Positions 1 through 64,000 of a stretch of DNA of 64,000 nt are shown one piece after another. The stretch covers positions 1 to 64,000 of the forward strand of contig NZ_JARKOZ010000213.1 in assembly GCF_029978005.1 (NCBI RefSeq). The letters run 5' to 3'. How positions within the stretch are numbered: position 1 is the first letter of the stretch; every line of letters begins with the position of its first letter. The notes under the pieces are model-generated. The model had not been told where the DNA came from, ran no database searches, and was given only the letters and a program-made list of their open reading frames with translations. The position numbers and the translations under genes are program-made. The stretch is from Solidesulfovibrio sp. (lineage in GTDB: Bacteria; Desulfobacterota; Desulfovibrionia; Desulfovibrionales; Desulfovibrionaceae).

Positions 1-302
1 TTGGTGCACTCGCCCGCCACGAAGTCGAAGTGCGGGGTGTGGCCGCGCACCACCGCGCCCAGGCAGATCACGGCGGCGTACTTGCCCGAGGCGGCCAGCT
101 TCTTGGCGGCCAGGGGCATCTCGAAGGCTCCGGGCACGCGCACGATGGTCAGGTTCTCGCGCTCGGCGCCGTGGCGCAGCAGGTAGTCCACCGCGCCGCC
201 CACCAGGCGGTCCACGATGGTGTCGTTGAAACGGGCGGCCAGGATGGCGAAGGAGAGGCCCTTGGCCGTCATCTGGCCTTCGACGGTGCGAATGTGGTGC
301 AT
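1..302 (-). CDS. ribH: 6,7-dimethyl-8-ribityllumazine synthase, C-terminus cut by window edge
   Basis: Lumazine synthase condenses 5-amino-6-ribitylamino-uracil with 3,4-dihydroxy-2-butanone 4-phosphate, the penultimate step of riboflavin synthesis, in the cytoplasm. The visible 100 residues start [20 protein letters not shown] and include [32 protein letters not shown] and [12 protein letters not shown], all typical of the family, which is usually about 155 residues. About a third of the protein therefore lies outside the window. The ATG is 10 bp downstream of the ribBA stop, so the two genes are almost certainly co-transcribed and supply consecutive steps. Confidence 0.95.
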
Positions 303-312
303 GGCTGTATCC

Positions 313-1524
313 TTACTTGTTCTCAAGGTTGTGCATGTGGCCCATCTTTTCTTTCTTGGTGAGCAGATAGTCGATGTTCTGCTCGCAGGCGTTCATCTCG
401 ATGGGCACGCGCTCCACCACTTCGAGGCCGTAGCCTTCGAGGCCGACGATCTTTTTCGGGTTGTTGGTCATGAGCCGCATCTTGGACACGCCCAGGGCGA
501 CCAGAATCTGGGCTCCGGTGCCGTATTCGCGCAGGTCGGCCTTGAATCCCAGGCGCAGGTTGGCGTCCACGGTGTCGAGGCCCTGCTCCTGGAGGGCGTA
601 GGCCTTGATCTTGTTGGCCAGGCCGATGCCCCGGCCTTCCTGGCGCATATAAAGGATGACGCCCTTGCCCTCGGTCTCGATCATGCGCATGGCTTCGTGG
701 AGCTGGTTGCCGCAGTCGCAGCGCAGCGACCCGAACACGTCGCCGGTCAGGCACTCGCTGTGCACGCGCACGAGCACGGGCTGGTCGGGATGGATGTCGC
801 CCTTGACCAGGGCGATGTGGGTCTTGTTGTCCTCGCTGGCGGTGAAGGCCACGGCGCGGAAGGTGCCGAAGGCCGTGGGCAGGCCGGCCTCGGCCACCTT
901 GGTCACGGCCAGGCGGCCGAACTTCAGGCGGTAGCGGATGAGGTCGGCCACGGTCGCGATCTTGATGCCGTGCTTCTCGGCGAATTCCACGAGGTCCGGC
1001 ATGCGGGCCATGTTGCCGTCCTCGCGCATGATCTCGCAGATGACGGCGGCGGGCTTGAGCCCGGCCAGGCGCGCCAGGTCCACCGAGCCCTCGGTCTGGC
1101 CGGCGCGGTCGAGCACGCCGCCTTCCTTGGCCCGCAACGGAAAGATGTGCCCCGGGGTGACGAGGTCGTCCGGGGTCGCGCCGTCGGCCACGGCGGCCAG
1201 GATGGTGGTGGCGCGGTCGAAGGCGGAGATGCCCGTGGACACCCCTACCTTGGCCTCGATGGAGACGGTGAACCCGGTGCCGAAGGGGGACTTGTTGTCC
1301 GTGGTCATCATGGGCAGCTTGAGCTGGTCCACGATGTCCGGGGCAAGCGACAGGCAGATGAGTCCCCGGCCGTGGGTGGCCATGAAGTTGATGAGTTCCG
1401 GGGTGACCTTTTCGGCGGCGACGGTGAGGTCGCCTTCGTTTTCGCGGTCTTCGTCGTCGACGAGGATGACCATGCGTCCGGAACGGATTTCCTCGATGGC
1501 TTCCTCGATGGGGCTGATGCGCAT
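313..1524 (-). CDS. ribBA: Bifunctional 3,4-dihydroxy-2-butanone-4-phosphate synthase / GTP cyclohydrolase II
   Basis: The protein has 403 residues. The N-terminal half (about 1-205) is RibB, with the acidic active-site run [21 protein letters not shown] and [14 protein letters not shown]; it makes the four-carbon precursor from ribulose 5-phosphate. The C-terminal half (about 210-400) is RibA, with the zinc-binding [10 protein letters not shown] and [10 protein letters not shown]; it opens GTP. I chose the ATG at 1524 because GAGGG precedes it at about 10 nt and the protein then begins [16 protein letters not shown]. An upstream in-frame extension to 1608 would run into the repeat element at 1553-1657 and is unlikely. 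No FMN riboswitch was seen in the leader. The gene heads an operon with ribH. Confidence 0.96.
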
Positions 1525-1552
1525 AAGTGAATATCCCTCGTTTGGACGGCTC

Positions 1553-1657
1553 GTGTCGCATCCACGAGGTCCGTGCATGCGTAGCCTCGTGATAACACCT
1601 TTGAACAACTTACTTTTATCTTAAAAAATACTGACGTATTTTTTAAGGAAGCAACAC
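1553..1657. mobile_element. 105-bp inverted-repeat element, copy A (MITE-like), upstream of ribBA
   Basis: The ends are imperfect terminal inverted repeats: GTGTCGCATCC on the left, and the reverse complement of the right end is GTGTTGCTTCC (9 of 11 match). At 1620-1647 it carries a perfect 12-bp palindrome, CTTAAAAAATAC, loop TGAC, then its complement. Copy B at 44035-44139 has the same length, the same ends and the same 12-4-12 hairpin in the same internal position. It lies within the ribBA leader, about 30 bp from the start codon, so it may also affect ribBA expression. Its mobile nature is inferred; no transposase is present. Confidence 0.5.
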
Positions 1658-1832
1658 TTGCTGCGGCCCTTGTGGAAAAGACCAAAGACCCGGGCGGACC
1701 GGGTCCAAGGGGGAAATAGTCTACGTCAGGGGGGTTGGCAAGACAAGGGCGCGAGGTTTCCCCGGCCGGGAGCCCCTCAGGCGGCCAGGGCCGCCCGAAC
1801 GAATTCCGGCGGCGGCATCGTGGCCGCCGGCG

Positions 1833-2264
1833 CTACCGGATGAAGTAGCCGGCGGCGCGCCAGACGCCGTCGGGCTCGCGAGAAAAGGCGACCGTTTCGA
1901 AGGCTTCCTTCTTGTTGGAAAAGCCGGTGGCGAATTCCATGACCACGTAGGCCCCGTCCGGCGCGCCGGGCAGGCTCGGAAGGCTCTTGGCCTTGGTGAC
2001 CTGCCGGGAAACGAGCGTTCCCAGGGGCTTGCGAAAGGCGGTCAGGGCCGTTTCCCAATCCTTTTGCGTGACCGTGCCCTTGAAGAAGGCCGAGGCCTCG
2101 GGCCAGCTCTTGGCATAGGCCCCGGCATCGATGCCGGCCAGCCAGGTTTTGGCCGCCTCCACGGCCGGCTTCTGGTCGTCGGCGATGGGCGCGGCCTCCT
2201 CGGCCAGGGCCAGGGCCGGCAGGAGCATCAGGACGCACAGCAGCACGGCGGACAGGATCTTCAT
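1833..2264 (-). CDS. Secreted DUF4019-like protein
   Basis: A 143-residue protein with a clear Sec signal peptide (MKILSAVLLCVLMLLPALALA, cleavage near residue 21). The mature part resembles DUF4019: a lone alpha/beta domain with AAKTWLAGIDAGAYAKSW, FRKPLGTLVSRQV and YVVMEFATGFSNKKEAFETV, ending near GVWRAAGYFIR. It is expected in the periplasm; the family function is unknown. The ATG is preceded by GGAGG (2267-2271). It is transcribed away from the FAD oxidoreductase and is probably monocistronic. Confidence 0.85.
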   Translation of the reverse strand: MKILSAVLLCVLMLLPALALAEEAAPIADDQKPAVEAAKTWLAGIDAGAYAKSWPEASAFFKGTVTQKDWETALTAFRKPLGTLVSRQVTKAKSLPSLPGAPDGAYVVMEFATGFSNKKEAFETVAFSREPDGVWRAAGYFIR

Positions 2265-2366
2265 GGAACCTCCGGAAAAGGCGGGTTTCCGGGATTATGC
2301 CCCGGCGGCCTTCGGCCGTCCAGGTCCGGGCCTTGCCCGCCAGGGCCGGTTGCGGGATGGTGGCCC

Positions 2367-3749
2367 ATGGACCCGAATACCTCTCCCCCTGTCGCTTTTC
2401 TGCCCCCCGTGGACGTGCTGGTCCTCGGGGCCGGCCTGGCCGGGCTGCGGGCCGCCCTGGCCGCCCTGGAAGCCGCGCCCGGGGCGGCGGTGGCCGTGGC
2501 CGCGCCCCTGGCCGGGCCGTCCGGCTCGTCCTTCGTCAACCTAAACGGCCGGCTGGGCCTGCACGCCCCGGAAACCGACGCGGCGCGCGAGGCCTTTTGC
2601 CGCGAGGCCCTGGCCGTGGCCGGGCCGGGGCTGGTCGTGCCCGAACTGACGGCCGTGCTGGCCGCCGAGGCCTTGCCGCGCCGTCTCGAACTCGAGGCCC
2701 TGGGCGCGGCCTTCGATCGCGAACCGGACGGCCGGCTGCGCCTGTACGGTTCCTGCTTCAGCCCGGATTCGCGCCGCGCCGCCCTGCTCGTCGATCTGCC
2801 GGGCCTGCGGCGGCTCCTTTGGCGGCGCATCAAGGCGGCCGGCGGCCGCAGCCTTGCCGGGACGACCGCGCTTTCCCTGGCGCGCGAGCCTGGCGGGGCC
2901 GTCCTCGGGGCGCTTCTGGAGGACGCGTCGGGAAGCCTTCTTTTGCAGCCGGCCGGGGCGACGGTGGCGGCCATGGGCGGCACGGCCCCGCTTTTTCTCC
3001 GGCACCAGGCCGGCGGCGGCAACCCCGGCTTCGGCCACGGCCTGCTGGCCGAAGCCGGGGCGCGCCTGGCCAATGCCGAATACCTGCAATGGATGTGGGC
3101 GGGCCTGGCCGACCGCCGCTTCTGGCCGGTGTGGAGCCTGCTGGACGGCACGGCCGTGGCCGGCGCGCCCCTGCCCGGGGAGGTGGCCCGGGCCGCCGTC
3201 GGGAGGGAGGGGCATTGCCCCCTGGGCCACGGCCTGGAGGACGCCGCCCTGGACCTGTGGCTGGCGCAGCGGGCCGACGCGGACGGCGTCGTGGTCGTGA
3301 CCCGGGGCGGGGAGCGCCTGGAGGTGGCGCTTTTTGCCCACGCCGCCAACGGCGGGGCGGTGGTCGACGCCCGGGGCCGCACGGACGTGCCGGCGCTTTT
3401 TGCCGCCGGCGAGTGCGCCACGGGCATGCACGGGGCCAACCGGATCGGCGGGGCCATGGTGGCGGCCTGCCTGGTGTTCGGGGCCAGAGCCGGGGAAACG
3501 GCCGCCCGCGAGGCTTGGCGGCCCGAAGCCCCGGCCCTGGCCCGGGGCTTGGCGGCCTGCCTGGAGGGGTTCGGACGCGACCGGGAAGAGGAGCGGGAGG
3601 TTGTTTCCTGGTTGGCCCGAACCTTGCAAAAGCATGCATCACCGCGTCGGAACCCTGACGCGACAGCCGTTTGGCGACTTCTCCGGCAACGCCTGGGGCA
3701 GACGCGGGACCGTCCGTCCCGGCTCAGGCTCGCCAGTCTGGCACGGTAA
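2367..3749 (+). CDS. FAD-dependent oxidoreductase of the fumarate reductase/L-aspartate oxidase flavoprotein type
   Basis: The 460-residue protein begins with an FAD-binding Rossmann motif (VDVLVLGAGLAGLRAALAAL, about residues 14-33) and ends with the second FAD signature of this superfamily (PALFAAGECATGMHGANRIGG). That layout is the fumarate reductase/NadB/GlpB flavoprotein fold. It is shorter than NadB (about 530 residues) and lacks an obvious NadB substrate signature, so the substrate is not assigned. No partner iron-sulfur or quinone subunit lies nearby. The start is uncertain because an open frame continues upstream to 2064; I took the ATG at 2367 because the flavin motif follows directly. 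Confidence 0.7.
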   Translation: MDPNTSPPVAFLPPVDVLVLGAGLAGLRAALAALEAAPGAAVAVAAPLAGPSGSSFVNLNGRLGLHAPETDAAREAFCREALAVAGPGLVVPELTAVLAAEALPRRLELEALGAAFDREPDGRLRLYGSCFSPDSRRAALLVDLPGLRRLLWRRIKAAGGRSLAGTTALSLAREPGGAVLGALLEDASGSLLLQPAGATVAAMGGTAPLFLRHQAGGGNPGFGHGLLAEAGARLANAEYLQWMWAGLADRRFWPVWSLLDGTAVAGAPLPGEVARAAVGREGHCPLGHGLEDAALDLWLAQRADADGVVVVTRGGERLEVALFAHAANGGAVVDARGRTDVPALFAAGECATGMHGANRIGGAMVAACLVFGARAGETAAREAWRPEAPALARGLAACLEGFGRDREEEREVVSWLARTLQKHASPRRNPDATAVWRLLRQRLGQTRDRPSRLRLASLAR

Positions 3750-3896
3750 AGTTTTTCGCCGCGCGCGCCGATAATTGTTTTGACGGCGAACGGTCGGGAA
3801 GCGGCGCTTTCCGGGGCGAAGGCCGTGGAGTCGTGAGGCGGCGGGATTTTTGTCCATGGGTTGTGCTGGGGGAATGTCCCTGATAGGAACACGCAT

Positions 3897-4547
3897 GTGC
3901 AACAAAATGATCGAGTTATGAGCAGTTTGCCGGCGCTTCCCCTGGCCACCCAGTATTTCGCCCCCAGCCGCGACGCCTGGGTGCTGGCCATCCTGGACGC
4001 CCTGCGCCACGACAGCGGGCTTTCCCAGCGCGACCTGGCCCGGCGCCTCGGTTTAAGCGGCGCGGTGGTCAACCAGCACCTGCGCGAACTCCAGGAGCGC
4101 GGGCTCATCCGCTTCGAAGCGCGAAACGGCAAGAGCTACCGCTACATCCCCACCCAGGAAGGCGAGGACGTCCACGCCGAAATGGCCCGGGGGTTTTCCA
4201 GCGAGGCCATCCGCATCTATTCCGCCCTCAAGCGCCAGGTGGGCGACCGCCTCAAGGAACTGGCGCATCGCGACATCGAACGCATCGCCCTGTTCGGCGC
4301 CTCGGAAACCTGCGAGGTCGCCCTGTCCGTTTTGGCGGCCATGCCGGTCAAGGTCGTGGCCATGGTGGACAACGACCCGGACAAGCAGGGCTCGATCTTT
4401 CACGGCTACGTCGTGTCTCCTCCGCATGTCCTCGAGATGGTGGATTGCCAGGCCGTACTCATCACGTCGTTCGGGCGGCGGGACGAGATTCGTCAACAAC
4501 TAGAGCCCCTGTGTCGCGCCCGGGGGATGGAGATGGTGAGCCTATGA
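3897..4547 (+). CDS. Winged-helix regulator with C-terminal Rossmann-like sensor domain
   Basis: Residues about 25-90 form a winged HTH (SGLSQRDLARRLGLSGAVVNQHLRELQERGLIRFE), like the Lrp/MarR-type fold. Residues about 120-216 form a nucleotide-binding-like domain (IERIALFGASETCEVALSVL, VVAMVDNDPDKQG) that resembles PglD/CoA-binding N-terminal domains. This suggests a regulator that senses a nucleotide-linked metabolite. The gene overlaps neuB by 4 bp (ATGA), so both are translated from one message and the regulator probably controls this sugar locus. Start: GTG at 3897 has AGGA 8 nt upstream; an ATG at 3918 is the alternative but has a poor ribosome site. Confidence 0.75.
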   Translation: MQQNDRVMSSLPALPLATQYFAPSRDAWVLAILDALRHDSGLSQRDLARRLGLSGAVVNQHLRELQERGLIRFEARNGKSYRYIPTQEGEDVHAEMARGFSSEAIRIYSALKRQVGDRLKELAHRDIERIALFGASETCEVALSVLAAMPVKVVAMVDNDPDKQGSIFHGYVVSPPHVLEMVDCQAVLITSFGRRDEIRQQLEPLCRARGMEMVSL

Positions 4548-5683
4548 GCACTGAGCAAAGCATCCGCCTGGCTTCCGGCCGGCGTATCGGACACGGTGAA
4601 CCCTGCTTTCTCGTCGCGGAAATAGGCAACAACCACCAGGGCGAGCTGGCCCGGGCCCGGGAAATGGTGCATGCCGCGGCCGAGGCCGGAGCCGACGCCG
4701 TCAAGTTCCAGAAGCGCGACATGGACGCCCTTTTCACCCAGGCCGGCCTGTCCGCCCCCTACGGCGGGGCCAACAGCTTCGGCCCCACCTACGGCGAGCA
4801 CCGCCTGGCCCTGGAGCTTTCCCTGGACGACATGGCCGAGCTCAAGGCCCTGTCCGAATCCTTGGGGCTGGTCTTTTTCGCCTCGGCCTGGGACGCGGTC
4901 AGCGCCCGGGAGATGCTCGAACTCGGCATGGAGCTTTTCAAGGTCTGCTCGGCCGACGTGGTCAACATCCCCATGCTGCGCCTGGTCGGCGAGGCCGGCG
5001 TGCCGGTGGTCATGTCCACGGGCATGAGCCTCTGGCCGGACATCGACGTGGCCGTGGCCGAGATGCGCCGCTACCACGAACGCATCGTGCTCCTGCATTG
5101 CAACAGCTCCTACCCCTGCCCGGACGAACTGGTGGGGCTGCCGGTCATGCACGCCCTGGCCCGGCGCTACGGGCTGCCGGTCGGCTACTCCGGCCACGAG
5201 GCCGGCCTCGGGCCGAGCGTGGCCGCGGCCGTCCTCGGCGCCTGCGTGGTGGAGCGCCATTTCACCCTGGACCGCACCCAGCGCGGCACGGACCATCAGG
5301 CTTCCCTGGAGCCGGCCGCCTTCGCCGCCATGCGCTCCATGATCCGCGAGGCCGAGGCCGCCATGCTGCTCACCGAAAAGCAGCTTTGCCCGGCGGAACT
5401 GGCCTCGGCCGGCAAGCTGCGCAAGAGCATCGTCTTCGCCCGGGACCTGCCGGCCGGCCACGTGCTGACCCCGGCCGACGTCACGGTCAAATGCCCGGGC
5501 AACGGCATCTCGCCCGTGCATTGGGACGAGGTGCTCGGGGCGCGGCTGACCCGCAGCGTCGCCTGCGAGGAGCTCGTGGACTGGAACTCGCTGCTGCTTT
5601 CCGACCCGGCCGCCGAGGCCGCCGCCGTGCCGGGGACGCCCAAGGGCCGGCGGCGCAAGGAAGCGGCGGGCGAACGGTCCTGA
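4544..5683 (+). CDS. neuB: NeuB/PseI/LegI-family nonulosonic (sialic) acid synthase
   Basis: This 379-residue enzyme condenses phosphoenolpyruvate with an amino-hexose to make a nine-carbon sugar (neuraminic, pseudaminic or legionaminic type). Visible family motifs are FLVAEIGNNHQGELARAREM near the N-terminus, AGADAVKFQKR, FFASAWDAVSA, STGMS, the active-site HCNSSYPCP, GYSGHEAG and ERHFTLDRTQRGTDH. The C-terminal 90 residues hold the SAF antifreeze-like domain (LRKSIVFARDLPAGHVLTP) that closes the active site. The start overlaps the regulator's stop by 4 bp. Which sugar is made cannot be told from sequence alone; no cytidylyltransferase (NeuA) is in the window. Confidence 0.92.
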   Translation: MSTEQSIRLASGRRIGHGEPCFLVAEIGNNHQGELARAREMVHAAAEAGADAVKFQKRDMDALFTQAGLSAPYGGANSFGPTYGEHRLALELSLDDMAELKALSESLGLVFFASAWDAVSAREMLELGMELFKVCSADVVNIPMLRLVGEAGVPVVMSTGMSLWPDIDVAVAEMRRYHERIVLLHCNSSYPCPDELVGLPVMHALARRYGLPVGYSGHEAGLGPSVAAAVLGACVVERHFTLDRTQRGTDHQASLEPAAFAAMRSMIREAEAAMLLTEKQLCPAELASAGKLRKSIVFARDLPAGHVLTPADVTVKCPGNGISPVHWDEVLGARLTRSVACEELVDWNSLLLSDPAAEAAAVPGTPKGRRRKEAAGERS

Positions 5684-5726
5684 TGCCGGACGGCGGCGGG
5701 AAGATTCGGCGGCACGGGAACACGGC

Positions 5727-6683
5727 ATGCGCATCGTGATGATCGCGGAGAACGATCCGGCCGGCGTGGGGTCGCTGCTGCGAAACGCCCTGCACCGCCA
5801 TACGGACCACGTCTGCCGGCTGGTCACCACCCAGACGCGCTACACCCACGCCTGGGAAAAGGACCTGCACGTGCCGGACCTGGACGCGGCCGGCCGCGAG
5901 GAGCTGACGGCGGTCCTCGAATCCGCCGACATCCTGCATTTCCACATGCTCGCCGACGAGCACATGCCGCTCGGGGAGGTGACGGCCGCGCCGTTTCTTT
6001 CCGGCAAGGCCATCGTGCACCACCATCACGGGCACCACGTCTTTCGGGCCAATCCGGAGATGTTCCAGAAGAAGTACCGCGACCTCGGCCGGCGCAACCT
6101 GCTCGTGAGCACGCCGGATCTGCTTAAAAAACTCCCCGGCGCGCGCTGGCAGCCCAACCTCGTGCCGGAACACCTGCCCGCCTACAAGCCCGCGCCACGC
6201 CGGCCCGACGGCAAGGTGCGCCTGGCCCATTCGCCCACGCGCAAGGACCTCAAAAACACCGACGACCTGTTGGCCGTGTGCCGCGACCTCGCCCCGGCCC
6301 TGCCCATGCTCGAGCTCGAGCTCATCGACGACGTGCCCCACGTGGAGTGCCTGGCCCGCAAGCAGGCCTGCGACCTGGCCTTCGACCACATGCAGGGCTA
6401 CTACGGCATGGCCTCCCTGGAGGCCCTGTCCCAGGGGCTGCCGACCATCGCCGGCCTCGACGACTGGAACATCGCGACCATCCGCGGCTACTTCTCCTGC
6501 GACGCCCTGCCCTGGGTGGTGGCCCGCGACCGCGAGGCCCTGGCCGCGGCCGTGCGCCGGCTGGTCCTCGACCCGCACGAGCGCGCCGCCCTCGGGGCGG
6601 CTTCCCGCCGGTTCATGGAAACCGTCTGGACCGAGGCGCGCCTGACCGCCGACCTGGTCCGCTTCTACGAAAATCTCGCCTGA
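5727..6683 (+). CDS. GT-B type glycosyltransferase
   Basis: The 318-residue protein has a two-Rossmann layout. The N-terminal half begins MRIVMIAENDPAGVGSLL and has a histidine-rich stretch, IVHHHHGHHVF. The C-terminal half has GKVRLAHSPTRKDLKNTDDL and a donor-binding segment, YYGMASLEALSQGLPTIAG, which matches the E-x7-E/P-G region of GT4-like enzymes. It lies 43 bp after neuB in the same direction, so it probably adds a sugar to the nonulosonate-bearing glycan. Acceptor and donor are not known. Its 3' end overlaps the convergent Maf-like gene by 19 bp. Confidence 0.8.
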   Translation: MRIVMIAENDPAGVGSLLRNALHRHTDHVCRLVTTQTRYTHAWEKDLHVPDLDAAGREELTAVLESADILHFHMLADEHMPLGEVTAAPFLSGKAIVHHHHGHHVFRANPEMFQKKYRDLGRRNLLVSTPDLLKKLPGARWQPNLVPEHLPAYKPAPRRPDGKVRLAHSPTRKDLKNTDDLLAVCRDLAPALPMLELELIDDVPHVECLARKQACDLAFDHMQGYYGMASLEALSQGLPTIAGLDDWNIATIRGYFSCDALPWVVARDREALAAAVRRLVLDPHERAALGAASRRFMETVWTEARLTADLVRFYENLA

Positions 6684-8488
6684 TCGCCGCCCTCCGCTTC
6701 GCTTTCCTCCTCCAACGCCAATGGCCGGAAGGCCAGCAGTGCGTCCGCGGCCACCACGTTGTCGAAGGCCATGAGCGACAAGGCGTAGCGGAACTCCCTG
6801 GCGCAGTCCGCGCCGAGGATCACCGCCTCCTGATGGAGCATCCAGTCGCCGACGGCCGCCAGCGCCAGGCCGCCGCCGGAGGGCATGGGCTCCTCGTAGC
6901 CCATGGCCTCGATGCCGCGAAAAAGCCAGTTCCAGCCCGGCCGCCATAGGGAGAGCAGCCGGCGCAGCCGCTTCTCCTCCGCCGCCGTGGCCAGCACGGG
7001 CACGGGACGGCCCTTGTCCGCCAGCAGGTGCAGCGTCGCGACGTTGCGGGCGAAGCGGGCGGCCTGGAAAAGCTCCTCGGCCAGGTTGGCGGCCAGGTCG
7101 AAGCGGCTTTCCTCGTTGACGGGGCGAAACCAGGGCAGGTTGGCGGCCACGTAGCGGAAGCAGGGGTGGTGCGTGACCTTTTCGCGGTCGGCCAGACGCA
7201 TGCAGGCCATGAGGTCGCGGTCGCGGCGGGCTTCGTCCAGGCGACGGGCGTACTGGGCGCGCAGGGCGCGCAGGGAGACTTCTTCCTTGTCGGCGTCGGC
7301 GGCGTCGGCCTTGGCCAGGAAGGCGCTCTTGTCGAGGACCGGGGCGTCGAGGGCCGTTTCCATGGAGGTCGGCGCGAACAGGCCCGGATCGAGGAGGCTC
7401 GTGTCCGAAAGGTTGCCGAAGGCCGTGCCCTGGGCGGCCTGGATGGCCTGGGCGAAAAATTCGGCCTCGGCCGCCGTGGCGAAGTACTGCAGCGTGGTGC
7501 GCGCCTGCTTTCCGGCGGCGTCGGGAAGCAGCAACGTGCCGTCCGGGCCGCTGGCCAGCGGGGCGTGGTGGTCCGGCAGGGCCGCTTCCGGGCTCGCTGC
7601 GGCTTCGTTGTAGTAGACGTCCCGGCCAAGCAGACGCAGGTCGGCTCCGGCCAGAAGCACGCGCGGGGCGTGGAGCGCCTCGGCGCAGCCCAGGCAGGGC
7701 AAAAGCGAACTGAGCCACGATTCCCGGATGCGGGCTTTGTTGGGCAGGACGCCGAGGTTGAAGCTGTCGATGAAGAAGACCCGGCGAAAGTGCGCGGCGA
7801 AGGACTGGATCGGCGCCATGGACAGGGCCAGGAGCACGGATTCGGGAAAACGGTCGGAAGGATGGTGGAAATGCGTCTGGATGGGCACGGTGTCGAGTTG
7901 GAGCAGCACGTCCGGGTCGACGCCGTGGCGTCGCAGGAAAGGCAGCGCCCGGGAGATGGTCACCGTGAGGTGGCGACGGGCGAGTTCCTTGATGTGCGGC
8001 GCGAGCAGGGCCAGGGAAGGGCCGGGGAGCAGCAGCAGGCAGGGCAGCCCCACCTGCTGTTTTTCGAGCTTGTCCACCAGACTGTGGCGCAGGTGCAGGG
8101 GCGTGTTGCGCAGCATGTCGAGGTCGTGCAGGTATTCCGGCGGCGTGTCCTGGGGCCGCAGGCCCAGCGGGTCGGGCACCCGGGTGGTCAGGGCCGGCAT
8201 GTATACGTATTTCGTGAAGAGCAGGGCCAGGAGCTTTTGGGCCTGGAGCGTTTCGGCCGGCCGGGCGGCATGCTCCCGGGAGGCGGTCGCCACCACGAGT
8301 CCCCCGGACATGCGCGCCGGATCGAGGGCGGCCAGTTCCCGAAGGACCTGGTCCGTGACGGTTTCGGCCACGTAGACGAGGGCATCGTCGCGCTGGGGCA
8401 AGCGGTCGGGCCGGCCGAGGCAGACCAGGAATTCTTCCGTCAATTCGGGAACGACATCGGTGACGGCCGTGAACACGGGAACGGGCAT
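6665..8488 (-). CDS. Maf-like DUF115 protein (MptE-like), probable glycan/flagellin modification factor
   Basis: The 607-residue protein has the central DUF115/MAF_flag10 signature: LPCLLLLPGPSLALL followed by LTVTISRALPFLRRHGVDPDVLLQLD, FFIDSFNLGVLPNKAR and later RVLLAGADLRLLGRD. Motility-associated factor (Maf) proteins of this family transfer or ligate nonulosonic acids onto flagellin, which fits the neuB operon that converges on it. The C-terminal part (about 450-607) is helical and not assigned. No flagellar genes are in the window, so the target is inferred. The start ATG at 8488 agrees with a family-like N-terminus; AAGGATG precedes it. Confidence 0.75.
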   Translation of the reverse strand: MPVPVFTAVTDVVPELTEEFLVCLGRPDRLPQRDDALVYVAETVTDQVLRELAALDPARMSGGLVVATASREHAARPAETLQAQKLLALLFTKYVYMPALTTRVPDPLGLRPQDTPPEYLHDLDMLRNTPLHLRHSLVDKLEKQQVGLPCLLLLPGPSLALLAPHIKELARRHLTVTISRALPFLRRHGVDPDVLLQLDTVPIQTHFHHPSDRFPESVLLALSMAPIQSFAAHFRRVFFIDSFNLGVLPNKARIRESWLSSLLPCLGCAEALHAPRVLLAGADLRLLGRDVYYNEAAASPEAALPDHHAPLASGPDGTLLLPDAAGKQARTTLQYFATAAEAEFFAQAIQAAQGTAFGNLSDTSLLDPGLFAPTSMETALDAPVLDKSAFLAKADAADADKEEVSLRALRAQYARRLDEARRDRDLMACMRLADREKVTHHPCFRYVAANLPWFRPVNEESRFDLAANLAEELFQAARFARNVATLHLLADKGRPVPVLATAAEEKRLRRLLSLWRPGWNWLFRGIEAMGYEEPMPSGGGLALAAVGDWMLHQEAVILGADCAREFRYALSLMAFDNVVAADALLAFRPLALEEESEAEGGDQARFS

Positions 8489-8575
8489 GGGGGCATCCTT
8501 GTCCTGAAATGTGGCGGCACGATAGGGCGCTTGCCGCCGTGCCGCAAGCCTGCCCGCCGTGGCCAGGGGCGGGGC

Positions 8576-10900
8576 TCAGCAGGCGGCCGCGCCCAGGGGG
8601 GCGCGCCGGTCGCGCACCACGGAATTGCCGGGCCGCGCCTTGGCCAGCTTTTTCACCGAGGCCACGCGGTGGCTCAGGTCCTCGAAGGTGACGCTCGCCT
8701 CGAACAGGCATTCCAGGATGCCGATGGACAGGGTGATGAGCGGAAATTCCCGCTGCCGGCCCTCGCGGTCCTTGCCCCGGATGGAGCCGCGCTCGCGGTC
8801 CTCGGGGGTGTACAGGGAGGGGACCTCGGCCGCGAACAGGGCCACGGTGGTCCCGGCGATGGCGTCGGCGGCCTCGGGCGCGGCGATGACCACGAAGTCG
8901 TCCCCGCCCACGTGGCCGATGAAGTCCCCGGGCGCGCCCTCCTTGGCCACGGCCTCGCGCAGGGACCGGGCCGTGAGCAGGATGACCCGGTCGCCCTGGC
9001 TGAAGCCGTACACGTCATTGTAGACCTTGAAGTTGTCCAGGTCCACGTACATCAGGCACGAGGCCTGCCGCTCCCGGTCGCGGCGGGAGAATTCCCGCTC
9101 GATGGCCACGTTGCCGGGCAGGCCGGTCAGGGGGTTGGACCCCTTGGCCAGCTCCACCTGCACCTTGGCCAGGGTGTCGAGCATCTTCTGCACGGACACG
9201 GTGCCGGCCAGCAGCCCGTCGCGGGTGACCACGATGTCGTCGTAGATCTTGGCCGGGGCGCGGTTCATGGCTTGGCGCGCCGCCTCCTCGATGGGCGTGT
9301 CGTGCTCCACGCACAGGGGACTCGCGTCCATGAGCCGGGTCACGCGCTTCCTGTGGTAGAGGTCCACGCCGAACTTGGAGCTCAGGGCCTTGTCCAGGTT
9401 GTAGTTCATGACCAGGCCCGCCGGCGCGTCGCCTTCCACCACCACCGCCGAGCACATGACCGGCTTGTCGGCCAGCATCTCCTTGAGTTCGCCGATGCTG
9501 CGCCCGGTGTCCACGGCCAGGCAGGGCTCGATGAGGTCGCCCACGGGCGAGGCGCACTTCCAGTCGCCGGCCGCCACCTGGCCGTAGCCGGCCTTGGGCG
9601 GCATGACCCGGCCGCCCTCGGGCTTGGGGAAAGCCGGTACGCCCAGGTGGTAGCCCTGGCCGGCGTGCACGCCCATGGACACGAGGGAGGTGAGCGCCAG
9701 CTCCGATTCCACGCCTTCGGCGATGACCTTGGCCCCGATCTTGTCGGCCACCAGCACCAGCGTCTCGATCATGACCCGCTTGAAGGGGTTGTTGGCCACG
9801 TCGCGGGTGAGCGCCAGGTCGGCCTTGAAGAAGTCCGGGCGCAGCCTGGCCAGGAGCATCATGTTGGAATGGCCCGCGCCCACGTCGTCGATGGCGATGA
9901 GAAATCCCCTGGAGCGGTAGTCGTCCAGGCGCTCGGGCAGGGCGGCCAGTTCGCCGGGGCTCAAACGTTCGGAAAATTCCAGCACCACCTGGCCCGGGGC
10001 CAGCCCGTGCGCCTCTACCAGGCGGGAGAAGGCCCCGGCCTGGCTGTCGCGGGCGCACAGGCAGGCCGGTCCGACGTTGAGGAAGAGCTTCTGGCGCGGG
10101 GAAAGCCCGCCCACGCCGGCCAGGGCCAGCTGCCACAGGCCCAGCTCGACCTCCAGGGCCTTGTCCGAGGAGCCGATCATCTCGAACAGGCGCAGCGCGT
10201 CCTGGATGGGGATGCCCGAAGGGCTGCGGGCGTAGGCTTCCCAGCCGAGGACCACGCCCGTGGCCAGGTCGGCGATGGGCTGGTAGACCACGCCGGCCAG
10301 TCCCTTGGCGAAAAGGCTGGCCAGTTCCGCCCGGGACGGGACGGCGGCGGCGTCGATGCTCTGGCGCGAGAGGCGCTTGGCCTTGCACACCGCCCCGAAG
10401 AGCGCTTCGGCGGCGGGCAGGTCCCCGTTCCGCTCCAGGCAGGCGAAGCCGACGCGCAGGTCCAGGTCGCCGCCGGCCGTGCGGCCCGGCCCCTCGGCCA
10501 CGGCCCGCAGCACGGCCGCCCGGTAGGCCAGGTACCAGTAGAAGAGCTCGCTCTGGTCGTCGGTTTCGTGCTCGAAGACGAAGACCGCTTCCCCGGGCGA
10601 GGCTTCCTGGATGAACAGCAGGTCGCAGCCCGGGAAGCCCTGGGCGAAACGCTCCACGGCCGCGTCCAGGCAGGCGCGCAGGCAGGCCCGGCCCGCCTCC
10701 ACGCCGATGCCGGCGAACTTCAGGTGAAATTCCGCCGCCTCGAAGGTCAGGATGGCCAGGCGATCGTCCCGGGTCACGGGAGCGGCGTCGAGCAGCGACG
10801 CCACGTGGGGCCGTCCCCGACCGGCCTTGCCGGCCAGGACCCTGTTTTGCTCCAGCATGTGCTTGAACATGATGGAGGACGTGATGCGCGTCGGTTCCAT
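8576..10900 (-). CDS. EAL-CBS-GGDEF cyclic-di-GMP signalling protein
   Basis: The 774 residues contain, in order, an N-terminal region (about 1-190) that resembles a degenerate GGDEF or sensor domain, an EAL phosphodiesterase domain (about 200-440), two CBS modules (about 460-590) and a GGDEF domain (about 600-760). EAL residues are mostly kept: EAYAR in place of EALxR, LFLNVGP, IDDVGAG, FFKAD, IAEGVE and QGYHLG. The GGDEF signature is HVGGDDF, an active-type variant. Both activities are therefore possible; CBS domains would bind adenosine nucleotides and tune them. No transmembrane segment is seen, so it is cytoplasmic. It stands alone. Confidence 0.9.
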   Translation of the reverse strand: MEPTRITSSIMFKHMLEQNRVLAGKAGRGRPHVASLLDAAPVTRDDRLAILTFEAAEFHLKFAGIGVEAGRACLRACLDAAVERFAQGFPGCDLLFIQEASPGEAVFVFEHETDDQSELFYWYLAYRAAVLRAVAEGPGRTAGGDLDLRVGFACLERNGDLPAAEALFGAVCKAKRLSRQSIDAAAVPSRAELASLFAKGLAGVVYQPIADLATGVVLGWEAYARSPSGIPIQDALRLFEMIGSSDKALEVELGLWQLALAGVGGLSPRQKLFLNVGPACLCARDSQAGAFSRLVEAHGLAPGQVVLEFSERLSPGELAALPERLDDYRSRGFLIAIDDVGAGHSNMMLLARLRPDFFKADLALTRDVANNPFKRVMIETLVLVADKIGAKVIAEGVESELALTSLVSMGVHAGQGYHLGVPAFPKPEGGRVMPPKAGYGQVAAGDWKCASPVGDLIEPCLAVDTGRSIGELKEMLADKPVMCSAVVVEGDAPAGLVMNYNLDKALSSKFGVDLYHRKRVTRLMDASPLCVEHDTPIEEAARQAMNRAPAKIYDDIVVTRDGLLAGTVSVQKMLDTLAKVQVELAKGSNPLTGLPGNVAIEREFSRRDRERQASCLMYVDLDNFKVYNDVYGFSQGDRVILLTARSLREAVAKEGAPGDFIGHVGGDDFVVIAAPEAADAIAGTTVALFAAEVPSLYTPEDRERGSIRGKDREGRQREFPLITLSIGILECLFEASVTFEDLSHRVASVKKLAKARPGNSVVRDRRAPLGAAAC

Positions 10901-11029
10901 GCCGCCTCCGCGAAGCCCGAGGCTCGGGCCCGCGCTTGGCAGTCAAGCCCAGGGGCCGGCTTTTCTCCCGACGGTCGGGGAACGGAACGGTGACGTTTGC
11001 TTGACGATTGCGTGTCGCGGCGGCGGCGC

Positions 11030-11779
11030 TCAGCCGGCGGCCAGGGTCGCGCCCGCGGTCGTTGCGCCGGAGACGCCCGGCCAGGTGGCCACCGGGATGA
11101 CCCCGAAGGAGCGGATGGTGCCCGTGTCCGCGTAGAGATACTGGAGCGTCTGGATGTCGAGCACCGAGAAGGTCGCCTTGTAGGTGTCGGTCTCGTTGTA
11201 GGACATGACCGTGAAGTCGGTGTTGTCCAGGACCGCCGGCAGGGTCCGGGTGTAGGCCGTGTCGTCGAGGCCCAGGGTGTGGCCGGTCTCGTGCAGGATG
11301 GTCTCGTAGCCGAGCGTCCCGGGCAGGGGGTTGGAGAGCGCCTCGCCGTATTCCGCGTTGTCGAGGTAGACGTAGTCCTGGCGGTCGATGACGGTCTGGC
11401 CGTCGGCGTTCTTGGAATACGTCGCCCCGGTCATGGTGACGGCCATGACGTCGGGATCGGTCAGGTCGGCCGTGCCGAAGGCGACGTCCGCGGTCAGGGG
11501 GTCGGCCGTTTCCACCATGTTGAGGCCGGTCAGGGGCTGGGAGGTGGCGTAGATCAGGCGCACGGCCGCCTGCTGGGTGGCGTTTAGCGGCGCGAAGTCG
11601 TTGATGGGCTCCTCGTTGTCCGCCGGAACCAGGGGCGTGGTCATGAAGGCGTAGGTGACGGTGAGGCCCGGGGAGGGCGTTTCCTCGGTCCACAGGGGCA
11701 GGCCTTCATAGACCAGGGAGTCGATGAGCAGGTTGCCGCTTTCGCCGGCGTAGACCGTCGAGGAGATGCCTTGGGCCAT
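11030..11779 (-). CDS. Metzincin-like zinc metalloprotease (serralysin-type catalytic domain)
   Basis: The 249-residue protein carries a zinc signature, LHETGHTLGLDD (about residue 165), and a downstream Met-turn-like FTVMSYN. The pattern is HExxHxxGxxD, so Asp takes the place of the usual third His, as in snapalysin-type enzymes. There is no N-terminal Sec signal and no RTX repeats, unlike typical M10 serralysins (about 480 residues). If exported it would need another route. It sits 73 bp downstream of the CHASE2 cyclase on the same strand and may be co-expressed. The substrate is unknown. Confidence 0.75.
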   Translation of the reverse strand: MAQGISSTVYAGESGNLLIDSLVYEGLPLWTEETPSPGLTVTYAFMTTPLVPADNEEPINDFAPLNATQQAAVRLIYATSQPLTGLNMVETADPLTADVAFGTADLTDPDVMAVTMTGATYSKNADGQTVIDRQDYVYLDNAEYGEALSNPLPGTLGYETILHETGHTLGLDDTAYTRTLPAVLDNTDFTVMSYNETDTYKATFSVLDIQTLQYLYADTGTIRSFGVIPVATWPGVSGATTAGATLAAG

Positions 11780-11852
11780 GTCGCGCCTTCCGTGGTTGGA
11801 TTTTCACCGTAACGACTACGACCTTTCGCCGTCGCCCACAAGAGGGCGGAGA

Positions 11853-13859
11853 TCATTTCCCAGTAGGCACGAACACGCCGTCCCAGTCCTCGGGCGGGGG
11901 CGCGGCCAGGAAGCGCCGGCAGCGCCCGGCCAGGACCCGCGAGGGGGGATCGACGCCACGGGCCGCGTCGGCGGCCAGAAAACCGGCCAGGGCCGCCTCG
12001 AAGCGCCGGGCGTCGTAGTCCTCGCGGGCGGCGGCGAAAAGCGCCGCCCAGTCGGGCAGGGGCGCGCCGGCCGGGCCCAGGGGCTCGAAGACCTCCACCG
12101 CCGCCGCCCGGCCGGCCACGCGCACCAGGTCCACGCGCCGGCGGGGAAAGCCGCCGCCCGCCGCTTCGATCGCGGCCGCGCTGGCCAGCACCGTGGTCCC
12201 GTACTGCTTGTTGAGGGATTCCAGGCGCGAGGCCAGGTTCACCGTGTCGCCGAGGATGGTGTAGTTGAAGCGCTCGCGCGAGCCCACGTTGCCGACCACG
12301 GCCGGGCCCCGGTGCAGGCCGATGCGGGCGCGAAGGGGCGGCAGGCCCCGGGCGGCGAAGGTCTCGGCCAGTCCGGCCAGGGCCGCTTCCATGGCCAGGG
12401 CCGCGCCCAGGGCCTTGGCCGCCTGGGCCTCGTCGGGCAGCGGCGCGCCCCAGAAGGCCATGACCGCGTCGCCGATGAACTTGTCCAGGGTGCCGCCGGC
12501 GGCCAGGATGACGTCCGTGGCCGGGGTGAACCAGGCATTGAGTACGCCGATGAGTTCCTTGGGCGAGAGCGTCTCGGAAAAGCTGGTGAACCCGGCCAAG
12601 TCGGAAAAAAGCACCGTGACCACGGCCTCCTCGCCGCCAAGCTCCAGCCGCTCGGGCCGGCGCACCAGATCGCGCACCACCACGGGCGAGAGGTAGCGGG
12701 AGAAGGCCCGGGCCAGGAAGCGCTTCTCCCGCGATTCCACCAGTCCCCGGTAGAGCGTGGCCGCCGCGCCGCAGGCGACGAGCCCGCCCGCGAGCAGCGT
12801 CGGCGGCAGCCAGAAGAAGCGCCGGACGAACAGCCCGGCCGAGAGCGCGAGCAGTCCGGCGGCCAGGCCCACGGCCCCGGCCGCCGCCGCGGCGGGGCGC
12901 AGGCGGAAGAAAAGCGCCCCGGCCAGGGGCAGGACGAGGCCCAGGCGCGACAGGGCGGCCAGGGGCGGCCATTCGCCTCCCGGGCCGCCGCCGAGGAGCG
13001 TGGCCAGGATGGCGGCGTGGACCTCCGGGCCGAAGGCCGGGAGGCCCGTGGCCCGGGTGAAGGGCGTGGCGAAGGCGTCGGCCTGCCCCAGCGGCGCGGC
13101 CGAGGCGGCCATGGCCCGGCCGACCACCACGACACGCCCCCGGATGCGCCCCTCGGGCAGGGGATGGTCCGGGTCCAGGACGTCGACGTAGGAGACCGTG
13201 TCGATGGTGCGCGGCGGGCCGGGGTAGTCGATGAGCCCGGCCGCGTCCGGCGCGTCGCTCCGCCCGGAAACCAGGGCGGCCGCCGCCCCGGCCAGGGTGG
13301 GCAGGCCGGCCAGGCGGCCGGAGAAGCGGCGCACGGCCCCGTCCGGGTCGGGCGTCAGCACGGCCAGCCCCGTTCCGGCGGCGGCCCGGGCGAAAAGCGG
13401 CAGGGGATCGATGCGCACCTGCCGGGCGAAGGCCGGGTCGTCCACGGTTTCCAGGGCGCTGGCCAGCACGACCCGTCCGGAGGCTTCCAGGGCGGCTTCC
13501 AGGGCCGCGTCGTCGGCCGGGGTCGAGGGCTCGGCGAAGACCATGTCCAGGACCACGGCCCGGGCTCCGGCCCGGGTCAGCCGGTCCAGGAGCCGGGCGT
13601 GCAGCCGCCTGGGCCAGGGCCAGGGCAGGCCGATCTCCTGGAAGGAGGGCTCGTCCACGGCCACCACCAGGATGTCCGCCGGGGGGCGGTCACGGGCGCG
13701 CAGCAGCCAGGCCGCGTCCAGGGCCATGTCCTCCAGGGAGCGCCCCTGGGGTGTGCCGCCGGCCAGGACGGCCAACCCCCACAGGCTGGCTCCGACCGCG
13801 ACGCCCAGAAGCGCCGCCCGCAGCCGCTGCCCCTTCTCCCCTGCCGATTCGCCGGCCAT
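11853..13859 (-). CDS. CHASE2-domain class III adenylate cyclase
   Basis: The 668-residue membrane protein has an N-terminal anchor (about 15-35), a periplasmic CHASE2 sensor (about 40-300, with ILVVAVDEPSFQEIG and PWPRRLHARLLDRL) and two or three membrane helices (about 315-400). A class III cyclase domain follows (about 435-600). Catalytic features are VLFSDLAGFTSFSE and DKFIGDAVMAFWG (metal-binding Asp and adenine-recognising Lys), then ILGDTVNLASRLE. The Lys/Asp pair indicates ATP rather than GTP. Start: ATG at 13859 has AAGGAG 5 nt upstream; a longer form from 13904 lacks such a site. CHASE2 cyclases are often found beside FecR-domain genes, as here. Confidence 0.92.
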   Translation of the reverse strand: MAGESAGEKGQRLRAALLGVAVGASLWGLAVLAGGTPQGRSLEDMALDAAWLLRARDRPPADILVVAVDEPSFQEIGLPWPWPRRLHARLLDRLTRAGARAVVLDMVFAEPSTPADDAALEAALEASGRVVLASALETVDDPAFARQVRIDPLPLFARAAAGTGLAVLTPDPDGAVRRFSGRLAGLPTLAGAAAALVSGRSDAPDAAGLIDYPGPPRTIDTVSYVDVLDPDHPLPEGRIRGRVVVVGRAMAASAAPLGQADAFATPFTRATGLPAFGPEVHAAILATLLGGGPGGEWPPLAALSRLGLVLPLAGALFFRLRPAAAAAGAVGLAAGLLALSAGLFVRRFFWLPPTLLAGGLVACGAAATLYRGLVESREKRFLARAFSRYLSPVVVRDLVRRPERLELGGEEAVVTVLFSDLAGFTSFSETLSPKELIGVLNAWFTPATDVILAAGGTLDKFIGDAVMAFWGAPLPDEAQAAKALGAALAMEAALAGLAETFAARGLPPLRARIGLHRGPAVVGNVGSRERFNYTILGDTVNLASRLESLNKQYGTTVLASAAAIEAAGGGFPRRRVDLVRVAGRAAAVEVFEPLGPAGAPLPDWAALFAAAREDYDARRFEAALAGFLAADAARGVDPPSRVLAGRCRRFLAAPPPEDWDGVFVPTGK

Positions 13860-13907
13860 GTCCGCTCCTTGCGCCGCAGGAGCGCGTCTAGGTTGTGGCG
13901 ACATAAT

Positions 13908-14128
13908 ATTTGAGCCAGACAGTTAATATCGCCCCATGCAGAAACGACGAGGTCGCGATGGCTAGTCTGTCGTATCAGGTTGTAATTTGGTTAGGTAAAT
14001 TTTATGTTTTTCATTTTGTCAAATATTGAGAAACAATTCTGTAAGTATTTCCATCATATTCTTTTCAGCAGTTCGAGTTTCAGAGTTAACAGTATCCACC
14101 CGCCGTCGCGTATCTGTCTGGCTCAAAT
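13908..14128. repeat. 15-bp perfect inverted repeats 191 bp apart
   Basis: The sequence ATTTGAGCCAGACAG at 13908-13922 recurs in inverted orientation at 14114-14128 (CTGTCTGGCTCAAAT). The pair frames a 221-bp AT-rich segment. Such an arrangement could be the ends of a small non-autonomous element or a remnant of a larger one. There is no clear target duplication. Confidence 0.45.
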
Positions 14129-14137
14129 GAAGGGACT

Positions 14138-14371
14138 CTAGGTATTGCAAGCTTTTTCTAGTCCTAGTTGCGATGCTTGCGTCATGTCTTTAATGGCAAG
14201 GTCGTTTTTGTTGGTAATGTGATAGCAAGCGCCTCGCGCAAATTAATTTTCCGCAAAAGAAGGATTTTCGCTTATGGCAAGAGTTAGTTGCTGAATGGCG
14301 TCATCATGCCGCTTGTTTTTGATGCTGTCATACGCAGGATTGTAATAAAATGATGAATTTTCAGTATTCAT
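14138..14371 (-). pseudogene. TPR-repeat protein remnant with an internal stop
   Basis: Reading from ATG 14371, 42 codons give a protein with a TPR-like helix pair (RHDDAIQQLTLAISENPSFA), then a TAA at 14243-14245. The same frame continues for 34 more codons as FARGACYHITNKNDLAIKDM and ends at TAG 14138-14140. The second part is a textbook next TPR motif, and the TAA sits where TPRs usually have Tyr (TAT/TAC). A single substitution therefore explains the break. Codon use is AT-rich, unlike all neighbours, which suggests a transferred gene fragment. A short intact 42-residue product is possible but less likely. Confidence 0.6.
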
Positions 14372-14486
14372 TTGGCAAGCTCATTTTTGTTGTTTTGATT
14401 TTCCGATAGGCCGTCAGTTTGGCTGTTGGCATTGCATTTTACTTGACAAGAAAAAGAGCATGAATCCGAACAAATGTCGGCACATT

Positions 14487-17400
14487 CTAAAAATACCAGC
14501 CCAGCTTGAACACGATCTGGCGGTCGGGATAGAAGGCGTCCAGGGCCACGGCCTCGCGCTGGTAGGTGAAGCGCGTGCCGGTGAGGTTGGTTCCGGTCAC
14601 GGAGGCGAAGCCGCGCTTGCCCGGGAACTGGTAGGAGAGCTGGGCGCTCAGCAGGCCGAAGAGCGTTTCCGTGCGCCGTTCGCCATAGACGTTCCTATAG
14701 CGGTCGTCGAAGTAGTACTGGTGGACGGCCGTGCCGGAGATGCCCGCGCCCAGGCCCGACTCGTGGAGGTAATTGAGCGCCAGCACGCCGTCGGCCTCGA
14801 AGAAGTCGTTTTCGGGATAGCGCCGGGCCGTGACCTCCGTGGGCAGGAGCCGCTTGGCCACGCCGAAGGCCGAAAGCCCCAGGGACGGGGTCAGGATGCG
14901 GTTGACGCCGAGGGTGGCCATGTACCGGCTGACGGTCACGTCCACCTCCCGGTTGCCGCTGGCGTAGGGGTCGTACTGGGGATTGACGACGTTGTGGTAG
15001 GTGAGCTTGGCCACGGTGAAGGTGTCGGCGTCCCATTGGGCTTCCCAGCCGGCCCCGAGTTCCGTGACCGTGGAGCCGTCGTCGGCGTTGAGCCGGCCGG
15101 GAAAGCCGGCGACTTCCGAGGGCTGGATCACGGACTGAAAGAGCGTGTGGGTGTTCAGGTAGCGCTGGAAGGCCAGGCGCAGGGTGTGGTCTGCGGCGAC
15201 CTGCCAGTCGAGGCCCAGGCGGGGGCTCACGAGCTCCCTGTGGATGGGGTCGGGCCAGCCGTACCGGGGCGAGTCCACGGCGTCGTAGCCGAGGCCGATC
15301 TCCGCGATCAGGCCCGGGGCCAGCTTCCAGTAGTCCATGGCGTAGACGCTGCCGGAGCGGTTGGCCGGGTTGTAGTGGTAGCGGTTGGCGGCGTCCTCGG
15401 CGATCTGGCCGTAATAGGCGAAGATGTCCCGGGATTTGCGCAGGTAGTCCAGCTCGCCGGTGAAGTAGTCGCCGCCGGCCAGGAGGGTGTGGTCGCCGAG
15501 CACGAGCTGCTGCTGGGCCTGGAAGCTCGAGAACTGCTGCCGGGTGCGCCGGTACTGGGCGTAGGACTCCACCAGGGGCGCGTCGCCGCCCTCGGGCGTG
15601 GCGTAGGAATAGCTGCGGTCCTTCCAGTCCCAGAGGTTGTTCGCCGTGGCGGCGTAGCCGATGAAGGTCGCGCCCGGGCCGAAGCGGCGCACGTAGCCCA
15701 GCTCGGCGGTCTTGTAGTCGAAGAACTGCCGCTGGTCGGGCGAATTGGCGTAACGCCAGTCGTTGAGGCTCGTGTTGTCGCCGGCCCAGGTGTTGTTGGA
15801 GGTGACCGCGGCCAGCACCGCGTCGCGCACGGTGGGTTCCCACTTGAGCTGGCCGAAGCCGTAGAGCGAACGGGAGCCGCTGTTTTTCTCCCGCATGCCC
15901 TCGTCGGCGTTCCAGGAACCGTAGACGTCTCCGGCCACGCCCGGCACGCCGCCGTAGGCCTCGGCCGAGGCGGACCAGACGGGCTTGCCGTTGCTCCAGA
16001 ACCCGGCGCTGCCCACGGTCTGCAGCCGCAGGTAGGGCATCTCGAACATGGGCGTGTAGTCGTTGTAGAGGGTGAAGCTGTTCTGGTTGGCCGGGGAGAG
16101 CAGGCGGTAGAGGAGCAGTTCCGTGCCCGAGGCCCCGGTGCGCTGGCGGGTGGCCATGTAGGCGTTGCTCATGAACAGGTGGGCCGAGGGGTTCAGCGGA
16201 TCGTTTTTGACCGCCGTAACGGCTTTCGAATAGGCCCAGTCGCCAAGGCCGAGCAGGATGAAGGAGCGGGCCAGGTCGACGTTGCGCACGGCCAGGTCGC
16301 GGTCGAGCGTCAGGCGCGAGCGGAAGACGGCCTGGTTGCCGTTTTTGGCGATGGAGGCGTTTATTTCCCGCACCGCCTCGCCTGGACGGTTGAGGTCGGT
16401 GAGCGCGATGCCCTTGTAGAGGTGCGGCGTGGGGTCGCGCGGGTCGAGGCGCGCGGCGTAGTCGTAGGTGGCCAGGGCCTTTTCGAAGTCGCGGTTCTGG
16501 TAGAGCGCCTTGCCGAGCGACGACTGGAGAAGCGACAGGCGCGGGGAAAGGAGCGTGGCCGCGAGCATGCGTTCGAGCCCGAGGGCCTTTTTGCCCCGGG
16601 AAAAGGCCACGTAGCCCAGTCCCAGCCAGGCGTCGCCCAGGCCCCGGTCGCGCTCCCGGGCTTTTTCGAAGAACGTCTCGGCCTGGGCGAAGTCGCGAAA
16701 GCCCAGGCGCACGAACCCGGCCGTGGCCAGGACCACGGCCTCGTCCGGGGCGGCGGCCAGGGCCTTGTCGATGGTGCGCCGGGCCGCTTCCAGCTCGTCG
16801 GACCCGAGCTCGATGCGGGCCAGGTACACGGCGGCGGCCACGAAGGCGGGATCGAGGGCCAGGGCCCTGACGAAGCGGGCCTTGGCTCCGGGCAGGTCGA
16901 AGCCGGCCATGGCGGCCAGGCCGGCCGTGACTTGCGCCAGGGCGCTGTCCGGGGCCTTTTCCGCCAGGGCGTCGGCCGTCTTCGCGGCGTCCTGGCGGCG
17001 GTTCTCGAAAAGGGCGATCTGGGCGGCCAGGGCCTGGGCGGGCAGGCTGCCGGGGTCGCGCGAAAGGGCCTGGTCCAGCCAGCGCCGGGCCGCGCCCGGC
17101 TCGCCGGCCATGAGCGCCACGTAGGCCCCGGCGCAAAGCGCCGGGGCGTCGGCCGCGCCGGGGTCGAGGTCCCGGCGCAGGGCGGCGAAGGCCCCGGACA
17201 CGTCGCCCGCCCCGGCAGCCTCCAGGGCCTGCCGGGCCAGCCGGTCGGCCTGGCCGCTTCCCGCGCCGGCGAGGAGCGTGGCCGGGTCGGCCACGGCCGG
17301 ATAGTACAGGGTCCACTGGACGGCGTTTTCCGGATTGACCAGCACCTGCTTGGTCGGGGCCTGGCCCGGCCGGGCCGAGCCCATCTCCCCGGCGGCCAGG

Positions 17401-17954
17401 GCCAGTTCGCCCTGGAGGTTGAAGAGCGTGAGCGCCCCGCCGAGAAGGGCCACGGAGGTGTAGCCGTCGGAGGCCACGCGCAGCACGAACTCCGTGCCGC
17501 GAATGGCGGCGGTCAGGGCCGGGGTGGCCATCTCGAACCGGAAGCGTTCGGCTTCGTTTTTGAGCCAGACCTCGCCTTGGGGCACCTCGTAGAAGCTGGC
17601 TTCCCGGCCGCCGGCCGCCCTGGCCGGCACGAACCCGCCCCCGGCCAGCCGGGCCGAGGCGGCGGCGGACTTGAGCACCAGCACGGTGTTTTCGTTGAGC
17701 TTGATCTGCGATTCGTCGGCGCAAAGGATGGCCGCCCGGGAGGCCTGGCCGGTCTGGAGGGCGTCGCCGGGATACAGGTCGCTGCCCGGGGCGGCCTCGC
17801 GCCAGTCCGAAGAGCCGGCCGGACGCAGGCGCACCTGCCCCCGCGCGTCGATGAGCCGGCCCACCGGGTCCGGCGCGGCCAGGGCGGCCAGGGGAACCAG
17901 CGTAAGGAGCACTGCGACGAGAAGGAGGCTGCGGGCGACGGGACTGCGGCGCAT
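14487..17954 (-). CDS. FecR-domain / TPR / outer-membrane beta-barrel protein
   Basis: The 1155-residue protein has a signal peptide (MRRSPVARSLLLVAVLLTLV, cleaved near LAALAA). A FecR-like domain follows (about 30-190; RLIDARGQVRLRPAGSSDW, ATPALTAAIRGTEFVLRV). A long TPR superhelix spans about 230-620 (AKTADALAEKAPDSALAQ, LGLGYVAFSRGKKALGLERM). The C-terminal region of about 500 residues is rich in alternating aromatic strands and ends DRQIVFKLGWYF, the terminal-Phe signature of barrels inserted by BamA. FecR plus TPR plus barrel in one chain is unusual; PgaA-type exporters have only TPR plus barrel. Start: ATG 17954 follows GGAGGG. An exporter or surface-assembly role is inferred. Confidence 0.8.
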   Translation of the reverse strand: MRRSPVARSLLLVAVLLTLVPLAALAAPDPVGRLIDARGQVRLRPAGSSDWREAAPGSDLYPGDALQTGQASRAAILCADESQIKLNENTVLVLKSAAASARLAGGGFVPARAAGGREASFYEVPQGEVWLKNEAERFRFEMATPALTAAIRGTEFVLRVASDGYTSVALLGGALTLFNLQGELALAAGEMGSARPGQAPTKQVLVNPENAVQWTLYYPAVADPATLLAGAGSGQADRLARQALEAAGAGDVSGAFAALRRDLDPGAADAPALCAGAYVALMAGEPGAARRWLDQALSRDPGSLPAQALAAQIALFENRRQDAAKTADALAEKAPDSALAQVTAGLAAMAGFDLPGAKARFVRALALDPAFVAAAVYLARIELGSDELEAARRTIDKALAAAPDEAVVLATAGFVRLGFRDFAQAETFFEKARERDRGLGDAWLGLGYVAFSRGKKALGLERMLAATLLSPRLSLLQSSLGKALYQNRDFEKALATYDYAARLDPRDPTPHLYKGIALTDLNRPGEAVREINASIAKNGNQAVFRSRLTLDRDLAVRNVDLARSFILLGLGDWAYSKAVTAVKNDPLNPSAHLFMSNAYMATRQRTGASGTELLLYRLLSPANQNSFTLYNDYTPMFEMPYLRLQTVGSAGFWSNGKPVWSASAEAYGGVPGVAGDVYGSWNADEGMREKNSGSRSLYGFGQLKWEPTVRDAVLAAVTSNNTWAGDNTSLNDWRYANSPDQRQFFDYKTAELGYVRRFGPGATFIGYAATANNLWDWKDRSYSYATPEGGDAPLVESYAQYRRTRQQFSSFQAQQQLVLGDHTLLAGGDYFTGELDYLRKSRDIFAYYGQIAEDAANRYHYNPANRSGSVYAMDYWKLAPGLIAEIGLGYDAVDSPRYGWPDPIHRELVSPRLGLDWQVAADHTLRLAFQRYLNTHTLFQSVIQPSEVAGFPGRLNADDGSTVTELGAGWEAQWDADTFTVAKLTYHNVVNPQYDPYASGNREVDVTVSRYMATLGVNRILTPSLGLSAFGVAKRLLPTEVTARRYPENDFFEADGVLALNYLHESGLGAGISGTAVHQYYFDDRYRNVYGERRTETLFGLLSAQLSYQFPGKRGFASVTGTNLTGTRFTYQREAVALDAFYPDRQIVFKLGWYF

Positions 17955-18048
17955 GACGGCCCTCCGACGACGGGTATGGTGCAACGGCAAGGCGTGGCCG
18001 AAGCCTAGCCGATGCGCCGGAGGAAATCCACGCTCGCGGCAAGAAAAA

Positions 18049-20382
18049 TCAATAAGGATTCTTTTGTATCCAGAATTGATACATTTCCAGGAACGTATCT
18101 TGGTGTTCCGTTTCGTAGTCGTGCCAGTGGCCGAGGTCCGTGGCGGCCGGATCGTCCGGAAAACGGCGCATGTAATCGGCCAGCGTTTCCGGTTCGATGT
18201 CGAAGCCAAGAAAGGTCAGCCCGTGTCGCGCCAGGAAATCCGCAATGTCCGGCAATGTGACGGTATGCTCGCTGACGTGGAAGAACAGGTCGCGGCAGCC
18301 GCTTATGGTGAAGACGTCCTGCATGAGCAGGCGGCGCAACGGATCGCCCTGGGGAAGCGACAGCAACTCCTGGCGGCAGCGGCGCAGGGAGGGCGTGGTC
18401 GGGGCGTAGCCCCGCATCTGGAGTAGCACCCTGGCCCGGGGGATGTCGCGCCGGGCCAGGGCGCTGTAAAAGCCCAGTCGCATGACGCCGCCCGGGCGCA
18501 ACAGTCCGGCGAGGGTGCGCCAGCCGGCGTGTGGGTCGGCCAGGTGGTGCAGCACGCCCGAGGACTCGATCAGGTCGAAACGGCGGTCGAGGGACCCGAG
18601 GGCCAGGATGTCGGCCTGGGCGAAGCGGATGTTGGCCGCCCCGGCCTCGGCGGCCTTGCGCTTGGCGTAGGCCAGGCTCGCCAGGCTCAAGTCCACGGCC
18701 AGCACCTCGGCCCCGCGAAAGCGCCGGGCCGTTTCCAGGGTGTGGCGGCCCGAGCCGCAGCCGGCCACCAGCACGTCGAGCCGGCCGGACCCGCCGCGGG
18801 GCGCGAGAGGCGCGCGGGGAAAACGGCGGCGCAGGAAGCCGTCGAGGCCCTGGGGCGCGTCGGCCGGCGCGGTGCGGGTCCAGCGCGGGTAGGGGTGCTC
18901 CTCGTACTGGCGGCGCACGCGCAGCGACACCTCGTCCTCGATGGGGGTGAGCCGGGGCATGGTCCGGCGAAGGGCCCGCTCGGCCAGGACCTCGCGCACC
19001 TGCACGGCCAGCACGTGGCGGGCGGCCGGCGGCCAGGGGGCCTCGGCCAGGGCGGACGCGTCCGGCAGGTCAGCCAGGGGCAGGTAGGCGGCCGCGGCCA
19101 GCAGGGAAAGGACGGACGTCCCGGCCTCGCCGAGCCCGGCGGCCAGGGCCGCCGCCCGCCGTTCCTCGTCATCGGTCGCGGCGAAGGCGTATTCGTTGAC
19201 GTGGCACTGCACGGCCAGGGCGGCGAAAAAGCGCAGGGCGTCGGGATCGGCCGTCACGCCCGCGTCCCCGGCCTCGGCCAGGGCGAGCAGCGCCCGGCGG
19301 GCCAGGGTGCACAGCCGCTCCAGGGGCACGGCGCAGACCGGCCCGGATTCGAGCAAGGCGGTCAAAAGTTGTTGCGCGCCAAGGGGAGCCGGCCCGGCCG
19401 GCCCGAAGAGCGTCGCCGCGTCGATGTCCGCCGGCCAGGCGGCCACGGCCCTGTCCAGGCAGGGGCCGACCACGGGGTCGCTCTCCAGGACCAGGGCGGC
19501 CGTGGCCGCCAGCCGCTCCGGGCGGTCCCAGGGTTCGGCCAGGGCTCGGGTCAGGTGCCCGGCGAGACCGCCGGCCAAGGCCCGCGCCGGCAGGCGCGTG
19601 GCGCAGGCCACGAAAAGCCGCTTGGCTTCGACCCCGTCGTCCAGGGCCAGGGAGCGCTCCACCAGGGCCATGGCCTCGGCCGGATCGGCGTTTCGGGCCA
19701 GCAGGCAGCGGGCCACGAGGTCCAGGGCCTGCGGCAGGCCCGGGGCCGCCGCCAGGGCCTGGCGGGCTTCGGCCTCGGCCTCGCCCGAACGGCCGAGGTC
19801 GGCCAGGACGATGCCCCGGTTGACGCGGGCGAAGGCGTAGTCCGGGGCCAGGGCCAGCGCCCTGGCGTAGCTGCCGAGAGCCTCTTCCTGTCGGCCCAGG
19901 TCCCGCAGGGCGTTGCCCCGGTTGTACAGGGCCTTGGCGTGGTCCGGGCACAGGGCCAGGGCCGTGTCGTAGCTTTCAAGCGCTTCCTCCGGCCGGCCCA
20001 GGGCCTCCAGCGCCCCGCCCCGGTTGGTCAGGGCCGGCAGGCAGCTCGGGGAAAGTTCCAGGGCCCGGTCGTAGCAGGCCAGGGCCGCCTGTGGGTCGCC
20101 GGTCTCGGCCAGGGCCAGGCCGTGGTTGACCTGCACTTCGGCCGCCCGGGGCGCGAGCCGCGCCGCCAGGGCCAGGTGCGGCAGGGCCTCCCCGGCCAGG
20201 CCGCGCCCCAGGAGCAGCGACCCGAGCACCGCATGGCCGAAGGCTTCCCCGGGATGCGTCCCGGCCCAGTCCCGGGCCCTGTCCTCGGCCTCCCGGTCGC
20301 GGCCGGCGCGCACGAGAGCGACGATGGCCTCTTTGGGGTCGCCGGAAAGGTCCGTGTCCGCCGTTTCGGGATGTGCGCGCAT
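18049..20382 (-). CDS. TPR-containing SAM-dependent methyltransferase
   Basis: The 777-residue protein starts with six or seven TPR units (about 30-260; e.g. AALACYDRALELSPSCLPAL and ALYNRGNALRDLGRQEEALG). A helical linker follows, then a class I methyltransferase domain (about 520-680): VLVAGCGSGRHTLETARRF is the SAM-binding GxGxG loop, EVLAVDLSLASLAYAKRKA the acidic loop and LIESSGVLHHLADPHAGW the post-I motif. The target is unknown; proteins of this shape often modify peptides or sugars. ATG 20382 is chosen because the alternative at 20451 is a TTG. It is divergent from glnA. Confidence 0.85.
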   Translation of the reverse strand: MRAHPETADTDLSGDPKEAIVALVRAGRDREAEDRARDWAGTHPGEAFGHAVLGSLLLGRGLAGEALPHLALAARLAPRAAEVQVNHGLALAETGDPQAALACYDRALELSPSCLPALTNRGGALEALGRPEEALESYDTALALCPDHAKALYNRGNALRDLGRQEEALGSYARALALAPDYAFARVNRGIVLADLGRSGEAEAEARQALAAAPGLPQALDLVARCLLARNADPAEAMALVERSLALDDGVEAKRLFVACATRLPARALAGGLAGHLTRALAEPWDRPERLAATAALVLESDPVVGPCLDRAVAAWPADIDAATLFGPAGPAPLGAQQLLTALLESGPVCAVPLERLCTLARRALLALAEAGDAGVTADPDALRFFAALAVQCHVNEYAFAATDDEERRAAALAAGLGEAGTSVLSLLAAAAYLPLADLPDASALAEAPWPPAARHVLAVQVREVLAERALRRTMPRLTPIEDEVSLRVRRQYEEHPYPRWTRTAPADAPQGLDGFLRRRFPRAPLAPRGGSGRLDVLVAGCGSGRHTLETARRFRGAEVLAVDLSLASLAYAKRKAAEAGAANIRFAQADILALGSLDRRFDLIESSGVLHHLADPHAGWRTLAGLLRPGGVMRLGFYSALARRDIPRARVLLQMRGYAPTTPSLRRCRQELLSLPQGDPLRRLLMQDVFTISGCRDLFFHVSEHTVTLPDIADFLARHGLTFLGFDIEPETLADYMRRFPDDPAATDLGHWHDYETEHQDTFLEMYQFWIQKNPY

Positions 20383-20642
20383 GGCTGCCGTCCTGGCTGA
20401 GGGATTGGGGAGATTACGGTCACGGTTATCAGAAGTCGCGTGCCGAACCAAGGCGTTTTCCGTTTCCCCGGATCGGGGCTTTACGCGTGAAGGGGAGTGG
20501 GCTACCCAGGGAAATGGGGTGTGGTCGGCGCTGGCTGGTCTGGCGCGCCGTCGCGGTCCTTTGGGCCCGCCGTGCGGCCGGGCGGCGTTTTCCGAAGCGC
20601 AAGGGGCTACGAGGTTTGAAACCCATACAGGAGGAAACAGGC

Positions 20643-21980
20643 ATGGCGGTTTTCCACTGCAAAAACGCGGACGACGTCCTGCGGGCCGTCAAGGACTACA
20701 ACGTCTCCTTCATTCAGTTCTGGTTCATCGACGTGCTCGGGGTGCTCAAAAGCTTCCAGATCACCCCCCGGGAGCTCGAGAACGCCTTCGAGGAGGGCAT
20801 GGGCTTCGACGGCTCCTCCATCACCGGGTTCACCAAGATCCAGGAATCGGACATGGTGGCCTTTCCCGACCCCTCCACCTTCCAGTTGGTGGCCTGGCGG
20901 CCCTCCGACCGTCCGGTGGCCAGGCTTTTTTGCGACGTGAAGAATCCCGACGGCACGCCGTTCGCGGCCGACTCCCGCTACGTGCTCAAGCGCATGCTCA
21001 AAAAGGCCGCCGACCTGGGATTCACCTACTACGTCGGCCCGGAGCTGGAATTTTTCCTGTTCGCCAATTCCTCCCAGCCGCAGATCCTCGACCGCGGCGG
21101 CTATTTCGACGCCCCGCCCCGCGATCTCGCCAACGACGTGCGCCGCGACATCAACTTCGCCCTGGAATCCATGGGCGTGGCCGTGGAATACAGCCACCAC
21201 GAGGTGGCGCCCAGCCAGCACGAGATCGACCTGCGCTACCAGGAAGGCCTGATCATGGCCGACTACGCCCAGACCTACCGGGTGGTGGTCAAGGAGATCG
21301 CCCGCAAGCACGGCTGCTACGCCACCTTCATGCCCAAGCCCCTGTTCGGGGAGAACGGCTCGGGCATGCACTGCCACCAGTCGCTGTTCCGGGGCTCGAA
21401 AAACGCCTTCTACGACGCCTCCGACACCTACCACCTCTCGAGCGAGGCCAAGAGCTACATCGCCGGACTTCTGCGCCACGCCCCGGAATTCGCCCTGGTC
21501 ACCAACCAGTGGGTCAACTCCTACAAGCGGCTGGTGCCGGGCTACGAGGCCCCGGTCTACATCGCCTGGGCCCGGCGCAACCGGTCGTCGCTGGTGCGGG
21601 TGCCCATGTACAAGCCCGGCAAGGAGGCGGCCACCCGCATCGAGCTGCGCAGCCCCGACCCGGCCTGCAACCTGTACCTGTGCTTCGCGGCCATGCTCGG
21701 CGCGGGGCTCAAGGGCATCGAGGAAGGCTACGAGTTGGCCCCGCCCATCGAGGAGAACATCTTCAAGATGACCGACGCCGAGATGGCCGAGAAGGGCATC
21801 GCCTCCCTGCCCGGCAGCCTGAGCGAGGCCGTGGACAATCTGGAGAAAAGCGAGCTCATGCGCGAGATCCTGGGCGACCACCTGCACACGGCCCTGCTCG
21901 ACAACAAGAAGGCCGAATGGGACGCCTACCGCACGCAAGTCACGGAATGGGAGATCGAGCGCTACCTGCCGATCCTGTAG
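20643..21980 (+). CDS. glnA: Glutamine synthetase type I
   Basis: The 445-residue enzyme makes glutamine from glutamate, ammonia and ATP. It has all type I landmarks: GMGFDGSSITGF, VGPELEFFLF (metal-binding Glu), GENGSGMHCHQS, NSYKRLVPGYEAP and RIELRSPDPACNLYL. The C-terminal region has PPIEENIFKMTDAEMAEKGI but no Tyr in the adenylylation motif of GSI-beta enzymes. It is therefore a GSI-alpha form, probably feedback-controlled rather than adenylylated. AGGAGG lies 8 nt before the ATG. It is transcribed alone, and a GC-rich stem follows its stop. Confidence 0.97.
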   Translation: MAVFHCKNADDVLRAVKDYNVSFIQFWFIDVLGVLKSFQITPRELENAFEEGMGFDGSSITGFTKIQESDMVAFPDPSTFQLVAWRPSDRPVARLFCDVKNPDGTPFAADSRYVLKRMLKKAADLGFTYYVGPELEFFLFANSSQPQILDRGGYFDAPPRDLANDVRRDINFALESMGVAVEYSHHEVAPSQHEIDLRYQEGLIMADYAQTYRVVVKEIARKHGCYATFMPKPLFGENGSGMHCHQSLFRGSKNAFYDASDTYHLSSEAKSYIAGLLRHAPEFALVTNQWVNSYKRLVPGYEAPVYIAWARRNRSSLVRVPMYKPGKEAATRIELRSPDPACNLYLCFAAMLGAGLKGIEEGYELAPPIEENIFKMTDAEMAEKGIASLPGSLSEAVDNLEKSELMREILGDHLHTALLDNKKAEWDAYRTQVTEWEIERYLPIL

Positions 21981-22002
21981 CCGCCCGCGAGGCGTTTTCC
22001 GG

Positions 22003-22024
22003 GGGGCCGTCCTTGGGCGGCCCC
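22003..22024 (+). terminator. Candidate weak terminator after glnA
   Basis: GGGGCCG at 22003-22009 pairs with CGGCCCC at 22018-22024 around an 8-nt loop, 22 bp after the glnA stop. The following TTGCCTGTTT is only partly T-rich, so termination may be incomplete and some read-through into the YchJ-like gene is possible. Confidence 0.45.
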
Positions 22025-22047
22025 TTGCCTGTTTCAAGGAGCCCGTC

Positions 22048-22575
22048 ATGACCGACGAAGCCTGTGCCTGCGGCTCGGGCCGGCCCTATGCCGCCTGTTG
22101 CGGCCCGTACCTCGACCGGGGTCTGGCCGCGCCCATGGCCGAAGCCCTCATGCGCTCGCGCTACACGGCCTACGCGCGCGGCGACTTCGCCTACCTCAAG
22201 AGAACGCTTTGGCCGCGCCGGCGCGACGCCTTCGACCTCGTGGCCGCCCGGGCCTTTTGCGCCGACGTCGTCTGGAAGGGCCTGACCGTGCTGGCCGCCA
22301 CGGACGGCGGCCCGGACGACGAGACCGGGGTGGTGGCGTTCGTGGCCGCCTACGAAAAGGCCGGCGAACCCCAGGAACTCCACGAAGTCAGCCGCTTCAG
22401 GAAAAAGGCCGGGTGCTGGTACTACGTGGACGGCGCTCCCGGCGGTGGGGCCACGGAGGAAGGAGGGCAGGAGTCGCCTCCGCCCGGGCCCGGGACGCGG
22501 GCGAAAGCGGCGGGTCGCAACAGCCCCTGTCCCTGCGGCAGCGGCAGGAAATACAAACGCTGCTGCGGGGCCTGA
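22048..22575 (+). CDS. ychJ: YchJ-family protein with SEC-C motifs at both ends
   Basis: The 175-residue protein has an N-terminal Cys motif (CACGSGRPYAACCGPYL), then the YchJ NTF2-like core (EALMRSRYTAYARGDFAYL, FVAAYEKAGEPQELHE, SRFRKKAGCWYYVDG). After a proline/glycine linker it ends with a full SEC-C zinc motif (NSPCPCGSGRKYKRCC). SEC-C motifs bind zinc and mediate contacts with SecB or ribosomal partners in other proteins; YchJ itself has no established function. The second motif at the C-terminus also occurs in some homologs. It lies 67 bp after glnA. Confidence 0.85.
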   Translation: MTDEACACGSGRPYAACCGPYLDRGLAAPMAEALMRSRYTAYARGDFAYLKRTLWPRRRDAFDLVAARAFCADVVWKGLTVLAATDGGPDDETGVVAFVAAYEKAGEPQELHEVSRFRKKAGCWYYVDGAPGGGATEEGGQESPPPGPGTRAKAAGRNSPCPCGSGRKYKRCCGA

Positions 22576-22607
22576 CCCATGCCCGGCCCGTCGCTTCGCG
22601 CCGCTTC

Positions 22608-23222
22608 ATGCTGACCACCGCCGCGCTGACCTTCGCCCAGTCGCGCCTGGCCGGGCTTTTGCGCCCGGGCGACGTGACCGTGGACGCCACGGCGGGCAAC
22701 GGCCACGACGCGTTGTTCCTGGCCCGCCGCACGGCCCCGGGCGGGGTGGTGCACTGTTTCGACGTCCAGGCCGAGGCCCTGGAACGCACCAACCGGCTAC
22801 TGGCCGGGGCGGGACTGGCCGGGGCGGCGAGGCTTCACGCCGTGGGCCACGAGGGCCTTGGCCAGGCGCTGCCGGCCGGGGACCACGGCCGGGTGCGGGC
22901 CGTGGTCTTCAACCTGGGCTTTCGCCCGGGCGGGGACCGTTCGGTCGTCACCCGCCCGGACACCACCCTGGCCGCCCTCGACGCCGCCCTGGCGGTCCTG
23001 GCCCCGGACGGGCTGGCGGCCGTGGTCTGCTACACGGGCCATGAAGGCGGCCCCGAGGAGGCCGCGGCCGTGGACGCCTTCTGCCGGGGGCTCGATTTCG
23101 CCGCCTGGCGCGCGGCCCGCTACGAGCTCGTCAACAAGCCCGGCGACCCCATCGTCGCCTATCTGGTGGAGGGGACGGCGGCGAGGACGCCAGCCTGTCG
23201 TCCGGAGTCCGGCGCGGGATGA
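22608..23222 (+). CDS. YtqB-like class I methyltransferase (rRNA_methylase family)
   Basis: The 204-residue protein starts with LTFAQSRLAGLLRPGDVTVD and continues with ATAGNGHDALFLARR, the SAM-binding loop of the MraW-like/YtqB family, then HCFDVQAEALERTN and VVFNLGFRPGGDRS. These proteins were annotated as 16S rRNA methylases and include tRNA-modifying members, so the substrate remains open. The end ELVNKPGDPIVAYLVEG is typical. The ATG at 22608 is taken because upstream sequence overlaps the YchJ-like stop in another frame. Probably co-transcribed with it, 32 bp apart. Confidence 0.85.
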   Translation: MLTTAALTFAQSRLAGLLRPGDVTVDATAGNGHDALFLARRTAPGGVVHCFDVQAEALERTNRLLAGAGLAGAARLHAVGHEGLGQALPAGDHGRVRAVVFNLGFRPGGDRSVVTRPDTTLAALDAALAVLAPDGLAAVVCYTGHEGGPEEAAAVDAFCRGLDFAAWRAARYELVNKPGDPIVAYLVEGTAARTPACRPESGAG

Positions 23223-23264
23223 AGGCGGCGGAGTCCTGCTCGGCCGCCCGCGGCCGTTTTTCCC

Positions 23265-23612
23265 TTACTTCTCCGCGATGGCGGCCTTGGCCTGCCGCTC
23301 CACGGCTTCGCTGATCCAGGTGTTGAGGCTTTTACCCTCGGCCCTGGCCGCCGTCGCGGCCAGCCGGTGCAGGTCCGGGCCGAGGCGAAGCCCGATTTTC
23401 CCCGAATACGGTTTTTCCGGCGACACGCCGTCCTCGGCGCACATGCCCAGGTAGTCCTCGATCCCGGCGGCCAGGCTGGCCCGCAAGGCTTCGATGGAAG
23501 CTCCCGAGAAATGGATCATGTCGCGCATGCCGATGACATGCCCGTGAAAGGCCTCGTCGCCGGGGGCATAGTCGAAAATCCCCACGTATCCTTTGTAGCT
23601 CAGCGCATTCAT
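23265..23612 (-). CDS. hicB: HicB-type antitoxin
   Basis: The 115-residue protein has the HicB N-terminal partial RNase H fold (LSYKGYVGIFDYAPGDEAFH, HFSGASIEALRASLAAGIED) and a C-terminal ribbon-helix-helix DNA-binding segment (LRLGPDLHRLAATAARAEGK, SLNTWISEAVERQ). It would neutralise HicA and repress the operon. The start codon overlaps the hicA stop by 4 bp (ATGA). This toxin-first order is common for hicAB. Confidence 0.9.
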   Translation of the reverse strand: MNALSYKGYVGIFDYAPGDEAFHGHVIGMRDMIHFSGASIEALRASLAAGIEDYLGMCAEDGVSPEKPYSGKIGLRLGPDLHRLAATAARAEGKSLNTWISEAVERQAKAAIAEK

Positions 23613-23863
23613 GGCGTTATCCCCACGCTCTCCAGAAAGAGCCGCACCGATTTCACCGCGCCCTTGCCCGTCGTCTTTTCGGGGTGCGGCTCGTGAAACA
23701 TCGCCCGCACGCCGTTGAGGCGCACCCGTATACGGGAGCCGTCTCCTTGCCGCACCTCGGCTCCGGGGGCTTTGAACAAGGCGAGGATGTCGCGCCAATA
23801 CGGGCCGGAACGTACCGGGTCGGCGAAGATGGCCTCCAGCGTCCTGGCCTGTTTGGCGTTCAT
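23609..23863 (-). CDS. hicA: HicA-type mRNA interferase toxin
   Basis: The 84-residue protein fits the short HicA double-stranded-RNA-binding fold: TLEAIFADPVRSGPYWRDIL, then GSRIRVRLNGVRAMFHEPHP, whose His is a likely catalytic residue. This is the larger form with an N-terminal addition, common in enteric and deltaproteobacterial systems. Expressed without HicB it would cut mRNA and stop growth. It is the first gene of the pair, with its promoter in the region 23864-23910. Confidence 0.88.
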   Translation of the reverse strand: MNAKQARTLEAIFADPVRSGPYWRDILALFKAPGAEVRQGDGSRIRVRLNGVRAMFHEPHPEKTTGKGAVKSVRLFLESVGITP

Positions 23864-23880
23864 GCGTCAATAGGAGTATT

Positions 23881-23899
23881 GCTTGGTATCATGTCAAGC
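23881..23899. promoter_or_regulatory. Palindromic candidate HicB operator overlapping the hicAB promoter
   Basis: GCTTGGTATCATGTCAAGC is an imperfect dyad: outer arms GCTTG/CAAGC and an inner near-symmetric core. On the minus strand it contains TTGACA (23892-23897), a consensus -35 box, 17-18 nt before a CCTATT-like -10 region. Placement 18 bp before the hicA start fits autoregulation by the ribbon-helix-helix domain of HicB. Binding is inferred. Confidence 0.5.
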
Positions 23900-23963
23900 C
23901 AGGCGAATGGAGCGTTCGGGAAGGCCGGGCATGGAATTCCCCGACTCAAGACCGAACCCTCCG

Positions 23964-24020
23964 AAAAACACAGACCCCCGCCGGGGATGCGGGGGCCTGC
24001 TTAAGGAGGGAGGAGAGAGT
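23964..24020 (-). ncRNA. Candidate small RNA 3' part, unit 1 of 3 (CU-rich stretch plus terminator)
   Basis: On the minus strand a pyrimidine run (CTCCTCCCTCCTTAAG) is followed by a GC stem CCCCCGC / GCGGGGG (23975-23995) and TTTTT at 23964-23968. CCTCCTTA resembles the anti-Shine-Dalgarno end of 16S rRNA, so such an RNA could cover ribosome sites on mRNAs. The 5' end is not defined. Two related units lie at 24168-24220 and 24405-24460. Confidence 0.35.
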
Positions 24021-24167
24021 CTGTCTTCGGGGCGCTCGGGCGTGGTGCACGCCCGGTTCGCCTCGGACGGCGTCCCGGTCAGAGGGGTGTCCAGTCGCCG
24101 TCGAGTATGAAGTAACAATGGATCATGGAGGGCGAATGGCCTGTGCATGAACTTTGAGTAGGCTTGC

Positions 24168-24220
24168 AAAAGGAAGCCCCCGCCGTGGGGAGGCGGGGGC
24201 TTCGTGTGAGGAGGGAGAGG
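24168..24220 (-). ncRNA. Candidate small RNA 3' part, unit 2 of 3
   Basis: On the minus strand CCTCTCCCTCCTCACAC precedes a perfect 12-bp stem, GAAGCCCCCGCC with its complement (24173-24203, 7-nt loop), then CCTTTT. The stem and the upstream CU-rich run match units 1 and 3. Sequence further upstream (TTCATG...CAGCCAT) also resembles the same position in unit 1, which supports duplication of a whole unit rather than of the hairpin alone. Confidence 0.35.
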
Positions 24221-24404
24221 CTGCCACGGCTTGGGCGGGAGGGGGGGGACGCCCGCCATGGTGTTTCGCGGCAATGAACGACGGCGCTGGCCGGAGAGGG
24301 GAAGCCGTTTGCGCCGTCGAGGACAACCTAGGCCCGGCCCATGGACCCGGCATGGCTGAAACATGAATTCTGGTTAGGAATCGACCCGCCCGGAAGCGGC
24401 GCCT

Positions 24405-24460
24405 CGGCCAAACGAAAGCCCCCGCCGGGGAGCGGGGGCTTTCGTAAGGAGGGGAGAGCG
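24405..24460 (-). ncRNA. Candidate small RNA 3' part, unit 3 of 3
   Basis: On the minus strand CTCTCCCCTCCTTACG is followed by a perfect 14-bp stem (ACGAAAGCCCCCGC and its complement, 24412-24445, 6-nt loop CGGGGA on the plus strand). The tail is only TTTGG, so termination would be weaker here. It is the unit closest to the histidine kinase gene, whose stop is 191 bp upstream on the same strand. Confidence 0.33.
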
Positions 24461-24650
24461 ACCATGGGCCATTGCGGAAGGGAGGGGCCAACCGCCTGGC
24501 ACGGCAAAACAGAGGGTTTGTTTTGGGCTACTCGGGGCCGGCGGGGCGAACTCGCCAACACCGACGACTATCGGATAGAATGCCGGGATGGAGGGGAGAT
24601 TACCGTCACATGAACGAAAGTTCATCTTTCCGTGGCGGCATCCCGCCCGG
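24461..24650. other. Gene-free region between the kinase stop and the hairpin units
   Basis: No coding frame is convincing here. One short perfect dyad, ATGAAC-GAAA-GTTCAT, lies at 24610-24625, 26 bp from the kinase stop. It could be a regulator site or a minor hairpin. Any promoter for unit 3 would be in this stretch, but no clear -35/-10 pair was found. Confidence 0.4.
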
Positions 24651-26024
24651 CTACTTCCCGGCCCGGGGGAAGGCCACGGTGACGCGAAGGCCCGGAGCGT
24701 TGTCCGACAGGGTGAGGGTGGCCCGGTGCAGCCCGGCCACGGCCGCCACCAGCGACAATCCCAGGCCGCTGCCCGGGGTGTTGCGGCTCGATTCCAGGCG
24801 GGCGAAGCGCTCGAGCACGAGTTCCCGGTGCTCGGCCGGCACGCCCGGCCCGGTGTCGGCCACGGTGAGTTCCGGCCCGCCGGGGGCGGAGCTCACCATA
24901 AGGGAGACCGAGCCGCCGGACGGGGTGTACTTCACGGCGTTGTCCAGGAGGTTGGCCAGGGCCTGGGAGAGCAGGTGGCGGTTGCCGGCCACGGTCACGC
25001 CCGGGGCCAGGGACAGGTGCAGGGCCAGGCCCTTTTCCTCGGCCAGGGGGTCGTAGAGTTCGGCCGCGTCGGCGGCCAGGCTGGCCAGGTCGATGTCCGT
25101 GAAGTCCTGGCGGCGGGCTCCGGATTCGGCCTGGGCGATGGTGAGCAGGGCGTTGAAGGTCATGAGCAGGTTGTCGATCTCGGTGACGGTCGCCTCGAGC
25201 ACGGCCTGGTACTCCTCGGGCGTGCGGCTCTTGGCCAGGGAAATCTCGAGCCCGGCCCGGATGCGGTTGAGGGGGCCGCGCAGGTCGTGGGCGATGTTGT
25301 TGGACACCTGCTTGACCCCGTCCATGAGCTTGGTGATCTGGTCCAGCATGGCGTTTAAGTTTCCGGCCAGGCGGTCGAACTCGTCCCCCGCCCCCCGGCT
25401 GGGGATGCGCCGCGTCAGGTCGCCGGCCATGATCTCCCGGCTGGCCTTGTTGATGACGTCGATGCGCTTGAGCATCCAGCGGCTGGTCAGCAGGCCCCCC
25501 ACGCCGCCGAGCACCAGCGTGAGCCCCAGGCCCCAGATGAGGGCGTCCATGATGAGCCGGTCCATCTTGAGGCGCTGGGACACGTCGCGCCCCACCACCA
25601 GGTGGAAGTTGCCGGGCAAAAGGAAGTAGCGCATGCGCACGCGCCGGGGCTCGAAATTTTCCGTGTCCTCCAGGGTGGCGTCGAACCAGCCCGAACCCGT
25701 GTCCTTGAACTTGGGCCACTCGGGCAGGTTGCCGGCCAGGGGGTTGAACTTCCAGTCCGTGAGCAGGTAGACGCTCGACCCGGCCTTGTCCTTGGCCACC
25801 CGGGACTTGATGACGCGAATCAGGCCCGTGAGCCCGAGCTGGCTGTACTGCTCGGCCAGGCCCTGGATCTCGGCGTTTATGGTCTCGTCGGTCTGGCGTT
25901 CCATGAAGCCGGCGGTGGAGGTGTAGATGAACCACAAAAGCACCAGCACCGACAGGCCGAAGGCGGCCATGTGGATGATGGACAGGCGAAGCGTGGAAGA
26001 ACGCAGGAGCTTAGTTGGAATCAC
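24651..26024 (-). CDS. Membrane sensor histidine kinase (OmpR-type partner)
   Basis: The 457-residue protein has a transmembrane helix near residues 18-37, a periplasmic domain of about 115 residues, a second helix (WGLGLTLVLGGVGGLLTSRW) and a HAMP linker (INKASREIMAGDLTRRIPSR). A HisKA box with phospho-acceptor His follows (SNNIAHDLRGPLNRIRAGLE) and then an ATPase with N box NLLDNAVKYTPSGG and DTGPGVP / GSGLGLSLV. The start is GTG 26024, 14 bp inside the regulator gene, because the frame reads VIPTKLLRSSTLRLSIIHM before the first helix. It phosphorylates the upstream regulator; the signal is unknown. Confidence 0.9.
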   Translation of the reverse strand: MIPTKLLRSSTLRLSIIHMAAFGLSVLVLLWFIYTSTAGFMERQTDETINAEIQGLAEQYSQLGLTGLIRVIKSRVAKDKAGSSVYLLTDWKFNPLAGNLPEWPKFKDTGSGWFDATLEDTENFEPRRVRMRYFLLPGNFHLVVGRDVSQRLKMDRLIMDALIWGLGLTLVLGGVGGLLTSRWMLKRIDVINKASREIMAGDLTRRIPSRGAGDEFDRLAGNLNAMLDQITKLMDGVKQVSNNIAHDLRGPLNRIRAGLEISLAKSRTPEEYQAVLEATVTEIDNLLMTFNALLTIAQAESGARRQDFTDIDLASLAADAAELYDPLAEEKGLALHLSLAPGVTVAGNRHLLSQALANLLDNAVKYTPSGGSVSLMVSSAPGGPELTVADTGPGVPAEHRELVLERFARLESSRNTPGSGLGLSLVAAVAGLHRATLTLSDNAPGLRVTVAFPRAGK

Positions 26025-26688
26025 GCAGGCTGTATCCCGCGCCCCGGATGGTGGCGAGCAGGGGTTTGTCGTGGCCCTTGTCGATCTTCTGGCGCAGCCG
26101 GCTGATGTGCACGTCGATGACGTTGGTCTGGGGGTCGAAGGAGTAGTCCCAGACGTTTTCCAGCAGCATGGTCCGGGTGACCACGTGCCCGGCATGGCGC
26201 ATGAGGTATTCGAGCAGGGCGAATTCCTTGGGCTTGAGTTCGATGGGCTTGCCGGCGCGCTTGACCGTGCGCGCCACCAGGTCCATCTCCAGGTCCGCCA
26301 CCTTCAGGGTGGTGTCCGGCGGGTCGGCCCGGCCCCGACGCAGCAGGGCCTCCAGGCGGGCCAGGAGCTCGGCGAAGGCGTAGGGCTTGACCAGGTAGTC
26401 GTCGCCCCCGGCCCGCAGCCCCTTGACCCGGTCGTCCACGTCGCCGAGCGCCGAAAGAATGAGCACCGGGGCGTGGTTGCCGGCCGTGCGCATGGTGCGC
26501 ACGATGGTGAGCCCGTCCACGCTCGGCAGCATGCGGTCCACGATGACCGCGTCGTAGCTTTCCGCCGCCACCCGGTACAGAGCCTCGCGGCCGTCGGCCA
26601 CGTGGTCGGCGACGTAGCCGGATTCCTTGAGCCCCTTGACCATGTAGGCGGCGGCTTCCAGGTCGTCCTCGACGATCAAAAGGCGCAT
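26011..26688 (-). CDS. OmpR/PhoB-family response regulator
   Basis: The 225-residue protein has a receiver domain (MRLLIVEDDLEAAAYMVKGL, phospho-accepting Asp in DAVIVDRMLPSVDGLT, Thr/Ser switch in LILSALGDVDDR, Lys in YLVKPYAFAEL). A winged-helix effector domain follows (about 128-222, KPIELKPKEFALLEYLMRHA, VTRTMLLENVWDYSFDPQTN). AAAGGAGG stands just before the ATG. Its 3' end overlaps the kinase start, so the pair is translationally coupled. The regulated genes are not evident from the window. Confidence 0.95.
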   Translation of the reverse strand: MRLLIVEDDLEAAAYMVKGLKESGYVADHVADGREALYRVAAESYDAVIVDRMLPSVDGLTIVRTMRTAGNHAPVLILSALGDVDDRVKGLRAGGDDYLVKPYAFAELLARLEALLRRGRADPPDTTLKVADLEMDLVARTVKRAGKPIELKPKEFALLEYLMRHAGHVVTRTMLLENVWDYSFDPQTNVIDVHISRLRQKIDKGHDKPLLATIRGAGYSLRDSN

Positions 26689-26833
26689 GCCGGCCTCCTT
26701 TGACGCCGCTTCGGGCGGATGCGGGCCCTAGGGTCGCGTTCCCGAAATTCGAGCAAACGAATTTTGAGAGCAATATTTTGTAATAAGTGTTTTTCGCTAA
26801 CAAATATCGCCGTGTTTGTGAGCGAACGCCCCG

Positions 26834-29341
26834 CTAGACTGCGCCGCCGGTGGGCGCGGCCCGCTTGGCCGCCGCCCGGCGCAGGGCGGCGGCCAGTTCG
26901 CGCATGTCGATGGGCTTGGACACGTAGTCGTCGAAGCCCGAGGCCAGCAGCCGCTCCCGGTAGCCCTTGACCGCGTGGGCGGTGAGCGCCACCACGGGCA
27001 CGGAGGCCGCCTGGCCGAACACCGCGGCGTCGCGCAGCCTGGCCACGGTCTCGAGCCCGTTGAGCTCCGGCATCTCCACGTCCAGCAGCACGCAGTCATA
27101 GGCCGTTTCGCCGAGCTTTTCCAGGGCGGCCCGGCCCGAATCCACGGCCGTGACCCGGTGCCCGCGCCGCTCCAGCAGCCGCTTGGCCACGATCTGGTTG
27201 ATGCAGTTGTCCTCCACGAGCAGGATGTCGAGGGCGGGCAGGGCCTCGTTCGCCGGCGACGGGGCGGCCGTCTCGGCCGGGGCCGGCCGGCAGGCCTGGC
27301 CCATGACGGCGGTGAAGAAGAACGTGCTGCCCGCCCCGGGCGCGGATTCGACCCACATCCGGCCGCCCATGAGGGCGACCAGGCTCTTGCAGATGGAAAG
27401 CCCCAGTCCCGTGCCGCCGAAGTCGCGGGTGAGGCTGCCGTCGAGCTGGGTGAAGGCCTCGAAGATGCGCTCCTGCTTGTCGGGCGCGATGCCGATGCCT
27501 TCGTCCGCCACGGCGAAAAGCAGGGTAACGGGATTCTCCACGGCCTTGCCCAGGGGGCACTGGACCGGCGGGGTGGTTTCCACGGAGACGCGCACGGCGC
27601 CGTCCTTGGAGAACTTGATGCCGTTGGACACCAGGTTGCCCACGATCTGGAGCAGCCGGCCCGGGTCGCCGACCAGGGCGTCGGGCACGTCCGGCGCGAT
27701 GGACAGGGACAGGACGTCGTTGTGGCGCGCCGCCTGGGGGCCGAAAAGCCGCAGGCACCGGCCCAGGATGTGGGACAGGGAGAAGCGCTCGCCGGCCAGC
27801 TCCATGCGCCCGGCCTCGATGCGGGAGAAATCCAGGATGTCGTTGATGATGTCGAGCAGCGACAGGGCGGACTGGCGGGCCAGGTCGAGATATTCGCGCT
27901 GGTCGGGGGTCAGCTCCGTCTGCAGGGCCAGCTCGGTCATGCCCATGATGCCGTTTATCGGCGTGCGGATCTCGTGGCTCATGGTGGCCAGGAACTCGGA
28001 CTTGGCCCGGTTGGCGGACTCGGCCGCCTCCATGGCCCGGGTGAGGCGCTCGCGGGTGCGCATGAGCTCCGTGACGTCCACCATGGCCTCGATGATGGCC
28101 GGCTCCTCGGGCAGCTTGCAGGCGGTCTTGTACATGATGCGCCGGCCCGAGCGCGTCATGACGGCGCTTTCACGGTCGCGCACCAGCCCGGTGTCCGAGG
28201 CCAGGGCCGGGCAGGCCTCCTTGTTGCACAGGTAGCTCTTGCACGAGGCCCCCACGGCCTCCGGACCGAACAGGTCCGCGGCGGCGGGGTTCTGGTAGGC
28301 CAGGATCCGGTCGCCGTCCGGGGCCACGCGCACCTTGACGATGGGGATGGGCGCGCTGTCGAGCACGGCTTCCAGGTCCTTGCGGGCTTGCGTCTCCTCG
28401 GTCACGTCCAGGATGAGCCCTTCCACGGCGCGCAGGCGTCCGCTTTGGCCGCGCAGCAGCCGGACGCGGTCCGTGACGTGGCGCACCTGTCCGTCCCGGG
28501 TCCGCAGGCGGTAGGCCAGGCCGAAGGCGTCCACGCCGGCGGCGGCATTTTCCCGCACGGCCGCCTCGACCCGGGGCAGGTCGTCGGGATGGACCAGATC
28601 CCGGGGGGAGACGGCCCCGGCCAGGAGCTTCTCGCGGGAGAAGCCGAAACGGTCGATGTTGGAGGAGACGTATTCCACCGGGCCGGGTTCGCCGCCCTTG
28701 ACCAGGTAGCGGATGACGTAGGCCGGGCTGGCCTCGAGGATGCGGTTGGCCAGGCGCATGGCTTCGTCGGAGTCGCGCCGGGCGGTGACGTCGGTCACGG
28801 CGATGCGCACGTTCGGCGAAACGAGGGGATCGACGGAGGCGGCCTGCGGCTCGGCGATGATCTCGGCCTGGAACCGGCTGCCGTCGCGGCGGCCGAGGCG
28901 CAGTTCCAGGGTTTCCGGCCGGCCCGATTCGAGGATGCGGGCCAGGCGGCCGCGAAAGGCGGCCTGCTCCCCCCGGGGCATGGACTCCAGGAAGGGCCTG
29001 CCGACCAGGTCCGGGCGCTGCTGGCCGAGCATGGCCGCGCCCTTGAGGTTGGCCTCCAGGATCACGCCCCGCTTGTTCAGGGTGAAGTAGCCCACGGGCG
29101 CGAAATCGTAGAGGTTGGCATAGCGGTCGCGCGCCTCGGCCAGTTCGGCCTGGGTGCGGCGCAGCTCCTCGTTGTGCCGTTGCAGTTCGGCCTGGTTGCG
29201 GCGCAGTTCGTCGATGAGCCGGGCCGTCTCCTCCGGGACGTCGTCCGTGCGTCCGTCCGGGGACGGCGCGTCGGCGGGCGTGGATGCGGCGTCGCGCAGC
29301 GGGCGGGCGTCGCTCTCGTCGGGGCTGGAGGCGTCGGCCAT
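26834..29341 (-). CDS. Hybrid histidine kinase with PAS domains and C-terminal receiver
   Basis: The 835-residue protein has no transmembrane helix. After a coiled-coil stretch (about 40-70, RRNQAELQRHNEELRRTQAE) come three PAS domains (about 70-190, 195-325 and 330-430). HisKA follows (LATMSHEIRTPINGIMGMTE), then an ATPase (VSNGIKFSKDG, DEGIGIAPDKQ, GGTGLGLSICK) and a receiver (LDILLVEDNCINQIVAKRLL, Asp in CVLLDVEMPELNG). PAS 3 holds several Cys (CKSYLCNKEACPAL) that might bind a metal or sense redox; this is inference. GGAGGA precedes the ATG. It is divergent from the periplasmic binding protein at 29543, which may supply its signal indirectly. Confidence 0.92.
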   Translation of the reverse strand: MADASSPDESDARPLRDAASTPADAPSPDGRTDDVPEETARLIDELRRNQAELQRHNEELRRTQAELAEARDRYANLYDFAPVGYFTLNKRGVILEANLKGAAMLGQQRPDLVGRPFLESMPRGEQAAFRGRLARILESGRPETLELRLGRRDGSRFQAEIIAEPQAASVDPLVSPNVRIAVTDVTARRDSDEAMRLANRILEASPAYVIRYLVKGGEPGPVEYVSSNIDRFGFSREKLLAGAVSPRDLVHPDDLPRVEAAVRENAAAGVDAFGLAYRLRTRDGQVRHVTDRVRLLRGQSGRLRAVEGLILDVTEETQARKDLEAVLDSAPIPIVKVRVAPDGDRILAYQNPAAADLFGPEAVGASCKSYLCNKEACPALASDTGLVRDRESAVMTRSGRRIMYKTACKLPEEPAIIEAMVDVTELMRTRERLTRAMEAAESANRAKSEFLATMSHEIRTPINGIMGMTELALQTELTPDQREYLDLARQSALSLLDIINDILDFSRIEAGRMELAGERFSLSHILGRCLRLFGPQAARHNDVLSLSIAPDVPDALVGDPGRLLQIVGNLVSNGIKFSKDGAVRVSVETTPPVQCPLGKAVENPVTLLFAVADEGIGIAPDKQERIFEAFTQLDGSLTRDFGGTGLGLSICKSLVALMGGRMWVESAPGAGSTFFFTAVMGQACRPAPAETAAPSPANEALPALDILLVEDNCINQIVAKRLLERRGHRVTAVDSGRAALEKLGETAYDCVLLDVEMPELNGLETVARLRDAAVFGQAASVPVVALTAHAVKGYRERLLASGFDDYVSKPIDMRELAAALRRAAAKRAAPTGGAV

Positions 29342-29542
29342 GCGGAATCCTCCGGGCGCTGGGTGCGTGTGCTTGGAAGGAACGCCCTTGCTTTTCCATA
29401 AAACAAGCCGGGGGCCTTGGAAAGAGTTCGGGAGCGGCGTGGAGGGGGGGCGTCCGGTTTTCTTTTGCCGGCTTTGGGGGTATGGGCACAAAGGCGCGTC
29501 ATGCGCCTGCCCGGGCCGGGCGCCCGGGAGCAAGGAGCGGAC

Positions 29543-30832
29543 ATGAACCTGCGAAGAAAGGACGACCATGCGCGCCGCGGCCCACGCGCCGGGCGCGGCC
29601 TCGCCGCGGCCTGCGCGGCCCTGGCGCTTCTTCTGGCCCTTTGCGGCGCGGCCAGGGCGCAAAAGGCGGGCGGCTACGCCTTCGGCGCGCTGCTTCCCCT
29701 GTCCGGCCCCCTGTCCGAGCGGGGCAAGACCTCCAAGGTCGCCCTGGATCTGGCCCAGGCCGACATCAACGCCTACCTGGCCGCTTCCGGCTACGGCGGA
29801 CAGATGAGCTTCGCCGTGGAAAACACCGGCAGCTCCCCGGAACAGGCCCTGGAAAAGCTCAAGGCCCTGGCCGGCAAGGGCATCCGGGTGGTGATCGGTC
29901 CCTACGGCGACGACGAGGTCGAGGCCTGCCTGGACTTCGCGGACAAGAACAACATCCTGCTCGTGAGCCAAGGCAGTTCCCGGCCGTCGCTGGCCAAAAA
30001 AGGCGACAACCTCTTTCGCGTGTCGCCGTCGGACACCTACCAGGCCGAGGCCGTGACGAGCCTCATGCGCCAGGAGGGCGTGGGCGTGGTCGTGCCCCTG
30101 TGGCGCGCCGACCACATGGGCGACGACCTGACGGTGCACGTCAAGGCCCGGTTCAAGCAGCTCGGCGGCGCGGTCCAGCCCGGCTCGCGTTATTCCCCGG
30201 ACCGCAAGGACTTCGCCCCCATCCTCGACGACCTGGCCAGACAGCTGGCCCAGGCCGCCAAAAGCGGCAAGGGCGGCAAGGCGGCGGTCTATTTCGCCGG
30301 CGGCGAGGAGATCGTGCCCATCCTCAAGGCGGCTTCCAAGCGGCCGGAACTGACGGCCGTGCCCTGGTACGGCTGCGACGGCACGGCCATGTACGACCCC
30401 ATCGCCAAGGACCCGGAAAGCGCGGCCTTCGCCATGAAGGTGCGCCTGGCCAGCCCGCGCTACGGCGAGGGCGGGGCCAACGTCTATTCGCTCACGGAAA
30501 AGCGCATCCAGGACAAGACCGACGTGTTCCCCGACACCCAGGCGTCGGCGGCCTACGACGCGGCCTGGGCGCTTTTCTTCACGGCCCAGGCCGTGGGCGG
30601 GTCCGGGGATTTCGCCCGGTTCAAGCAGATGCTGCCGCAGGTGTGCGAGCGCATGTACGGCGTCACGGGCTGGCTGGCCTTAAACGAGCACGGCGACCGG
30701 CGCGAGGACTGGGATTTCGATTTCTGGGCGCTCGGCAACGAGGACGGCAAGTATTTCTGGCAGAAGGTGGCCCGCTACCAGTTCGAGCCGGGCACGGCCA
30801 AGGAGCTGTTCCTGGGCTCCGGCAAGAAGTGA
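29543..30832 (+). CDS. ABC-type branched-chain amino-acid-like substrate-binding protein
   Basis: The 429-residue protein has a signal peptide (about residues 20-39, ending ALCGAARA-QKA). A type I periplasmic-binding fold like LivJ follows (YAFGALLPLSGPLSERGKTS, VVIGPYGDDEVEACLDFADK, NNILLVSQGSSRPSLAKKGD). It would bind a small solute in the periplasm. No permease or ATPase genes adjoin it, so it may serve a distant transporter or a sensor; the neighbouring hybrid kinase is divergent. Start: AAGGAG 6 nt before ATG 29543. Confidence 0.85.
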   Translation: MNLRRKDDHARRGPRAGRGLAAACAALALLLALCGAARAQKAGGYAFGALLPLSGPLSERGKTSKVALDLAQADINAYLAASGYGGQMSFAVENTGSSPEQALEKLKALAGKGIRVVIGPYGDDEVEACLDFADKNNILLVSQGSSRPSLAKKGDNLFRVSPSDTYQAEAVTSLMRQEGVGVVVPLWRADHMGDDLTVHVKARFKQLGGAVQPGSRYSPDRKDFAPILDDLARQLAQAAKSGKGGKAAVYFAGGEEIVPILKAASKRPELTAVPWYGCDGTAMYDPIAKDPESAAFAMKVRLASPRYGEGGANVYSLTEKRIQDKTDVFPDTQASAAYDAAWALFFTAQAVGGSGDFARFKQMLPQVCERMYGVTGWLALNEHGDRREDWDFDFWALGNEDGKYFWQKVARYQFEPGTAKELFLGSGKK

Positions 30833-30952
30833 TCCCGCCCGGGCCGGCCGCGGACGCCGCGCGGCCGGCCCGGCCGCGTCGAAGACGACAGCGCCTGCCC
30901 GTTTTGTTGCCTTGAAAAATACCGCGGAGTCGTCGAGGCGACGCCGGCGGGC

Positions 30953-33157
30953 TCAGGCCGGGGGAAGCTCCTCGGCCGGCAGGCTGACCCACACGTCCGT
31001 GCCTTCGCCGTCCCGGCTGTCCAGGCACAGGTTCCCCTCCATGAGGGCCAGCAGCCGGCGGGTGATGGCCAGGCCCAGGCCCAGGCCGCCGAAGCGTCGG
31101 GTGGAGCTGGCGTCCTGCTGGGTGAAGGGCTCGAAGATCGCCTCCAGCTTGGCGTCGGCCACGCCGATGCCCGTATCCCGCACGTTGATCACCAGGCGGG
31201 GCCTGGCCCCCGGCCGCAGATGCTCCCTGGCTGGGGACAGGAACAGGCGCGCCGTGGCCCGGCCGTTCCGGGTGAAGCGCACGGCGTTGGACACGAGGTT
31301 GGCCAGCACCTGGTCCAGGCGGGCCGGATCGCCCACGAGCCGCGCCGGCATGTCCGGGTCCACGACCACGGTCAGGGCGACCTCGCGCAGCCTGGCCGCG
31401 GCGGCGAACCGGTCGGCCGTGCCGGCGGCCAGCCGGCGCGGGTCGAAGGGCTGGCGGCGCAGGAGCACGCGCCCGGCCTCCAGGCTGGCGTAGTCGAGCA
31501 TGGCCTCGATGACCTCGTGCAGGGTCCGCCCGGAAGCCAGGGCCTGGTCCAGGCCGGCCAGCGACAGGGGCGGCAGGGGCAGGTCGCGCAGGTGCTCCAG
31601 GATGCCGAGCACGATGTTGAGCGGCGTGCGCATCTCGTGGGAGACCACGGCCAGAAATTCCGTCTTGGCCCGGCTGACGGCCTCGGCCGCCTTGCGGGCG
31701 CGGGCCAGGTCCTCGGCCCGCCGCCGCTCGGTGATGTCCATGGCCAGGCACACCACCCCCTCCTCCCGGTCCCCCTGGCCCCGCAGCAGGGCCAAGGACA
31801 CCAGCACCGGCACGCTGCGGCCGTCCTTGCGCACGAGGGTCTTCTCGATGCCGGTCACGCCGCCGGCGGCGAGCAGGTCCTGGCTGTCGGCGTTGTCCAG
31901 GAAGGTGCGCAGGGGATCGCCCGGCGGCAAAAACGCCGCCCCGGGCTGGCCTTCGGCCTCGCCCGGCGCGTAGCCCAGCATCTCCCGACCGGCCCGGTTG
32001 AGCATGGTCAGCCGGCCTTCCCGGTCCACCACCAAAATCGCCTCGTTCATGTTGGCCAGGATGCCCTCCAGGGAGCGCTTGGCCTGGGTGAGGGCGTCTT
32101 GCGAGGCGGCCAGGCCCTCGGTCATGGCGTTGAACGCCAGGGCGACCTCGCGCGCCTCTTGGGGGCCGCCCACCGGGGCGCGCACGGACAAATCGCCGCC
32201 CGAGGCTTGCCTGGCCGCCTCGGCCAGCCGGGCCATGGGCCGGGACAGGCCGCCCGTCCACCACATGGCCGCCGTGGTGGACAGGAAGGCCGCCGCCGCG
32301 GCCACCGCGGCCACGAGCAGGCGCAGCCGCCCCAGCTCCTCGTCGATGGCCGTGCGGCGCGGCAGGGCCACCACGGCCGACAGGCCGTACTTGCCCACGG
32401 GGGCGGCGGCCACGAGATGCGGCTGCCCTTCGAAGACGTCCTGGCGCACGACCTCTTCCTGGCCGGCCAGGGCGCGTCCCAGGGGGGAGCCCGGGGCCAC
32501 CTTGTCGGGCAGGGCGGCCAGGCCCTCGGTGAAGAGCAGCCGGCCCTCGGCGTCGGCCAGGACCGCGCCGCCCCCCTGGGCCATGTGCAGCACGAGCACC
32601 CCCCGGGCGATGGAGGAAACGGGCACGGCGGCCAGGATCGCGCCCATGTCCTCGCCGAAGGGCGAGCGCCGGGCCAGGGCCAGGATCAGGGTCGGGCCCC
32701 CGCCCGGGCCGGCCGGGCGCACGGCGTGGGCCATGGTCCCCGGGGCGGCCAGGGCGGCGGCCGCCACGGGCTCGGCCGCCTGCGGCTCGACCCTGTCGGT
32801 GTAGCCCTGGCCCGAGGCGGCGTATTCCCGCTCGCCCCGGGGGCTGAAGTAGGACAGGGAAACGAAGTCCGCCCGGTAGCGGTCGAAAAGCGACTGGAGC
32901 AGATGGTAGTTGTGGCTGCCGTGGAAGTCCTCGAACTGCTGGCTGGAAACGAGCAGGCGCATGATGCGCTCGCACTGCCCGGCCGTCAGCGCCGTCTCCC
33001 GGGCCAGGGATTCGGCCAGCAGGCGGATCTTCTCCCGCTCCTTGTCCTCCAGGATGGAGGCGGCGACATGGAACACGCCGGCGCCCAGGGCCAGAGTCAG
33101 GAGGGCCACCAGCACGAACTGGCCCAGGAGCATCTGGTTCCTGAAGGAGCGCAGCAT
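30953..33157 (-). CDS. Membrane histidine kinase with dCache-like sensor, HAMP and PAS domains
   Basis: The 734-residue protein has an N-terminal helix (LLGQFVLVALLTLALGAGVF), a periplasmic Cache-like region to about 270 and a second helix (LRLLVAAVAAAAAFLSTTAA). HAMP (about 300-350), PAS (about 365-490), HisKA (FLAVVSHEMRTPLNIVLGIL) and an ATPase (NLVSNAVRFTRNGRA, DTGIGVADAKLE, GGLGLGLAITRR) follow. It ends after the ATPase, with no receiver, so it needs a separate response regulator that is not adjacent. It starts 4 bp after the PstS-like gene and is probably translated with it, which suggests that protein feeds or reports to the sensor. Confidence 0.9.
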   Translation of the reverse strand: MLRSFRNQMLLGQFVLVALLTLALGAGVFHVAASILEDKEREKIRLLAESLARETALTAGQCERIMRLLVSSQQFEDFHGSHNYHLLQSLFDRYRADFVSLSYFSPRGEREYAASGQGYTDRVEPQAAEPVAAAALAAPGTMAHAVRPAGPGGGPTLILALARRSPFGEDMGAILAAVPVSSIARGVLVLHMAQGGGAVLADAEGRLLFTEGLAALPDKVAPGSPLGRALAGQEEVVRQDVFEGQPHLVAAAPVGKYGLSAVVALPRRTAIDEELGRLRLLVAAVAAAAAFLSTTAAMWWTGGLSRPMARLAEAARQASGGDLSVRAPVGGPQEAREVALAFNAMTEGLAASQDALTQAKRSLEGILANMNEAILVVDREGRLTMLNRAGREMLGYAPGEAEGQPGAAFLPPGDPLRTFLDNADSQDLLAAGGVTGIEKTLVRKDGRSVPVLVSLALLRGQGDREEGVVCLAMDITERRRAEDLARARKAAEAVSRAKTEFLAVVSHEMRTPLNIVLGILEHLRDLPLPPLSLAGLDQALASGRTLHEVIEAMLDYASLEAGRVLLRRQPFDPRRLAAGTADRFAAAARLREVALTVVVDPDMPARLVGDPARLDQVLANLVSNAVRFTRNGRATARLFLSPAREHLRPGARPRLVINVRDTGIGVADAKLEAIFEPFTQQDASSTRRFGGLGLGLAITRRLLALMEGNLCLDSRDGEGTDVWVSLPAEELPPA

Positions 33158-33161
33158 GGGC

Positions 33162-34016
33162 TCAGGGCGTGGCGGCTTTGACCGGCAGGGGCAGGCAGCC
33201 GTAGTTGGCCATGGCCGTTCGGGCGTCGGGCAGGCCCAGGGCGGCGAGGAAGTCGGCCGCCGCCGGGGACAACGGCGGCTTGTAGACCAGGGCGAAGGGG
33301 ATGAAGAGCGTGTAGGTGCCGCGGCTGACGTTTTCGGGGGTGGGCGCGATCCCGTCCAGGGCCAGGGGCTTGAGTTGGCTCGCGGCCATGGCCGGTCTGG
33401 AGAAGTAGCCGATGGCCCCGGCGTGGCCGGCCGCCAGGGACACGGCCTCGGGCGTGGAGTAGGCCACGGCCTGGTCCACGCAGCCCAGGGCCTCGAAGCC
33501 GGGGATGGCCGCGTTGAGGACCTCGCGGCTGGTTTCCGGCGTCTCCCGGCAGATCTTGCGGATGGGGCCGGCCGGGCCGCCGAGGGTCGCCCAGTCCGTC
33601 AGCTTCCCGGAAAAGACGTCCAGGGCCTGGGCCTTGGTGAGGGATTCCACGCCCGTGACCGAGGGATTGACGGCGAAGAGCACCGGGGCTTTGGCGAAGA
33701 CGACCTCCACGAGACCCTGGGCCTTTTCCTCGTCGCGAAGCGGCCTGGCCGTGCGGGCCAGCTCGGCCTTGCCCGCGAGCACGGCCTTGATGCCGCCCGT
33801 GGAGCCGATGGAATCGGGCGCTTCGATGCGCACGTCCGGGTTCTCGCGCATGTGGCGCGCGGCCAACGTACGCAGGAGTTCCTCGCTGTCGCCGGTGCCG
33901 GGGATGGCGAGCACCACGGGGGCCGCGGCCCGGGCCGGAAGGGCGAGGCACAAAAGGAGCAGGGCGGCCGCCAGGACCGCCAGGGCGCGCGCGGCCCGGG
34001 GAGCTTTGGCGTTCAT
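33162..34016 (-). CDS. PstS-like phosphate-type periplasmic binding protein
   Basis: The 284-residue protein has a signal peptide (ALAVLAAALLLLCLALPARA) and a PBP-like domain of the PstS family: VVLAIPGTGDSEELLRTLAA, DSIGSTGGIKAVLAGKAELA and AKAPVLFAVNPSVTGVESLT. It contains the G-S-T-G-G loop typical of oxyanion binders, but an oxyanion is not proven. No Pst permease genes are near. Location between a small membrane protein and a kinase suggests a ligand-presenting role rather than transport. GGAGG precedes the ATG. Its start overlaps the upstream stop by 4 bp. Confidence 0.8.
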   Translation of the reverse strand: MNAKAPRAARALAVLAAALLLLCLALPARAAAPVVLAIPGTGDSEELLRTLAARHMRENPDVRIEAPDSIGSTGGIKAVLAGKAELARTARPLRDEEKAQGLVEVVFAKAPVLFAVNPSVTGVESLTKAQALDVFSGKLTDWATLGGPAGPIRKICRETPETSREVLNAAIPGFEALGCVDQAVAYSTPEAVSLAAGHAGAIGYFSRPAMAASQLKPLALDGIAPTPENVSRGTYTLFIPFALVYKPPLSPAAADFLAALGLPDARTAMANYGCLPLPVKAATP

Positions 34017-34423
34017 GCGTCCTCCGCTCTGGGGTGGCCCAGCAGTTTGCGTATCGTCGCCAGAAGCCCCCACACCGCCGCCGTGGAGGCCAGGGCGAAG
34101 GCGGCGACGCCCGCCCGTTCCCGGTCCATGCCGGCCAGGGCGTCGGCGTGCCGCCGCGCCACGAACCCGATGTCGAAACGGTCGCCGAAGCGGGCCGTGT
34201 AGTCGGCCACCAGCTCCTGGTACTGGGCGTCGGGATCCGGGCCGATGGGCGTGTCGTACGGACGCAGGTCCTTGTCCAGGGCGTTGGCCCACAAAAGGGC
34301 CAGGCGCAGACGCTCCCGCGAGAGCTTGGCCGGGGTCGGCCAGTCGCTTATGGCCGTGCCGGCGGCCACGCACAGCCAACCGGCGGCCAGGGCCGCGTAG
34401 ATCCCGTCGCGCCAGGCTCCCAC
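34013..34423 (-). CDS. Small two-helix membrane protein of unknown function
   Basis: The 136-residue frame starts with GTG at 34423, AGGA lying about 10 nt upstream, directly after the RNase R stop. There are two hydrophobic helices, near the N-terminus (GIYAALAAGWLCVAAGTAIS) and at the C-terminus (AGVAAFALASTAAVWGLLAT), flanking a soluble segment with charged and Asp-rich loops. I do not recognise the family. It is the second gene of a four-gene minus-strand run: rnr, this gene, PstS-like protein, kinase. Tight spacing and overlaps suggest one transcript. Confidence 0.65.
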   Translation of the reverse strand: MGAWRDGIYAALAAGWLCVAAGTAISDWPTPAKLSRERLRLALLWANALDKDLRPYDTPIGPDPDAQYQELVADYTARFGDRFDIGFVARRHADALAGMDRERAGVAAFALASTAAVWGLLATIRKLLGHPRAEDA

Positions 34424-34428
34424 GGCCG

Positions 34429-36651
34429 CTATTTCCTGCGCCGCCGCGAGGACTTGCGCTTTTGCGTCGGCAGGGCCAGGGGCGATTCGCCGCCCTCGAC
34501 CAGGCCCAGGTCCACGGAGAGGCGGCCCATGTCCGCGCCCGTCAGTTCCACCTCCACCGGCTGGCCCAGGCGGAAGCGGCGTCCCGTGCGCTCGCCGATG
34601 AGTTCGTGGCGCTCGGGGAAGTAGGTGTAGTAGTCGTCGGACAGCGACGACAGGCGCACCATGCCCTCGGCCATGACCTCCTTGAGCTCCACCCAGAAGC
34701 CGAAGTCGGCGATGGAGCCGATGACCCCGGTGAAGCGCCGGCCGACCTTGTCGGACAGGAAGTGCACGGTCACGCGTTTTAAGATCTCGCGCTCGGCCTC
34801 CATGGCCACCCGCTCGCGGCGGCTGATGTGCTCGGCCACCTTGGCCAGCCGCGCCGCCCGCTTTTCCGAAACGGGCTTGCCCGCGAAGACGTTTTTGAGC
34901 GAGCGGTGGACCACCAGGTCGGCGTAGCGGCGGATCGGCGAGGTGAAGTGGCAGTAGCAGGTGGAGGCCAGGCCGAAATGCCCTTCGAGCTTGGGCGAGT
35001 AGGAGGCCTGCATCATGGTGCGCAGCGCCAGCCGGCTGACCAGGAAGTCCAGGTCCGAGCCCGAGGCCTCGCGCAGGACCATGGGCAGGTCGCCCGGCCC
35101 CGGGGCGGGCGGCAGTTTGGTGGCCAGGTCGGTGGTGGCCAGCAGCTTGAAGAGGGCCTCGACCTTGGTCGGGTCGGACTCGGGGTGCACGCGGTAGAGC
35201 ACGGGCGCGCCCTTTTCCGTCAGGAACCGGGCCACGGCCTCGTTGGCCGCGACCATGAACTCCTCCACGATCTGGTGGCCGAAGTGGCGCACCTTGGGCC
35301 GGATGTCCTGGGTCTCGCCCTGGAAGTTGAAGAGGATCTCCGGCTCGGGCAGGTCGAAGTCCAGGCTGCCGCGCGCGGCGCGCACGGCGTTTATCGCCCG
35401 GGCCAGGGTTTCGGCCGTGGTCAGCATGGGCAGCACGGCGGCGATGTTCTGGCGCTCCTGCTCGTCGCCGAGGAGCAAGGCCCGGTTGACCTGGGCGTAG
35501 GTCAGCCGCGCCTTGGACTCGATGACCGCCGGGTAGAAGTCCGTGCGCCCGGGCAGGCCCTTGGCCGTGAAGTCGATCTCCGCCACCATGGCCAGGCGGG
35601 GCACGTTGGGGTTGAGGCTGCACAATCCGTTGGAGATGCGCTCGGGCAGCATGGGCTCCACGGACTGGGGGAAGTAGTAGGAGTTGCCGCGCGTAAGCGC
35701 CTCTTCGTCCAGGGCGCTGCCTTCGGGCACGTAATGGGACACGTCGGCGATGGCCACCCACAGGGTGTAGCCGCGGCCGCGCTTTTTCACGTAGACGGCG
35801 TCGTCGAAGTCCCTGGCCTTGGCCCCGTCGATGGTGACGAAGGGCAGATCGCGCAGGTCCTTGCGGCCGGCGAAGTCGGCTTCGCCCGGGACCTCGGGCA
35901 GGGCCTCGGCCTCGGCCAGGGCCGCGGCCGGAAAGGGGCCGGGGATGTCGTGGTTGAGCTTGACCAGCCGTTCCTGCACGGCCACGTCGCCCTGGGCGCC
36001 GAGCAGCTCCAGGCCCTTGCCGGAGTAGAGCTTGTATTCGATCTCCTCGCCGATGCCGACGCTGATGATGTCGTCCGGCACGGGTTCGGGATCGCCGGGG
36101 TGCGGCGGCAGGTAGTCCACCATGAAGCTCATGGTGTGCCGGGCGTCCGTGGGGCGGCACAGGAACAGGTCCGGGGCCAGGCGCTTGATCACCCGGCAGG
36201 GGAGCCGGGTGATGCCGCGCTCGATGATCCGGGCCACCCGGCCTTCGTGGTTCTTGTCCTTGCGCTCGCGGGTGACGGCGACGGCCACCCGGTCGCCGTG
36301 CCAGGCGTTGCCGATGTCCTTCGGGTGGATGAAGATGTCCTTGCGGCGCTTGTCGTCGGGGATGACGTAGCCCACGCCCGAGCGGCTGATCTCGAGCACG
36401 CCCGTGACCAGGCGCATGCTTTCCACCAGTCCCCAGCCCTTCTGGACGCGGATGAGCTTGCCGGCCTCGCGCAGTTCCTCGAGCAGGTGGCGCAGATCGT
36501 GGAATTTGAAAACAACTCCCTTGAGGCCTCGCGCCACCTCCTTGTCCGACAAAGGCTTGCCGCTTTCACGAAATATGCGCAGCACGACGGCTGCGTCGAG
36601 GGTCGCGCCCTGTCCCTTGGGGGATTTCCCCCGTTTTCTCCTGGCTCCCAT
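34429..36651 (-). CDS. rnr: Ribonuclease R
   Basis: The 740-residue 3'-5' exoribonuclease degrades structured RNA. It has an N-terminal HTH-like part, two cold-shock domains (SRSGVGYVIPDDKRRKDIFI and following), the RNB catalytic core (about 240-580; TIDGAKARDFDDAVYVKKRG carries the catalytic Asp cluster, then RISNGLCSLNPNVPR and HFTSPIRRYADLVVHR) and a C-terminal S1 domain (VGRRFTGVIGSIADFGFWVE). The last residues are a basic tail (RKSSRRRRK). It is slightly short for the family (about 750-810) but complete. First gene of its operon. Confidence 0.96.
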   Translation of the reverse strand: MGARRKRGKSPKGQGATLDAAVVLRIFRESGKPLSDKEVARGLKGVVFKFHDLRHLLEELREAGKLIRVQKGWGLVESMRLVTGVLEISRSGVGYVIPDDKRRKDIFIHPKDIGNAWHGDRVAVAVTRERKDKNHEGRVARIIERGITRLPCRVIKRLAPDLFLCRPTDARHTMSFMVDYLPPHPGDPEPVPDDIISVGIGEEIEYKLYSGKGLELLGAQGDVAVQERLVKLNHDIPGPFPAAALAEAEALPEVPGEADFAGRKDLRDLPFVTIDGAKARDFDDAVYVKKRGRGYTLWVAIADVSHYVPEGSALDEEALTRGNSYYFPQSVEPMLPERISNGLCSLNPNVPRLAMVAEIDFTAKGLPGRTDFYPAVIESKARLTYAQVNRALLLGDEQERQNIAAVLPMLTTAETLARAINAVRAARGSLDFDLPEPEILFNFQGETQDIRPKVRHFGHQIVEEFMVAANEAVARFLTEKGAPVLYRVHPESDPTKVEALFKLLATTDLATKLPPAPGPGDLPMVLREASGSDLDFLVSRLALRTMMQASYSPKLEGHFGLASTCYCHFTSPIRRYADLVVHRSLKNVFAGKPVSEKRAARLAKVAEHISRRERVAMEAEREILKRVTVHFLSDKVGRRFTGVIGSIADFGFWVELKEVMAEGMVRLSSLSDDYYTYFPERHELIGERTGRRFRLGQPVEVELTGADMGRLSVDLGLVEGGESPLALPTQKRKSSRRRRK

Positions 36652-36774
36652 GTATCCTCCGGATGTGGCGCTCCCAGTCTCCTACCGCCCCCGGGGGCGG
36701 GGCACAAGCCCGCAGGCGCGTTGCCGGGCCATTACGGTCATGGTATTTGTCGAAAAAAAAGTTTGGGAGCCGTT

Positions 36775-37125
36775 ATGCGGGACGCGCCTTGTCTGTTGCT
36801 CGGCGAAATACGCTATCCCGAAGAATATTCCTACGAACGGGTGGGGGAGATCGAGACCGAGGCCGGCGAGGTTCTGGCCGGGGCCTTGGCCGGGCTCGAG
36901 GTGTCGCTCCTGGAGGTGACGCCCGGCCCGGAGTCGCTGCGCTTCGAGGCGGTTTGCCAGGCCTGCCCGGCCGAGGAGGCGGCGGCCGTGTGCGAGGCGC
37001 TGCTCGCCCTGGCCGACGACGGGCCGCTCGGGCGTCTGGTGGTCGTTCGCGGCGCGCAGGAGGCGATCTCGGTCTTCTATTTCAGCGGCGAGGCGATCGA
37101 CGAGGTCACGGTCGAGCGGCCGTAG
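36775..37125 (+). CDS. Conserved-looking small protein of unknown function
   Basis: The 116-residue protein starts with GGGAG 7 nt before ATG 36775 (MRDAPCLLLGEIRYPEEYSY). It is acidic and has an alternating beta/alpha pattern: VGEIETEAGEVLAGALAGLE, CQACPAEEAAAVCEALLALA, LVVVRGAQEAISVFYFSGEA. The codon pattern is GC3-rich like its neighbours, which supports a real gene. No domain is recognised. It overlaps the convergent metalloprotease gene by 20 bp at the 3' end and is divergent from rnr. Confidence 0.6.
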   Translation: MRDAPCLLLGEIRYPEEYSYERVGEIETEAGEVLAGALAGLEVSLLEVTPGPESLRFEAVCQACPAEEAAAVCEALLALADDGPLGRLVVVRGAQEAISVFYFSGEAIDEVTVERP

Positions 37126-37906
37126 GCGCGGCCTCGAGCCACAGGGGCAGGTAGTGCCGGGCGGTGTTGAGCCGGGCGTCGAGCTCGCGGCAGCCCGGGA
37201 CGAAACGCTCCACCACGTCCCAGAAGCGCGGCGAATGGTTGAGTTCCACCGTGTGGCACAGCTCGTGGACCATGACCAGCCGGCACAGCTCCCAGGGCAG
37301 GAAGGCGATGGTGTAGTTGAGGCTCACGCGCCCCCTGGCCGTGCAGCTTCCCCAGCGGGTGCGCTGGGCCCGGATGGTGAGCCCGGCGTAGGACAGGCCG
37401 GTTTCGCACGAGACCTGCTTAAGGGCCGGGCGCAGGAGTTCCCCGGCGCGGTCGCGGCAAAACGCGCCCAGGGCCGCGGCCAGGGCCGCCGGGTCCCCCA
37501 CCGCGCCGGAAACGACCAGTTCCCCCGGACCGCGCGACGTCACGGCGCAGCCCTGGCGGTCCTTGGCCAGGTAGTCGAGCCGCCATTGCCGGGAAAAGGC
37601 CGTGAGCACGAGCCGCCCCGGCCGCGTCGCCGCCGCCGGCCGGGGCGAGAAGCCGCCCTCGGCGGCCAGGCGCGAAAATGTCCGGGAGATCCACTCCCGC
37701 CGGGCCTCCACGGCCTGGAGCAGAAAGGCCGGGGCCACCCCCGGCGGCGAGACCACCTCGAGCCCCCGGCCGGGCAGCATGCGCAGCACGATGCCCCGGG
37801 CCCGGGCGCTTACGCGCACCGACACCGGCAGGGCCGGCGGCAGGCCGAGGCCCATCAACCGGGCCGTCTCCGCCGCGTCGAACGGCCTCTGACGACGCAT
37901 TGCCAT
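37106..37906 (-). CDS. YgjP-type M48-like metallopeptidase
   Basis: The 266-residue protein has the YgjP signature RTRWGSCTARGRVSLNY, followed by the zinc-binding helix LVMVHELCHTVELNHSPRFW, i.e. HExxH with a downstream His. Members of this family (DUF45/WLM-like) are short cytoplasmic putative peptidases; E. coli YgjP has also been reported to act as a pyrophosphatase. N-terminal residues 20-60 are an Arg-rich beta domain. The start MAMRRQRPFDAAE is taken from ATG 37906 with an alternative ATG two codons later. Confidence 0.85.
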   Translation of the reverse strand: MAMRRQRPFDAAETARLMGLGLPPALPVSVRVSARARGIVLRMLPGRGLEVVSPPGVAPAFLLQAVEARREWISRTFSRLAAEGGFSPRPAAATRPGRLVLTAFSRQWRLDYLAKDRQGCAVTSRGPGELVVSGAVGDPAALAAALGAFCRDRAGELLRPALKQVSCETGLSYAGLTIRAQRTRWGSCTARGRVSLNYTIAFLPWELCRLVMVHELCHTVELNHSPRFWDVVERFVPGCRELDARLNTARHYLPLWLEAAPTAARP

Positions 37907-38030
37907 AACCTTTCAGGCCCCTGCAGCCCGGATCGGGCTTGTCTTCGATTGCGCCAACGTCTACCTTCCCGGCAACCGGATAGTCGGTGGCCGCGCCGGC
38001 CGTCAAGCCGGCCAAGGGAGCTTTTCCGCC

Positions 38031-39407
38031 ATGCACCGCCCGTTGCGCCTGCGCCTTTTCCCGCTGCTGGTCCTTGCCGCCCTTCTGGCCTTCGGCTGCG
38101 CCAAGCCGCCGCCGCCGTCCGGCCCCCTGGCCCCGCCGACCCGGCCCCTGGGCAAGGGCGAGGTCGAGGACCTGCGTGTCCTGCCCCAGGACCTCGCCGC
38201 CTACCTGCGCCCGGACACCGCGGACAAGCCGCTCTATCCCCAGGAGCAGATCGGGCTTCGCCTGGAGAATTTCGTCCAGGAATGGTCCGCGCCCTGGCGC
38301 ATGGCCAAGCCCGGCTACGCCCGCAAGGCCGTGGAGGAGATCTTCCGCCGCTTCGAGAAAGCGCCGGGATTCGGCGCGAACGGCCAGCGCAACGGGCCGG
38401 AGCTCGCCGCCTCCCTGCACGCCGCCGCCGGCCTGAACAGCTATCCCAACGTGGTGCGCAAGGCCGTGACCGTGCGCAACACCAACCTGCGCGGCATGCC
38501 CACGGCCAGCCCCCGCTTCGCCGACCCGAGCCTGCCCGGCGAAGGCTACCCCTTCGACTATCTCCAGCACACCGCCCTGCCGCCGGGAACGCCCGTGCTG
38601 GTCACCCACGCCAGCCGCGACGGCTCGTGGCTGCTGGCCGAATCCGCCCTGACCTTCGGCTGGCTGCCGGCCACGGACGTGGCCTACGTGGACGAGGCGG
38701 CCATGGCCGCCATGGCCACCACCAGGCTCGCCGCCGTGGTCAGGGACCAGACCGCCCTGCCGGAGGTCGGCATCACCGTGGACGTGGGCGCGGTCTTCGC
38801 CCTGGCCGGGCCGCCGGACGCCTCGGGACTGACGGCCCTCGTGCCCGTGCGCGCCGCCTCGGGCGCGGCCGAGCTGCGCCGCGTGCGCCTGCCGGCCGGC
38901 GCGGCCGTCCCCATGCCCATGCCCATGACCCCGCGCAACGTGGCGGCCGTGGGCAACCAGTTCATGGGCAAGGTCTACGGCTGGGGCGGCATCGACGGCA
39001 AACGCGACTGCTCGGCGCTGACCCACGACCTGTACGTGCCCTTCGGCATCTACCTGCCGCGCAATTCCGCCAGCCAGGCCTCCTACGGCGGCTCCATCCC
39101 CCTCGGCGACCTCCCGAACGACCAGAAGGAGGCGGCCATCGTCGGCCAGGGCGTGCCCTTCGCCACCCTGGTGTGGATGCAGGGACACATCCTCGTCTAC
39201 GTGGGCCAGTACAAGGGGAGGCCGGTGGTCTACCACGACATCTGGGGGCTGCGGACCTTCGGCGAAGGCGGCCGGGACGGCCGGCTGGTGCTCGGCCGGG
39301 CCGTAGTGACGACGCTTCGGGCCGGGGAGGAGATCCCGGCCGTGGGACCGACCCATATTCTGCTCAACCGCGTGCGGTCCATGTCCATCCTGGCACGGCC
39401 GAACTGA
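38031..39407 (+). CDS. NlpC/P60 lipoprotein, SH3-domain cell-wall endopeptidase
   Basis: The 458-residue lipoprotein has a lipobox (LAALLAFGCAKPP, Cys at about 23), an N-terminal helical region, two SH3-like domains (about 140-280) and a C-terminal NlpC/P60 domain. The catalytic Cys is in DGKRDCSALTHDLYV, with His in WMQGHILVYVGQ and VVYHDIWGLRTF. It should cut gamma-D-Glu to meso-DAP bonds in peptidoglycan and is held in the outer or inner membrane by its lipid. Desulfovibrio vulgaris has a protein of this architecture with a known structure. It is not linked to other genes. Confidence 0.92.
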   Translation: MHRPLRLRLFPLLVLAALLAFGCAKPPPPSGPLAPPTRPLGKGEVEDLRVLPQDLAAYLRPDTADKPLYPQEQIGLRLENFVQEWSAPWRMAKPGYARKAVEEIFRRFEKAPGFGANGQRNGPELAASLHAAAGLNSYPNVVRKAVTVRNTNLRGMPTASPRFADPSLPGEGYPFDYLQHTALPPGTPVLVTHASRDGSWLLAESALTFGWLPATDVAYVDEAAMAAMATTRLAAVVRDQTALPEVGITVDVGAVFALAGPPDASGLTALVPVRAASGAAELRRVRLPAGAAVPMPMPMTPRNVAAVGNQFMGKVYGWGGIDGKRDCSALTHDLYVPFGIYLPRNSASQASYGGSIPLGDLPNDQKEAAIVGQGVPFATLVWMQGHILVYVGQYKGRPVVYHDIWGLRTFGEGGRDGRLVLGRAVVTTLRAGEEIPAVGPTHILLNRVRSMSILARPN

Positions 39408-39585
39408 CGCCGGGCCGCGCGGCCGGGTCGCGCGGCCGGGGGACGCCGCGTTTTTGCGGGCCGCGAGGGGCGGACACGGAATGCGGCTTTGATCGCGATT
39501 TGGCGTGAACCGCCGCGCCCGGGAGGGGGAGGGCCGCCCGGGACGGGCGCGGGCGACCGCGCCGCGGCTGACGAGGGAGGTGAGG

Positions 39586-40020
39586 ATGCGTAATTTCTTC
39601 GGCTGGATAAGTCTCTGCTTCACCGCCGGCCTGGTCGGGGGGCTGGTCGGCGGCGTGCTGCTGTGGATGGCCGGGCAGTACGGCTGGACCGCGGCCATGA
39701 ACGTGAAGCTGGCTCCGGAATGGACCCTGGCCTGGCTCTGTCCGCGACTCGTCCTGGGCGGCCTCTGGGGGCTTTTGCTCACGCCGCGCTTCATGCCGGA
39801 TTCCGTGTTCTGGCGGGGGCTGCTGGTCAGCCTGGGGCCGACCCTGGTCCAACTGCTGGCGGTCTTCCCGAGCGATCCGGCCGCCGGCATGTGGGGCATG
39901 GGGCTCGGCGACCTCACCCCGCTCGTGGTGGCCGCGGACAACGCGGTCTGGGGCTGGGCGGCGGCCTTCTGGCTGGTCCTGGCCGACGACGCGCCCAAGG
40001 GCTATCCGCGCCTGCGCTAG
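39586..40020 (+). CDS. Small integral membrane protein, unknown function
   Basis: The 144-residue protein has four probable hydrophobic segments: LCFTAGLVGGLVGGVLLWMA, LAWLCPRLVLGGLWGLLL, FWRGLLVSLGPTLVQLLAVF and AADNAVWGWAAAFWLVLADD. GGAGG (39577-39581) precedes ATG 39586; an upstream ATG-less extension to 39505 is rejected because it encodes only Arg/Gly-rich sequence. I do not recognise the family. It follows the NlpC/P60 gene by 178 bp, so co-transcription is possible but not clear. Confidence 0.65.
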   Translation: MRNFFGWISLCFTAGLVGGLVGGVLLWMAGQYGWTAAMNVKLAPEWTLAWLCPRLVLGGLWGLLLTPRFMPDSVFWRGLLVSLGPTLVQLLAVFPSDPAAGMWGMGLGDLTPLVVAADNAVWGWAAAFWLVLADDAPKGYPRLR

Positions 40021-40050
40021 AGCGGCCCTTTCCCGGCGAATCCGCCCCGG

Positions 40051-41250
40051 CTACAGCGCCCGCTGGAAGATGCGCTCCACCACGCCCGCGTCCACGCGCA
40101 GGGGGGCCAGAGGCAAGAGCATCCGGGACAGCGACGAGCGAAGCGTCATGCGGGTGAGCGCCGGCACGTCGGCCCCGGTGAAGTAGGTGGTCATGCGCGC
40201 CGGCTGACCGACCGCGGCGAACCATTCGCGCAGTCCCCGCTCGGCCCGTTCGGCCTCGCCCGGCACCCCCTGCAGCTCCGGCACGATGGGGGACAGCACC
40301 TCGGCCAGGGCCTCGGGCGCGGCCGGATAGATCTCCCGCAACACCGAGGGCATGAGGATGCCCAGACCCTCGCCGTGGCTGATGTCGGCGTTGAGCGCGC
40401 TCATGGAGTGCTCCAGGGCGTGGGCCAGGTGGAGCATGCCCCGGTCGTAGCTCATGCCGGCGATGGCCGAGGCGTAGAGCAGCCAGTAGCGCGCGGCCAG
40501 GCTCTCGGGCTGGGCCAGGGCCGTGGGCAGCCAGGCGGCGATGAGGCGCACCGACTCCCTGGCCAGGACGATGGAGTAGGGCGAGGCCGTCACGGCCGTG
40601 GCCGCCTCGACGGCGTGGCTTAAGGCGTCGAAGGTCGTGTGCGCGGTCTGGCGCGGCGGCAGGGACGTCATGAGGCTCGGATCCTCGATGGCGTGGGTCG
40701 GGTAGAGGTGCGGCGAGCGCAGGGCCGGCTTGTCCTCGCCGTCGGCCTGGGCCACGGCGAAGCAGTCGCATTCCGAGCCCGAGCCGTGGGTGGTGTTGAC
40801 GGCGACGATGGGCAGCGCGGCGCTGATGGGCACGCCTTTCTCGTAGAAATCCGAAGCTTTGCGCACGGGGTGGCGCAGCAGGGCCGCGGCCGTCTTGGCC
40901 GTGTCCAGGGCGCTGCCGCCGCCGATGCCGAGCACGGCCTTGGCCCCCAGGGTCCGGCCGAGCTTGGCCGCGGTCTCGCCGTTGGCGTAGGTGGGATTGG
41001 ACCGCACCCCGTCGAAATGCTCGAAGGCCACGTGGCGCGAGAGCATGGGCAAAATGGCGTTCCAGGCTCCGCTGGCCTTGTATCCCACGGCGTCCGTGAC
41101 CACGAGCAGCCTGTCGAGGCCCGCGGCGGCCATTTCCTGGAGGATGCCGTCGAGGTGTCCCAGCGCCCCGACGCCGAAGTAGGTCTTTGGCCGCGTGGCC
41201 TGGAGCAGAAATACCTTGCGAATGTCGATCTTGGCTTCCCAGCCGCCCAT
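40051..41250 (-). CDS. Iron-containing (group III) alcohol dehydrogenase
   Basis: The 399-residue enzyme has the Fe-ADH nucleotide motif GGGSALDTAKTAAALLRH, the THGSGSE loop, and metal-ligand His residues in the helix LSHAVEA, in LAHALEHSMSALNADISHGE and nearby. These enzymes oxidise primary alcohols (or reduce aldehydes) with NAD(P). A role in the alcohol or aldehyde metabolism of a sulfate reducer is likely, but the substrate is unknown. Upstream on the minus strand TATAAT occurs at 41351-41356 and GGAGG precedes the ATG at 41250. Confidence 0.93.
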   Translation of the reverse strand: MGGWEAKIDIRKVFLLQATRPKTYFGVGALGHLDGILQEMAAAGLDRLLVVTDAVGYKASGAWNAILPMLSRHVAFEHFDGVRSNPTYANGETAAKLGRTLGAKAVLGIGGGSALDTAKTAAALLRHPVRKASDFYEKGVPISAALPIVAVNTTHGSGSECDCFAVAQADGEDKPALRSPHLYPTHAIEDPSLMTSLPPRQTAHTTFDALSHAVEAATAVTASPYSIVLARESVRLIAAWLPTALAQPESLAARYWLLYASAIAGMSYDRGMLHLAHALEHSMSALNADISHGEGLGILMPSVLREIYPAAPEALAEVLSPIVPELQGVPGEAERAERGLREWFAAVGQPARMTTYFTGADVPALTRMTLRSSLSRMLLPLAPLRVDAGVVERIFQRAL

Positions 41251-41553
41251 GTCGTGCCTCCCGGTTCGGGTCCGTGCGGGTCGGTACACGGCTTGCCGGG
41301 TCAGGTGCATCAATTCCCATGCCATATAAAAAAGCATGTTATATCGATGTATTATATCAAAGTGTGCGTTATGGTCGGGCCATATGACCCCGCCGGCGGC
41401 CCGGCCGGGCGCGCCGGGGCCGGGCGGGGGGGGCGTCGAGCGGCCCCTGGCGGGGGCTGGCGGGTGCGGGTAAAAATGAAACAAGGCCAGAGCCGGGTGG
41501 GAATATCTGACCCGAAATAGTTTTCCCTATGAACATTGCCCGTCCCGGCCGGC
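41251..41553. other. Leader of the alcohol dehydrogenase gene; regulatory candidates only
   Basis: The region contains an AT-rich promoter-like patch at 41330-41365. On the minus strand it reads TTTGATATAATACATCGATA, with a TATAAT at 41351-41356 and a loose dyad TGTTATAT...TTATATCA. No good -35 box fits at the proper spacing. The rest is GC-rich without a convincing coding frame. Confidence 0.35.
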
Positions 41554-42045
41554 CTACGGGCCGACCGTGGTGGAGCGGTTGACGTCGGCGCTGTTGCCCT
41601 GGGGGCCGGTGTAGGTGGTGGTGTTGTTCCAGGTTTTGGTGGCCGGGTCCCACTGCCCCTGGGAGGAGCGGTTGACGGAGTTCTGGTTGGGGCCGGTGTA
41701 GGTGGCGCTGCGGTTGTAGCCGCCGGGCGTGCGCCTGGTGGTGGCGGCCCGGGAAGTGGTCGCGCCGCCGGGTCCGGTGGCGGTGCTGCCGCTGCTGAAG
41801 GACTGGCTGGCCGGGTCGTAGCGGCCGGCGGAATTGCGGGTGACGGCGTTGTTCCCCGGCCCGGTGGTGGTGGCGCTGCGGTTGTAGCCGCCCGGGGTCC
41901 GGACGGTGGTCGCCTCGTTGGTCACGGTGCGGTCGCCGGGCCCGGTGACCGTGCTTTTGCGTTTGAACGCCTCGCCGGGGGCGGCGAGGGCCAGGTGCAA
42001 GCCGAGGGTCAGGGCCAGGACGGCGGCCGTGCGCGATACGTTCAT
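41554..42045 (-). CDS. Secreted Gly/Ser/Thr-rich protein with two tandem repeats
   Basis: The 163-residue protein has a signal peptide (MNVSRTAAVLALTLGLHLAL). The mature part is two imperfect repeats of about 60 residues. Each contains RTPGGYNRSAT, then TGP(G/N) followed by VTRNS/VNRSS, then GRYDPA or GQWDPA, ending in another TGP-type block. It is low complexity, acidic-poor and probably extended on the surface or in the periplasm. No catalytic motif is seen and the family is not recognised. Start ATG 42045 is the one right before the signal peptide, with AGGAGA 6 nt upstream. Confidence 0.7.
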   Translation of the reverse strand: MNVSRTAAVLALTLGLHLALAAPGEAFKRKSTVTGPGDRTVTNEATTVRTPGGYNRSATTTGPGNNAVTRNSAGRYDPASQSFSSGSTATGPGGATTSRAATTRRTPGGYNRSATYTGPNQNSVNRSSQGQWDPATKTWNNTTTYTGPQGNSADVNRSTTVGP

Positions 42046-42367
42046 GGGGCATCTCCTGCGGGTTTGGCGCGGCTTGGGTGGCGGGACGCGCCGGGGGCGC
42101 GAGGATTCCATGCCTACGGCATTTGCCAGGGCCGTGCCAGGGAAAAGGCGCGGGAGTCGGCCCGAACGTCCGACCGGGGCGATGGCGAAAAGGGGAATGC
42201 CGGGGAGAGGTTGGCGCGACGCCCCCGTCCCGGCCGCCGTGGCGGCGGGAAGACGGGCGGCGCGGATTTCGGCACGGCCGTGAACGCTCGGCGGATTGCC
42301 GGCATTTCGGCGGCGGCGCGACGTCCGCGCCGCCACGGACGGTCGTGTCCGGGACGCCGGGCCCGGG
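42046..42367. other. Gene-free GC-rich spacer between the repeat protein and emrB
   Basis: Nothing convincing is encoded here on either strand. It contains the leader of the repeat-protein gene (minus) and the end of the efflux operon. Several GC-rich inverted segments occur (for example GGCGGCGGCGCGACGTCCGC followed by CGCCGCC), but none has a T-run typical of a terminator. Confidence 0.35.
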
Positions 42368-43924
42368 CTAGTGCATGCCTTCCGGCATCTTGGACCCCAT
42401 GGGCGGCTTCTTCATGATCCACATGAGCACGGCCAGTCCCAGAAACATCTGGCCCTGGGCGTGGAAGACGTCGCAGAAGGCCATGGCGTTGGCCTGCTGG
42501 AGCAGGAGCTTGTACATGGCGGCCGCGGCCATCTGCGCCGCGTCGTTGACGCCCAGGAACTTGGCCTCGAGGTAGGCTTTGATCTGGTCGTAGGTCGACT
42601 GGTAGGCCAGGTCGTAGGGCGTGAGGTTCTCGATCAGGCGGGCCTGGTGGAACTGGGCCCGGCGGGCGAGCAGGGTGGTGACGAAGGCCACGCCGAAGGA
42701 GCCGCCCAGGTTTCGCAGCAGGTTGAACACCGCCGAGGCGTTGTTCATACCCTGCCTGGGGATGTAGGCCATGGTCAGGTAGGACAGCGGCACGAAGAAA
42801 AACGCGATGCCCACGGCCTGGATGTTGCGGGCGGTCACGGCCGTGCCGAGGTCGATGCCCAGGCTGAAGCCGGACATGTTGAAAAGCGAATAGGCGCTGA
42901 CCAGAAGCCCCACGCACAGGATGTAGCGCGCGTCGATCCGCTGGGTCAGCTTGCCGACCACGGGCAGGATGACCAGCATGATGAGTCCGCCCGGGCCGAG
43001 CACCACGCCGGAAAGAAAGGCCGTGTAGCCCATGAGGTTTTGCAGGTACAGCGGCAACAGCACGATGGAGCCGAAAAAGGCGAAGAAGCCGAAGAACATG
43101 ACCACGTTGCCCGTGGCGAAGCTGCGGTCCGAGAAGACCCTGAGGTCCACGATGGGCTCCTTGACCCGCAGCTCCCAGACCACGAAGGCGGTCAGGCACA
43201 CGGCGGCCACCACCGACAGGGTCAGGATGAAGTCGTCGTTGAACCAGTCGTCCTGCTGGCCCTTGTCGAGCACGATCTGCAGGCACCCCAGGCCCAGGCT
43301 CAGAAGCGCCAGGCCCACGTAATCCACGGAATCGCCCTTCTTGCGGCGCTCCAGGTAGTCCGGGTCCTTGATGTAGAGCCAGATGAGCCCCAGGGCCAGC
43401 AGCCCCACGGGCACGTTGATGTTGAAGATCCAGCGCCAGGAATAGTTGTCCGTGATGTAGCCGCCTAAAAGCGGCCCGAGGATGGGGCCGAGCACCGCGC
43501 CCATGGCGAAGATGGCCATGGCCAGGCCGCGCTCGCGCGGCGGGTAGGCCTCGAGCAGGATGGCCTGGGACATGGGTTGCAGCCCGCCGCCGCCGATGCC
43601 CTGGATGATGCGGAAGGTCACGAGCATGCCGAGGCTGGTGGACAGCCCGCAGAGCATGGAGGCGACCGTGAAAACCACCACGGACAGCAGCAGGTAGTTG
43701 CGCCGGCCGAACACCTTCGAGAGGAAGCCGCTGATGGGGATGACGATGGCGTTGGAGACCAGGTAGGAGGTGAGCACCCAGGTCACTTCGTCCTGGCCGG
43801 CCGAGAGGCTCCCCTGGATGTGCCCCAGGGCCACGTTGGCGATGGAGGTGTCGAGGATCTCGATGAGCGTCGGCACCATCACCGCCAGGGTGATGAGCCA
43901 CTTGTTGGGGGCGCGCTCGCTCAT
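42368..43924 (-). CDS. emrB: EmrB/QacA-type (DHA2) multidrug efflux permease
   Basis: The 518-residue inner-membrane protein has fourteen predicted helices and the DHA2 signatures: LDTSIANVALGHIQGSLSAG in helix 1 and ISGFLSKVFGRRNYLLLSVV for motif A. Proton-driven export of toxic compounds is expected, in partnership with the EmrA periplasmic adaptor. It is separated from emrA by 214 bp that hold a 105-bp element and a hairpin; in typical operons the two genes almost touch. No strong ribosome site is near the ATG at 43924, GAGGAC being about 14 nt away. Confidence 0.93.
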   Translation of the reverse strand: MSERAPNKWLITLAVMVPTLIEILDTSIANVALGHIQGSLSAGQDEVTWVLTSYLVSNAIVIPISGFLSKVFGRRNYLLLSVVVFTVASMLCGLSTSLGMLVTFRIIQGIGGGGLQPMSQAILLEAYPPRERGLAMAIFAMGAVLGPILGPLLGGYITDNYSWRWIFNINVPVGLLALGLIWLYIKDPDYLERRKKGDSVDYVGLALLSLGLGCLQIVLDKGQQDDWFNDDFILTLSVVAAVCLTAFVVWELRVKEPIVDLRVFSDRSFATGNVVMFFGFFAFFGSIVLLPLYLQNLMGYTAFLSGVVLGPGGLIMLVILPVVGKLTQRIDARYILCVGLLVSAYSLFNMSGFSLGIDLGTAVTARNIQAVGIAFFFVPLSYLTMAYIPRQGMNNASAVFNLLRNLGGSFGVAFVTTLLARRAQFHQARLIENLTPYDLAYQSTYDQIKAYLEAKFLGVNDAAQMAAAAMYKLLLQQANAMAFCDVFHAQGQMFLGLAVLMWIMKKPPMGSKMPEGMH

Positions 43925-43995
43925 GGGCGTACGGTCTTGTCCTCGGGAAGCGGTTGCGCAGGCCCTGCGGAAGGCATGCGGAAAAAATGCTGTTT

Positions 43996-44023
43996 CCCTG
44001 AAAATCCCGACGTATTTTCAGGG
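43996..44023. repeat. 28-bp palindrome related to the hairpins of elements A and B
   Basis: CCCTGAAAATCC, 4-nt loop CGAC, then GTATTTTCAGGG: the arms pair with one mismatch over 12 bp. The design (12-4-12, core AAAAT-CGAC-GTATTTT) matches the hairpins at 1620-1647 and in element B. The sequence after it, GACGCCGCCCTAG, resembles the end of element B, so it may be the end of a third, decayed copy lying tail to tail with B. Confidence 0.5.
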
Positions 44024-44031
44024 ACGCCGCC

Positions 44032-44142
44032 CTAGTGTTGCGTCCCTGTAAAAATACGATAGTATTTTTACAGAAAAATAGTGCAACTAAAGCATGTTGT
44101 CCGACGAATGCACATGCACGCATTTCGCGGACGCGACACTAG
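44032..44142. mobile_element. Inverted-repeat element, copy B, in the emrA-emrB gap (CTAG-bounded)
   Basis: The 105-bp core is 44035-44139, identical in length to copy A. Its ends are CTAGTGTTGCGTCC on the plus strand and CTAGTGTCGCGTCC on the minus strand: 13 of 14 match, and CTAG bounds both sides. A perfect hairpin, CTGTAAAAATAC-GATA and complement, lies near the left end, as in copy A. The right boundary supplies the TAG stop of emrA (44139-44141). A non-autonomous mobile element is the simplest reading; TA or CTAG target duplication is possible. Confidence 0.55.
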
Positions 44143-45347
44143 TCGGCGTGGATCGTCGGCTCCACGCTCATGCCCAGGCGCAGCTTGGGCCGCTCGCCGT
44201 TCTCCTTGTCGAAGACGATCTTGACCGGGATGCGCTGCACGATCTTGACGTAGTTGCCCGTGGCGTTTTCCGTGGGGAAAAGCGAGAAGACCGCGCCCGT
44301 ACCGGCCATGATGGAATCGACCTTGCCTGCGATCTCGCGGCCCGGGTAGGTGTCCACCTCCATGGTCACGCGCTGGCCGGGGTGGACGTTTTTGAGTTGG
44401 GTTTCCTTGTAGTTGGCCGTGACCCACAACTCGTCGGCGTCCAGGGGCACCACGGTCATGAGCGCCTGGCCGGCGGCCACCAGCCGGCCGGACTCGATCT
44501 GCTTCTTCGTCACGTGGCCGGCCACCGGGGCGACGATGCGGGTGTAGTCCAGGTTGAGCTCGGCCTGGCGGACCTTTTCCCTGGCCAGCTCGACCTTGGC
44601 CCGCTGCGCCGCCACCTCCTTGGTCTGGATGACGGCCTGGTCCTCGCCGGTCCTGGCCAGGTCGATCTGGGACCGCAGGCGCTTGATGTCGGCCATGATG
44701 GATTCGACGCCCCGGGCCGCGGCCGCGGCCTTGGCCTGGGCGGCGCGCAGCTCGGCCTCGTGGCCCCGGCGCTTGTTCTCGATGTTGTCGAGGTCGGACT
44801 GGGCCACCACGTCCTTGTGGCGCAGCTGGCTGATGCGGGCGTAATCGAGCTTGTCCTGGTCGAGTTGGGCCTGGATCTGGGCCGTCAGCTGATCGGCGGC
44901 GTCGCGCTCCTTGACGGCCTGTTCGAGGCCCCGTTGCTGGCTTTCCAGCTGGGCCTTGGCCGAATCCACCCGCGAGGTGGTCTGGGAGAGCTGCAGGGGC
45001 ACGCCCAGGTCCTGGGCGGCCAGCTGGGCTTCGGCCGCGGCCAGGTCGGCCCTGGCCTGGGCCAGGGCCACGGCGTAGTCCGTGGGGTCCAGCGCCACGA
45101 GCACGTCGCCCGGGGCCACCAGCTGGTTGTCGGTCACCGGCACCTCGTTGACGTAGCCGGCCACGCGCGGGGTGATGGGATGGACCCGGCCGTCCACGAA
45201 GGCGTCGTCCGTGGAGATCAGACCCCGGGTATAGAGGTAGTAGCCGAAGCCGGCCAGGACCGCCACGGCAGCGGCGGCCAGGGCCAGGCGCTTGCGCTTG
45301 GAGGGCGGGCCCTCGGGCTTGTGCTTGCTGCGGAAAATCGGCTTCAT
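44139..45347 (-). CDS. emrA: EmrA/HlyD-family membrane-fusion efflux protein
   Basis: The 402-residue protein has one N-terminal transmembrane helix (LALAAAAVAVLAGFGYYLYT), a biotinyl/lipoyl half-domain (HPITPRVAGYVNEVPVTDNQ), a long alpha-helical hairpin (about 100-230, QQRGLEQAVKERDAADQLTA) and a second lipoyl half and beta-barrel (YTRIVAPVAGHVTKKQIESG). It would link the EmrB permease to an outer-membrane channel such as TolC, which is not in the window. AAGGA precedes the ATG. Its stop TAG lies at the boundary of element B, so the original C-terminus may have been slightly altered. Confidence 0.92.
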   Translation of the reverse strand: MKPIFRSKHKPEGPPSKRKRLALAAAAVAVLAGFGYYLYTRGLISTDDAFVDGRVHPITPRVAGYVNEVPVTDNQLVAPGDVLVALDPTDYAVALAQARADLAAAEAQLAAQDLGVPLQLSQTTSRVDSAKAQLESQQRGLEQAVKERDAADQLTAQIQAQLDQDKLDYARISQLRHKDVVAQSDLDNIENKRRGHEAELRAAQAKAAAAARGVESIMADIKRLRSQIDLARTGEDQAVIQTKEVAAQRAKVELAREKVRQAELNLDYTRIVAPVAGHVTKKQIESGRLVAAGQALMTVVPLDADELWVTANYKETQLKNVHPGQRVTMEVDTYPGREIAGKVDSIMAGTGAVFSLFPTENATGNYVKIVQRIPVKIVFDKENGERPKLRLGMSVEPTIHAD

Positions 45348-45356
45348 GCGGGGTCC

Positions 45357-45815
45357 TTAGGGTTCGAGCATGGCGTCCAGGCGCGATTCGATGTTGCCGA
45401 GGATGCGGCGCAGGGCGTCGCTGTCCTCGGGGGGCACGTCGGCGAAGGCTTCGGCTGCGTAGGCCCGCACCAGGGGCACGAGACACTCGACCAGGCTTGT
45501 GCCCGCCTCGGTCAGAAAGATGCGCTGGCTGCGGCGGTCCTTTGCGTCGCGGCGTCGCGCGGCCAGGCCTTTGGCCTCCAACCGGTCCAGGATGCGGGTG
45601 ATGGTGGTCTTGTCCTTGACCGAGCGGTCGCCGAGCTCGGCCTGGGTCAGGCCCTGGGTCTCGTAGAGCCGGTAGAGGACCACCCACTGCTCCGGGGTGA
45701 CGTCGTGGCCGGCGGCCAGAAACGTCCGCCGCAGCCCGATCTTGAGCCGGGCGGCGGCGTGCCCGACGGCATAGCCCACGGCGTTGTCCATGTCGAAGAA
45801 AAAAGGGTCTTCCAT
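45357..45815 (-). CDS. MarR-family regulator of the emrAB efflux genes
   Basis: The 152-residue protein has the MarR winged-helix: EQWVVLYRLYETQGLTQAEL, then DKTTITRILDRLEAKGLAAR and the wing DAKDRRSQRIFLTEAG. Its start 9 bp ahead of emrA places it first in the operon, so autoregulation with drug-released repression is the standard model. ATG 45815 is chosen because GGAA precedes it and the upstream extension is not MarR-like. A candidate operator and promoter lie at 45832-45872. Confidence 0.9.
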   Translation of the reverse strand: MEDPFFFDMDNAVGYAVGHAAARLKIGLRRTFLAAGHDVTPEQWVVLYRLYETQGLTQAELGDRSVKDKTTITRILDRLEAKGLAARRRDAKDRRSQRIFLTEAGTSLVECLVPLVRAYAAEAFADVPPEDSDALRRILGNIESRLDAMLEP

Positions 45816-45831
45816 GTCGGTTTCCGGAATG

Positions 45832-45872
45832 GTTGTCGCGCGGAAAATAAGTATGACAACTTTCCCTGTCAA
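45832..45872 (-). promoter_or_regulatory. Promoter and candidate operator of the marR-emrAB operon
   Basis: On the minus strand TTGACA (45867-45872) and TATTTT (45844-45849) are separated by exactly 17 bp, a good sigma-70 pair. GTTGTC at 45832-45837 and GACAAC at 45855-45860 form an inverted repeat that overlaps the -10 region. It is a plausible MarR-family operator for autorepression. Confidence 0.55.
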
Positions 45873-45970
45873 GCTGGTCCCCGCCATGCCCTGGGCGCGG
45901 AGCGCGCGACGGGTTGCCGGGCCAGGGCGCTTCTGTCAAGGTAGCGGACAAGAGTCGGAGGGGGCGCTCG

Positions 45971-47260
45971 ATGGAACCGTTTACGCGACTGGCCCGGGCC
46001 GTGGGCGACATGGTCCGGTTCCGGGACCATGCCAGGCCCCGGCTGACGGCCCTGGAGATCTTCAAGTACGTGGGCCCGGGGCTGCTCGTCACGGTGGGCT
46101 TCATCGATCCGGGCAACTGGGCCTCCAACGTGGCCGCCGGCTCGGACTTCGGCTACAAGTTGCTGTGGATGGTCACGCTGTCCACGGTGATGCTCATCGT
46201 GCTGCAGCACAACGCGGCCCACCTCGGCATCGCCACCGGGCTGTGCCTGTCCGAGGCGGCGGTGAAGCACTTGCCGCGCCCGGTCTCGGCCGCGGCGCTT
46301 TCCACGGCGGTGGCGGCGGCGGTGTCCACGGCCCTGGCCGAGCTGCTCGGCGGGGCCATCGCCTTGCGCATGCTCTTCGGCCTGCCGCTTCCCGTGGGGA
46401 CGTTTCTTGTCCTGGCCTTGGTGCTGTGGATGCTTTTTTCCAATTCCTACCGAAAGCTCGAAAAATACATCATCGGCTTCGTGTCGCTCATCGGCCTGTC
46501 GTTCATCTTCGAGCTGTCCCTGGTGCATGTGGACTGGGGCCAGGCCGTGGCCGGCTGGGTGACGCCGCGCCTGCCCGACGGGGCGCTGCCCGTGGTCATG
46601 AGCGTGCTCGGGGCGGTGGTCATGCCCCACAACCTCTTCCTGCATTCCGAGGTCATCCAGAGCCGGCAGTGGAACCTGGACAAGCCGGAGATGATCCGCC
46701 GCCAGCTCAAGTACGAGTACCTGGACACGCTTTTTTCCATGCTGGTGGGTTTTTGCATCAACAGCGCCATGATTCTGCTGGCGGCGGCCGCCTTTTTTGT
46801 CAACGGCACGTCCGTTTCGGAACTGGATCAGGCCAAGGAGCTGCTCACGCCGCTGGTGGGGCCGGCGGCGGGGCTGGTGTTCGCCGTGAGCCTGCTGCTC
46901 GCCGGCGTGGCCTCGTCCGTGACGGCGGGCATGGCCGGGGGCAGCATCTTCGCCGGCATGTTCGGCGAGCCCTACGACATCCGCGACAGCCATTCGCGCC
47001 TGGGCGTGGTCATCACCCTGGTGGGCGCGGCCGTGGCCATCCTCTTCGTCGGCGATCCCCTCAAGGGGCTCATCTGGTCCCAGATCGCGCTTTCCATTCA
47101 GCTGCCCATCACCATCCTGCTCCAGATCGGGCTGACCTCGCGCCGGACGGTCATGGGCCCCTACGTCAACCGGCCCTTCACCACGGGCGTGCTGGCCGTG
47201 GTGGCGCTGGTGGTGATCACGCTCAACGTCATGCTGCTTGTCGAGACCCTGGGCGGCTGA
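45971..47260 (+). CDS. mntH: Nramp-family divalent metal transporter (MntH)
   Basis: The 429-residue inner-membrane transporter has the Nramp signature VGFIDPGNWASNVAAGSDFG (DPGN) in helix 1 and VVMPHNLFLHSEVIQSR (MPH) in helix 6, which together bind Mn2+ or Fe2+. About eleven helices are predicted. It imports manganese/iron with protons. GGAGGGGG is 7 nt before the ATG. No MntR or Mur box was recognised. It is divergent from marR and independent of the efflux genes. Confidence 0.94.
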   Translation: MEPFTRLARAVGDMVRFRDHARPRLTALEIFKYVGPGLLVTVGFIDPGNWASNVAAGSDFGYKLLWMVTLSTVMLIVLQHNAAHLGIATGLCLSEAAVKHLPRPVSAAALSTAVAAAVSTALAELLGGAIALRMLFGLPLPVGTFLVLALVLWMLFSNSYRKLEKYIIGFVSLIGLSFIFELSLVHVDWGQAVAGWVTPRLPDGALPVVMSVLGAVVMPHNLFLHSEVIQSRQWNLDKPEMIRRQLKYEYLDTLFSMLVGFCINSAMILLAAAAFFVNGTSVSELDQAKELLTPLVGPAAGLVFAVSLLLAGVASSVTAGMAGGSIFAGMFGEPYDIRDSHSRLGVVITLVGAAVAILFVGDPLKGLIWSQIALSIQLPITILLQIGLTSRRTVMGPYVNRPFTTGVLAVVALVVITLNVMLLVETLGG

Positions 47261-47283
47261 GGCCGGCTGCGGCCCGCGCAACG

Positions 47284-47322
47284 AAAAAACGCCGTCGTCC
47301 GGACAGGTCCGGGCGACGGCGT
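47284..47322 (-). terminator. Strong intrinsic terminator of the small basic periplasmic protein gene
   Basis: On the minus strand a long GC stem (ACGCCGTCGCCCGGAC with its near-complement ending GACGGCGT) is followed by TTTTTT (47284-47289). It ends transcription of the 47346-47591 gene. In the plus direction the stem lacks a T-run, so it does not clearly serve mntH. Confidence 0.8.
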
Positions 47323-47345
47323 TCTCCCCTCATGCAAACCGAAAG

Positions 47346-47591
47346 CTACTTCTTTTTGCCCTTCTTGGCCTTGACCGGGGCGGCCTTGTCCGGGCCGGGG
47401 TAGTTGGCGACCATGCCGCCCATCTTCATGCATTCGTTGACGGTGGCGACCATGGAGGTCTTGCCGCCGACGTTGCATTCCCAGGTGGCCTTGGGGGCCT
47501 TCTTGGCGGCGGCCTTCTTGCCTTTGGCGAAGGCCGGGGCGGCGGACAGGGCGATGGCGAGCGCGGCAGCCAAAACGATGCACTTTTTCAT
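47346..47591 (-). CDS. Small basic secreted protein
   Basis: The 81-residue protein has a signal peptide (MKKCIVLAAALAIALSAAPA, cleaved after AFA). The mature protein is Lys/Ala-rich at both ends (KGKKAAAKKAPKATW and PVKAKKGKKK) around a short core, WECNVGGKTSMVATVNECMK, with two Cys that may form a disulfide. No family is recognised. GGAGGG lies 6 nt upstream of ATG 47591 and a strong terminator follows. The basic tails may bind peptidoglycan or nucleic acid; this is inference. Confidence 0.75.
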   Translation of the reverse strand: MKKCIVLAAALAIALSAAPAFAKGKKAAAKKAPKATWECNVGGKTSMVATVNECMKMGGMVANYPGPDKAAPVKAKKGKKK

Positions 47592-47962
47592 GGGTTCCCT
47601 CCTCGAACGGAACTTTTTCAGGTGCATATAACGGTCTCGGGGGGAGTGCAAGCAAGGGCGGCGCGAAAAGAAAAGATCGCGTTCGCGCGCCGGGGCGACT
47701 TTGCGAAGAGGAAGGACGGTCATGGGGTCCGCCTGAATGCTGTAGGGTAAGATCGAGGAGGCGAGTCATGGGGCGTTTGCGCAGCGTGCAATTTTCGGGA
47801 TGTGAATCAAATGTAATGCACGGAAATGTTGCGGCGGCCAAGCGACACCCTGGTCTGTATCGTGTCTCGCGTGCGGCGCGTTTGCCTGGGTTCGGCCAGA
47901 CCATTCCCGGATTCTTGCGGCGCGCATCGGGAAAATTTTGCCCGTATTCCAGGGACTGCCAA
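47592..47962. other. Gene-free region between the small periplasmic protein and the methyltransferase
   Basis: It is moderately AT-rich at 47800-47830. A plus-strand ATG at 47768 has a good ribosome site (GAGGAGGCGAGTC), but the frame then runs antisense through the methyltransferase and is not protein-like. Promoters for the minus-strand small protein are likely near 47600-47680. No RNA gene was recognised. Confidence 0.35.
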
Positions 47963-48754
47963 TCAATTGCGCAGCACCAGGTAAATGGTGCTCGTCAGCA
48001 GATCGTCGGCAGGATAGGTGCAGGCCAGCTGCGGCGGCGGGACGAACTCGCCCGGCACCCGCACCGGCAGGGCGGCCAGCACGGCCAGGCCCGAGGCCTG
48101 GGCATGGTAGAGCAACTGGCGCGCCGTCAGGCGGTTGAGGTCCAGGAATTGTTCGACGAGGTGCTTTTTGTAGCCGTCGAAATCGTTTCTGGCATAGAGC
48201 AGGTCGCCCTTGTCCACGTCCCCGGCCCCGTCGTCGGCGGCCCGGGCTCTTTCCACGAACGCGGCTGCGCTTTCCAGCAGATGGCCCCAGGGCGTGGGCA
48301 CCAGCCGCTGCAGGTGGGAGCCGAAGGGCGAATAATAGAGCGGGTCGATCTGGATCAGGCAATGTCCCCCCGGTTTGAGCACCCGCCGGATGGCGGCCAG
48401 GGCGGCGGGCACGTCCCGCAGGTGTTCGAACACCGACCAGGAATAGGCCGCGTCGAAGCTGGCGTCGGCGAAAGGCAGGGCGCAATCCGCGCCCACGCGC
48501 ACGAAGGACAGGTTTTCGGGCAGCACCTCCAGGCCGCAGTTGTCCGCGGCCAGGCCCGGCAGGTGCCGGAAGGAGGGGTTGATGTCCACGCCCACCACCG
48601 CGCCGACGCCAAGTTGCGTCAGCCCCAGGCCGGTGATGCCGTCGCCGCAGCCGAAATCGAGCAGGCGCGCGCCGTGGAGCGGCATGCGTTCGGCCAGGAA
48701 GCCGTGGACGATGCGGGCGGCGTGGCGGAAGTGGCTTTCAAACCAGCTGTCCAT
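47963..48754 (-). CDS. SAM-dependent methyltransferase (class I, UbiE/Methyltransf_11-like)
   Basis: The 263-residue protein has the SAM loop LLDFGCGDGITGLGLTQLG, the acidic VVGVDINPSFRHL and post-I motif ASFDAAYSWSVFEHLRDVPA, then LKPGGHCLIQIDPLYY. The target is unknown; small molecules or surface sugars are typical for this family. ATG 48754 has GAGG close upstream; a frame extension to 48820 begins with MTLRPLPARHARC and is less likely. It is monocistronic. Confidence 0.85.
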   Translation of the reverse strand: MDSWFESHFRHAARIVHGFLAERMPLHGARLLDFGCGDGITGLGLTQLGVGAVVGVDINPSFRHLPGLAADNCGLEVLPENLSFVRVGADCALPFADASFDAAYSWSVFEHLRDVPAALAAIRRVLKPGGHCLIQIDPLYYSPFGSHLQRLVPTPWGHLLESAAAFVERARAADDGAGDVDKGDLLYARNDFDGYKKHLVEQFLDLNRLTARQLLYHAQASGLAVLAALPVRVPGEFVPPPQLACTYPADDLLTSTIYLVLRN

Positions 48755-49045
48755 GACGCCTCGTTGCCGGAAGTTGGTTTCGCACCGGGCGTGCCTAGCA
48801 GGAAGCGGCCTCAAAGTCATGCCCGGGAGAGGGCGGCCGCACGGGTGGTCGTCACTGCGCGACGGGGGTGTTGCGCAGCCTTTGGTAGGTCTCGCACGAC
48901 TGCTTGTGCTTCAAGGATTTCGGTATGGGTCGGGTGACGGACTTGCGCTGCCTGGGCTTTTGCGCGAGGGAAATGAAACTTGTGGCAACTTGCCGTCGGG
49001 GCGCGGACCGTGTTGGACTTGGTCCGTCGAACGGGGAGGGCGATG

Positions 49046-50179
49046 ATGCGGGGAGGACTGCGCGCGACGCCGCCAACGGGAAGGCGATTGCCCTCGGTGG
49101 ACTGCCTGCGCGGACTGGCCGTGGCCGGCATGATCCTGGCCAACAATCCGGGGGACCGCGACCACGTTTACGCGATGCTGCGCCATGCCGCCTGGGACGG
49201 CTGCACTCTGGCGGATCTCGTGTTTCCGCTGTTCCTTTTTCTCGTCGGCGTCAGCGTGGCCCTGGCCGTGGACGGGTACAGGATTCGCGACGGCCTGGCC
49301 CCGGGGTTCTGGCCGCGCGTCCTGCGCCGGGCCTGCGTCCTTTTCCTGCTGGGGCTGGCGGAAAACGCCTGGCTGCACCTGAGCCTGGCCGAGCTGCGCC
49401 TGCCCGGCGTGCTCCAGCGCATCGCCGTGGTCTACCTCGTGGCGGTCTGGCTGCACGTGCGCCTGCGCACGGACCGGGGACTGGCCTTGACCGTTGTGGC
49501 GACGCTCCTCGGCTACTGGCTCCTGCTTGCCCTGGTCCCGGTGCCCGGCCTCGGGCGGCCGAGCCTGGACAAGGCGGTCAACCTCGAAAGTTGGCTCGAC
49601 CAACTCGTGCTCGGTCGGCACATCTGGAAGGCCGGCACGGCCTGGGATCCCGAAGGCCTGCTTTCCACCCTGCCGGCCGCCGCCCTGGGCCTGATCGGCG
49701 TCCTGGTCGGGCGGCGGCTGCGCGCCGGCGGCCTGGGGCCCGCTGCCGGGGCCGCCCTGGGCCTGGCCATGATCGGGCTGGGCCTGGCCTGGGGCATGGT
49801 CTTTCCCCTCAACAAGTCCCTGTGCACGAGCTCCTTCGTGCTTTTTACCGGCGGCATCGGCCTGGCGCTTCTGGCCGTGGCCCACGGGCTGCTGGACGAC
49901 GCCGGACCGCGCCTCTGGTCCGCGCCCCTGCGGGCGCTGGGGCAAAACGCCTTGACCGTCTACGTCGCGGCCTCCCTTGGGGCCTCGATCCTGCGCCTGG
50001 CGACGTTTCCCGGCCCTTCCGGCGCGCGGGTGAGCGCCCAGCAACGACTCTTCCAGGCGCTTTTCGGCGGCTGGCCCGATCCGTTTCTCGCCTCCGTGGC
50101 CTGGGGCGTGCTTTTTCTGGCGCTCGCCTGGCTCGTGGCCTGGGCCCTGGCCAAGCGAGGCATCGCCATCAGGGCCTGA
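49046..50179 (+). CDS. HGSNAT/NagX-like membrane acyltransferase (DUF5009-like)
   Basis: The 377-residue integral membrane protein has about ten helices. The N-terminus carries the family signature RLPSVDCLRGLAVAGMILAN, the Asp/Arg pair typical of heparan-alpha-glucosaminide N-acetyltransferase relatives, followed by PLFLFLVGVSVALAV and LGQNALTVYVAASLG near the C-terminus. These proteins transfer acetyl groups across the membrane to amino-sugars. ATG 49046 is preferred to ATG 49043 because GGAGG lies 6 nt before it. It is not linked to a sugar operon here. Confidence 0.8.
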   Translation: MRGGLRATPPTGRRLPSVDCLRGLAVAGMILANNPGDRDHVYAMLRHAAWDGCTLADLVFPLFLFLVGVSVALAVDGYRIRDGLAPGFWPRVLRRACVLFLLGLAENAWLHLSLAELRLPGVLQRIAVVYLVAVWLHVRLRTDRGLALTVVATLLGYWLLLALVPVPGLGRPSLDKAVNLESWLDQLVLGRHIWKAGTAWDPEGLLSTLPAAALGLIGVLVGRRLRAGGLGPAAGAALGLAMIGLGLAWGMVFPLNKSLCTSSFVLFTGGIGLALLAVAHGLLDDAGPRLWSAPLRALGQNALTVYVAASLGASILRLATFPGPSGARVSAQQRLFQALFGGWPDPFLASVAWGVLFLALAWLVAWALAKRGIAIRA

Positions 50180-50254
50180 CCGTCGTCCTTGTGGTGCTTC
50201 GGGGCCGCTTGTCCTACAGTCCTTGGACGTTTCCGCAAGCCCAAGGAGATTCCC

Positions 50255-51433
50255 ATGCGCCGCATCCGTCGCCTCCTGGCCGTCGCCTTCCTGTGCCTGT
50301 GCCTTCCCCTGGCCGCCCTTGCCGCCGAAAAGCCGCTGGTCTTCGGGCTGCTGCTTGTCGGGCCGTACAACGACAAGGGCTACAGCCAGGCCCAGTACGA
50401 GGGCGGCAAGTACGCCGAGGCCCATCTGCCGGGTGCGAGGATGCTCTACCTCGACAAGGTCAATCCGGCCGACCGGCCGGGCATGACCATCTCCCAGGCC
50501 GTGGACGACATGGCGGCCAAGGGGGCCAGGCTCATCCTGGCCGGCTCCGACGACATGCGCGACGGCATTCTGGAGGCCGCGGCCCAGCATCCGGAGATCG
50601 CCTTCGTGCACGTCTTGGGCGAGGACGTGCTGACGGGCAAGGCCCCGAAGAACCTGGGGAACCTCTTCGCCAAGATCGAGTACGCCAAGATGATGGCCGG
50701 CTTCGCCGCGGCCATGACCACCAAGACCGGCAAGATCGGCTACCTGGGGCCGCTGGTCAACGCCGAGACCCGCCGGGTGGCCAACGCCGCCTTTCTCGGC
50801 GCGCGCTACGCCTGGGAGAAGGTGCGCGGCCAAAAGCCCGAGGACCTGGTGTTCAAGGTCGGCTGGATCGGCTTCTGGTTCAACATCCCCGGGGTGACGG
50901 CCGACCCAAACCAGATGGCCGGGGCGTTTTTCGACCAGGGCTTCGACGTGGTGATCTCCGGCCTGGACGCCCCGGAGGCGCTCATCGTGGCCGCCGCCCG
51001 CCGGAAGGCCGGGGCCGACGTCCACGCCCTGCCCTACGTGTACCGGCCGGCCTGCCGGCTGGCCCCGCAGGCCTGCCTCGGCGTCCCCTACTTCAACTGG
51101 GGCCCGCCGTTTCTGGACATGGCCAGGGAAGTGGCGGCCGGGACCTGGAAACCGTCCTTTGTCTGGCTTTCCCCGGAGTTCGCGGCCCTGAACGACCCGG
51201 ACAAGAGCCCGGTCGGCTTCGAGGCCGGGGAGGGCCTGTCGGCAGAGAACAGGAAAGCCTTGGACCGTTTCACGGCCGACCTGGGCTCGGGCGCGGCCGA
51301 CCTCTACGCCGGGCCGCTTTTCTACCAGGACGGCACGGTCTTCGTGCCGGCCGGCCGCACGGCCACGGACAGGGAGCAGTGGTTTTGCCCGCAGCTCCTG
51401 CGCGGCATGGAGGGGAACAGCGCGGCCAAGTAG
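50255..51433 (+). CDS. BMP-family (basic membrane protein/Med) substrate-binding protein
   Basis: The 392-residue protein has a signal peptide (LLAVAFLCLCLPLAALA). A type I periplasmic-binding fold of the BMP/PnrA family follows, starting GLLLVGPYNDKGYSQAQYEG and including AVDDMAAKGARLILAGSDDM and EYAKMMAGFAAAMTTKTGKI. Characterised BMP proteins bind nucleosides for ABC import. There are no permease or ATPase genes adjacent, so it may be orphan or serve a distant system. AAGGAG precedes the ATG. Probably monocistronic. Confidence 0.85.
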   Translation: MRRIRRLLAVAFLCLCLPLAALAAEKPLVFGLLLVGPYNDKGYSQAQYEGGKYAEAHLPGARMLYLDKVNPADRPGMTISQAVDDMAAKGARLILAGSDDMRDGILEAAAQHPEIAFVHVLGEDVLTGKAPKNLGNLFAKIEYAKMMAGFAAAMTTKTGKIGYLGPLVNAETRRVANAAFLGARYAWEKVRGQKPEDLVFKVGWIGFWFNIPGVTADPNQMAGAFFDQGFDVVISGLDAPEALIVAAARRKAGADVHALPYVYRPACRLAPQACLGVPYFNWGPPFLDMAREVAAGTWKPSFVWLSPEFAALNDPDKSPVGFEAGEGLSAENRKALDRFTADLGSGAADLYAGPLFYQDGTVFVPAGRTATDREQWFCPQLLRGMEGNSAAK

Positions 51434-51521
51434 GGCGGCGAAGCCGGCTTCGCCCAAGGGGGCTTGCGGCAAGGGCAGTCCGCGATCTTCGCGGAAAAAG
51501 GCGAAGGCGAGGCCGGCAAAG

Positions 51522-51552
51522 AAAAAGGGCGTCGGCCTTGCGGCCGACGCCC
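51522..51552 (-). terminator. Terminator of tRNA-Asn
   Basis: On the minus strand an 11-bp perfect stem GGGCGTCGGCC-GCAA-GGCCGACGCCC (51527-51552) is followed by TTTTT. It lies 10 bp after the tRNA 3' end. Confidence 0.88.
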
Positions 51553-51561
51553 TGAATTTCC

Positions 51562-51637
51562 TGGCTCCCCGGGACGGACTCGAACCGCCAACCTAGTGGT
51601 TAACAGCCACCCGCTCTGCCAATTGAGCTACCGGGGA
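51562..51637 (-). tRNA. tRNA-Asn (GTT)
   Basis: Minus-strand cloverleaf of 76 nt with encoded CCA. The acceptor stem TCCCCGG pairs with CCGGGGA. The D arm is AGCTCAATTGGCAGAGC, the anticodon arm GGTGGCTGTTAACCACT has GTT at the anticodon, and the T arm has GGTTCGAGTCC. A strong terminator follows. It is transcribed on its own. Confidence 0.96.
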
Positions 51638-51821
51638 ACATCGAAGCGAGGAAGCCATCTATACCGGGGCGGCCGGTCCGTCAAGGGGTTTTTCCGGTCC
51701 GGGGGATTTTGCGACCCCGGGGCGGGCGCGGGCAATTCTTGACGGCGTGCCGCATTTCTCGTACCCAAATGCGCTTGCCCGCTATGACGAGCCAACACGC
51801 CCCAAGAAACGGAGAATCCCC

Positions 51822-53411
51822 GTGGGCACCGACGCGCCACGCAAAAAAGAATACAAGCTCCCGGTCAAGTCCAAGCGGGTGGAAGACTTCCGCCCCCTGC
51901 TCGAAAGCCTCGACGCCCGGGACGAACTCAATGAAGTCTTCAAGAACCGCATCGCCAAGGCCGTTCAGCTCCTTGACGAGGGCGTGCCCCTTTACCCCAA
52001 CGACTTCGTCAAGGCCGACGACATCGGCGTCGTGGCCGCCGCCCACGAGCCCCTGGACGAGGAGGCCCTGGCCAAGGTGGAGACCGCCTTCTGCCTGGCC
52101 GGACGCATCGTGTCCCTGCGCTCCTTCGGCAAGGTGACGTTTTTCACCATACAGGACGCCTCGGGCCGGCTGCAGGTCTTCGCCGAGCGCGAGACCCTCG
52201 GCCAGGAGGCCTACGCCACCTTCAAGAAATACGACATCGGCGACATCGTCGGCGTCACGGGCCGGCTTTTTCGCACCAAGACCGGCGAACTCACCCTCCA
52301 TGCCGTCTCGGTCAAGCTCCTGACCAAGTCCATGCGGCCCCTGCCCGAGAAGTACCATGGCCTGAAAGACGTGGAGACGCGCTACCGCCAGCGCTACGTG
52401 GATCTGATCGTCACGCCCCGCGCCGTGGAGATATTTAAGGCGCGCACGGCCATCGTGCGCGAACTGCGGGCCTTCCTGGACGAGGCCGGCTTCATGGAGG
52501 TCGAGACCCCCATGATGCAGGCCATCCCCGGCGGGGCCACGGCCAAGCCCTTCGTCACCCACCACAATGCGCTCGACATGGACCTGTACATGCGCATCGC
52601 TCCGGAGCTCTACTTGAAGCGCCTGCTTGTGGGCGGCTTCGAGAAGGTCTACGAGGTGGGGCGCCAATTCAGGAACGAAGGCGTCTCCACCCGGCACAAC
52701 CCCGAATTCACCATGTGCGAGTTCTACTGGGCCTTCGCCCGGTACACCGACCTCATGGACCTGACCGAGCGCCTCTTCGCCCACCTCGCCCGCACCGTGA
52801 CCGGCTCGGACACGGTCAGCTACCAGGGCCAGGAGATCCGGCTCGGCGAGGGCTGGGCCCGGGTGCGCTTCCACGACTCCCTGGAGACCATCGGCGGCAT
52901 CTCGCCGGCCGTATATAATGATTTCGACGCGGCCAAGGCGCTGGTGGAGAAAAGCGGCGAGAAGGTGCTCAAGGGCGAAAAGCTCGGCAAGGTCCAGGCC
53001 AAGCTCTTCGACATCTTCGTCGAGCCAAAGCTGATTCAGCCGCACTTCATCTACCATTATCCCACGGAGATCTCGCCGCTGTCGCGCAAGAACACCGAGG
53101 ACGCGACCATCACCGACCGCTTCGAGCTCTTCATCGTCGGGCGGGAGATGGCCAACGCCTTTTCCGAACTCAACGACCCCGTGGACCAGCGCCTGCGCTT
53201 CGAGGAGCAGGTCCGCGAGAAGGAAGCCGGCGACGACGAGGCCCATCAGATGGACGACGACTACGTCCGGGCCCTGGAGTACGGCATGCCGCCGGCGGCG
53301 GGGGAGGGCATCGGCATCGACAGGCTCGTCATGCTGCTGACCGACCAGGCCTCCATCCGCGAGGTGATCCTGTTTCCCCTGCTGCGGCCCGAGGGCTCGC
53401 CCGGTTCATGA
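51822..53411 (+). CDS. lysS: Lysyl-tRNA synthetase (class II)
   Basis: The 529-residue enzyme charges tRNA-Lys. It has the N-terminal OB fold for anticodon binding ([20 protein letters not shown]) and the class II core: motif 1 ([20 protein letters not shown]), motif 2 ([20 protein letters not shown]) and motif 3 ([20 protein letters not shown]). I chose GTG 51822 because GGAG lies 8 nt upstream and the protein then reads [12 protein letters not shown]. It overlaps lolC by 4 bp, so it heads the outer-membrane operon, an arrangement common in Desulfovibrio-type genomes. Confidence 0.96.
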
Positions 53412-54637
53412 GTTTCCAATACTTCATCGCCAAACGCTACCTCCTGGCCCGCCAGAAGCAGGCCTTCATCTCGGTCATCTCGCTCATCTCCGTGCTCGGG
53501 GTGGGACTCGGCGTGGCCTCGCTCATCGTCGTGGTCGGGGTGATGCACGGCTTTTCCTCCGAACTGCGCGACAAGATCCTCGGCATCAACGCTCACATGG
53601 TGGCGGCCGTGGCCGGCGGGGCGCTGCACGACTACCGGGCCGACATGGAAAAGGCCGAGGCCGTGCCCGGCGTGCTCGGGGCCACGCCCTTCGTCTACAC
53701 CGAGGTCATGCTGTCGAGTCCCCGCGGGGTCAAGGGCGTGGTGCTGCGCGGCGTCGATCCGGCCACGGCCGGCAAGGTGCTGGCCCTGCCCGGCGAGATG
53801 ACCGCCGGCAGCCTGGACGACCTGGCCGCGCCGGGCCTTTTCCCGGGCATCATCGTCGGCCGGGAGCTGGCCGACCGCCTGGGGCTGTCGCTCGGCGACT
53901 CGCTGAATCTGATGTCGCCGGCCGGCAAGGAGAGCGCCGCCGGGTTCTCGCCCAAGGTCAAGACCTTCGCCGTGCGCGGGTTCTTTCGGACCGGCATGTA
54001 CGAATACGACTCCACCCTGGCCTACGTCTCCATCCCGGCCGCCCAGGACCTGCTGGGATTCAAGCGCGACATCGCCACGGGCATCGAGCTCAAGGTCGCG
54101 GACGTGGACGCCGTGGACGCCCTGGCCGCCAAGGTGCGCCAGGCGCTGGGCGGGCCGCCGGTCTACGTGCGCACCTGGATCGACATGAACGGCAACCTGT
54201 TCAAGGCCCTGCGTCTGGAAAAGACGGCCATGTTCGTCATCCTGGTCATGATCGTGCTGGTGGGCTCCTTTTCCATCATCACCACACTGGTCATGCTGGT
54301 CATGGAAAAGACCCGCGACATCGCCATCCTCATGTCCATGGGCGCGACGGCGAAAAACATCCGCGACATCTTCATGCTCCAGGGGGCCATCATCGGCCTG
54401 GTGGGCACGGCGCTCGGCTACGTGCTGGGCCTGGGCGTGGCCCTGGCCCTGGAAAAATACCAGTTCATCAAGATTCCCGGCGACGTCTACCCCATGGACC
54501 ACCTGCCCGTGCGCCTGGATTGGCCGGACATGGTGGTCATCGGCGTGACGGCCCTGGCCCTGTGTTTCTTGGCCACGTTGTACCCGGCCCGGCAGGCGGC
54601 GCGACTGCAGCCCACGGAGGCGCTGCGTCATGACTGA
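53408..54637 (+). CDS. lolC: LolC/LolE-type lipoprotein-release ABC permease
   Basis: The 409-residue inner-membrane protein has the FtsX/LolCE topology: one N-terminal helix (FISVISLISVLGVGLGVASL), a large periplasmic domain (about 45-270) and three C-terminal helices (LVMIVLVGSFSIITTLVMLV, then GAIIGLVGTALGYVLGLGVA, then MVVIGVTALALCFLATLYPA). With LolD it pulls lipoproteins from the inner membrane for transfer to LolA. Only one such gene is present, so it likely forms a homodimer (LolF-like). It overlaps lysS by 4 bp and lolD by 8 bp. Confidence 0.94.
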   Translation: MSFQYFIAKRYLLARQKQAFISVISLISVLGVGLGVASLIVVVGVMHGFSSELRDKILGINAHMVAAVAGGALHDYRADMEKAEAVPGVLGATPFVYTEVMLSSPRGVKGVVLRGVDPATAGKVLALPGEMTAGSLDDLAAPGLFPGIIVGRELADRLGLSLGDSLNLMSPAGKESAAGFSPKVKTFAVRGFFRTGMYEYDSTLAYVSIPAAQDLLGFKRDIATGIELKVADVDAVDALAAKVRQALGGPPVYVRTWIDMNGNLFKALRLEKTAMFVILVMIVLVGSFSIITTLVMLVMEKTRDIAILMSMGATAKNIRDIFMLQGAIIGLVGTALGYVLGLGVALALEKYQFIKIPGDVYPMDHLPVRLDWPDMVVIGVTALALCFLATLYPARQAARLQPTEALRHD

Positions 54638-55328
54638 GCCGCTCTACGCCCTGCGGGGGCTGCGCAAGGTCCACCAGGGGCCGGCGGAGGAAGTCGTGGT
54701 GCTGCGGGGCCTCGATTTCGACATCCCGGCCGGGGATTCCATGGCCATCCTCGGGGCCTCGGGCTCGGGGAAATCCTCGCTCCTGCACCTGCTTGGGGCT
54801 CTCGACCGGCCCACGGCCGGGGAAATCCGCTTCAAGGGGCGGGACCTGGCCTCCCTGGCCCCGGTCGAGGCGGCCCGGGTGCGCAACCGCGACATCGGCT
54901 TCGTCTTTCAGTTCCACCACCTGCTGCCGGAATTCACCACCCTGGAAAACGTGGCCATGCCCGCGCTCATCGCCGGGATCCCCCGTCGAGAGGCTTTTGC
55001 GCGGGCCAGGGAATCTTTGTCGCTTGTGGGGCTTGATGAAAGGGTAGAACACAGGGTAACAACGCTTTCCGGGGGAGAGAGACAGAGGGCCGCCATAGCC
55101 CGGGCCGTTTTGTTGCGGCCTGCGGCGCTTCTGGCCGACGAACCCACCGGCAATCTTGACGAAGCCACCGGCGCGAAGGTGGGCGACATGCTCGCCCGAC
55201 TCAATGCCGAGCTTGGCATGACCTTGGTTGTGGTCACCCACAACCATAACCTGGCCGCTCTCATGGGCCGGAGACTGGAGCTGCAGGGTGGAGAACTCTA
55301 TGCGCGCAATGAAACGTCACGCTCTTAG
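54630..55328 (+). CDS. lolD: Lipoprotein-release ABC ATPase LolD
   Basis: The 232-residue ATPase has Walker A (GASGSGKSSLLHLLGALDRP), signature LSGGERQRAAIARAVLLRPA, Walker B with catalytic Glu (LLADEPTGNLDEATGAKVGD) and a switch His in VVVTHNHNLAAL. It powers the LolC permease. The gene overlaps lolC by 8 bp, and its own 3' end overlaps the bamA start by 29 bp. Confidence 0.95.
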   Translation: MTEPLYALRGLRKVHQGPAEEVVVLRGLDFDIPAGDSMAILGASGSGKSSLLHLLGALDRPTAGEIRFKGRDLASLAPVEAARVRNRDIGFVFQFHHLLPEFTTLENVAMPALIAGIPRREAFARARESLSLVGLDERVEHRVTTLSGGERQRAAIARAVLLRPAALLADEPTGNLDEATGAKVGDMLARLNAELGMTLVVVTHNHNLAALMGRRLELQGGELYARNETSRS

Positions 55329-57948
55329 GGGGCTTATGCTTGCCGCCTGCCTCGCCATGCTGGCGGGCCAGGCCCTGGCCCAGTCCGGCAAGGTGCTGGT
55401 GCTGCCCTTTGAGGTCAATGCGGCTGACGCCTTGCAGTCCGTCCAGGGAAGCCTGCCCCACATGCTGGCCGACAAGCTCAAGGCCGGCGGCGTGTCCGCC
55501 TCGGCCGAGGGCGGCAAGGCGATCACCGACGTGGCCGCCGCCCGCAAGCTGGCCGCCGGGGCCCGGGCCGACTACGTCGTGTTCGGCAGCATCTCCAAGG
55601 TGGGCGAGGGCCTGAGCCTCGACGCCCGGATCGCCCGCACCTCCGGCGGCACGCCTGAGACCGTCTTCGCCTCGGCCAAGAGCGCCATGGCCCTGGACGC
55701 CGCCGCGGCCGAGCTGGCCCAGAAGATCGTCCCGCGCGTTTCGGCCTCGGGGGCTTCGAGCCGCGTCGTCGAAGTCGATGTGGAGGGCAACTCCATCCTC
55801 GACAAGGAAGTCGTCCTCTTAAAGATCAGAAGCCAGGTCAACCAGGAATACGATCCCAAGGCCGTCAACGACGACATCAAGAAACTTTTCGACATGGGCT
55901 ATTTCGACGATGTCCAGGTGCGCCTGGACAACGTGCCCGGCGGCAAGCGCCTGACCTTCGTGGTCAAGGAGAAGCCGCGCATCCAGGCCATCGGCGTCAC
56001 CGGCAACGGGGACGTGAAAAAGGACGACATTCTCGAGGCCATGAGCACCAAGGCCGGCGGCGTCCTGAACCTCAAGGTCCTGGCCGACGACCTCGGCAAG
56101 ATCCGCGAACTCTACAGCAAGAAGGGCTACTACAAGACCGAAGTCACCTACGAGCTCGAACAGACCGACCCCCGGGTGGCCCGGCTCAACATCATCGTGA
56201 AGGAGCCCAAGAAGCTCTACATCAAGGAAGTCAAGATCGAGGGCGCCAAGCAGATTCCCGCCGGCGACATCGAATCCGAGCTGGCCACGTCCACCCGCCA
56301 CTTCTGGTCCTGGATCACCGGCTCCGGCGTGCTCAAGGAAGAGATGCTCGAGCGCGACGCCGCCGCCATCGAGGCCTACTACGCCAACCGCGGCTTCGTG
56401 GACGCCAAGGTCGGCCAGCCCGACGTCGTCTACGGCGACGACGGCATCACCGTGGTCTTCCGGGTGGAGGAAGGCGAGCGCTACAAGATCGGCTCCGTGG
56501 CCTTCTCCGGCGACCTGCTCTACGACGAGCCCAAGCTCCTCGAGCGCGTCAAGCTCGACGACCTGGCGGCCAAGGGCAGCTATTTCAACCGCTCCGTGGT
56601 GCGCGACGACCTCAACTCCCTGGCCGAGCTCTACGCCGACGACGGCTACGCCTTCGCCGAGGCCGACGTGGACATGCAAAAGCACCCCGACACCAAGGTC
56701 ATCGACCTGACCTACGTCGTCAACAAGGGCCGCAAGGTCTACGTGCGCCGGGTGTCCATCGAAGGCAACGAGAAGACCCGCGACAACGTCGTGCGCCGCG
56801 AGGTCAAGCTGGCCGACGGCGACCTGTTCTCCGGCTCCAAGCTGCGCCGGTCCAACGAACGTCTGGACAAGCTCGAATACTTCGAGAAGGTCGACGTCGA
56901 GACCGTGCCCACGGACAACCCCGGCGAAGTGGACATCAAGGTCAAGGTCAAGGACAAGAACACCGGCTCCATCAGCCTGGGTGCGGGCTACTCCACCTCG
57001 GACAGCGTCTTCTTCGGTGGCTCGGTCGAGGAGAAGAACCTCTTCGGCAAGGGCTACCACGCCAAGTTCCAGGGCATGTTCAGCGGCAAGTCCAGCCGGG
57101 GCATCCTGTCCTTCACCAACCCCAGGCTCTACGACTCCAACCTGGCCGTCGGCGCGGACGTCTACCAGATCTACAAGGCCTACGACGACTTCCGCAAGAG
57201 CACCTCCGGCGGCAAGGTGCGCTTCGCCTATCCCCTGGGCGAGTACACGGTGCTGTCCTGGGATTACCGCCTGGACCACTACCACATCTATCACACCAAC
57301 TGGAACGCCTCGAGCGTCATCCAGCAGTCCGCCGGCTGGCACTGGGCGAGCTCGGTGTTCGCCCAGATCGACCGCGACACCATCGACAGCGCCACCAAGC
57401 CCACCAAGGGCACCAAGAACACCCTGTCCATGGAATACGCCGGCGGCGTGGTCGGCGGCGACGACGCCTTCGTCAAGCCCATGTTCACCTCCAACTTCTT
57501 CTATCCGCTGCCGCTCGACATGGTCTTCCACTGGCGCGGTCAGGCCGGCGTGCTCTTCCCCAACTCCGGCGGCGACATCCCGGTCTACGAGCGGTTCTAC
57601 CTCGGCGGCATCAACAACGTGCGCGGCTACGAGGTGGACAAGATCTCGCCCAAGGACCCCTGGACCCACGAACGCATCGGCGGCAAGGCCGAGGCCTTCA
57701 CCAACTTCGAAGGCATCTTCCCCATCAGCAAGTCCGTGGGCCTGCTCGGCGTCGTCTTCTTCGACGCCGGCAATTCCTGGCGCAATTACGACGACGTCTG
57801 CTTCGACTTCTACAAGAGCGTCGGCGCCGGCCTGCGCTGGTACTCGCCGATGGGGCTGATCCGCGTCGAGTACGGCTACGGCCTCGACGCCGAATCCCAT
57901 AAGCTGCAGCCGTCGCAGATCGGCTTCTCCATGGGGCAGACCTTCTAG
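55300..57948 (+). CDS. bamA: Outer-membrane protein assembly factor BamA with extra N-terminal domain
   Basis: The 882-residue protein has a signal peptide (about 1-28). About 120 further residues (SGKVLVLPFEVNAADALQSV, ARADYVVFGSISKVGEGLSL) look like the TolB/FlgO-like nucleotide-lipoprotein fold and precede POTRA 1. Five POTRA domains (about 155-540) come next, e.g. IRSQVNQEYDPKAVNDDIKK and ITGSGVLKEEMLERDAAAIE. A 16-strand barrel follows, with the conserved FYLGGINNVRGYEVDKISP loop and C-terminal FSMGQTF. BamA inserts beta-barrels into the outer membrane. Start: GGAG lies 6 nt before ATG 55300. Confidence 0.94.
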   Translation: MRAMKRHALRGLMLAACLAMLAGQALAQSGKVLVLPFEVNAADALQSVQGSLPHMLADKLKAGGVSASAEGGKAITDVAAARKLAAGARADYVVFGSISKVGEGLSLDARIARTSGGTPETVFASAKSAMALDAAAAELAQKIVPRVSASGASSRVVEVDVEGNSILDKEVVLLKIRSQVNQEYDPKAVNDDIKKLFDMGYFDDVQVRLDNVPGGKRLTFVVKEKPRIQAIGVTGNGDVKKDDILEAMSTKAGGVLNLKVLADDLGKIRELYSKKGYYKTEVTYELEQTDPRVARLNIIVKEPKKLYIKEVKIEGAKQIPAGDIESELATSTRHFWSWITGSGVLKEEMLERDAAAIEAYYANRGFVDAKVGQPDVVYGDDGITVVFRVEEGERYKIGSVAFSGDLLYDEPKLLERVKLDDLAAKGSYFNRSVVRDDLNSLAELYADDGYAFAEADVDMQKHPDTKVIDLTYVVNKGRKVYVRRVSIEGNEKTRDNVVRREVKLADGDLFSGSKLRRSNERLDKLEYFEKVDVETVPTDNPGEVDIKVKVKDKNTGSISLGAGYSTSDSVFFGGSVEEKNLFGKGYHAKFQGMFSGKSSRGILSFTNPRLYDSNLAVGADVYQIYKAYDDFRKSTSGGKVRFAYPLGEYTVLSWDYRLDHYHIYHTNWNASSVIQQSAGWHWASSVFAQIDRDTIDSATKPTKGTKNTLSMEYAGGVVGGDDAFVKPMFTSNFFYPLPLDMVFHWRGQAGVLFPNSGGDIPVYERFYLGGINNVRGYEVDKISPKDPWTHERIGGKAEAFTNFEGIFPISKSVGLLGVVFFDAGNSWRNYDDVCFDFYKSVGAGLRWYSPMGLIRVEYGYGLDAESHKLQPSQIGFSMGQTF

Positions 57949-58110
57949 CAACGCGTATCGGACCGGAGCCCGGGCCCCAGCGGCCGGGCGCGTGTGAACG
58001 GCTGGCCGCGGCGCATCGGGAACAACGATGCGCCGCGGTCGCTGGTAACGGAGCTACACAACCGGGAGGCGAAAGCCCCCCGAAACACGGAATGAGCAAG
58101 GAGTCGAGTC

Positions 58111-58617
58111 ATGGGCGTTATGGTGCGGGTTTTAATCGTTTTGGCCGTTTTGGTCATGCCGGTGGCGGCGTTTGCCCAGGGCAAGATCGGCATCATCAAC
58201 CTTGATGACGCCCTGTCCAACTCCAGCGCCGGCAAGGCCGCCCTGTCCGGCCTCAAGAGCAAGTTCGAGTCGCGGGAAAAGTCCATCGCCGCCCAGGGCG
58301 AGGATCTCAAGAAGATGCAGGACGAGCTGCAGAAAAAGAGCGTGGCCCTGTCCCAGGACGCCATGAAGTCCAAGGCGGCCGATTTCGAGGGCAAGGCCCG
58401 CAAGTATCTCGAAGACCGCAACAAGCTGCAGCAGGAAGAGCAGCAGGCCCAGCAGACCGTGCTCCAGCCCCTGCTGTCGCGCCTGCAGAAGGTCGTGAGC
58501 GAGTACGCCGCGAAAAACGGCTTCACCGTCATCCTGGAAGCCCGCAGCGTGCCGTATTACGATCCGAGCCTCGACGTCACCGCCGCCGTCCAGGCGCAGT
58601 TCGACAAGAGCAAGTAG
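58111..58617 (+). CDS. skp: Periplasmic chaperone Skp/OmpH
   Basis: The 168-residue protein has a signal peptide (ending VAAFAQG), then the OmpH/Skp coiled-coil: IGIINLDDALSNSSAGKAAL, SKFESREKSIAAQGEDLKKM and LEDRNKLQQEEQQAQQTVLQ. It holds unfolded outer-membrane proteins for BamA, which fits its place 162 bp after bamA. AAGGAG lies before the ATG. A strong terminator follows at 58695, so fabZ downstream likely has its own promoter or depends on read-through. Confidence 0.92.
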   Translation: MGVMVRVLIVLAVLVMPVAAFAQGKIGIINLDDALSNSSAGKAALSGLKSKFESREKSIAAQGEDLKKMQDELQKKSVALSQDAMKSKAADFEGKARKYLEDRNKLQQEEQQAQQTVLQPLLSRLQKVVSEYAAKNGFTVILEARSVPYYDPSLDVTAAVQAQFDKSK

Positions 58618-58694
58618 GGCTCGCCCTTCTTCCGCCCGTCCTCGCCGCGCCGCGCACCGGCCGCGGGAGGGCGTCTCGCAGACCTGCCTGTCAC

Positions 58695-58726
58695 GGGCCG
58701 AAGCGGTTGGCGCTTCGGCCCTTTTT
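58695..58726 (+). terminator. Intrinsic terminator after skp
   Basis: GGGCCGAAGCG-GTTGG-CGCTTCGGCCC gives an 11-bp perfect stem followed by TTTTT (58722-58726). It lies 78 bp after the skp stop and 22 bp before fabZ. Confidence 0.88.
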
Positions 58727-58747
58727 CCACATCAAGGGGAGAACGCC

Positions 58748-59221
58748 ATGACGGCAAATCCTGGCGGCGCTGTCGCCATCACCGAAATTTTCGATCTGCT
58801 GCCCCACCGCTACCCCTTCCTGCTGGTGGACCGCGTGCTGGAGTTCGTCCCGGGCGAGTCGATCACGGCCATCAAGAACGTGACCATCAACGAACCGTTT
58901 TTTCAGGGCCATTTCCCGGGCGCGCCGGTGATGCCCGGCATGCTCATCCTGGAAGCGCTGGCCCAGGCCGGCGGCGTGCTCGTGTCCAAAAGCCTCGACG
59001 GCCCCTTGGGCGACCGCATCTTCATGTTCACCGGCGTGGAAAAAGCGAAATTTCGTCGTCCGGTGGTCCCGGGCGACCAGGTGACCCTGCGCTGCTTCGA
59101 CCTCAAGCGCCGCATGACCCTTTGCCGCATGCGGGCCGAGGCCAGCGTGGACGGCGTTCTCGTGGCCGAGGCCGAACTGTCCGCCGCCGTGGTGGACAAG
59201 AAGGCCGCCGGCCTCGGTTGA
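58748..59221 (+). CDS. fabZ: 3-hydroxyacyl-ACP dehydratase FabZ
   Basis: The 157-residue enzyme dehydrates 3-hydroxyacyl-ACP in fatty acid elongation. It has the catalytic His in LLPHRYPFLLVDRV and the Glu helix in GHFPGAPVMPGMLILEALAQ, plus FTGVEKAKFRRPVVPGDQV. It lies in the bamA-skp cluster, where many genomes also have lpxD and lpxA; neither is present. GGGGAG precedes the ATG. Confidence 0.96.
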   Translation: MTANPGGAVAITEIFDLLPHRYPFLLVDRVLEFVPGESITAIKNVTINEPFFQGHFPGAPVMPGMLILEALAQAGGVLVSKSLDGPLGDRIFMFTGVEKAKFRRPVVPGDQVTLRCFDLKRRMTLCRMRAEASVDGVLVAEAELSAAVVDKKAAGLG

Positions 59222-59315
59222 GCGTTTTTCGGAGGCTGACCGGGAAAGGCTGCCTGTGCCGGCGGGTTGACGAAGGCGGGGCGGTCGCGGCGGCTGTCGG
59301 GCCGGGCAAAGTCCG

Positions 59316-61025
59316 TCAGGCGTCCCGCGCCTCCAGGAAGGCCGGGAGGTCCAGGCGGTCGCCGAGGAGGTGGCAGTCCGCTTCCACCTGGTCGATGTTG
59401 GCTTCGAGCAGTTCCACGATCCTGGCGTCGATGCGACCGGCCCCGGCTTCCTGCCAGAGGATGCCCAGGGCCTTTTCGCGGGGCAGGGCCGGCTTGTAGT
59501 GCCGGGCCATGGTGATGGCGTCGTAGATGTCCACGATGGCGATGATGCGGCTTTGCAGGAGGATCTCCGCCTGGGTGAGCCCGCCGGGGTAGCCCGAGCC
59601 GTCCAGGCGCTCGTGGTGCTGCGAGATGATGTCGAGCAGGCGCGACATGTTCTCGGGAAAGGGGATGTGGCGCAGGATCCGGTGGGATTGGGCCGGATGG
59701 CGCTCGATCTCGCGGCGCTCCTCCGGGGTCAGGTTGCCGCGCGGGATGAGCAGGCAGGCGATCTCCCGCTCGGAAAGCACCGGCAGCCGCTTGTCTGCCG
59801 CGGTCACGCAGCGCGTGGCGAGCCGCGCCACGAAAGCCGCGTCCTCGCCGCTGATCGCGTCCCCGCCGTTGATGCGCGTCAGGCGTTCGAATTCCCCCTC
59901 GATGTTCCTGCCTGTGAGCAAGGCCTCCAGGGTCAGGCGTTGGCCGATGACCTCCATGACGCCGGTCGAGAGGCGGGTGGATTTGGTCAGAACCTCCTCG
60001 CGGATGCCGATCTTGCCCACGTCGTGGAGCAGGCCGGCGAAGAGCAGTTCCTCGATGTCGTGGCTCGAAAAGGACACGTCCCCGAAAAAGCGGTCGTCGC
60101 GGTGCACGACCCTGGCCAGGGCCACGCCCAGGCGGGCCACCCGCTGGGAATGGCCGGCCGTGTAGGGATCGCGGGCGTCGATGGCCGTGGCCAGGGCCTG
60201 CATGAGGGAATTGATCAGGGTCTGGACGGCCTCGAAATGCAGGGCGTTGCCGAGGGCCGTGCCGGCCACGGCGGCCAGGGTGCCGACGTATTGCAGGTGG
60301 TTGGCTTCGAAGCGCACGGCGGACGTCGCGCCAAGGGCCAGCATGCCGACGCAGCGGCTGGCCGAGCACAGCGGATGCAGCAGCAGGGCGCGCACGCCGG
60401 CCTCGCCGCGCCAGCGCTGGTCACGGTCCAGGTCGTTGACGATCTCGCCCTTTTGCGTGCGGGCCACGTCCCAGAAAAGCGTGGAGCGGGCCGTGGCGGC
60501 CAGGCTGCGGCCGGCCTCGCCGCCGTCGGCGGCAAGAGGAAGGAAATCCTCGGCTCCGGGTGGGCGCAGGAAGACCATGCCGGCCTCGGCCGGCAGCTCG
60601 CCCCGGCGGCATTCCTCGAGCAGGGCCTGGGCCACGTCGCGGGGACGCAACGAGGCGTTGAGCCCGAGGGTGGCCCGGTGCAGCAGCGACACTTCGCGGT
60701 ATTTGGCGAGGGCCTCGGCGGCCAGGCTGCGCTTGGCCGCCTCGGCCACGACGGCGTGTTCGACCATGTCGGCCGTGAACCGGGCCGTGGCGGCGAGGTC
60801 GTCGGACGCGTGCGGGGGAAAAGCCTCCGGCTCGGGCGGAGCCAGAAAGTCGAGATGGCCGATGAGCGCGCCGTCCAGACGCAGTTCCTCGCTGCGCCAA
60901 GCGCCGCATGGCGACGTGTCCGTTTCCCGCAGGCAGACGCGCCAGCCGGCGCCGAGGAAACGCGCGGCGCGTTCCAGCAGGGGGGCGAGGGTCCTTTTCT
61001 TCAGCAAACGGCGCAGCGGAACCAT
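59316..61025 (-). CDS. GAF / HD-GYP cyclic-di-GMP phosphodiesterase
   Basis: The 569-residue protein has a GAF domain (about 120-270, LLHRATLGLNASLRPRDVAQ) and an HD-GYP domain (about 275-540). The metal-binding HD pair is in FAGLLHDVGKIGIREEVLTK and the GYP loop in IISQHHERLDGSGYPGGLTQ. HD-GYP proteins hydrolyse c-di-GMP. A 100-residue insert between HDxGK and GYP, including RNIEGEFERLTRINGGDAIS, is unusual. It is the downstream partner of the response regulator at 61045 (19 bp gap), so the pair form an output module. Confidence 0.92.
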   Translation of the reverse strand: MVPLRRLLKKRTLAPLLERAARFLGAGWRVCLRETDTSPCGAWRSEELRLDGALIGHLDFLAPPEPEAFPPHASDDLAATARFTADMVEHAVVAEAAKRSLAAEALAKYREVSLLHRATLGLNASLRPRDVAQALLEECRRGELPAEAGMVFLRPPGAEDFLPLAADGGEAGRSLAATARSTLFWDVARTQKGEIVNDLDRDQRWRGEAGVRALLLHPLCSASRCVGMLALGATSAVRFEANHLQYVGTLAAVAGTALGNALHFEAVQTLINSLMQALATAIDARDPYTAGHSQRVARLGVALARVVHRDDRFFGDVSFSSHDIEELLFAGLLHDVGKIGIREEVLTKSTRLSTGVMEVIGQRLTLEALLTGRNIEGEFERLTRINGGDAISGEDAAFVARLATRCVTAADKRLPVLSEREIACLLIPRGNLTPEERREIERHPAQSHRILRHIPFPENMSRLLDIISQHHERLDGSGYPGGLTQAEILLQSRIIAIVDIYDAITMARHYKPALPREKALGILWQEAGAGRIDARIVELLEANIDQVEADCHLLGDRLDLPAFLEARDA

Positions 61026-61044
61026 GGGCGTCGGCGCAGGGGCG

Positions 61045-61431
61045 TCAGTCGGCGATGCCCAGCAGTTCCCTGGCCACGCGCAGGACTTCGTCGGGATCGA
61101 AGGGCTTGGTCATGTAGCGGCTGGCCCCGAGGTCGAGCCCTTGGCGGCGGTCCACTTCCTGCCCCTTGGCGGTGAGGAGCACGATGCCGATGCCGGTGAT
61201 GGAAGGATCTTCCTTGACGTGCTGGCAGACCTCGTAGCCGTTGAGCTTGGGCATCATGATGTCCAGGAACACGACGTCGGGCTTCTCGGAACGAATGAGC
61301 GTCAGCCCCTCTTCGCCGTTCTGGGCGGAAAGGATCGACACGCCATGATCCTCCTCGAGTTCCTCGAGCGTCTGCTCCAGGAGCATGCGGATATGCACCT
61401 CATCGTCCACGATGAGAATCTTTCCGGGCAT
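61045..61431 (-). CDS. Single-domain (CheY-like) response regulator
   Basis: The 128-residue receiver has phospho-Asp in PDVVFLDIMMPKLNGYEVCQ, Thr in IGIVLLTAKGQEVDRR, and Lys in SRYMTKPFDPDEVLRVA. It has no output domain, so it must act on a partner; the HD-GYP protein is co-transcribed. AAGGAG precedes ATG 61431. The cognate kinase is not in the window. Confidence 0.94.
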   Translation of the reverse strand: MPGKILIVDDEVHIRMLLEQTLEELEEDHGVSILSAQNGEEGLTLIRSEKPDVVFLDIMMPKLNGYEVCQHVKEDPSITGIGIVLLTAKGQEVDRRQGLDLGASRYMTKPFDPDEVLRVARELLGIAD

Positions 61432-61860
61432 GCGGGTCTCCTTGGGGGTAACGCCAACCGGAGTCAATTCTAGGAAAAGGAGCGCCCCTTGGCAAGGCGT
61501 CGTGGAAAAAAGACAAGGGAAAACCGCCCGTTCCGACAATAAAATCCGGGCGCGTCCGGAGAAAAGTCGCAGCTATTTGAAAAAATACCAACTAAATGAA
61601 GAGGTAAAATATCGGATTGAAAAGGTCTCGATGCAAAAAAGTACCAAAAAATATTTTTACATGCAAAAGGCGGGTCCTCGGAAAAAAAATCTTCTTGCGG
61701 TCACGAAATGCCGACAAGGGAAAGCCTGGCGCTGTCCTGGTCCGAGGCAAGCGGCGAGAAGGTCTTCGGGATGCGAAGTCGGTCAGCAACAGGGCGCAAG
61801 GGGACGGCGAAGAAACGCCGGCCTGGGAGCAAGCCTTGCGGGAGGAGATGTCCGGCCAGT
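61432..61860. other. Gene-free region with an AT-rich patch between the response regulator and a HesB-like gene
   Basis: Nothing convincing is encoded. An AT-rich patch at 61575-61690 has runs such as AAAAAATACCAAC and AGTACCAAAAAATATTTTTAC, and may hold the promoter of the response-regulator operon on the minus strand. The remaining sequence is GC-rich and holds the downstream flank of the HesB-like gene. No repeat copy of elements A or B was found. Confidence 0.35.
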
Positions 61861-62193
61861 TCAGTGGGAGCCGCAAGCGCCGCCGCAGTCGCCGCCGGCC
61901 TGGGAAAAATCGAGGCTGGAGGCGATGGCGATGCCCTGGCCGTCGCAGTCCACGGTCAGCGGCGCGGCCTGGTCCAAAAGCCGCCTGTTGACCAGGATGC
62001 GCCAGCCGTCGCAGGAAAAGGCGACGTCGTCGGGCTGCGGCTCGGCCACGGACAGTTCCAGGCGCGGGCCGGCCTCGCTTAAAAAAGACAGGAACACGCG
62101 CAGGCTCGGCCGGGCCGCGCCGGCGAAATGCGCCGCCAGGGCGGCGGCGGCCGTGGGCGTCAGGCGCAGCAGTTCGTCTTGGCGAAGGTCCAT
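61861..62193 (-). CDS. HesB/IscA-like protein, variant with Glu at the redox position
   Basis: The 110-residue protein matches the HesB-like fold of its two neighbours (LRLTPTAAAALAAHF, then VFLSFLSEAGPRLELSVAEP, DGWRILVNRRLLDQA). The end is CGGACGSH. At the site where the neighbours have Cys-Cys or Sec-Ala before G-P it has Glu-Ala (EAGP, residue 40), so the first redox ligand is lost while the C-terminal Cys pair remains. An iron-sulfur carrier or redox role is thus doubtful. It follows the terminator of the two-gene unit upstream and may have its own promoter. Confidence 0.75.
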   Translation of the reverse strand: MDLRQDELLRLTPTAAAALAAHFAGAARPSLRVFLSFLSEAGPRLELSVAEPQPDDVAFSCDGWRILVNRRLLDQAAPLTVDCDGQGIAIASSLDFSQAGGDCGGACGSH

Positions 62194-62234
62194 GGGGTCT
62201 CCCTACGGTCGGCGCGCCGGGCTGTCAATCGGCC

Positions 62235-62264
62235 AAAAAAAAGGGACCGGCCAAAGCCGGTCCC
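62235..62264 (-). terminator. Intrinsic terminator after the Cys-type HesB-like gene
   Basis: On the minus strand GGGACCGGC-TTTG-GCCGGTCCC (62243-62264) is followed by TTTTTTTT (62235-62242). It closes the 62288-63059 transcription unit. Confidence 0.9.
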
Positions 62265-62287
62265 GGGAAGGCGGGGGAGAGGGGACT

Positions 62288-62620
62288 TCAGGAACAGGAA
62301 CCGCCGCCGCAGGAGCCACCGCCGCAGGAACCACCGCCGCAGGAGCCGCCGCCGAGTTGCAGGTTCGAAGACACGGAAAAGCCGTAGTCGGTCATGTCCA
62401 CCGTAATGGGCTTGGCCAGGGCCATCAGTTCCTTTTCCACGACGAAGGTGTAGCCGCTTACGTCGAAAACATCATCGTTCTCGCGGGCTTCGTCCAGGGC
62501 CAGGGTCAGGGAAGGGCCGCAGCAGCCGCCCTTGTTGAGGTACACCCGGATGGGCGCTTTTTCTTTGTCGGCGAAATAATTGTCGAGTTCGGCACGGGCC
62601 GTGTCGGTCATGGAAACCAT
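62288..62620 (-). CDS. HesB/IscA-like protein with Cys-Cys and a Gly-Ser-Cys repeat tail
   Basis: The 110-residue protein is HesB-like: TARAELDNYFADKEKAPIRV, then YLNKGGCCGPSLTLALDE with Cys33-Cys34, VSGYTFVVEKELMALAK and DYGFSVSSNLQLG. The C-terminus is four tandem GGGSC units followed by a Ser, an odd Cys-rich tail. These Cys may coordinate iron or an iron-sulfur cluster. Its paralog 119 bp upstream on the same strand has Sec at position 33. GGAGG precedes ATG 62620. A terminator follows. Confidence 0.88.
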   Translation of the reverse strand: MVSMTDTARAELDNYFADKEKAPIRVYLNKGGCCGPSLTLALDEARENDDVFDVSGYTFVVEKELMALAKPITVDMTDYGFSVSSNLQLGGGSCGGGSCGGGSCGGGSCS

Positions 62621-62653
62621 CGTGATCCTCCAGGCAAGGGTTGGCAAAGGGGT

Positions 62654-62718
62654 AATCACCGAAGATTTGCTTGTCAAATAAGTCGGCCCGATGATCCCAT
62701 GGCAAATCTTCGGTGATT
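62654..62718. repeat. 17-bp perfect inverted repeat between the Sec and Cys HesB-like genes
   Basis: AATCACCGAAGATTTGC at 62654-62670 pairs with GCAAATCTTCGGTGATT at 62702-62718 over 17 bp, with a 31-bp spacer. It is a perfect stem in the 118-bp gap between the two genes. It could be an RNA processing or attenuation structure, or a recombination scar of the gene duplication. No T-run follows, so it is not a simple terminator. Confidence 0.7.
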
Positions 62719-62738
62719 CCCTATGCGGATGCCTGGGA

Positions 62739-63059
62739 TCAGCCGGTGGAACAGGAACCGCCGGAGCAGGAGGACCCGCAACCGCCGCCGCCCAGTTCCA
62801 GGCTCGAAGTGACCGAGAAGCCCATGTAGGTCATGTCGACCGTCATGGGAGAGGCCTTTTCAAGCAGTTCTTTTTCCACGACAAAGGTGTAACCGGAAAC
62901 ATCGAGGACCTCGTCCGTGTCGCGCGGCTCATCCAGAGCCAGCGCCAGCCTGGGGCCAGCTCAGCCGCCGGACGAGAGATAGATCCGGATGGGGCTTTTT
63001 TCTTTTTCGGCGAAATACCCGTCGAGCTGGGTTTTCGCGCTCGGCGTCAGTTCAACCAT
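62739..63059 (-). CDS. HesB-like selenoprotein (Sec at codon 33, TGA)
   Basis: The 106-residue frame has an in-frame TGA at 62961-62963, codon 33. Reading it as selenocysteine gives MVELTPSAKTQLDGYFAEKE, then RIYLSSGG-U-AGPRLALALDE, then VSGYTFVVEKELLEKASPMT and a Cys-rich end (GGGGCGSSCSGGSCSTG) before stop TGA 62739. In the adjacent paralog the same position is Cys33 (GGCCGP). AGGAGG precedes the ATG and the frame is otherwise intact. Selenocysteine-containing HesB-like proteins are known in bacteria that carry SelA/SelB/SelC. A hairpin follows the TGA. An ordinary stop would leave only 32 residues. Confidence 0.8.
62933..62953 (-). promoter_or_regulatory. Candidate bacterial SECIS hairpin for the HesB-like selenoprotein
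   Basis: Seven nucleotides after the UGA the mRNA can fold CCAG-GCU-[GGCGCU]-GGC-U-CUGG. That is a 4-bp lower stem, a bulged U (62937), a 3-bp upper stem and a 6-nt loop that begins with GG. Bulged U plus loop G are features of SelB-binding hairpins. The loop is 14 nt from the UGA, slightly closer than in the E. coli fdhF element, so the exact fold needs testing. Confidence 0.5.
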
Positions 63060-63198
63060 GGAATCCTCCTGGGACAAACTCGTTCGATGCAACTAAGCAT
63101 GACCGATAGGAAAGTCAAATGACACGTCGCCAGCCGCCCCGTCGTTGCAGGCGCGATGCGTTTACGGTATTCGCGGGAAAAGCCCCGAGGAAGTCGCC

Positions 63199-63735
63199 GT
63201 GACAAAACAGAAAAAAATCATGACTGCCGGCGAGGTGCGCCGCACCCTGGACCGGTTGGCTTTCGAGATCATCGAACACCACGATCCCGGCTGCGGCCTG
63301 GCCCTGGTCGGCATCCAGCGGCGCGGGGCGGAGCTGGCCACGCGCCTCAAATCCCTCATCGACGCCCGGGGGGGGTGCGACCTGCCCCTCGGCAAGCTCG
63401 ACATCAACCTCTACCGCGACGACTGGACCAACCGCGAGGTGCAGCCGCAGGTGGGGCCGTCGCACATTCCCTTCTCCCTGGACGAAAAGAACGTGGTGCT
63501 GGTGGACGACGTGCTCTTTTCCGGCCGCACCATCCGGGCCGCCCTGGAAGCCCTGCTCGACTACGGCCGGCCCAAGCGGGTGGAGTTGCTCGTGCTCATC
63601 GACCGCCGCGGCCACCGCGAACTGCCCATCCAGGCCGACTACGTCGGCAAGCGCGTGCACACCGAGCCCGGCGAGCACGTGGACGTGGCCGTGTCCGAGC
63701 TCGACGGCGAGGACGGGGTGCACGTGGTGGGGTAG
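63199..63735 (+). CDS. pyrR: PyrR-type bifunctional uracil phosphoribosyltransferase / pyrimidine regulator
   Basis: The 178-residue protein starts VTKQKKIMTAGEVRRTLDRL at GTG 63199 (AGGA upstream) or MTAGEVRR at ATG 63220. It has the PRTase motif VVLVDDVLFSGRTIRAALEA, and RRGHRELPIQADYVGK and GVHVVG match PyrR. In PyrR systems the protein binds pyr mRNA and attenuates transcription; the enzyme activity is uracil plus PRPP to UMP. No pyr operon is adjacent and no attenuator was seen, so a salvage role may dominate here. Confidence 0.93.
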   Translation: MTKQKKIMTAGEVRRTLDRLAFEIIEHHDPGCGLALVGIQRRGAELATRLKSLIDARGGCDLPLGKLDINLYRDDWTNREVQPQVGPSHIPFSLDEKNVVLVDDVLFSGRTIRAALEALLDYGRPKRVELLVLIDRRGHRELPIQADYVGKRVHTEPGEHVDVAVSELDGEDGVHVVG

Positions 63736-63900
63736 GGGGAAAGAGGGAAGAGGCCTCCGGCGGCCGGGAGGGGATGATCCCCTCCCGGGCCCTCCCCGAT
63801 GGGGGAGAGGCACGGGAGGGTGCCTGCGTTTCCTTTTCGTGCCTGATTGTGGGGGGCGGTCGATGGACGTATGGGGGAGGCTCCAGCAAGGAGGTTTCCC

Positions 63901-64000
63901 ATGCGCATCATGGCCATAAGCGGCAGTCCCCGGAAGAAATGGAACACCGCCGCGCTGCTCGGCAAGGTCCTGGAAGGGGCGGCCGGCAAGGGCGCGGAAA
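63901..64000 (+). CDS. NADPH-dependent FMN reductase / iron-sulfur flavoprotein-like, cut by window end
   Basis: Only the first 33 residues are visible: MRIMAISGSPRKKWNTAALL, which is the flavodoxin-like FMN-binding start (AISGSPRK). Proteins with this beginning are FMN reductases or Isf-type iron-sulfur flavoproteins; the rest of the gene would be needed to tell. AAGGAGG precedes the ATG. Confidence 0.8.
   Translation, partial: MRIMAISGSPRKKWNTAALLGKVLEGAAGKGAE

Follow-up and report, generated by a model that had tools for sequence, protein, structure and literature searches.

The locus described here raises the question of how a HesB-like reading frame that is complete apart from a single internal TGA should be understood. 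It lies near one end of the window, by which we mean the whole stretch of 64,000 nucleotides of Solidesulfovibrio sp. DNA that was analysed (contig NZ_JARKOZ010000213.1, positions 1 to 64,000). The initial annotation had proposed a full-length HesB-like frame broken at codon 33 alone, and a selenoprotein as its product, and it named no strand. The plus strand was considered as the coding strand and rejected; translation of the minus strand, with TGA taken as selenocysteine (Sec), confirmed the frame, which runs from 63059 to 62739. The protein begins with MVELTPSAK, passes through YLSSGG-U-AGPRL and closes with CSTG, after which a second TGA acts as the terminator; codon 33 is the sole internal TGA. 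A gene caller without Sec awareness would report a 32-residue stub in place of this gene. From the comparisons set out below, we place at about 0.94 the probability that the gene encodes a HesB/IscA-type selenoprotein whose TGA at codon 33 is read as Sec. The features of the locus are collected in Table 1.

Table 1. Coordinates of the features at the HesB-like locus, as positions of the window
Feature	Position	Strand	Details	Basis
Putative HesB/IscA-like selenoprotein gene	62739..63059	minus	106 aa, Sec at residue 33	translation, NF038090 match
In-frame TGA, putative Sec codon (codon 33)	62961..62963	minus		homolog column read in order loci
RBS-like AGGAGG	63065..63070	minus	five bases 5' of ATG	direct reading
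SECIS-like hairpin GCGC-U-GGCUC-UGGAU-GAGCC-GCGC	62922..62945	minus	bulged U 62941; loop 62935-62931	
Cys paralog, GG-C-CGP	62288..62620	minus	110 aa; directly downstream of Sec gene	translation
Third divergent paralog	61861..62193	minus	Glu at Sec/Cys column; Cys-containing tail retained	
Inverted repeat	62651..62721	minus	arms 62651-62670 and 62702-62721; between Sec and Cys genes	

The family to which the protein belongs is already known. Over its residues 1-96 the Sec protein matches the full length of the NCBIfam model NF038090 (IscA_HesB_Se) with 122.8 bits (cut-off 85), and it differs from that family in nothing material; to judge by its name, the model was made with the Sec form in mind. 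A second curated model, TIGR01911, gives 31.1 bits, below its cut-off of 66.35, such that the curated models place the protein under NF038090. Pfam PF01521 is matched with 27.5 against 26.3 bits. HesB-like selenoproteins were tabulated in 2006 for Desulfovibrio vulgaris, D. desulfuricans and Geobacter sulfurreducens (table in PMC1794560), and a table in PMC13188914 lists TIGR01911 as a HesB-like selenoprotein with the motif UxGP, to which the residues U-A-G-P of the present protein conform. The proteins of these two tables thus resemble ours in the motif, in their occurrence among related sulphate reducers and in their HesB/IscA type, and together with NF038090 the 2006 table bears out the statement of the initial annotation that such selenoproteins exist in Sec-decoding bacteria. 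A Sec-containing HesB relative is also found in the archaeon Methanococcus maripaludis, where, according to PMC11097638, it was identified via mutagenesis and 75Se labelling; it differs from the present protein by its archaeal decoding. The same paper terms the function of the protein unclear and mentions, as an unpublished observation, that a disruption mutant still fixed nitrogen. Within titles and the openings of abstracts (subscription papers lying mostly outside this coverage), literature on HesB selenoproteins with tandem Cys homologs, on Sec in Solidesulfovibrio and on IscA Sec proteins in Desulfovibrio contains no description of this locus. What sets the locus apart from the NF038090 model are features of the locus rather than of the protein, namely a same-strand pair of Sec and Cys genes and a third paralog with neither residue.

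The distribution of the TGA among homologs is the first line of evidence that the codon is functional. Our survey sample comprised 40 genomes of the order, the genome under study included, and family matches (E <= 0.001) were obtained in 39 of these, 98 in total. The residue at the Sec column was read for 75 of the 98 matches, from 42 order loci, with L078 (the same gene as L055) and 23 matches, chiefly sub-cut-off ones outside the fetched loci, omitted from the counts. The column holds TGA in 36 of the 75, Cys in 26 and Glu, Asp or Ala in 13, all 13 being the divergent third paralog. The initial annotation had pointed to an alignment of homologs at this column as a check, and the outcome bears it out: this paralog apart, the in-frame TGA is either conserved or replaced by Cys, as is the case for bacterial selenoproteins. 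A TGA copy is present in 36 of the 40 genomes, one per genome, and in 14 of 14 members of the genus, which argues for conservation beyond chance, although the copies of two genomes (G030 and G038) score slightly below the NF038090 cut-off. The four other genomes form a mixed group. G014 has weak TGA-containing matches only, and G016 (89% complete) has no family match; in G019 and G021, which belong to the same family, no selA was found and each encodes one stop-free HesB-like copy, with Cys at the column in the case of G021 (L051). The joint absence of selA and of a TGA copy in the latter two genomes looks like a genuine loss of the Sec trait. Thirteen additional named loci have a Sec/Cys-type column, with a TGA copy in 10 and Cys alone in three (L121, L129 and L132); L121 comes from an assembly that also contains L118.

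The codons that follow the TGA are likewise conserved. Over 56 codons past the TGA, 13 same-genus comparisons yielded dN values of 0.016-0.135 and dS values of 0.219-0.868, and the region is under purifying selection. The initial annotation had named decay of the gene, together with an unconserved column in homologs, as a ground for giving up the selenoprotein reading; with dN well below dS in all 13 comparisons, none is seen.

A further line of evidence comes from the hairpin downstream of the TGA, whose loop begins 25 nt past the codon. The initial annotation had described a hairpin with a bulged U and a G-starting loop; the bulged U is present, whereas standard pairing gives UGGAU as the loop, in which the G comes second. 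Every one of the 36 TGA copies in the order has the hairpin core, GGCUC/GAGCC or a variant: 35 form all five pairs and one forms four, and the 10 TGA copies of the additional named loci form all five as well. The loop is UGGAU in 34 of the 36 and UGGAC in two. Among 34 distinct TGA sequences, 98.5% of cells are paired, and one pair covaries (G-C in 19, U-A in 13, C-G in one, unpaired in one), both sides having changed in 14 of the 34, a score equalled in none of 500 shuffles; apart from this pair, the covariation signal consists of one-sided changes at two further pairs, and three pairs are invariant. In contrast, the Cys copies (n=26) form five of the five core pairs in one case, four in eight and one to three in 17, and when the same structure is imposed on 24 distinct Cys sequences, 48.6% of cells are paired, which is not above the value for slid versions. 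The synonymous codons within the hairpin are frozen in the TGA copies and vary in the Cys copies: the Ala codon is GCT in 36/36 TGA versus 4/24 Cys copies (Fisher p 2.5e-12) and the Glu codon GAG in 36/36 versus 10/24, such p-values being only indicative since the rows are related. Thus, a SECIS-like hairpin after the TGA, conserved and covarying among the TGA copies, is upheld.

The outer parts of the hairpin are more variable. The lower stem that contains the bulged U is found in 14 of 14 same-genus TGA copies (four pairs in 13, three in one), and the 14 same-genus Cys copies form no more than two of the four; outside the genus, the TGA copies (n=22) have at most three lower-stem pairs and none has four. 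Little can be concluded from the mere presence of the bulged U, since it falls on the middle position of a Leu codon and every listed copy has a T there. The single-sequence minimum-energy fold prefers an alternative (-22.2 versus -17.0 kcal/mol for the bulged-U form) that includes a nearer hairpin, GCUGGCC-CCA-GGCUGGC; the TGA copies do not share this nearer hairpin, and the minimum-energy folds of individual sequences differ from each other near the TGA. Bacterial SECIS elements are hairpins directly downstream of the Sec codon whose apical loop contains a G, and the hairpin of the TGA copies has such an apical-loop G. A conserved G in the SECIS loop is also named in a figure legend of PMC1794560. 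Elsewhere in the same genome, two FdhA genes have a GGCTC-TGGCA-GAG hairpin after their TGA, with the loop 22 nt away; a GGCTC-TGG-GAG hairpin was looked for after the TGA of selD and not seen.

One Cys copy, at L033 in genome G023, has all five core pairs of the SECIS-like hairpin and is likely a remnant of a Sec-to-Cys conversion, by analogy with the conversion described for a Desulfitobacterium HesB-like protein in a figure legend of PMC1794560.

The decoding machinery is where the evidence is divided. If the gene is decoded as proposed, the UGA at codon 33 would be read as Sec by tRNA-Sec with the anticodon UCA, and SelB would deliver this tRNA, recruited by the UGGAU-loop hairpin. The initial annotation had called for a search of the genome for selA, selB, selC and selD and had regarded absence of selB or selC as refuting. 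Two of the four were found: tRNA-Sec (selC; 82.7 bits, anticodon TCA) and selD (339 bits), which has one in-frame TGA of its own. Two FdhA genes above cut-off contain one TGA each, as do two partial sub-cut-off FdhA matches. In the same assembly, a family search gave zero matches to selA, the selB wing-domain model gave none, and the full selB model gave sub-cut-off matches only. The best of the latter, on contig C68, was taken as EF-Tu from its length of 412 aa and an EF-G-sized neighbour, and a partial match on contig C221 likewise reads as EF-Tu. Taken literally, the missing selB corresponds to part of what had been regarded as refuting; selC is present, however, and an assembly gap is the likelier reason. 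The tRNA-Sec gene lies on contig C184 (L001), apart from selA and selB, neither of which is evident within the surrounding 3 kb.

Several observations point to such a gap. In the closed, single-contig relative G004, genes assigned by family stand in the order folC, selA, aminopeptidase, selB (one relative being the source of this order), and in the genome under study both neighbours are missing along with selA and selB: the best folC match has 28 bits against a cut-off of 162.65, and the aminopeptidase was not found by family search. folC is normally indispensable, and it was found above cut-off in 11 of 14 control genomes. A single missing stretch of this draft of 224 contigs would therefore account for all four genes. 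Moreover, of the 13 other members of the genus, 12 have selA and only G002 (69% complete) shows none, which again makes a gap in the draft likelier; across the order it was found in 34 of 40 genomes. The absence of selA, selB, folC and the aminopeptidase rests on family searches in which every candidate was scored. Two DNA searches were not used for this purpose: one with the relative's selA region, which was dominated by a dispersed repeat and in which 40 of 1500 candidates were scored, and one with a shorter query from that region (40 of 1055 scored). A G+C-rich element of about 60 bp with the core GGGAGGGGATGATCCCCTCCC lies at 63743-63805 in the window and occurs at dozens of genomic sites, two copies being located in the stretch of relative G001 that was used as query.

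The adjoining, intact Cys copy could render the TGA gene dispensable, and with neither selA nor selB found one might suppose a pseudogene, formerly a Cys gene, that acquired a nonsense TGA and is now decaying. Such a gene would hardly be expected to occur in TGA form in 36 out of 40 genomes, to be under purifying selection past the TGA and to have a hairpin that the TGA copies preserve and the Cys copies do not retain as a structure, and we consider decay very improbable. A recent loss of selA and selB, in which case translation of an intact-looking gene would stop at codon 33 and yield a 32-residue peptide, fits the assembly as it stands, and three other genomes (G002, G034 and G038) likewise have a TGA copy without a selA being found. 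These three are drafts of 140-450 contigs, however, and in the genome under study the loss would have to be reconciled with the retention of tRNA-Sec, selD and two TGA-containing FdhA genes, as well as with the missing folC and aminopeptidase, which indicate one absent stretch of the assembly. Furthermore, where loss appears real, in G019 and G021, no TGA copy remains and the HesB-like copy is stop-free (G019) or has Cys (G021). Recent loss is consequently improbable in our estimation, if slightly less so than decay.

The open frame past the TGA is compatible with readthrough of any sort, including near-cognate readthrough or the insertion of a different amino acid, for example Trp. This is the least credible of the alternatives: the 39 non-TGA homologs have Cys (26) or Glu, Asp or Ala (13) at the column and never Trp, TGA also terminates the very same gene, tRNA-Sec is present, and a hairpin accompanies the TGA. 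Against the Sec reading stand the missing selA and selB, a selD gene without the hairpin motif, the preference of the single sequence for another fold, the confinement of the lower stem to the genus and the 9 of 26 Cys copies with four or five core pairs. In its favour are the homolog column, the covarying hairpin, the lack of decay, tRNA-Sec, selD and the TGA-containing FdhA genes, which support the original proposal that the gene encodes a selenoprotein; Sec decoding at codon 33 appears strongly supported by these genomic comparisons.

A less expected feature of the locus is the same-strand pairing of Sec and Cys genes. The adjacent paralog, in which the initial annotation had recognized Cys at the equivalent of codon 33, is confirmed (GG-C-CGP in the frame 62620 to 62288) and matches NF038090 with 119.4 bits against the cut-off of 85. 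In 20 of the 42 order loci, a Sec and a Cys copy share a strand and their columns lie no more than 1 kb apart, the Cys copy being downstream of the Sec copy in 18 and upstream in two. The third paralog scores 50.4 bits, below the cut-off, and an equivalently placed copy, with Glu, Asp or Ala at the column, is found in 13 same-genus loci; a fourth family match in the genome, on another contig, is weak (28.4 bits). On a tree built from 80 sequences, the Sec/Cys labels require 13 changes, at least seven of which are forced by well-supported branches, although with few columns for 80 rows the number and direction of conversions cannot be read from it. Sec and Cys copies are intermingled in this tree rather than split into two clean clades, and owing to these label changes the Cys twins seem not to derive from one old duplication; the pairing has seemingly arisen repeatedly.

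Between the Sec and Cys genes lies an inverted repeat with 20-nt arms that are 95% complementary (fold z-score -5.66), its downstream arm in gene direction standing directly after a TTGACA-like element, extending into GTGATTACC. Of the 14 genus members, seven have the repeat, and the other seven have a terminator-like hairpin with a T run and a separate TTGACA element. Among the seven members with the repeat, which were chosen for showing it, the long stem is kept with one clear compensatory pair. The repeat is a possible terminator or regulatory site. It is conceivable, albeit unlikely, that the Sec/Cys pair constitutes a selenium-sensing switch that arose on several occasions through tandem duplication together with Sec-to-Cys conversion; the intergenic hairpin, which overlaps the promoter-like element, would then set the expression of the Cys copy under selenium shortage. 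Irrespective of its control, the Cys paralog, with Cys replacing Sec, may serve under such shortage.

With regard to function, the predicted structure (mean pLDDT 81.5) has the IscA fold. Its best PDB match by Foldseek is an IscA with a [2Fe-2S] cluster (E 7.3e-07, TM-score 0.61), further top matches being other IscA entries and SufA, and in a PDB sequence search Sec33 aligns with the Cys of GGCSG in HI1723 and AQ_1857. Sec33 would accordingly occupy the site of the first conserved Cys in A-type Fe-S proteins. The fold and the place of this residue are shared with IscA, SufA and ErpA, from which the protein differs in that Sec replaces the first Cys and a Cys-rich tail replaces CxC. A-type Fe-S carriers have three Cys ligands arranged as C...CxC; here, U33 is accompanied by C94, C98 and C103 (CxxxCxxxxC, no CxC), and due to this different tail a cluster-binding role is uncertain. 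The tail Cys would provide additional ligands; in the structure model the tail has a pLDDT under 50, at which its distance to Sec33 is not readable. Based upon the fold, the alignment of Sec33 and the tail Cys, we infer an Fe-S/metal-binding or redox role in which Sec33 would act as ligand or nucleophile. Most likely, the protein either coordinates a metal or an Fe-S cluster or undergoes a redox cycle in which a selenolate forms a selenylsulphide with one of the tail Cys and is then regenerated. For the genome, the analysis adds a well-supported selenoprotein gene, and for this order of sulphate reducers it documents a HesB-like TGA gene in 36 of the 40 genomes sampled. The presence of Sec and Cys twins at one locus would offer a natural experiment on what selenium contributes to an Fe-S-type protein.
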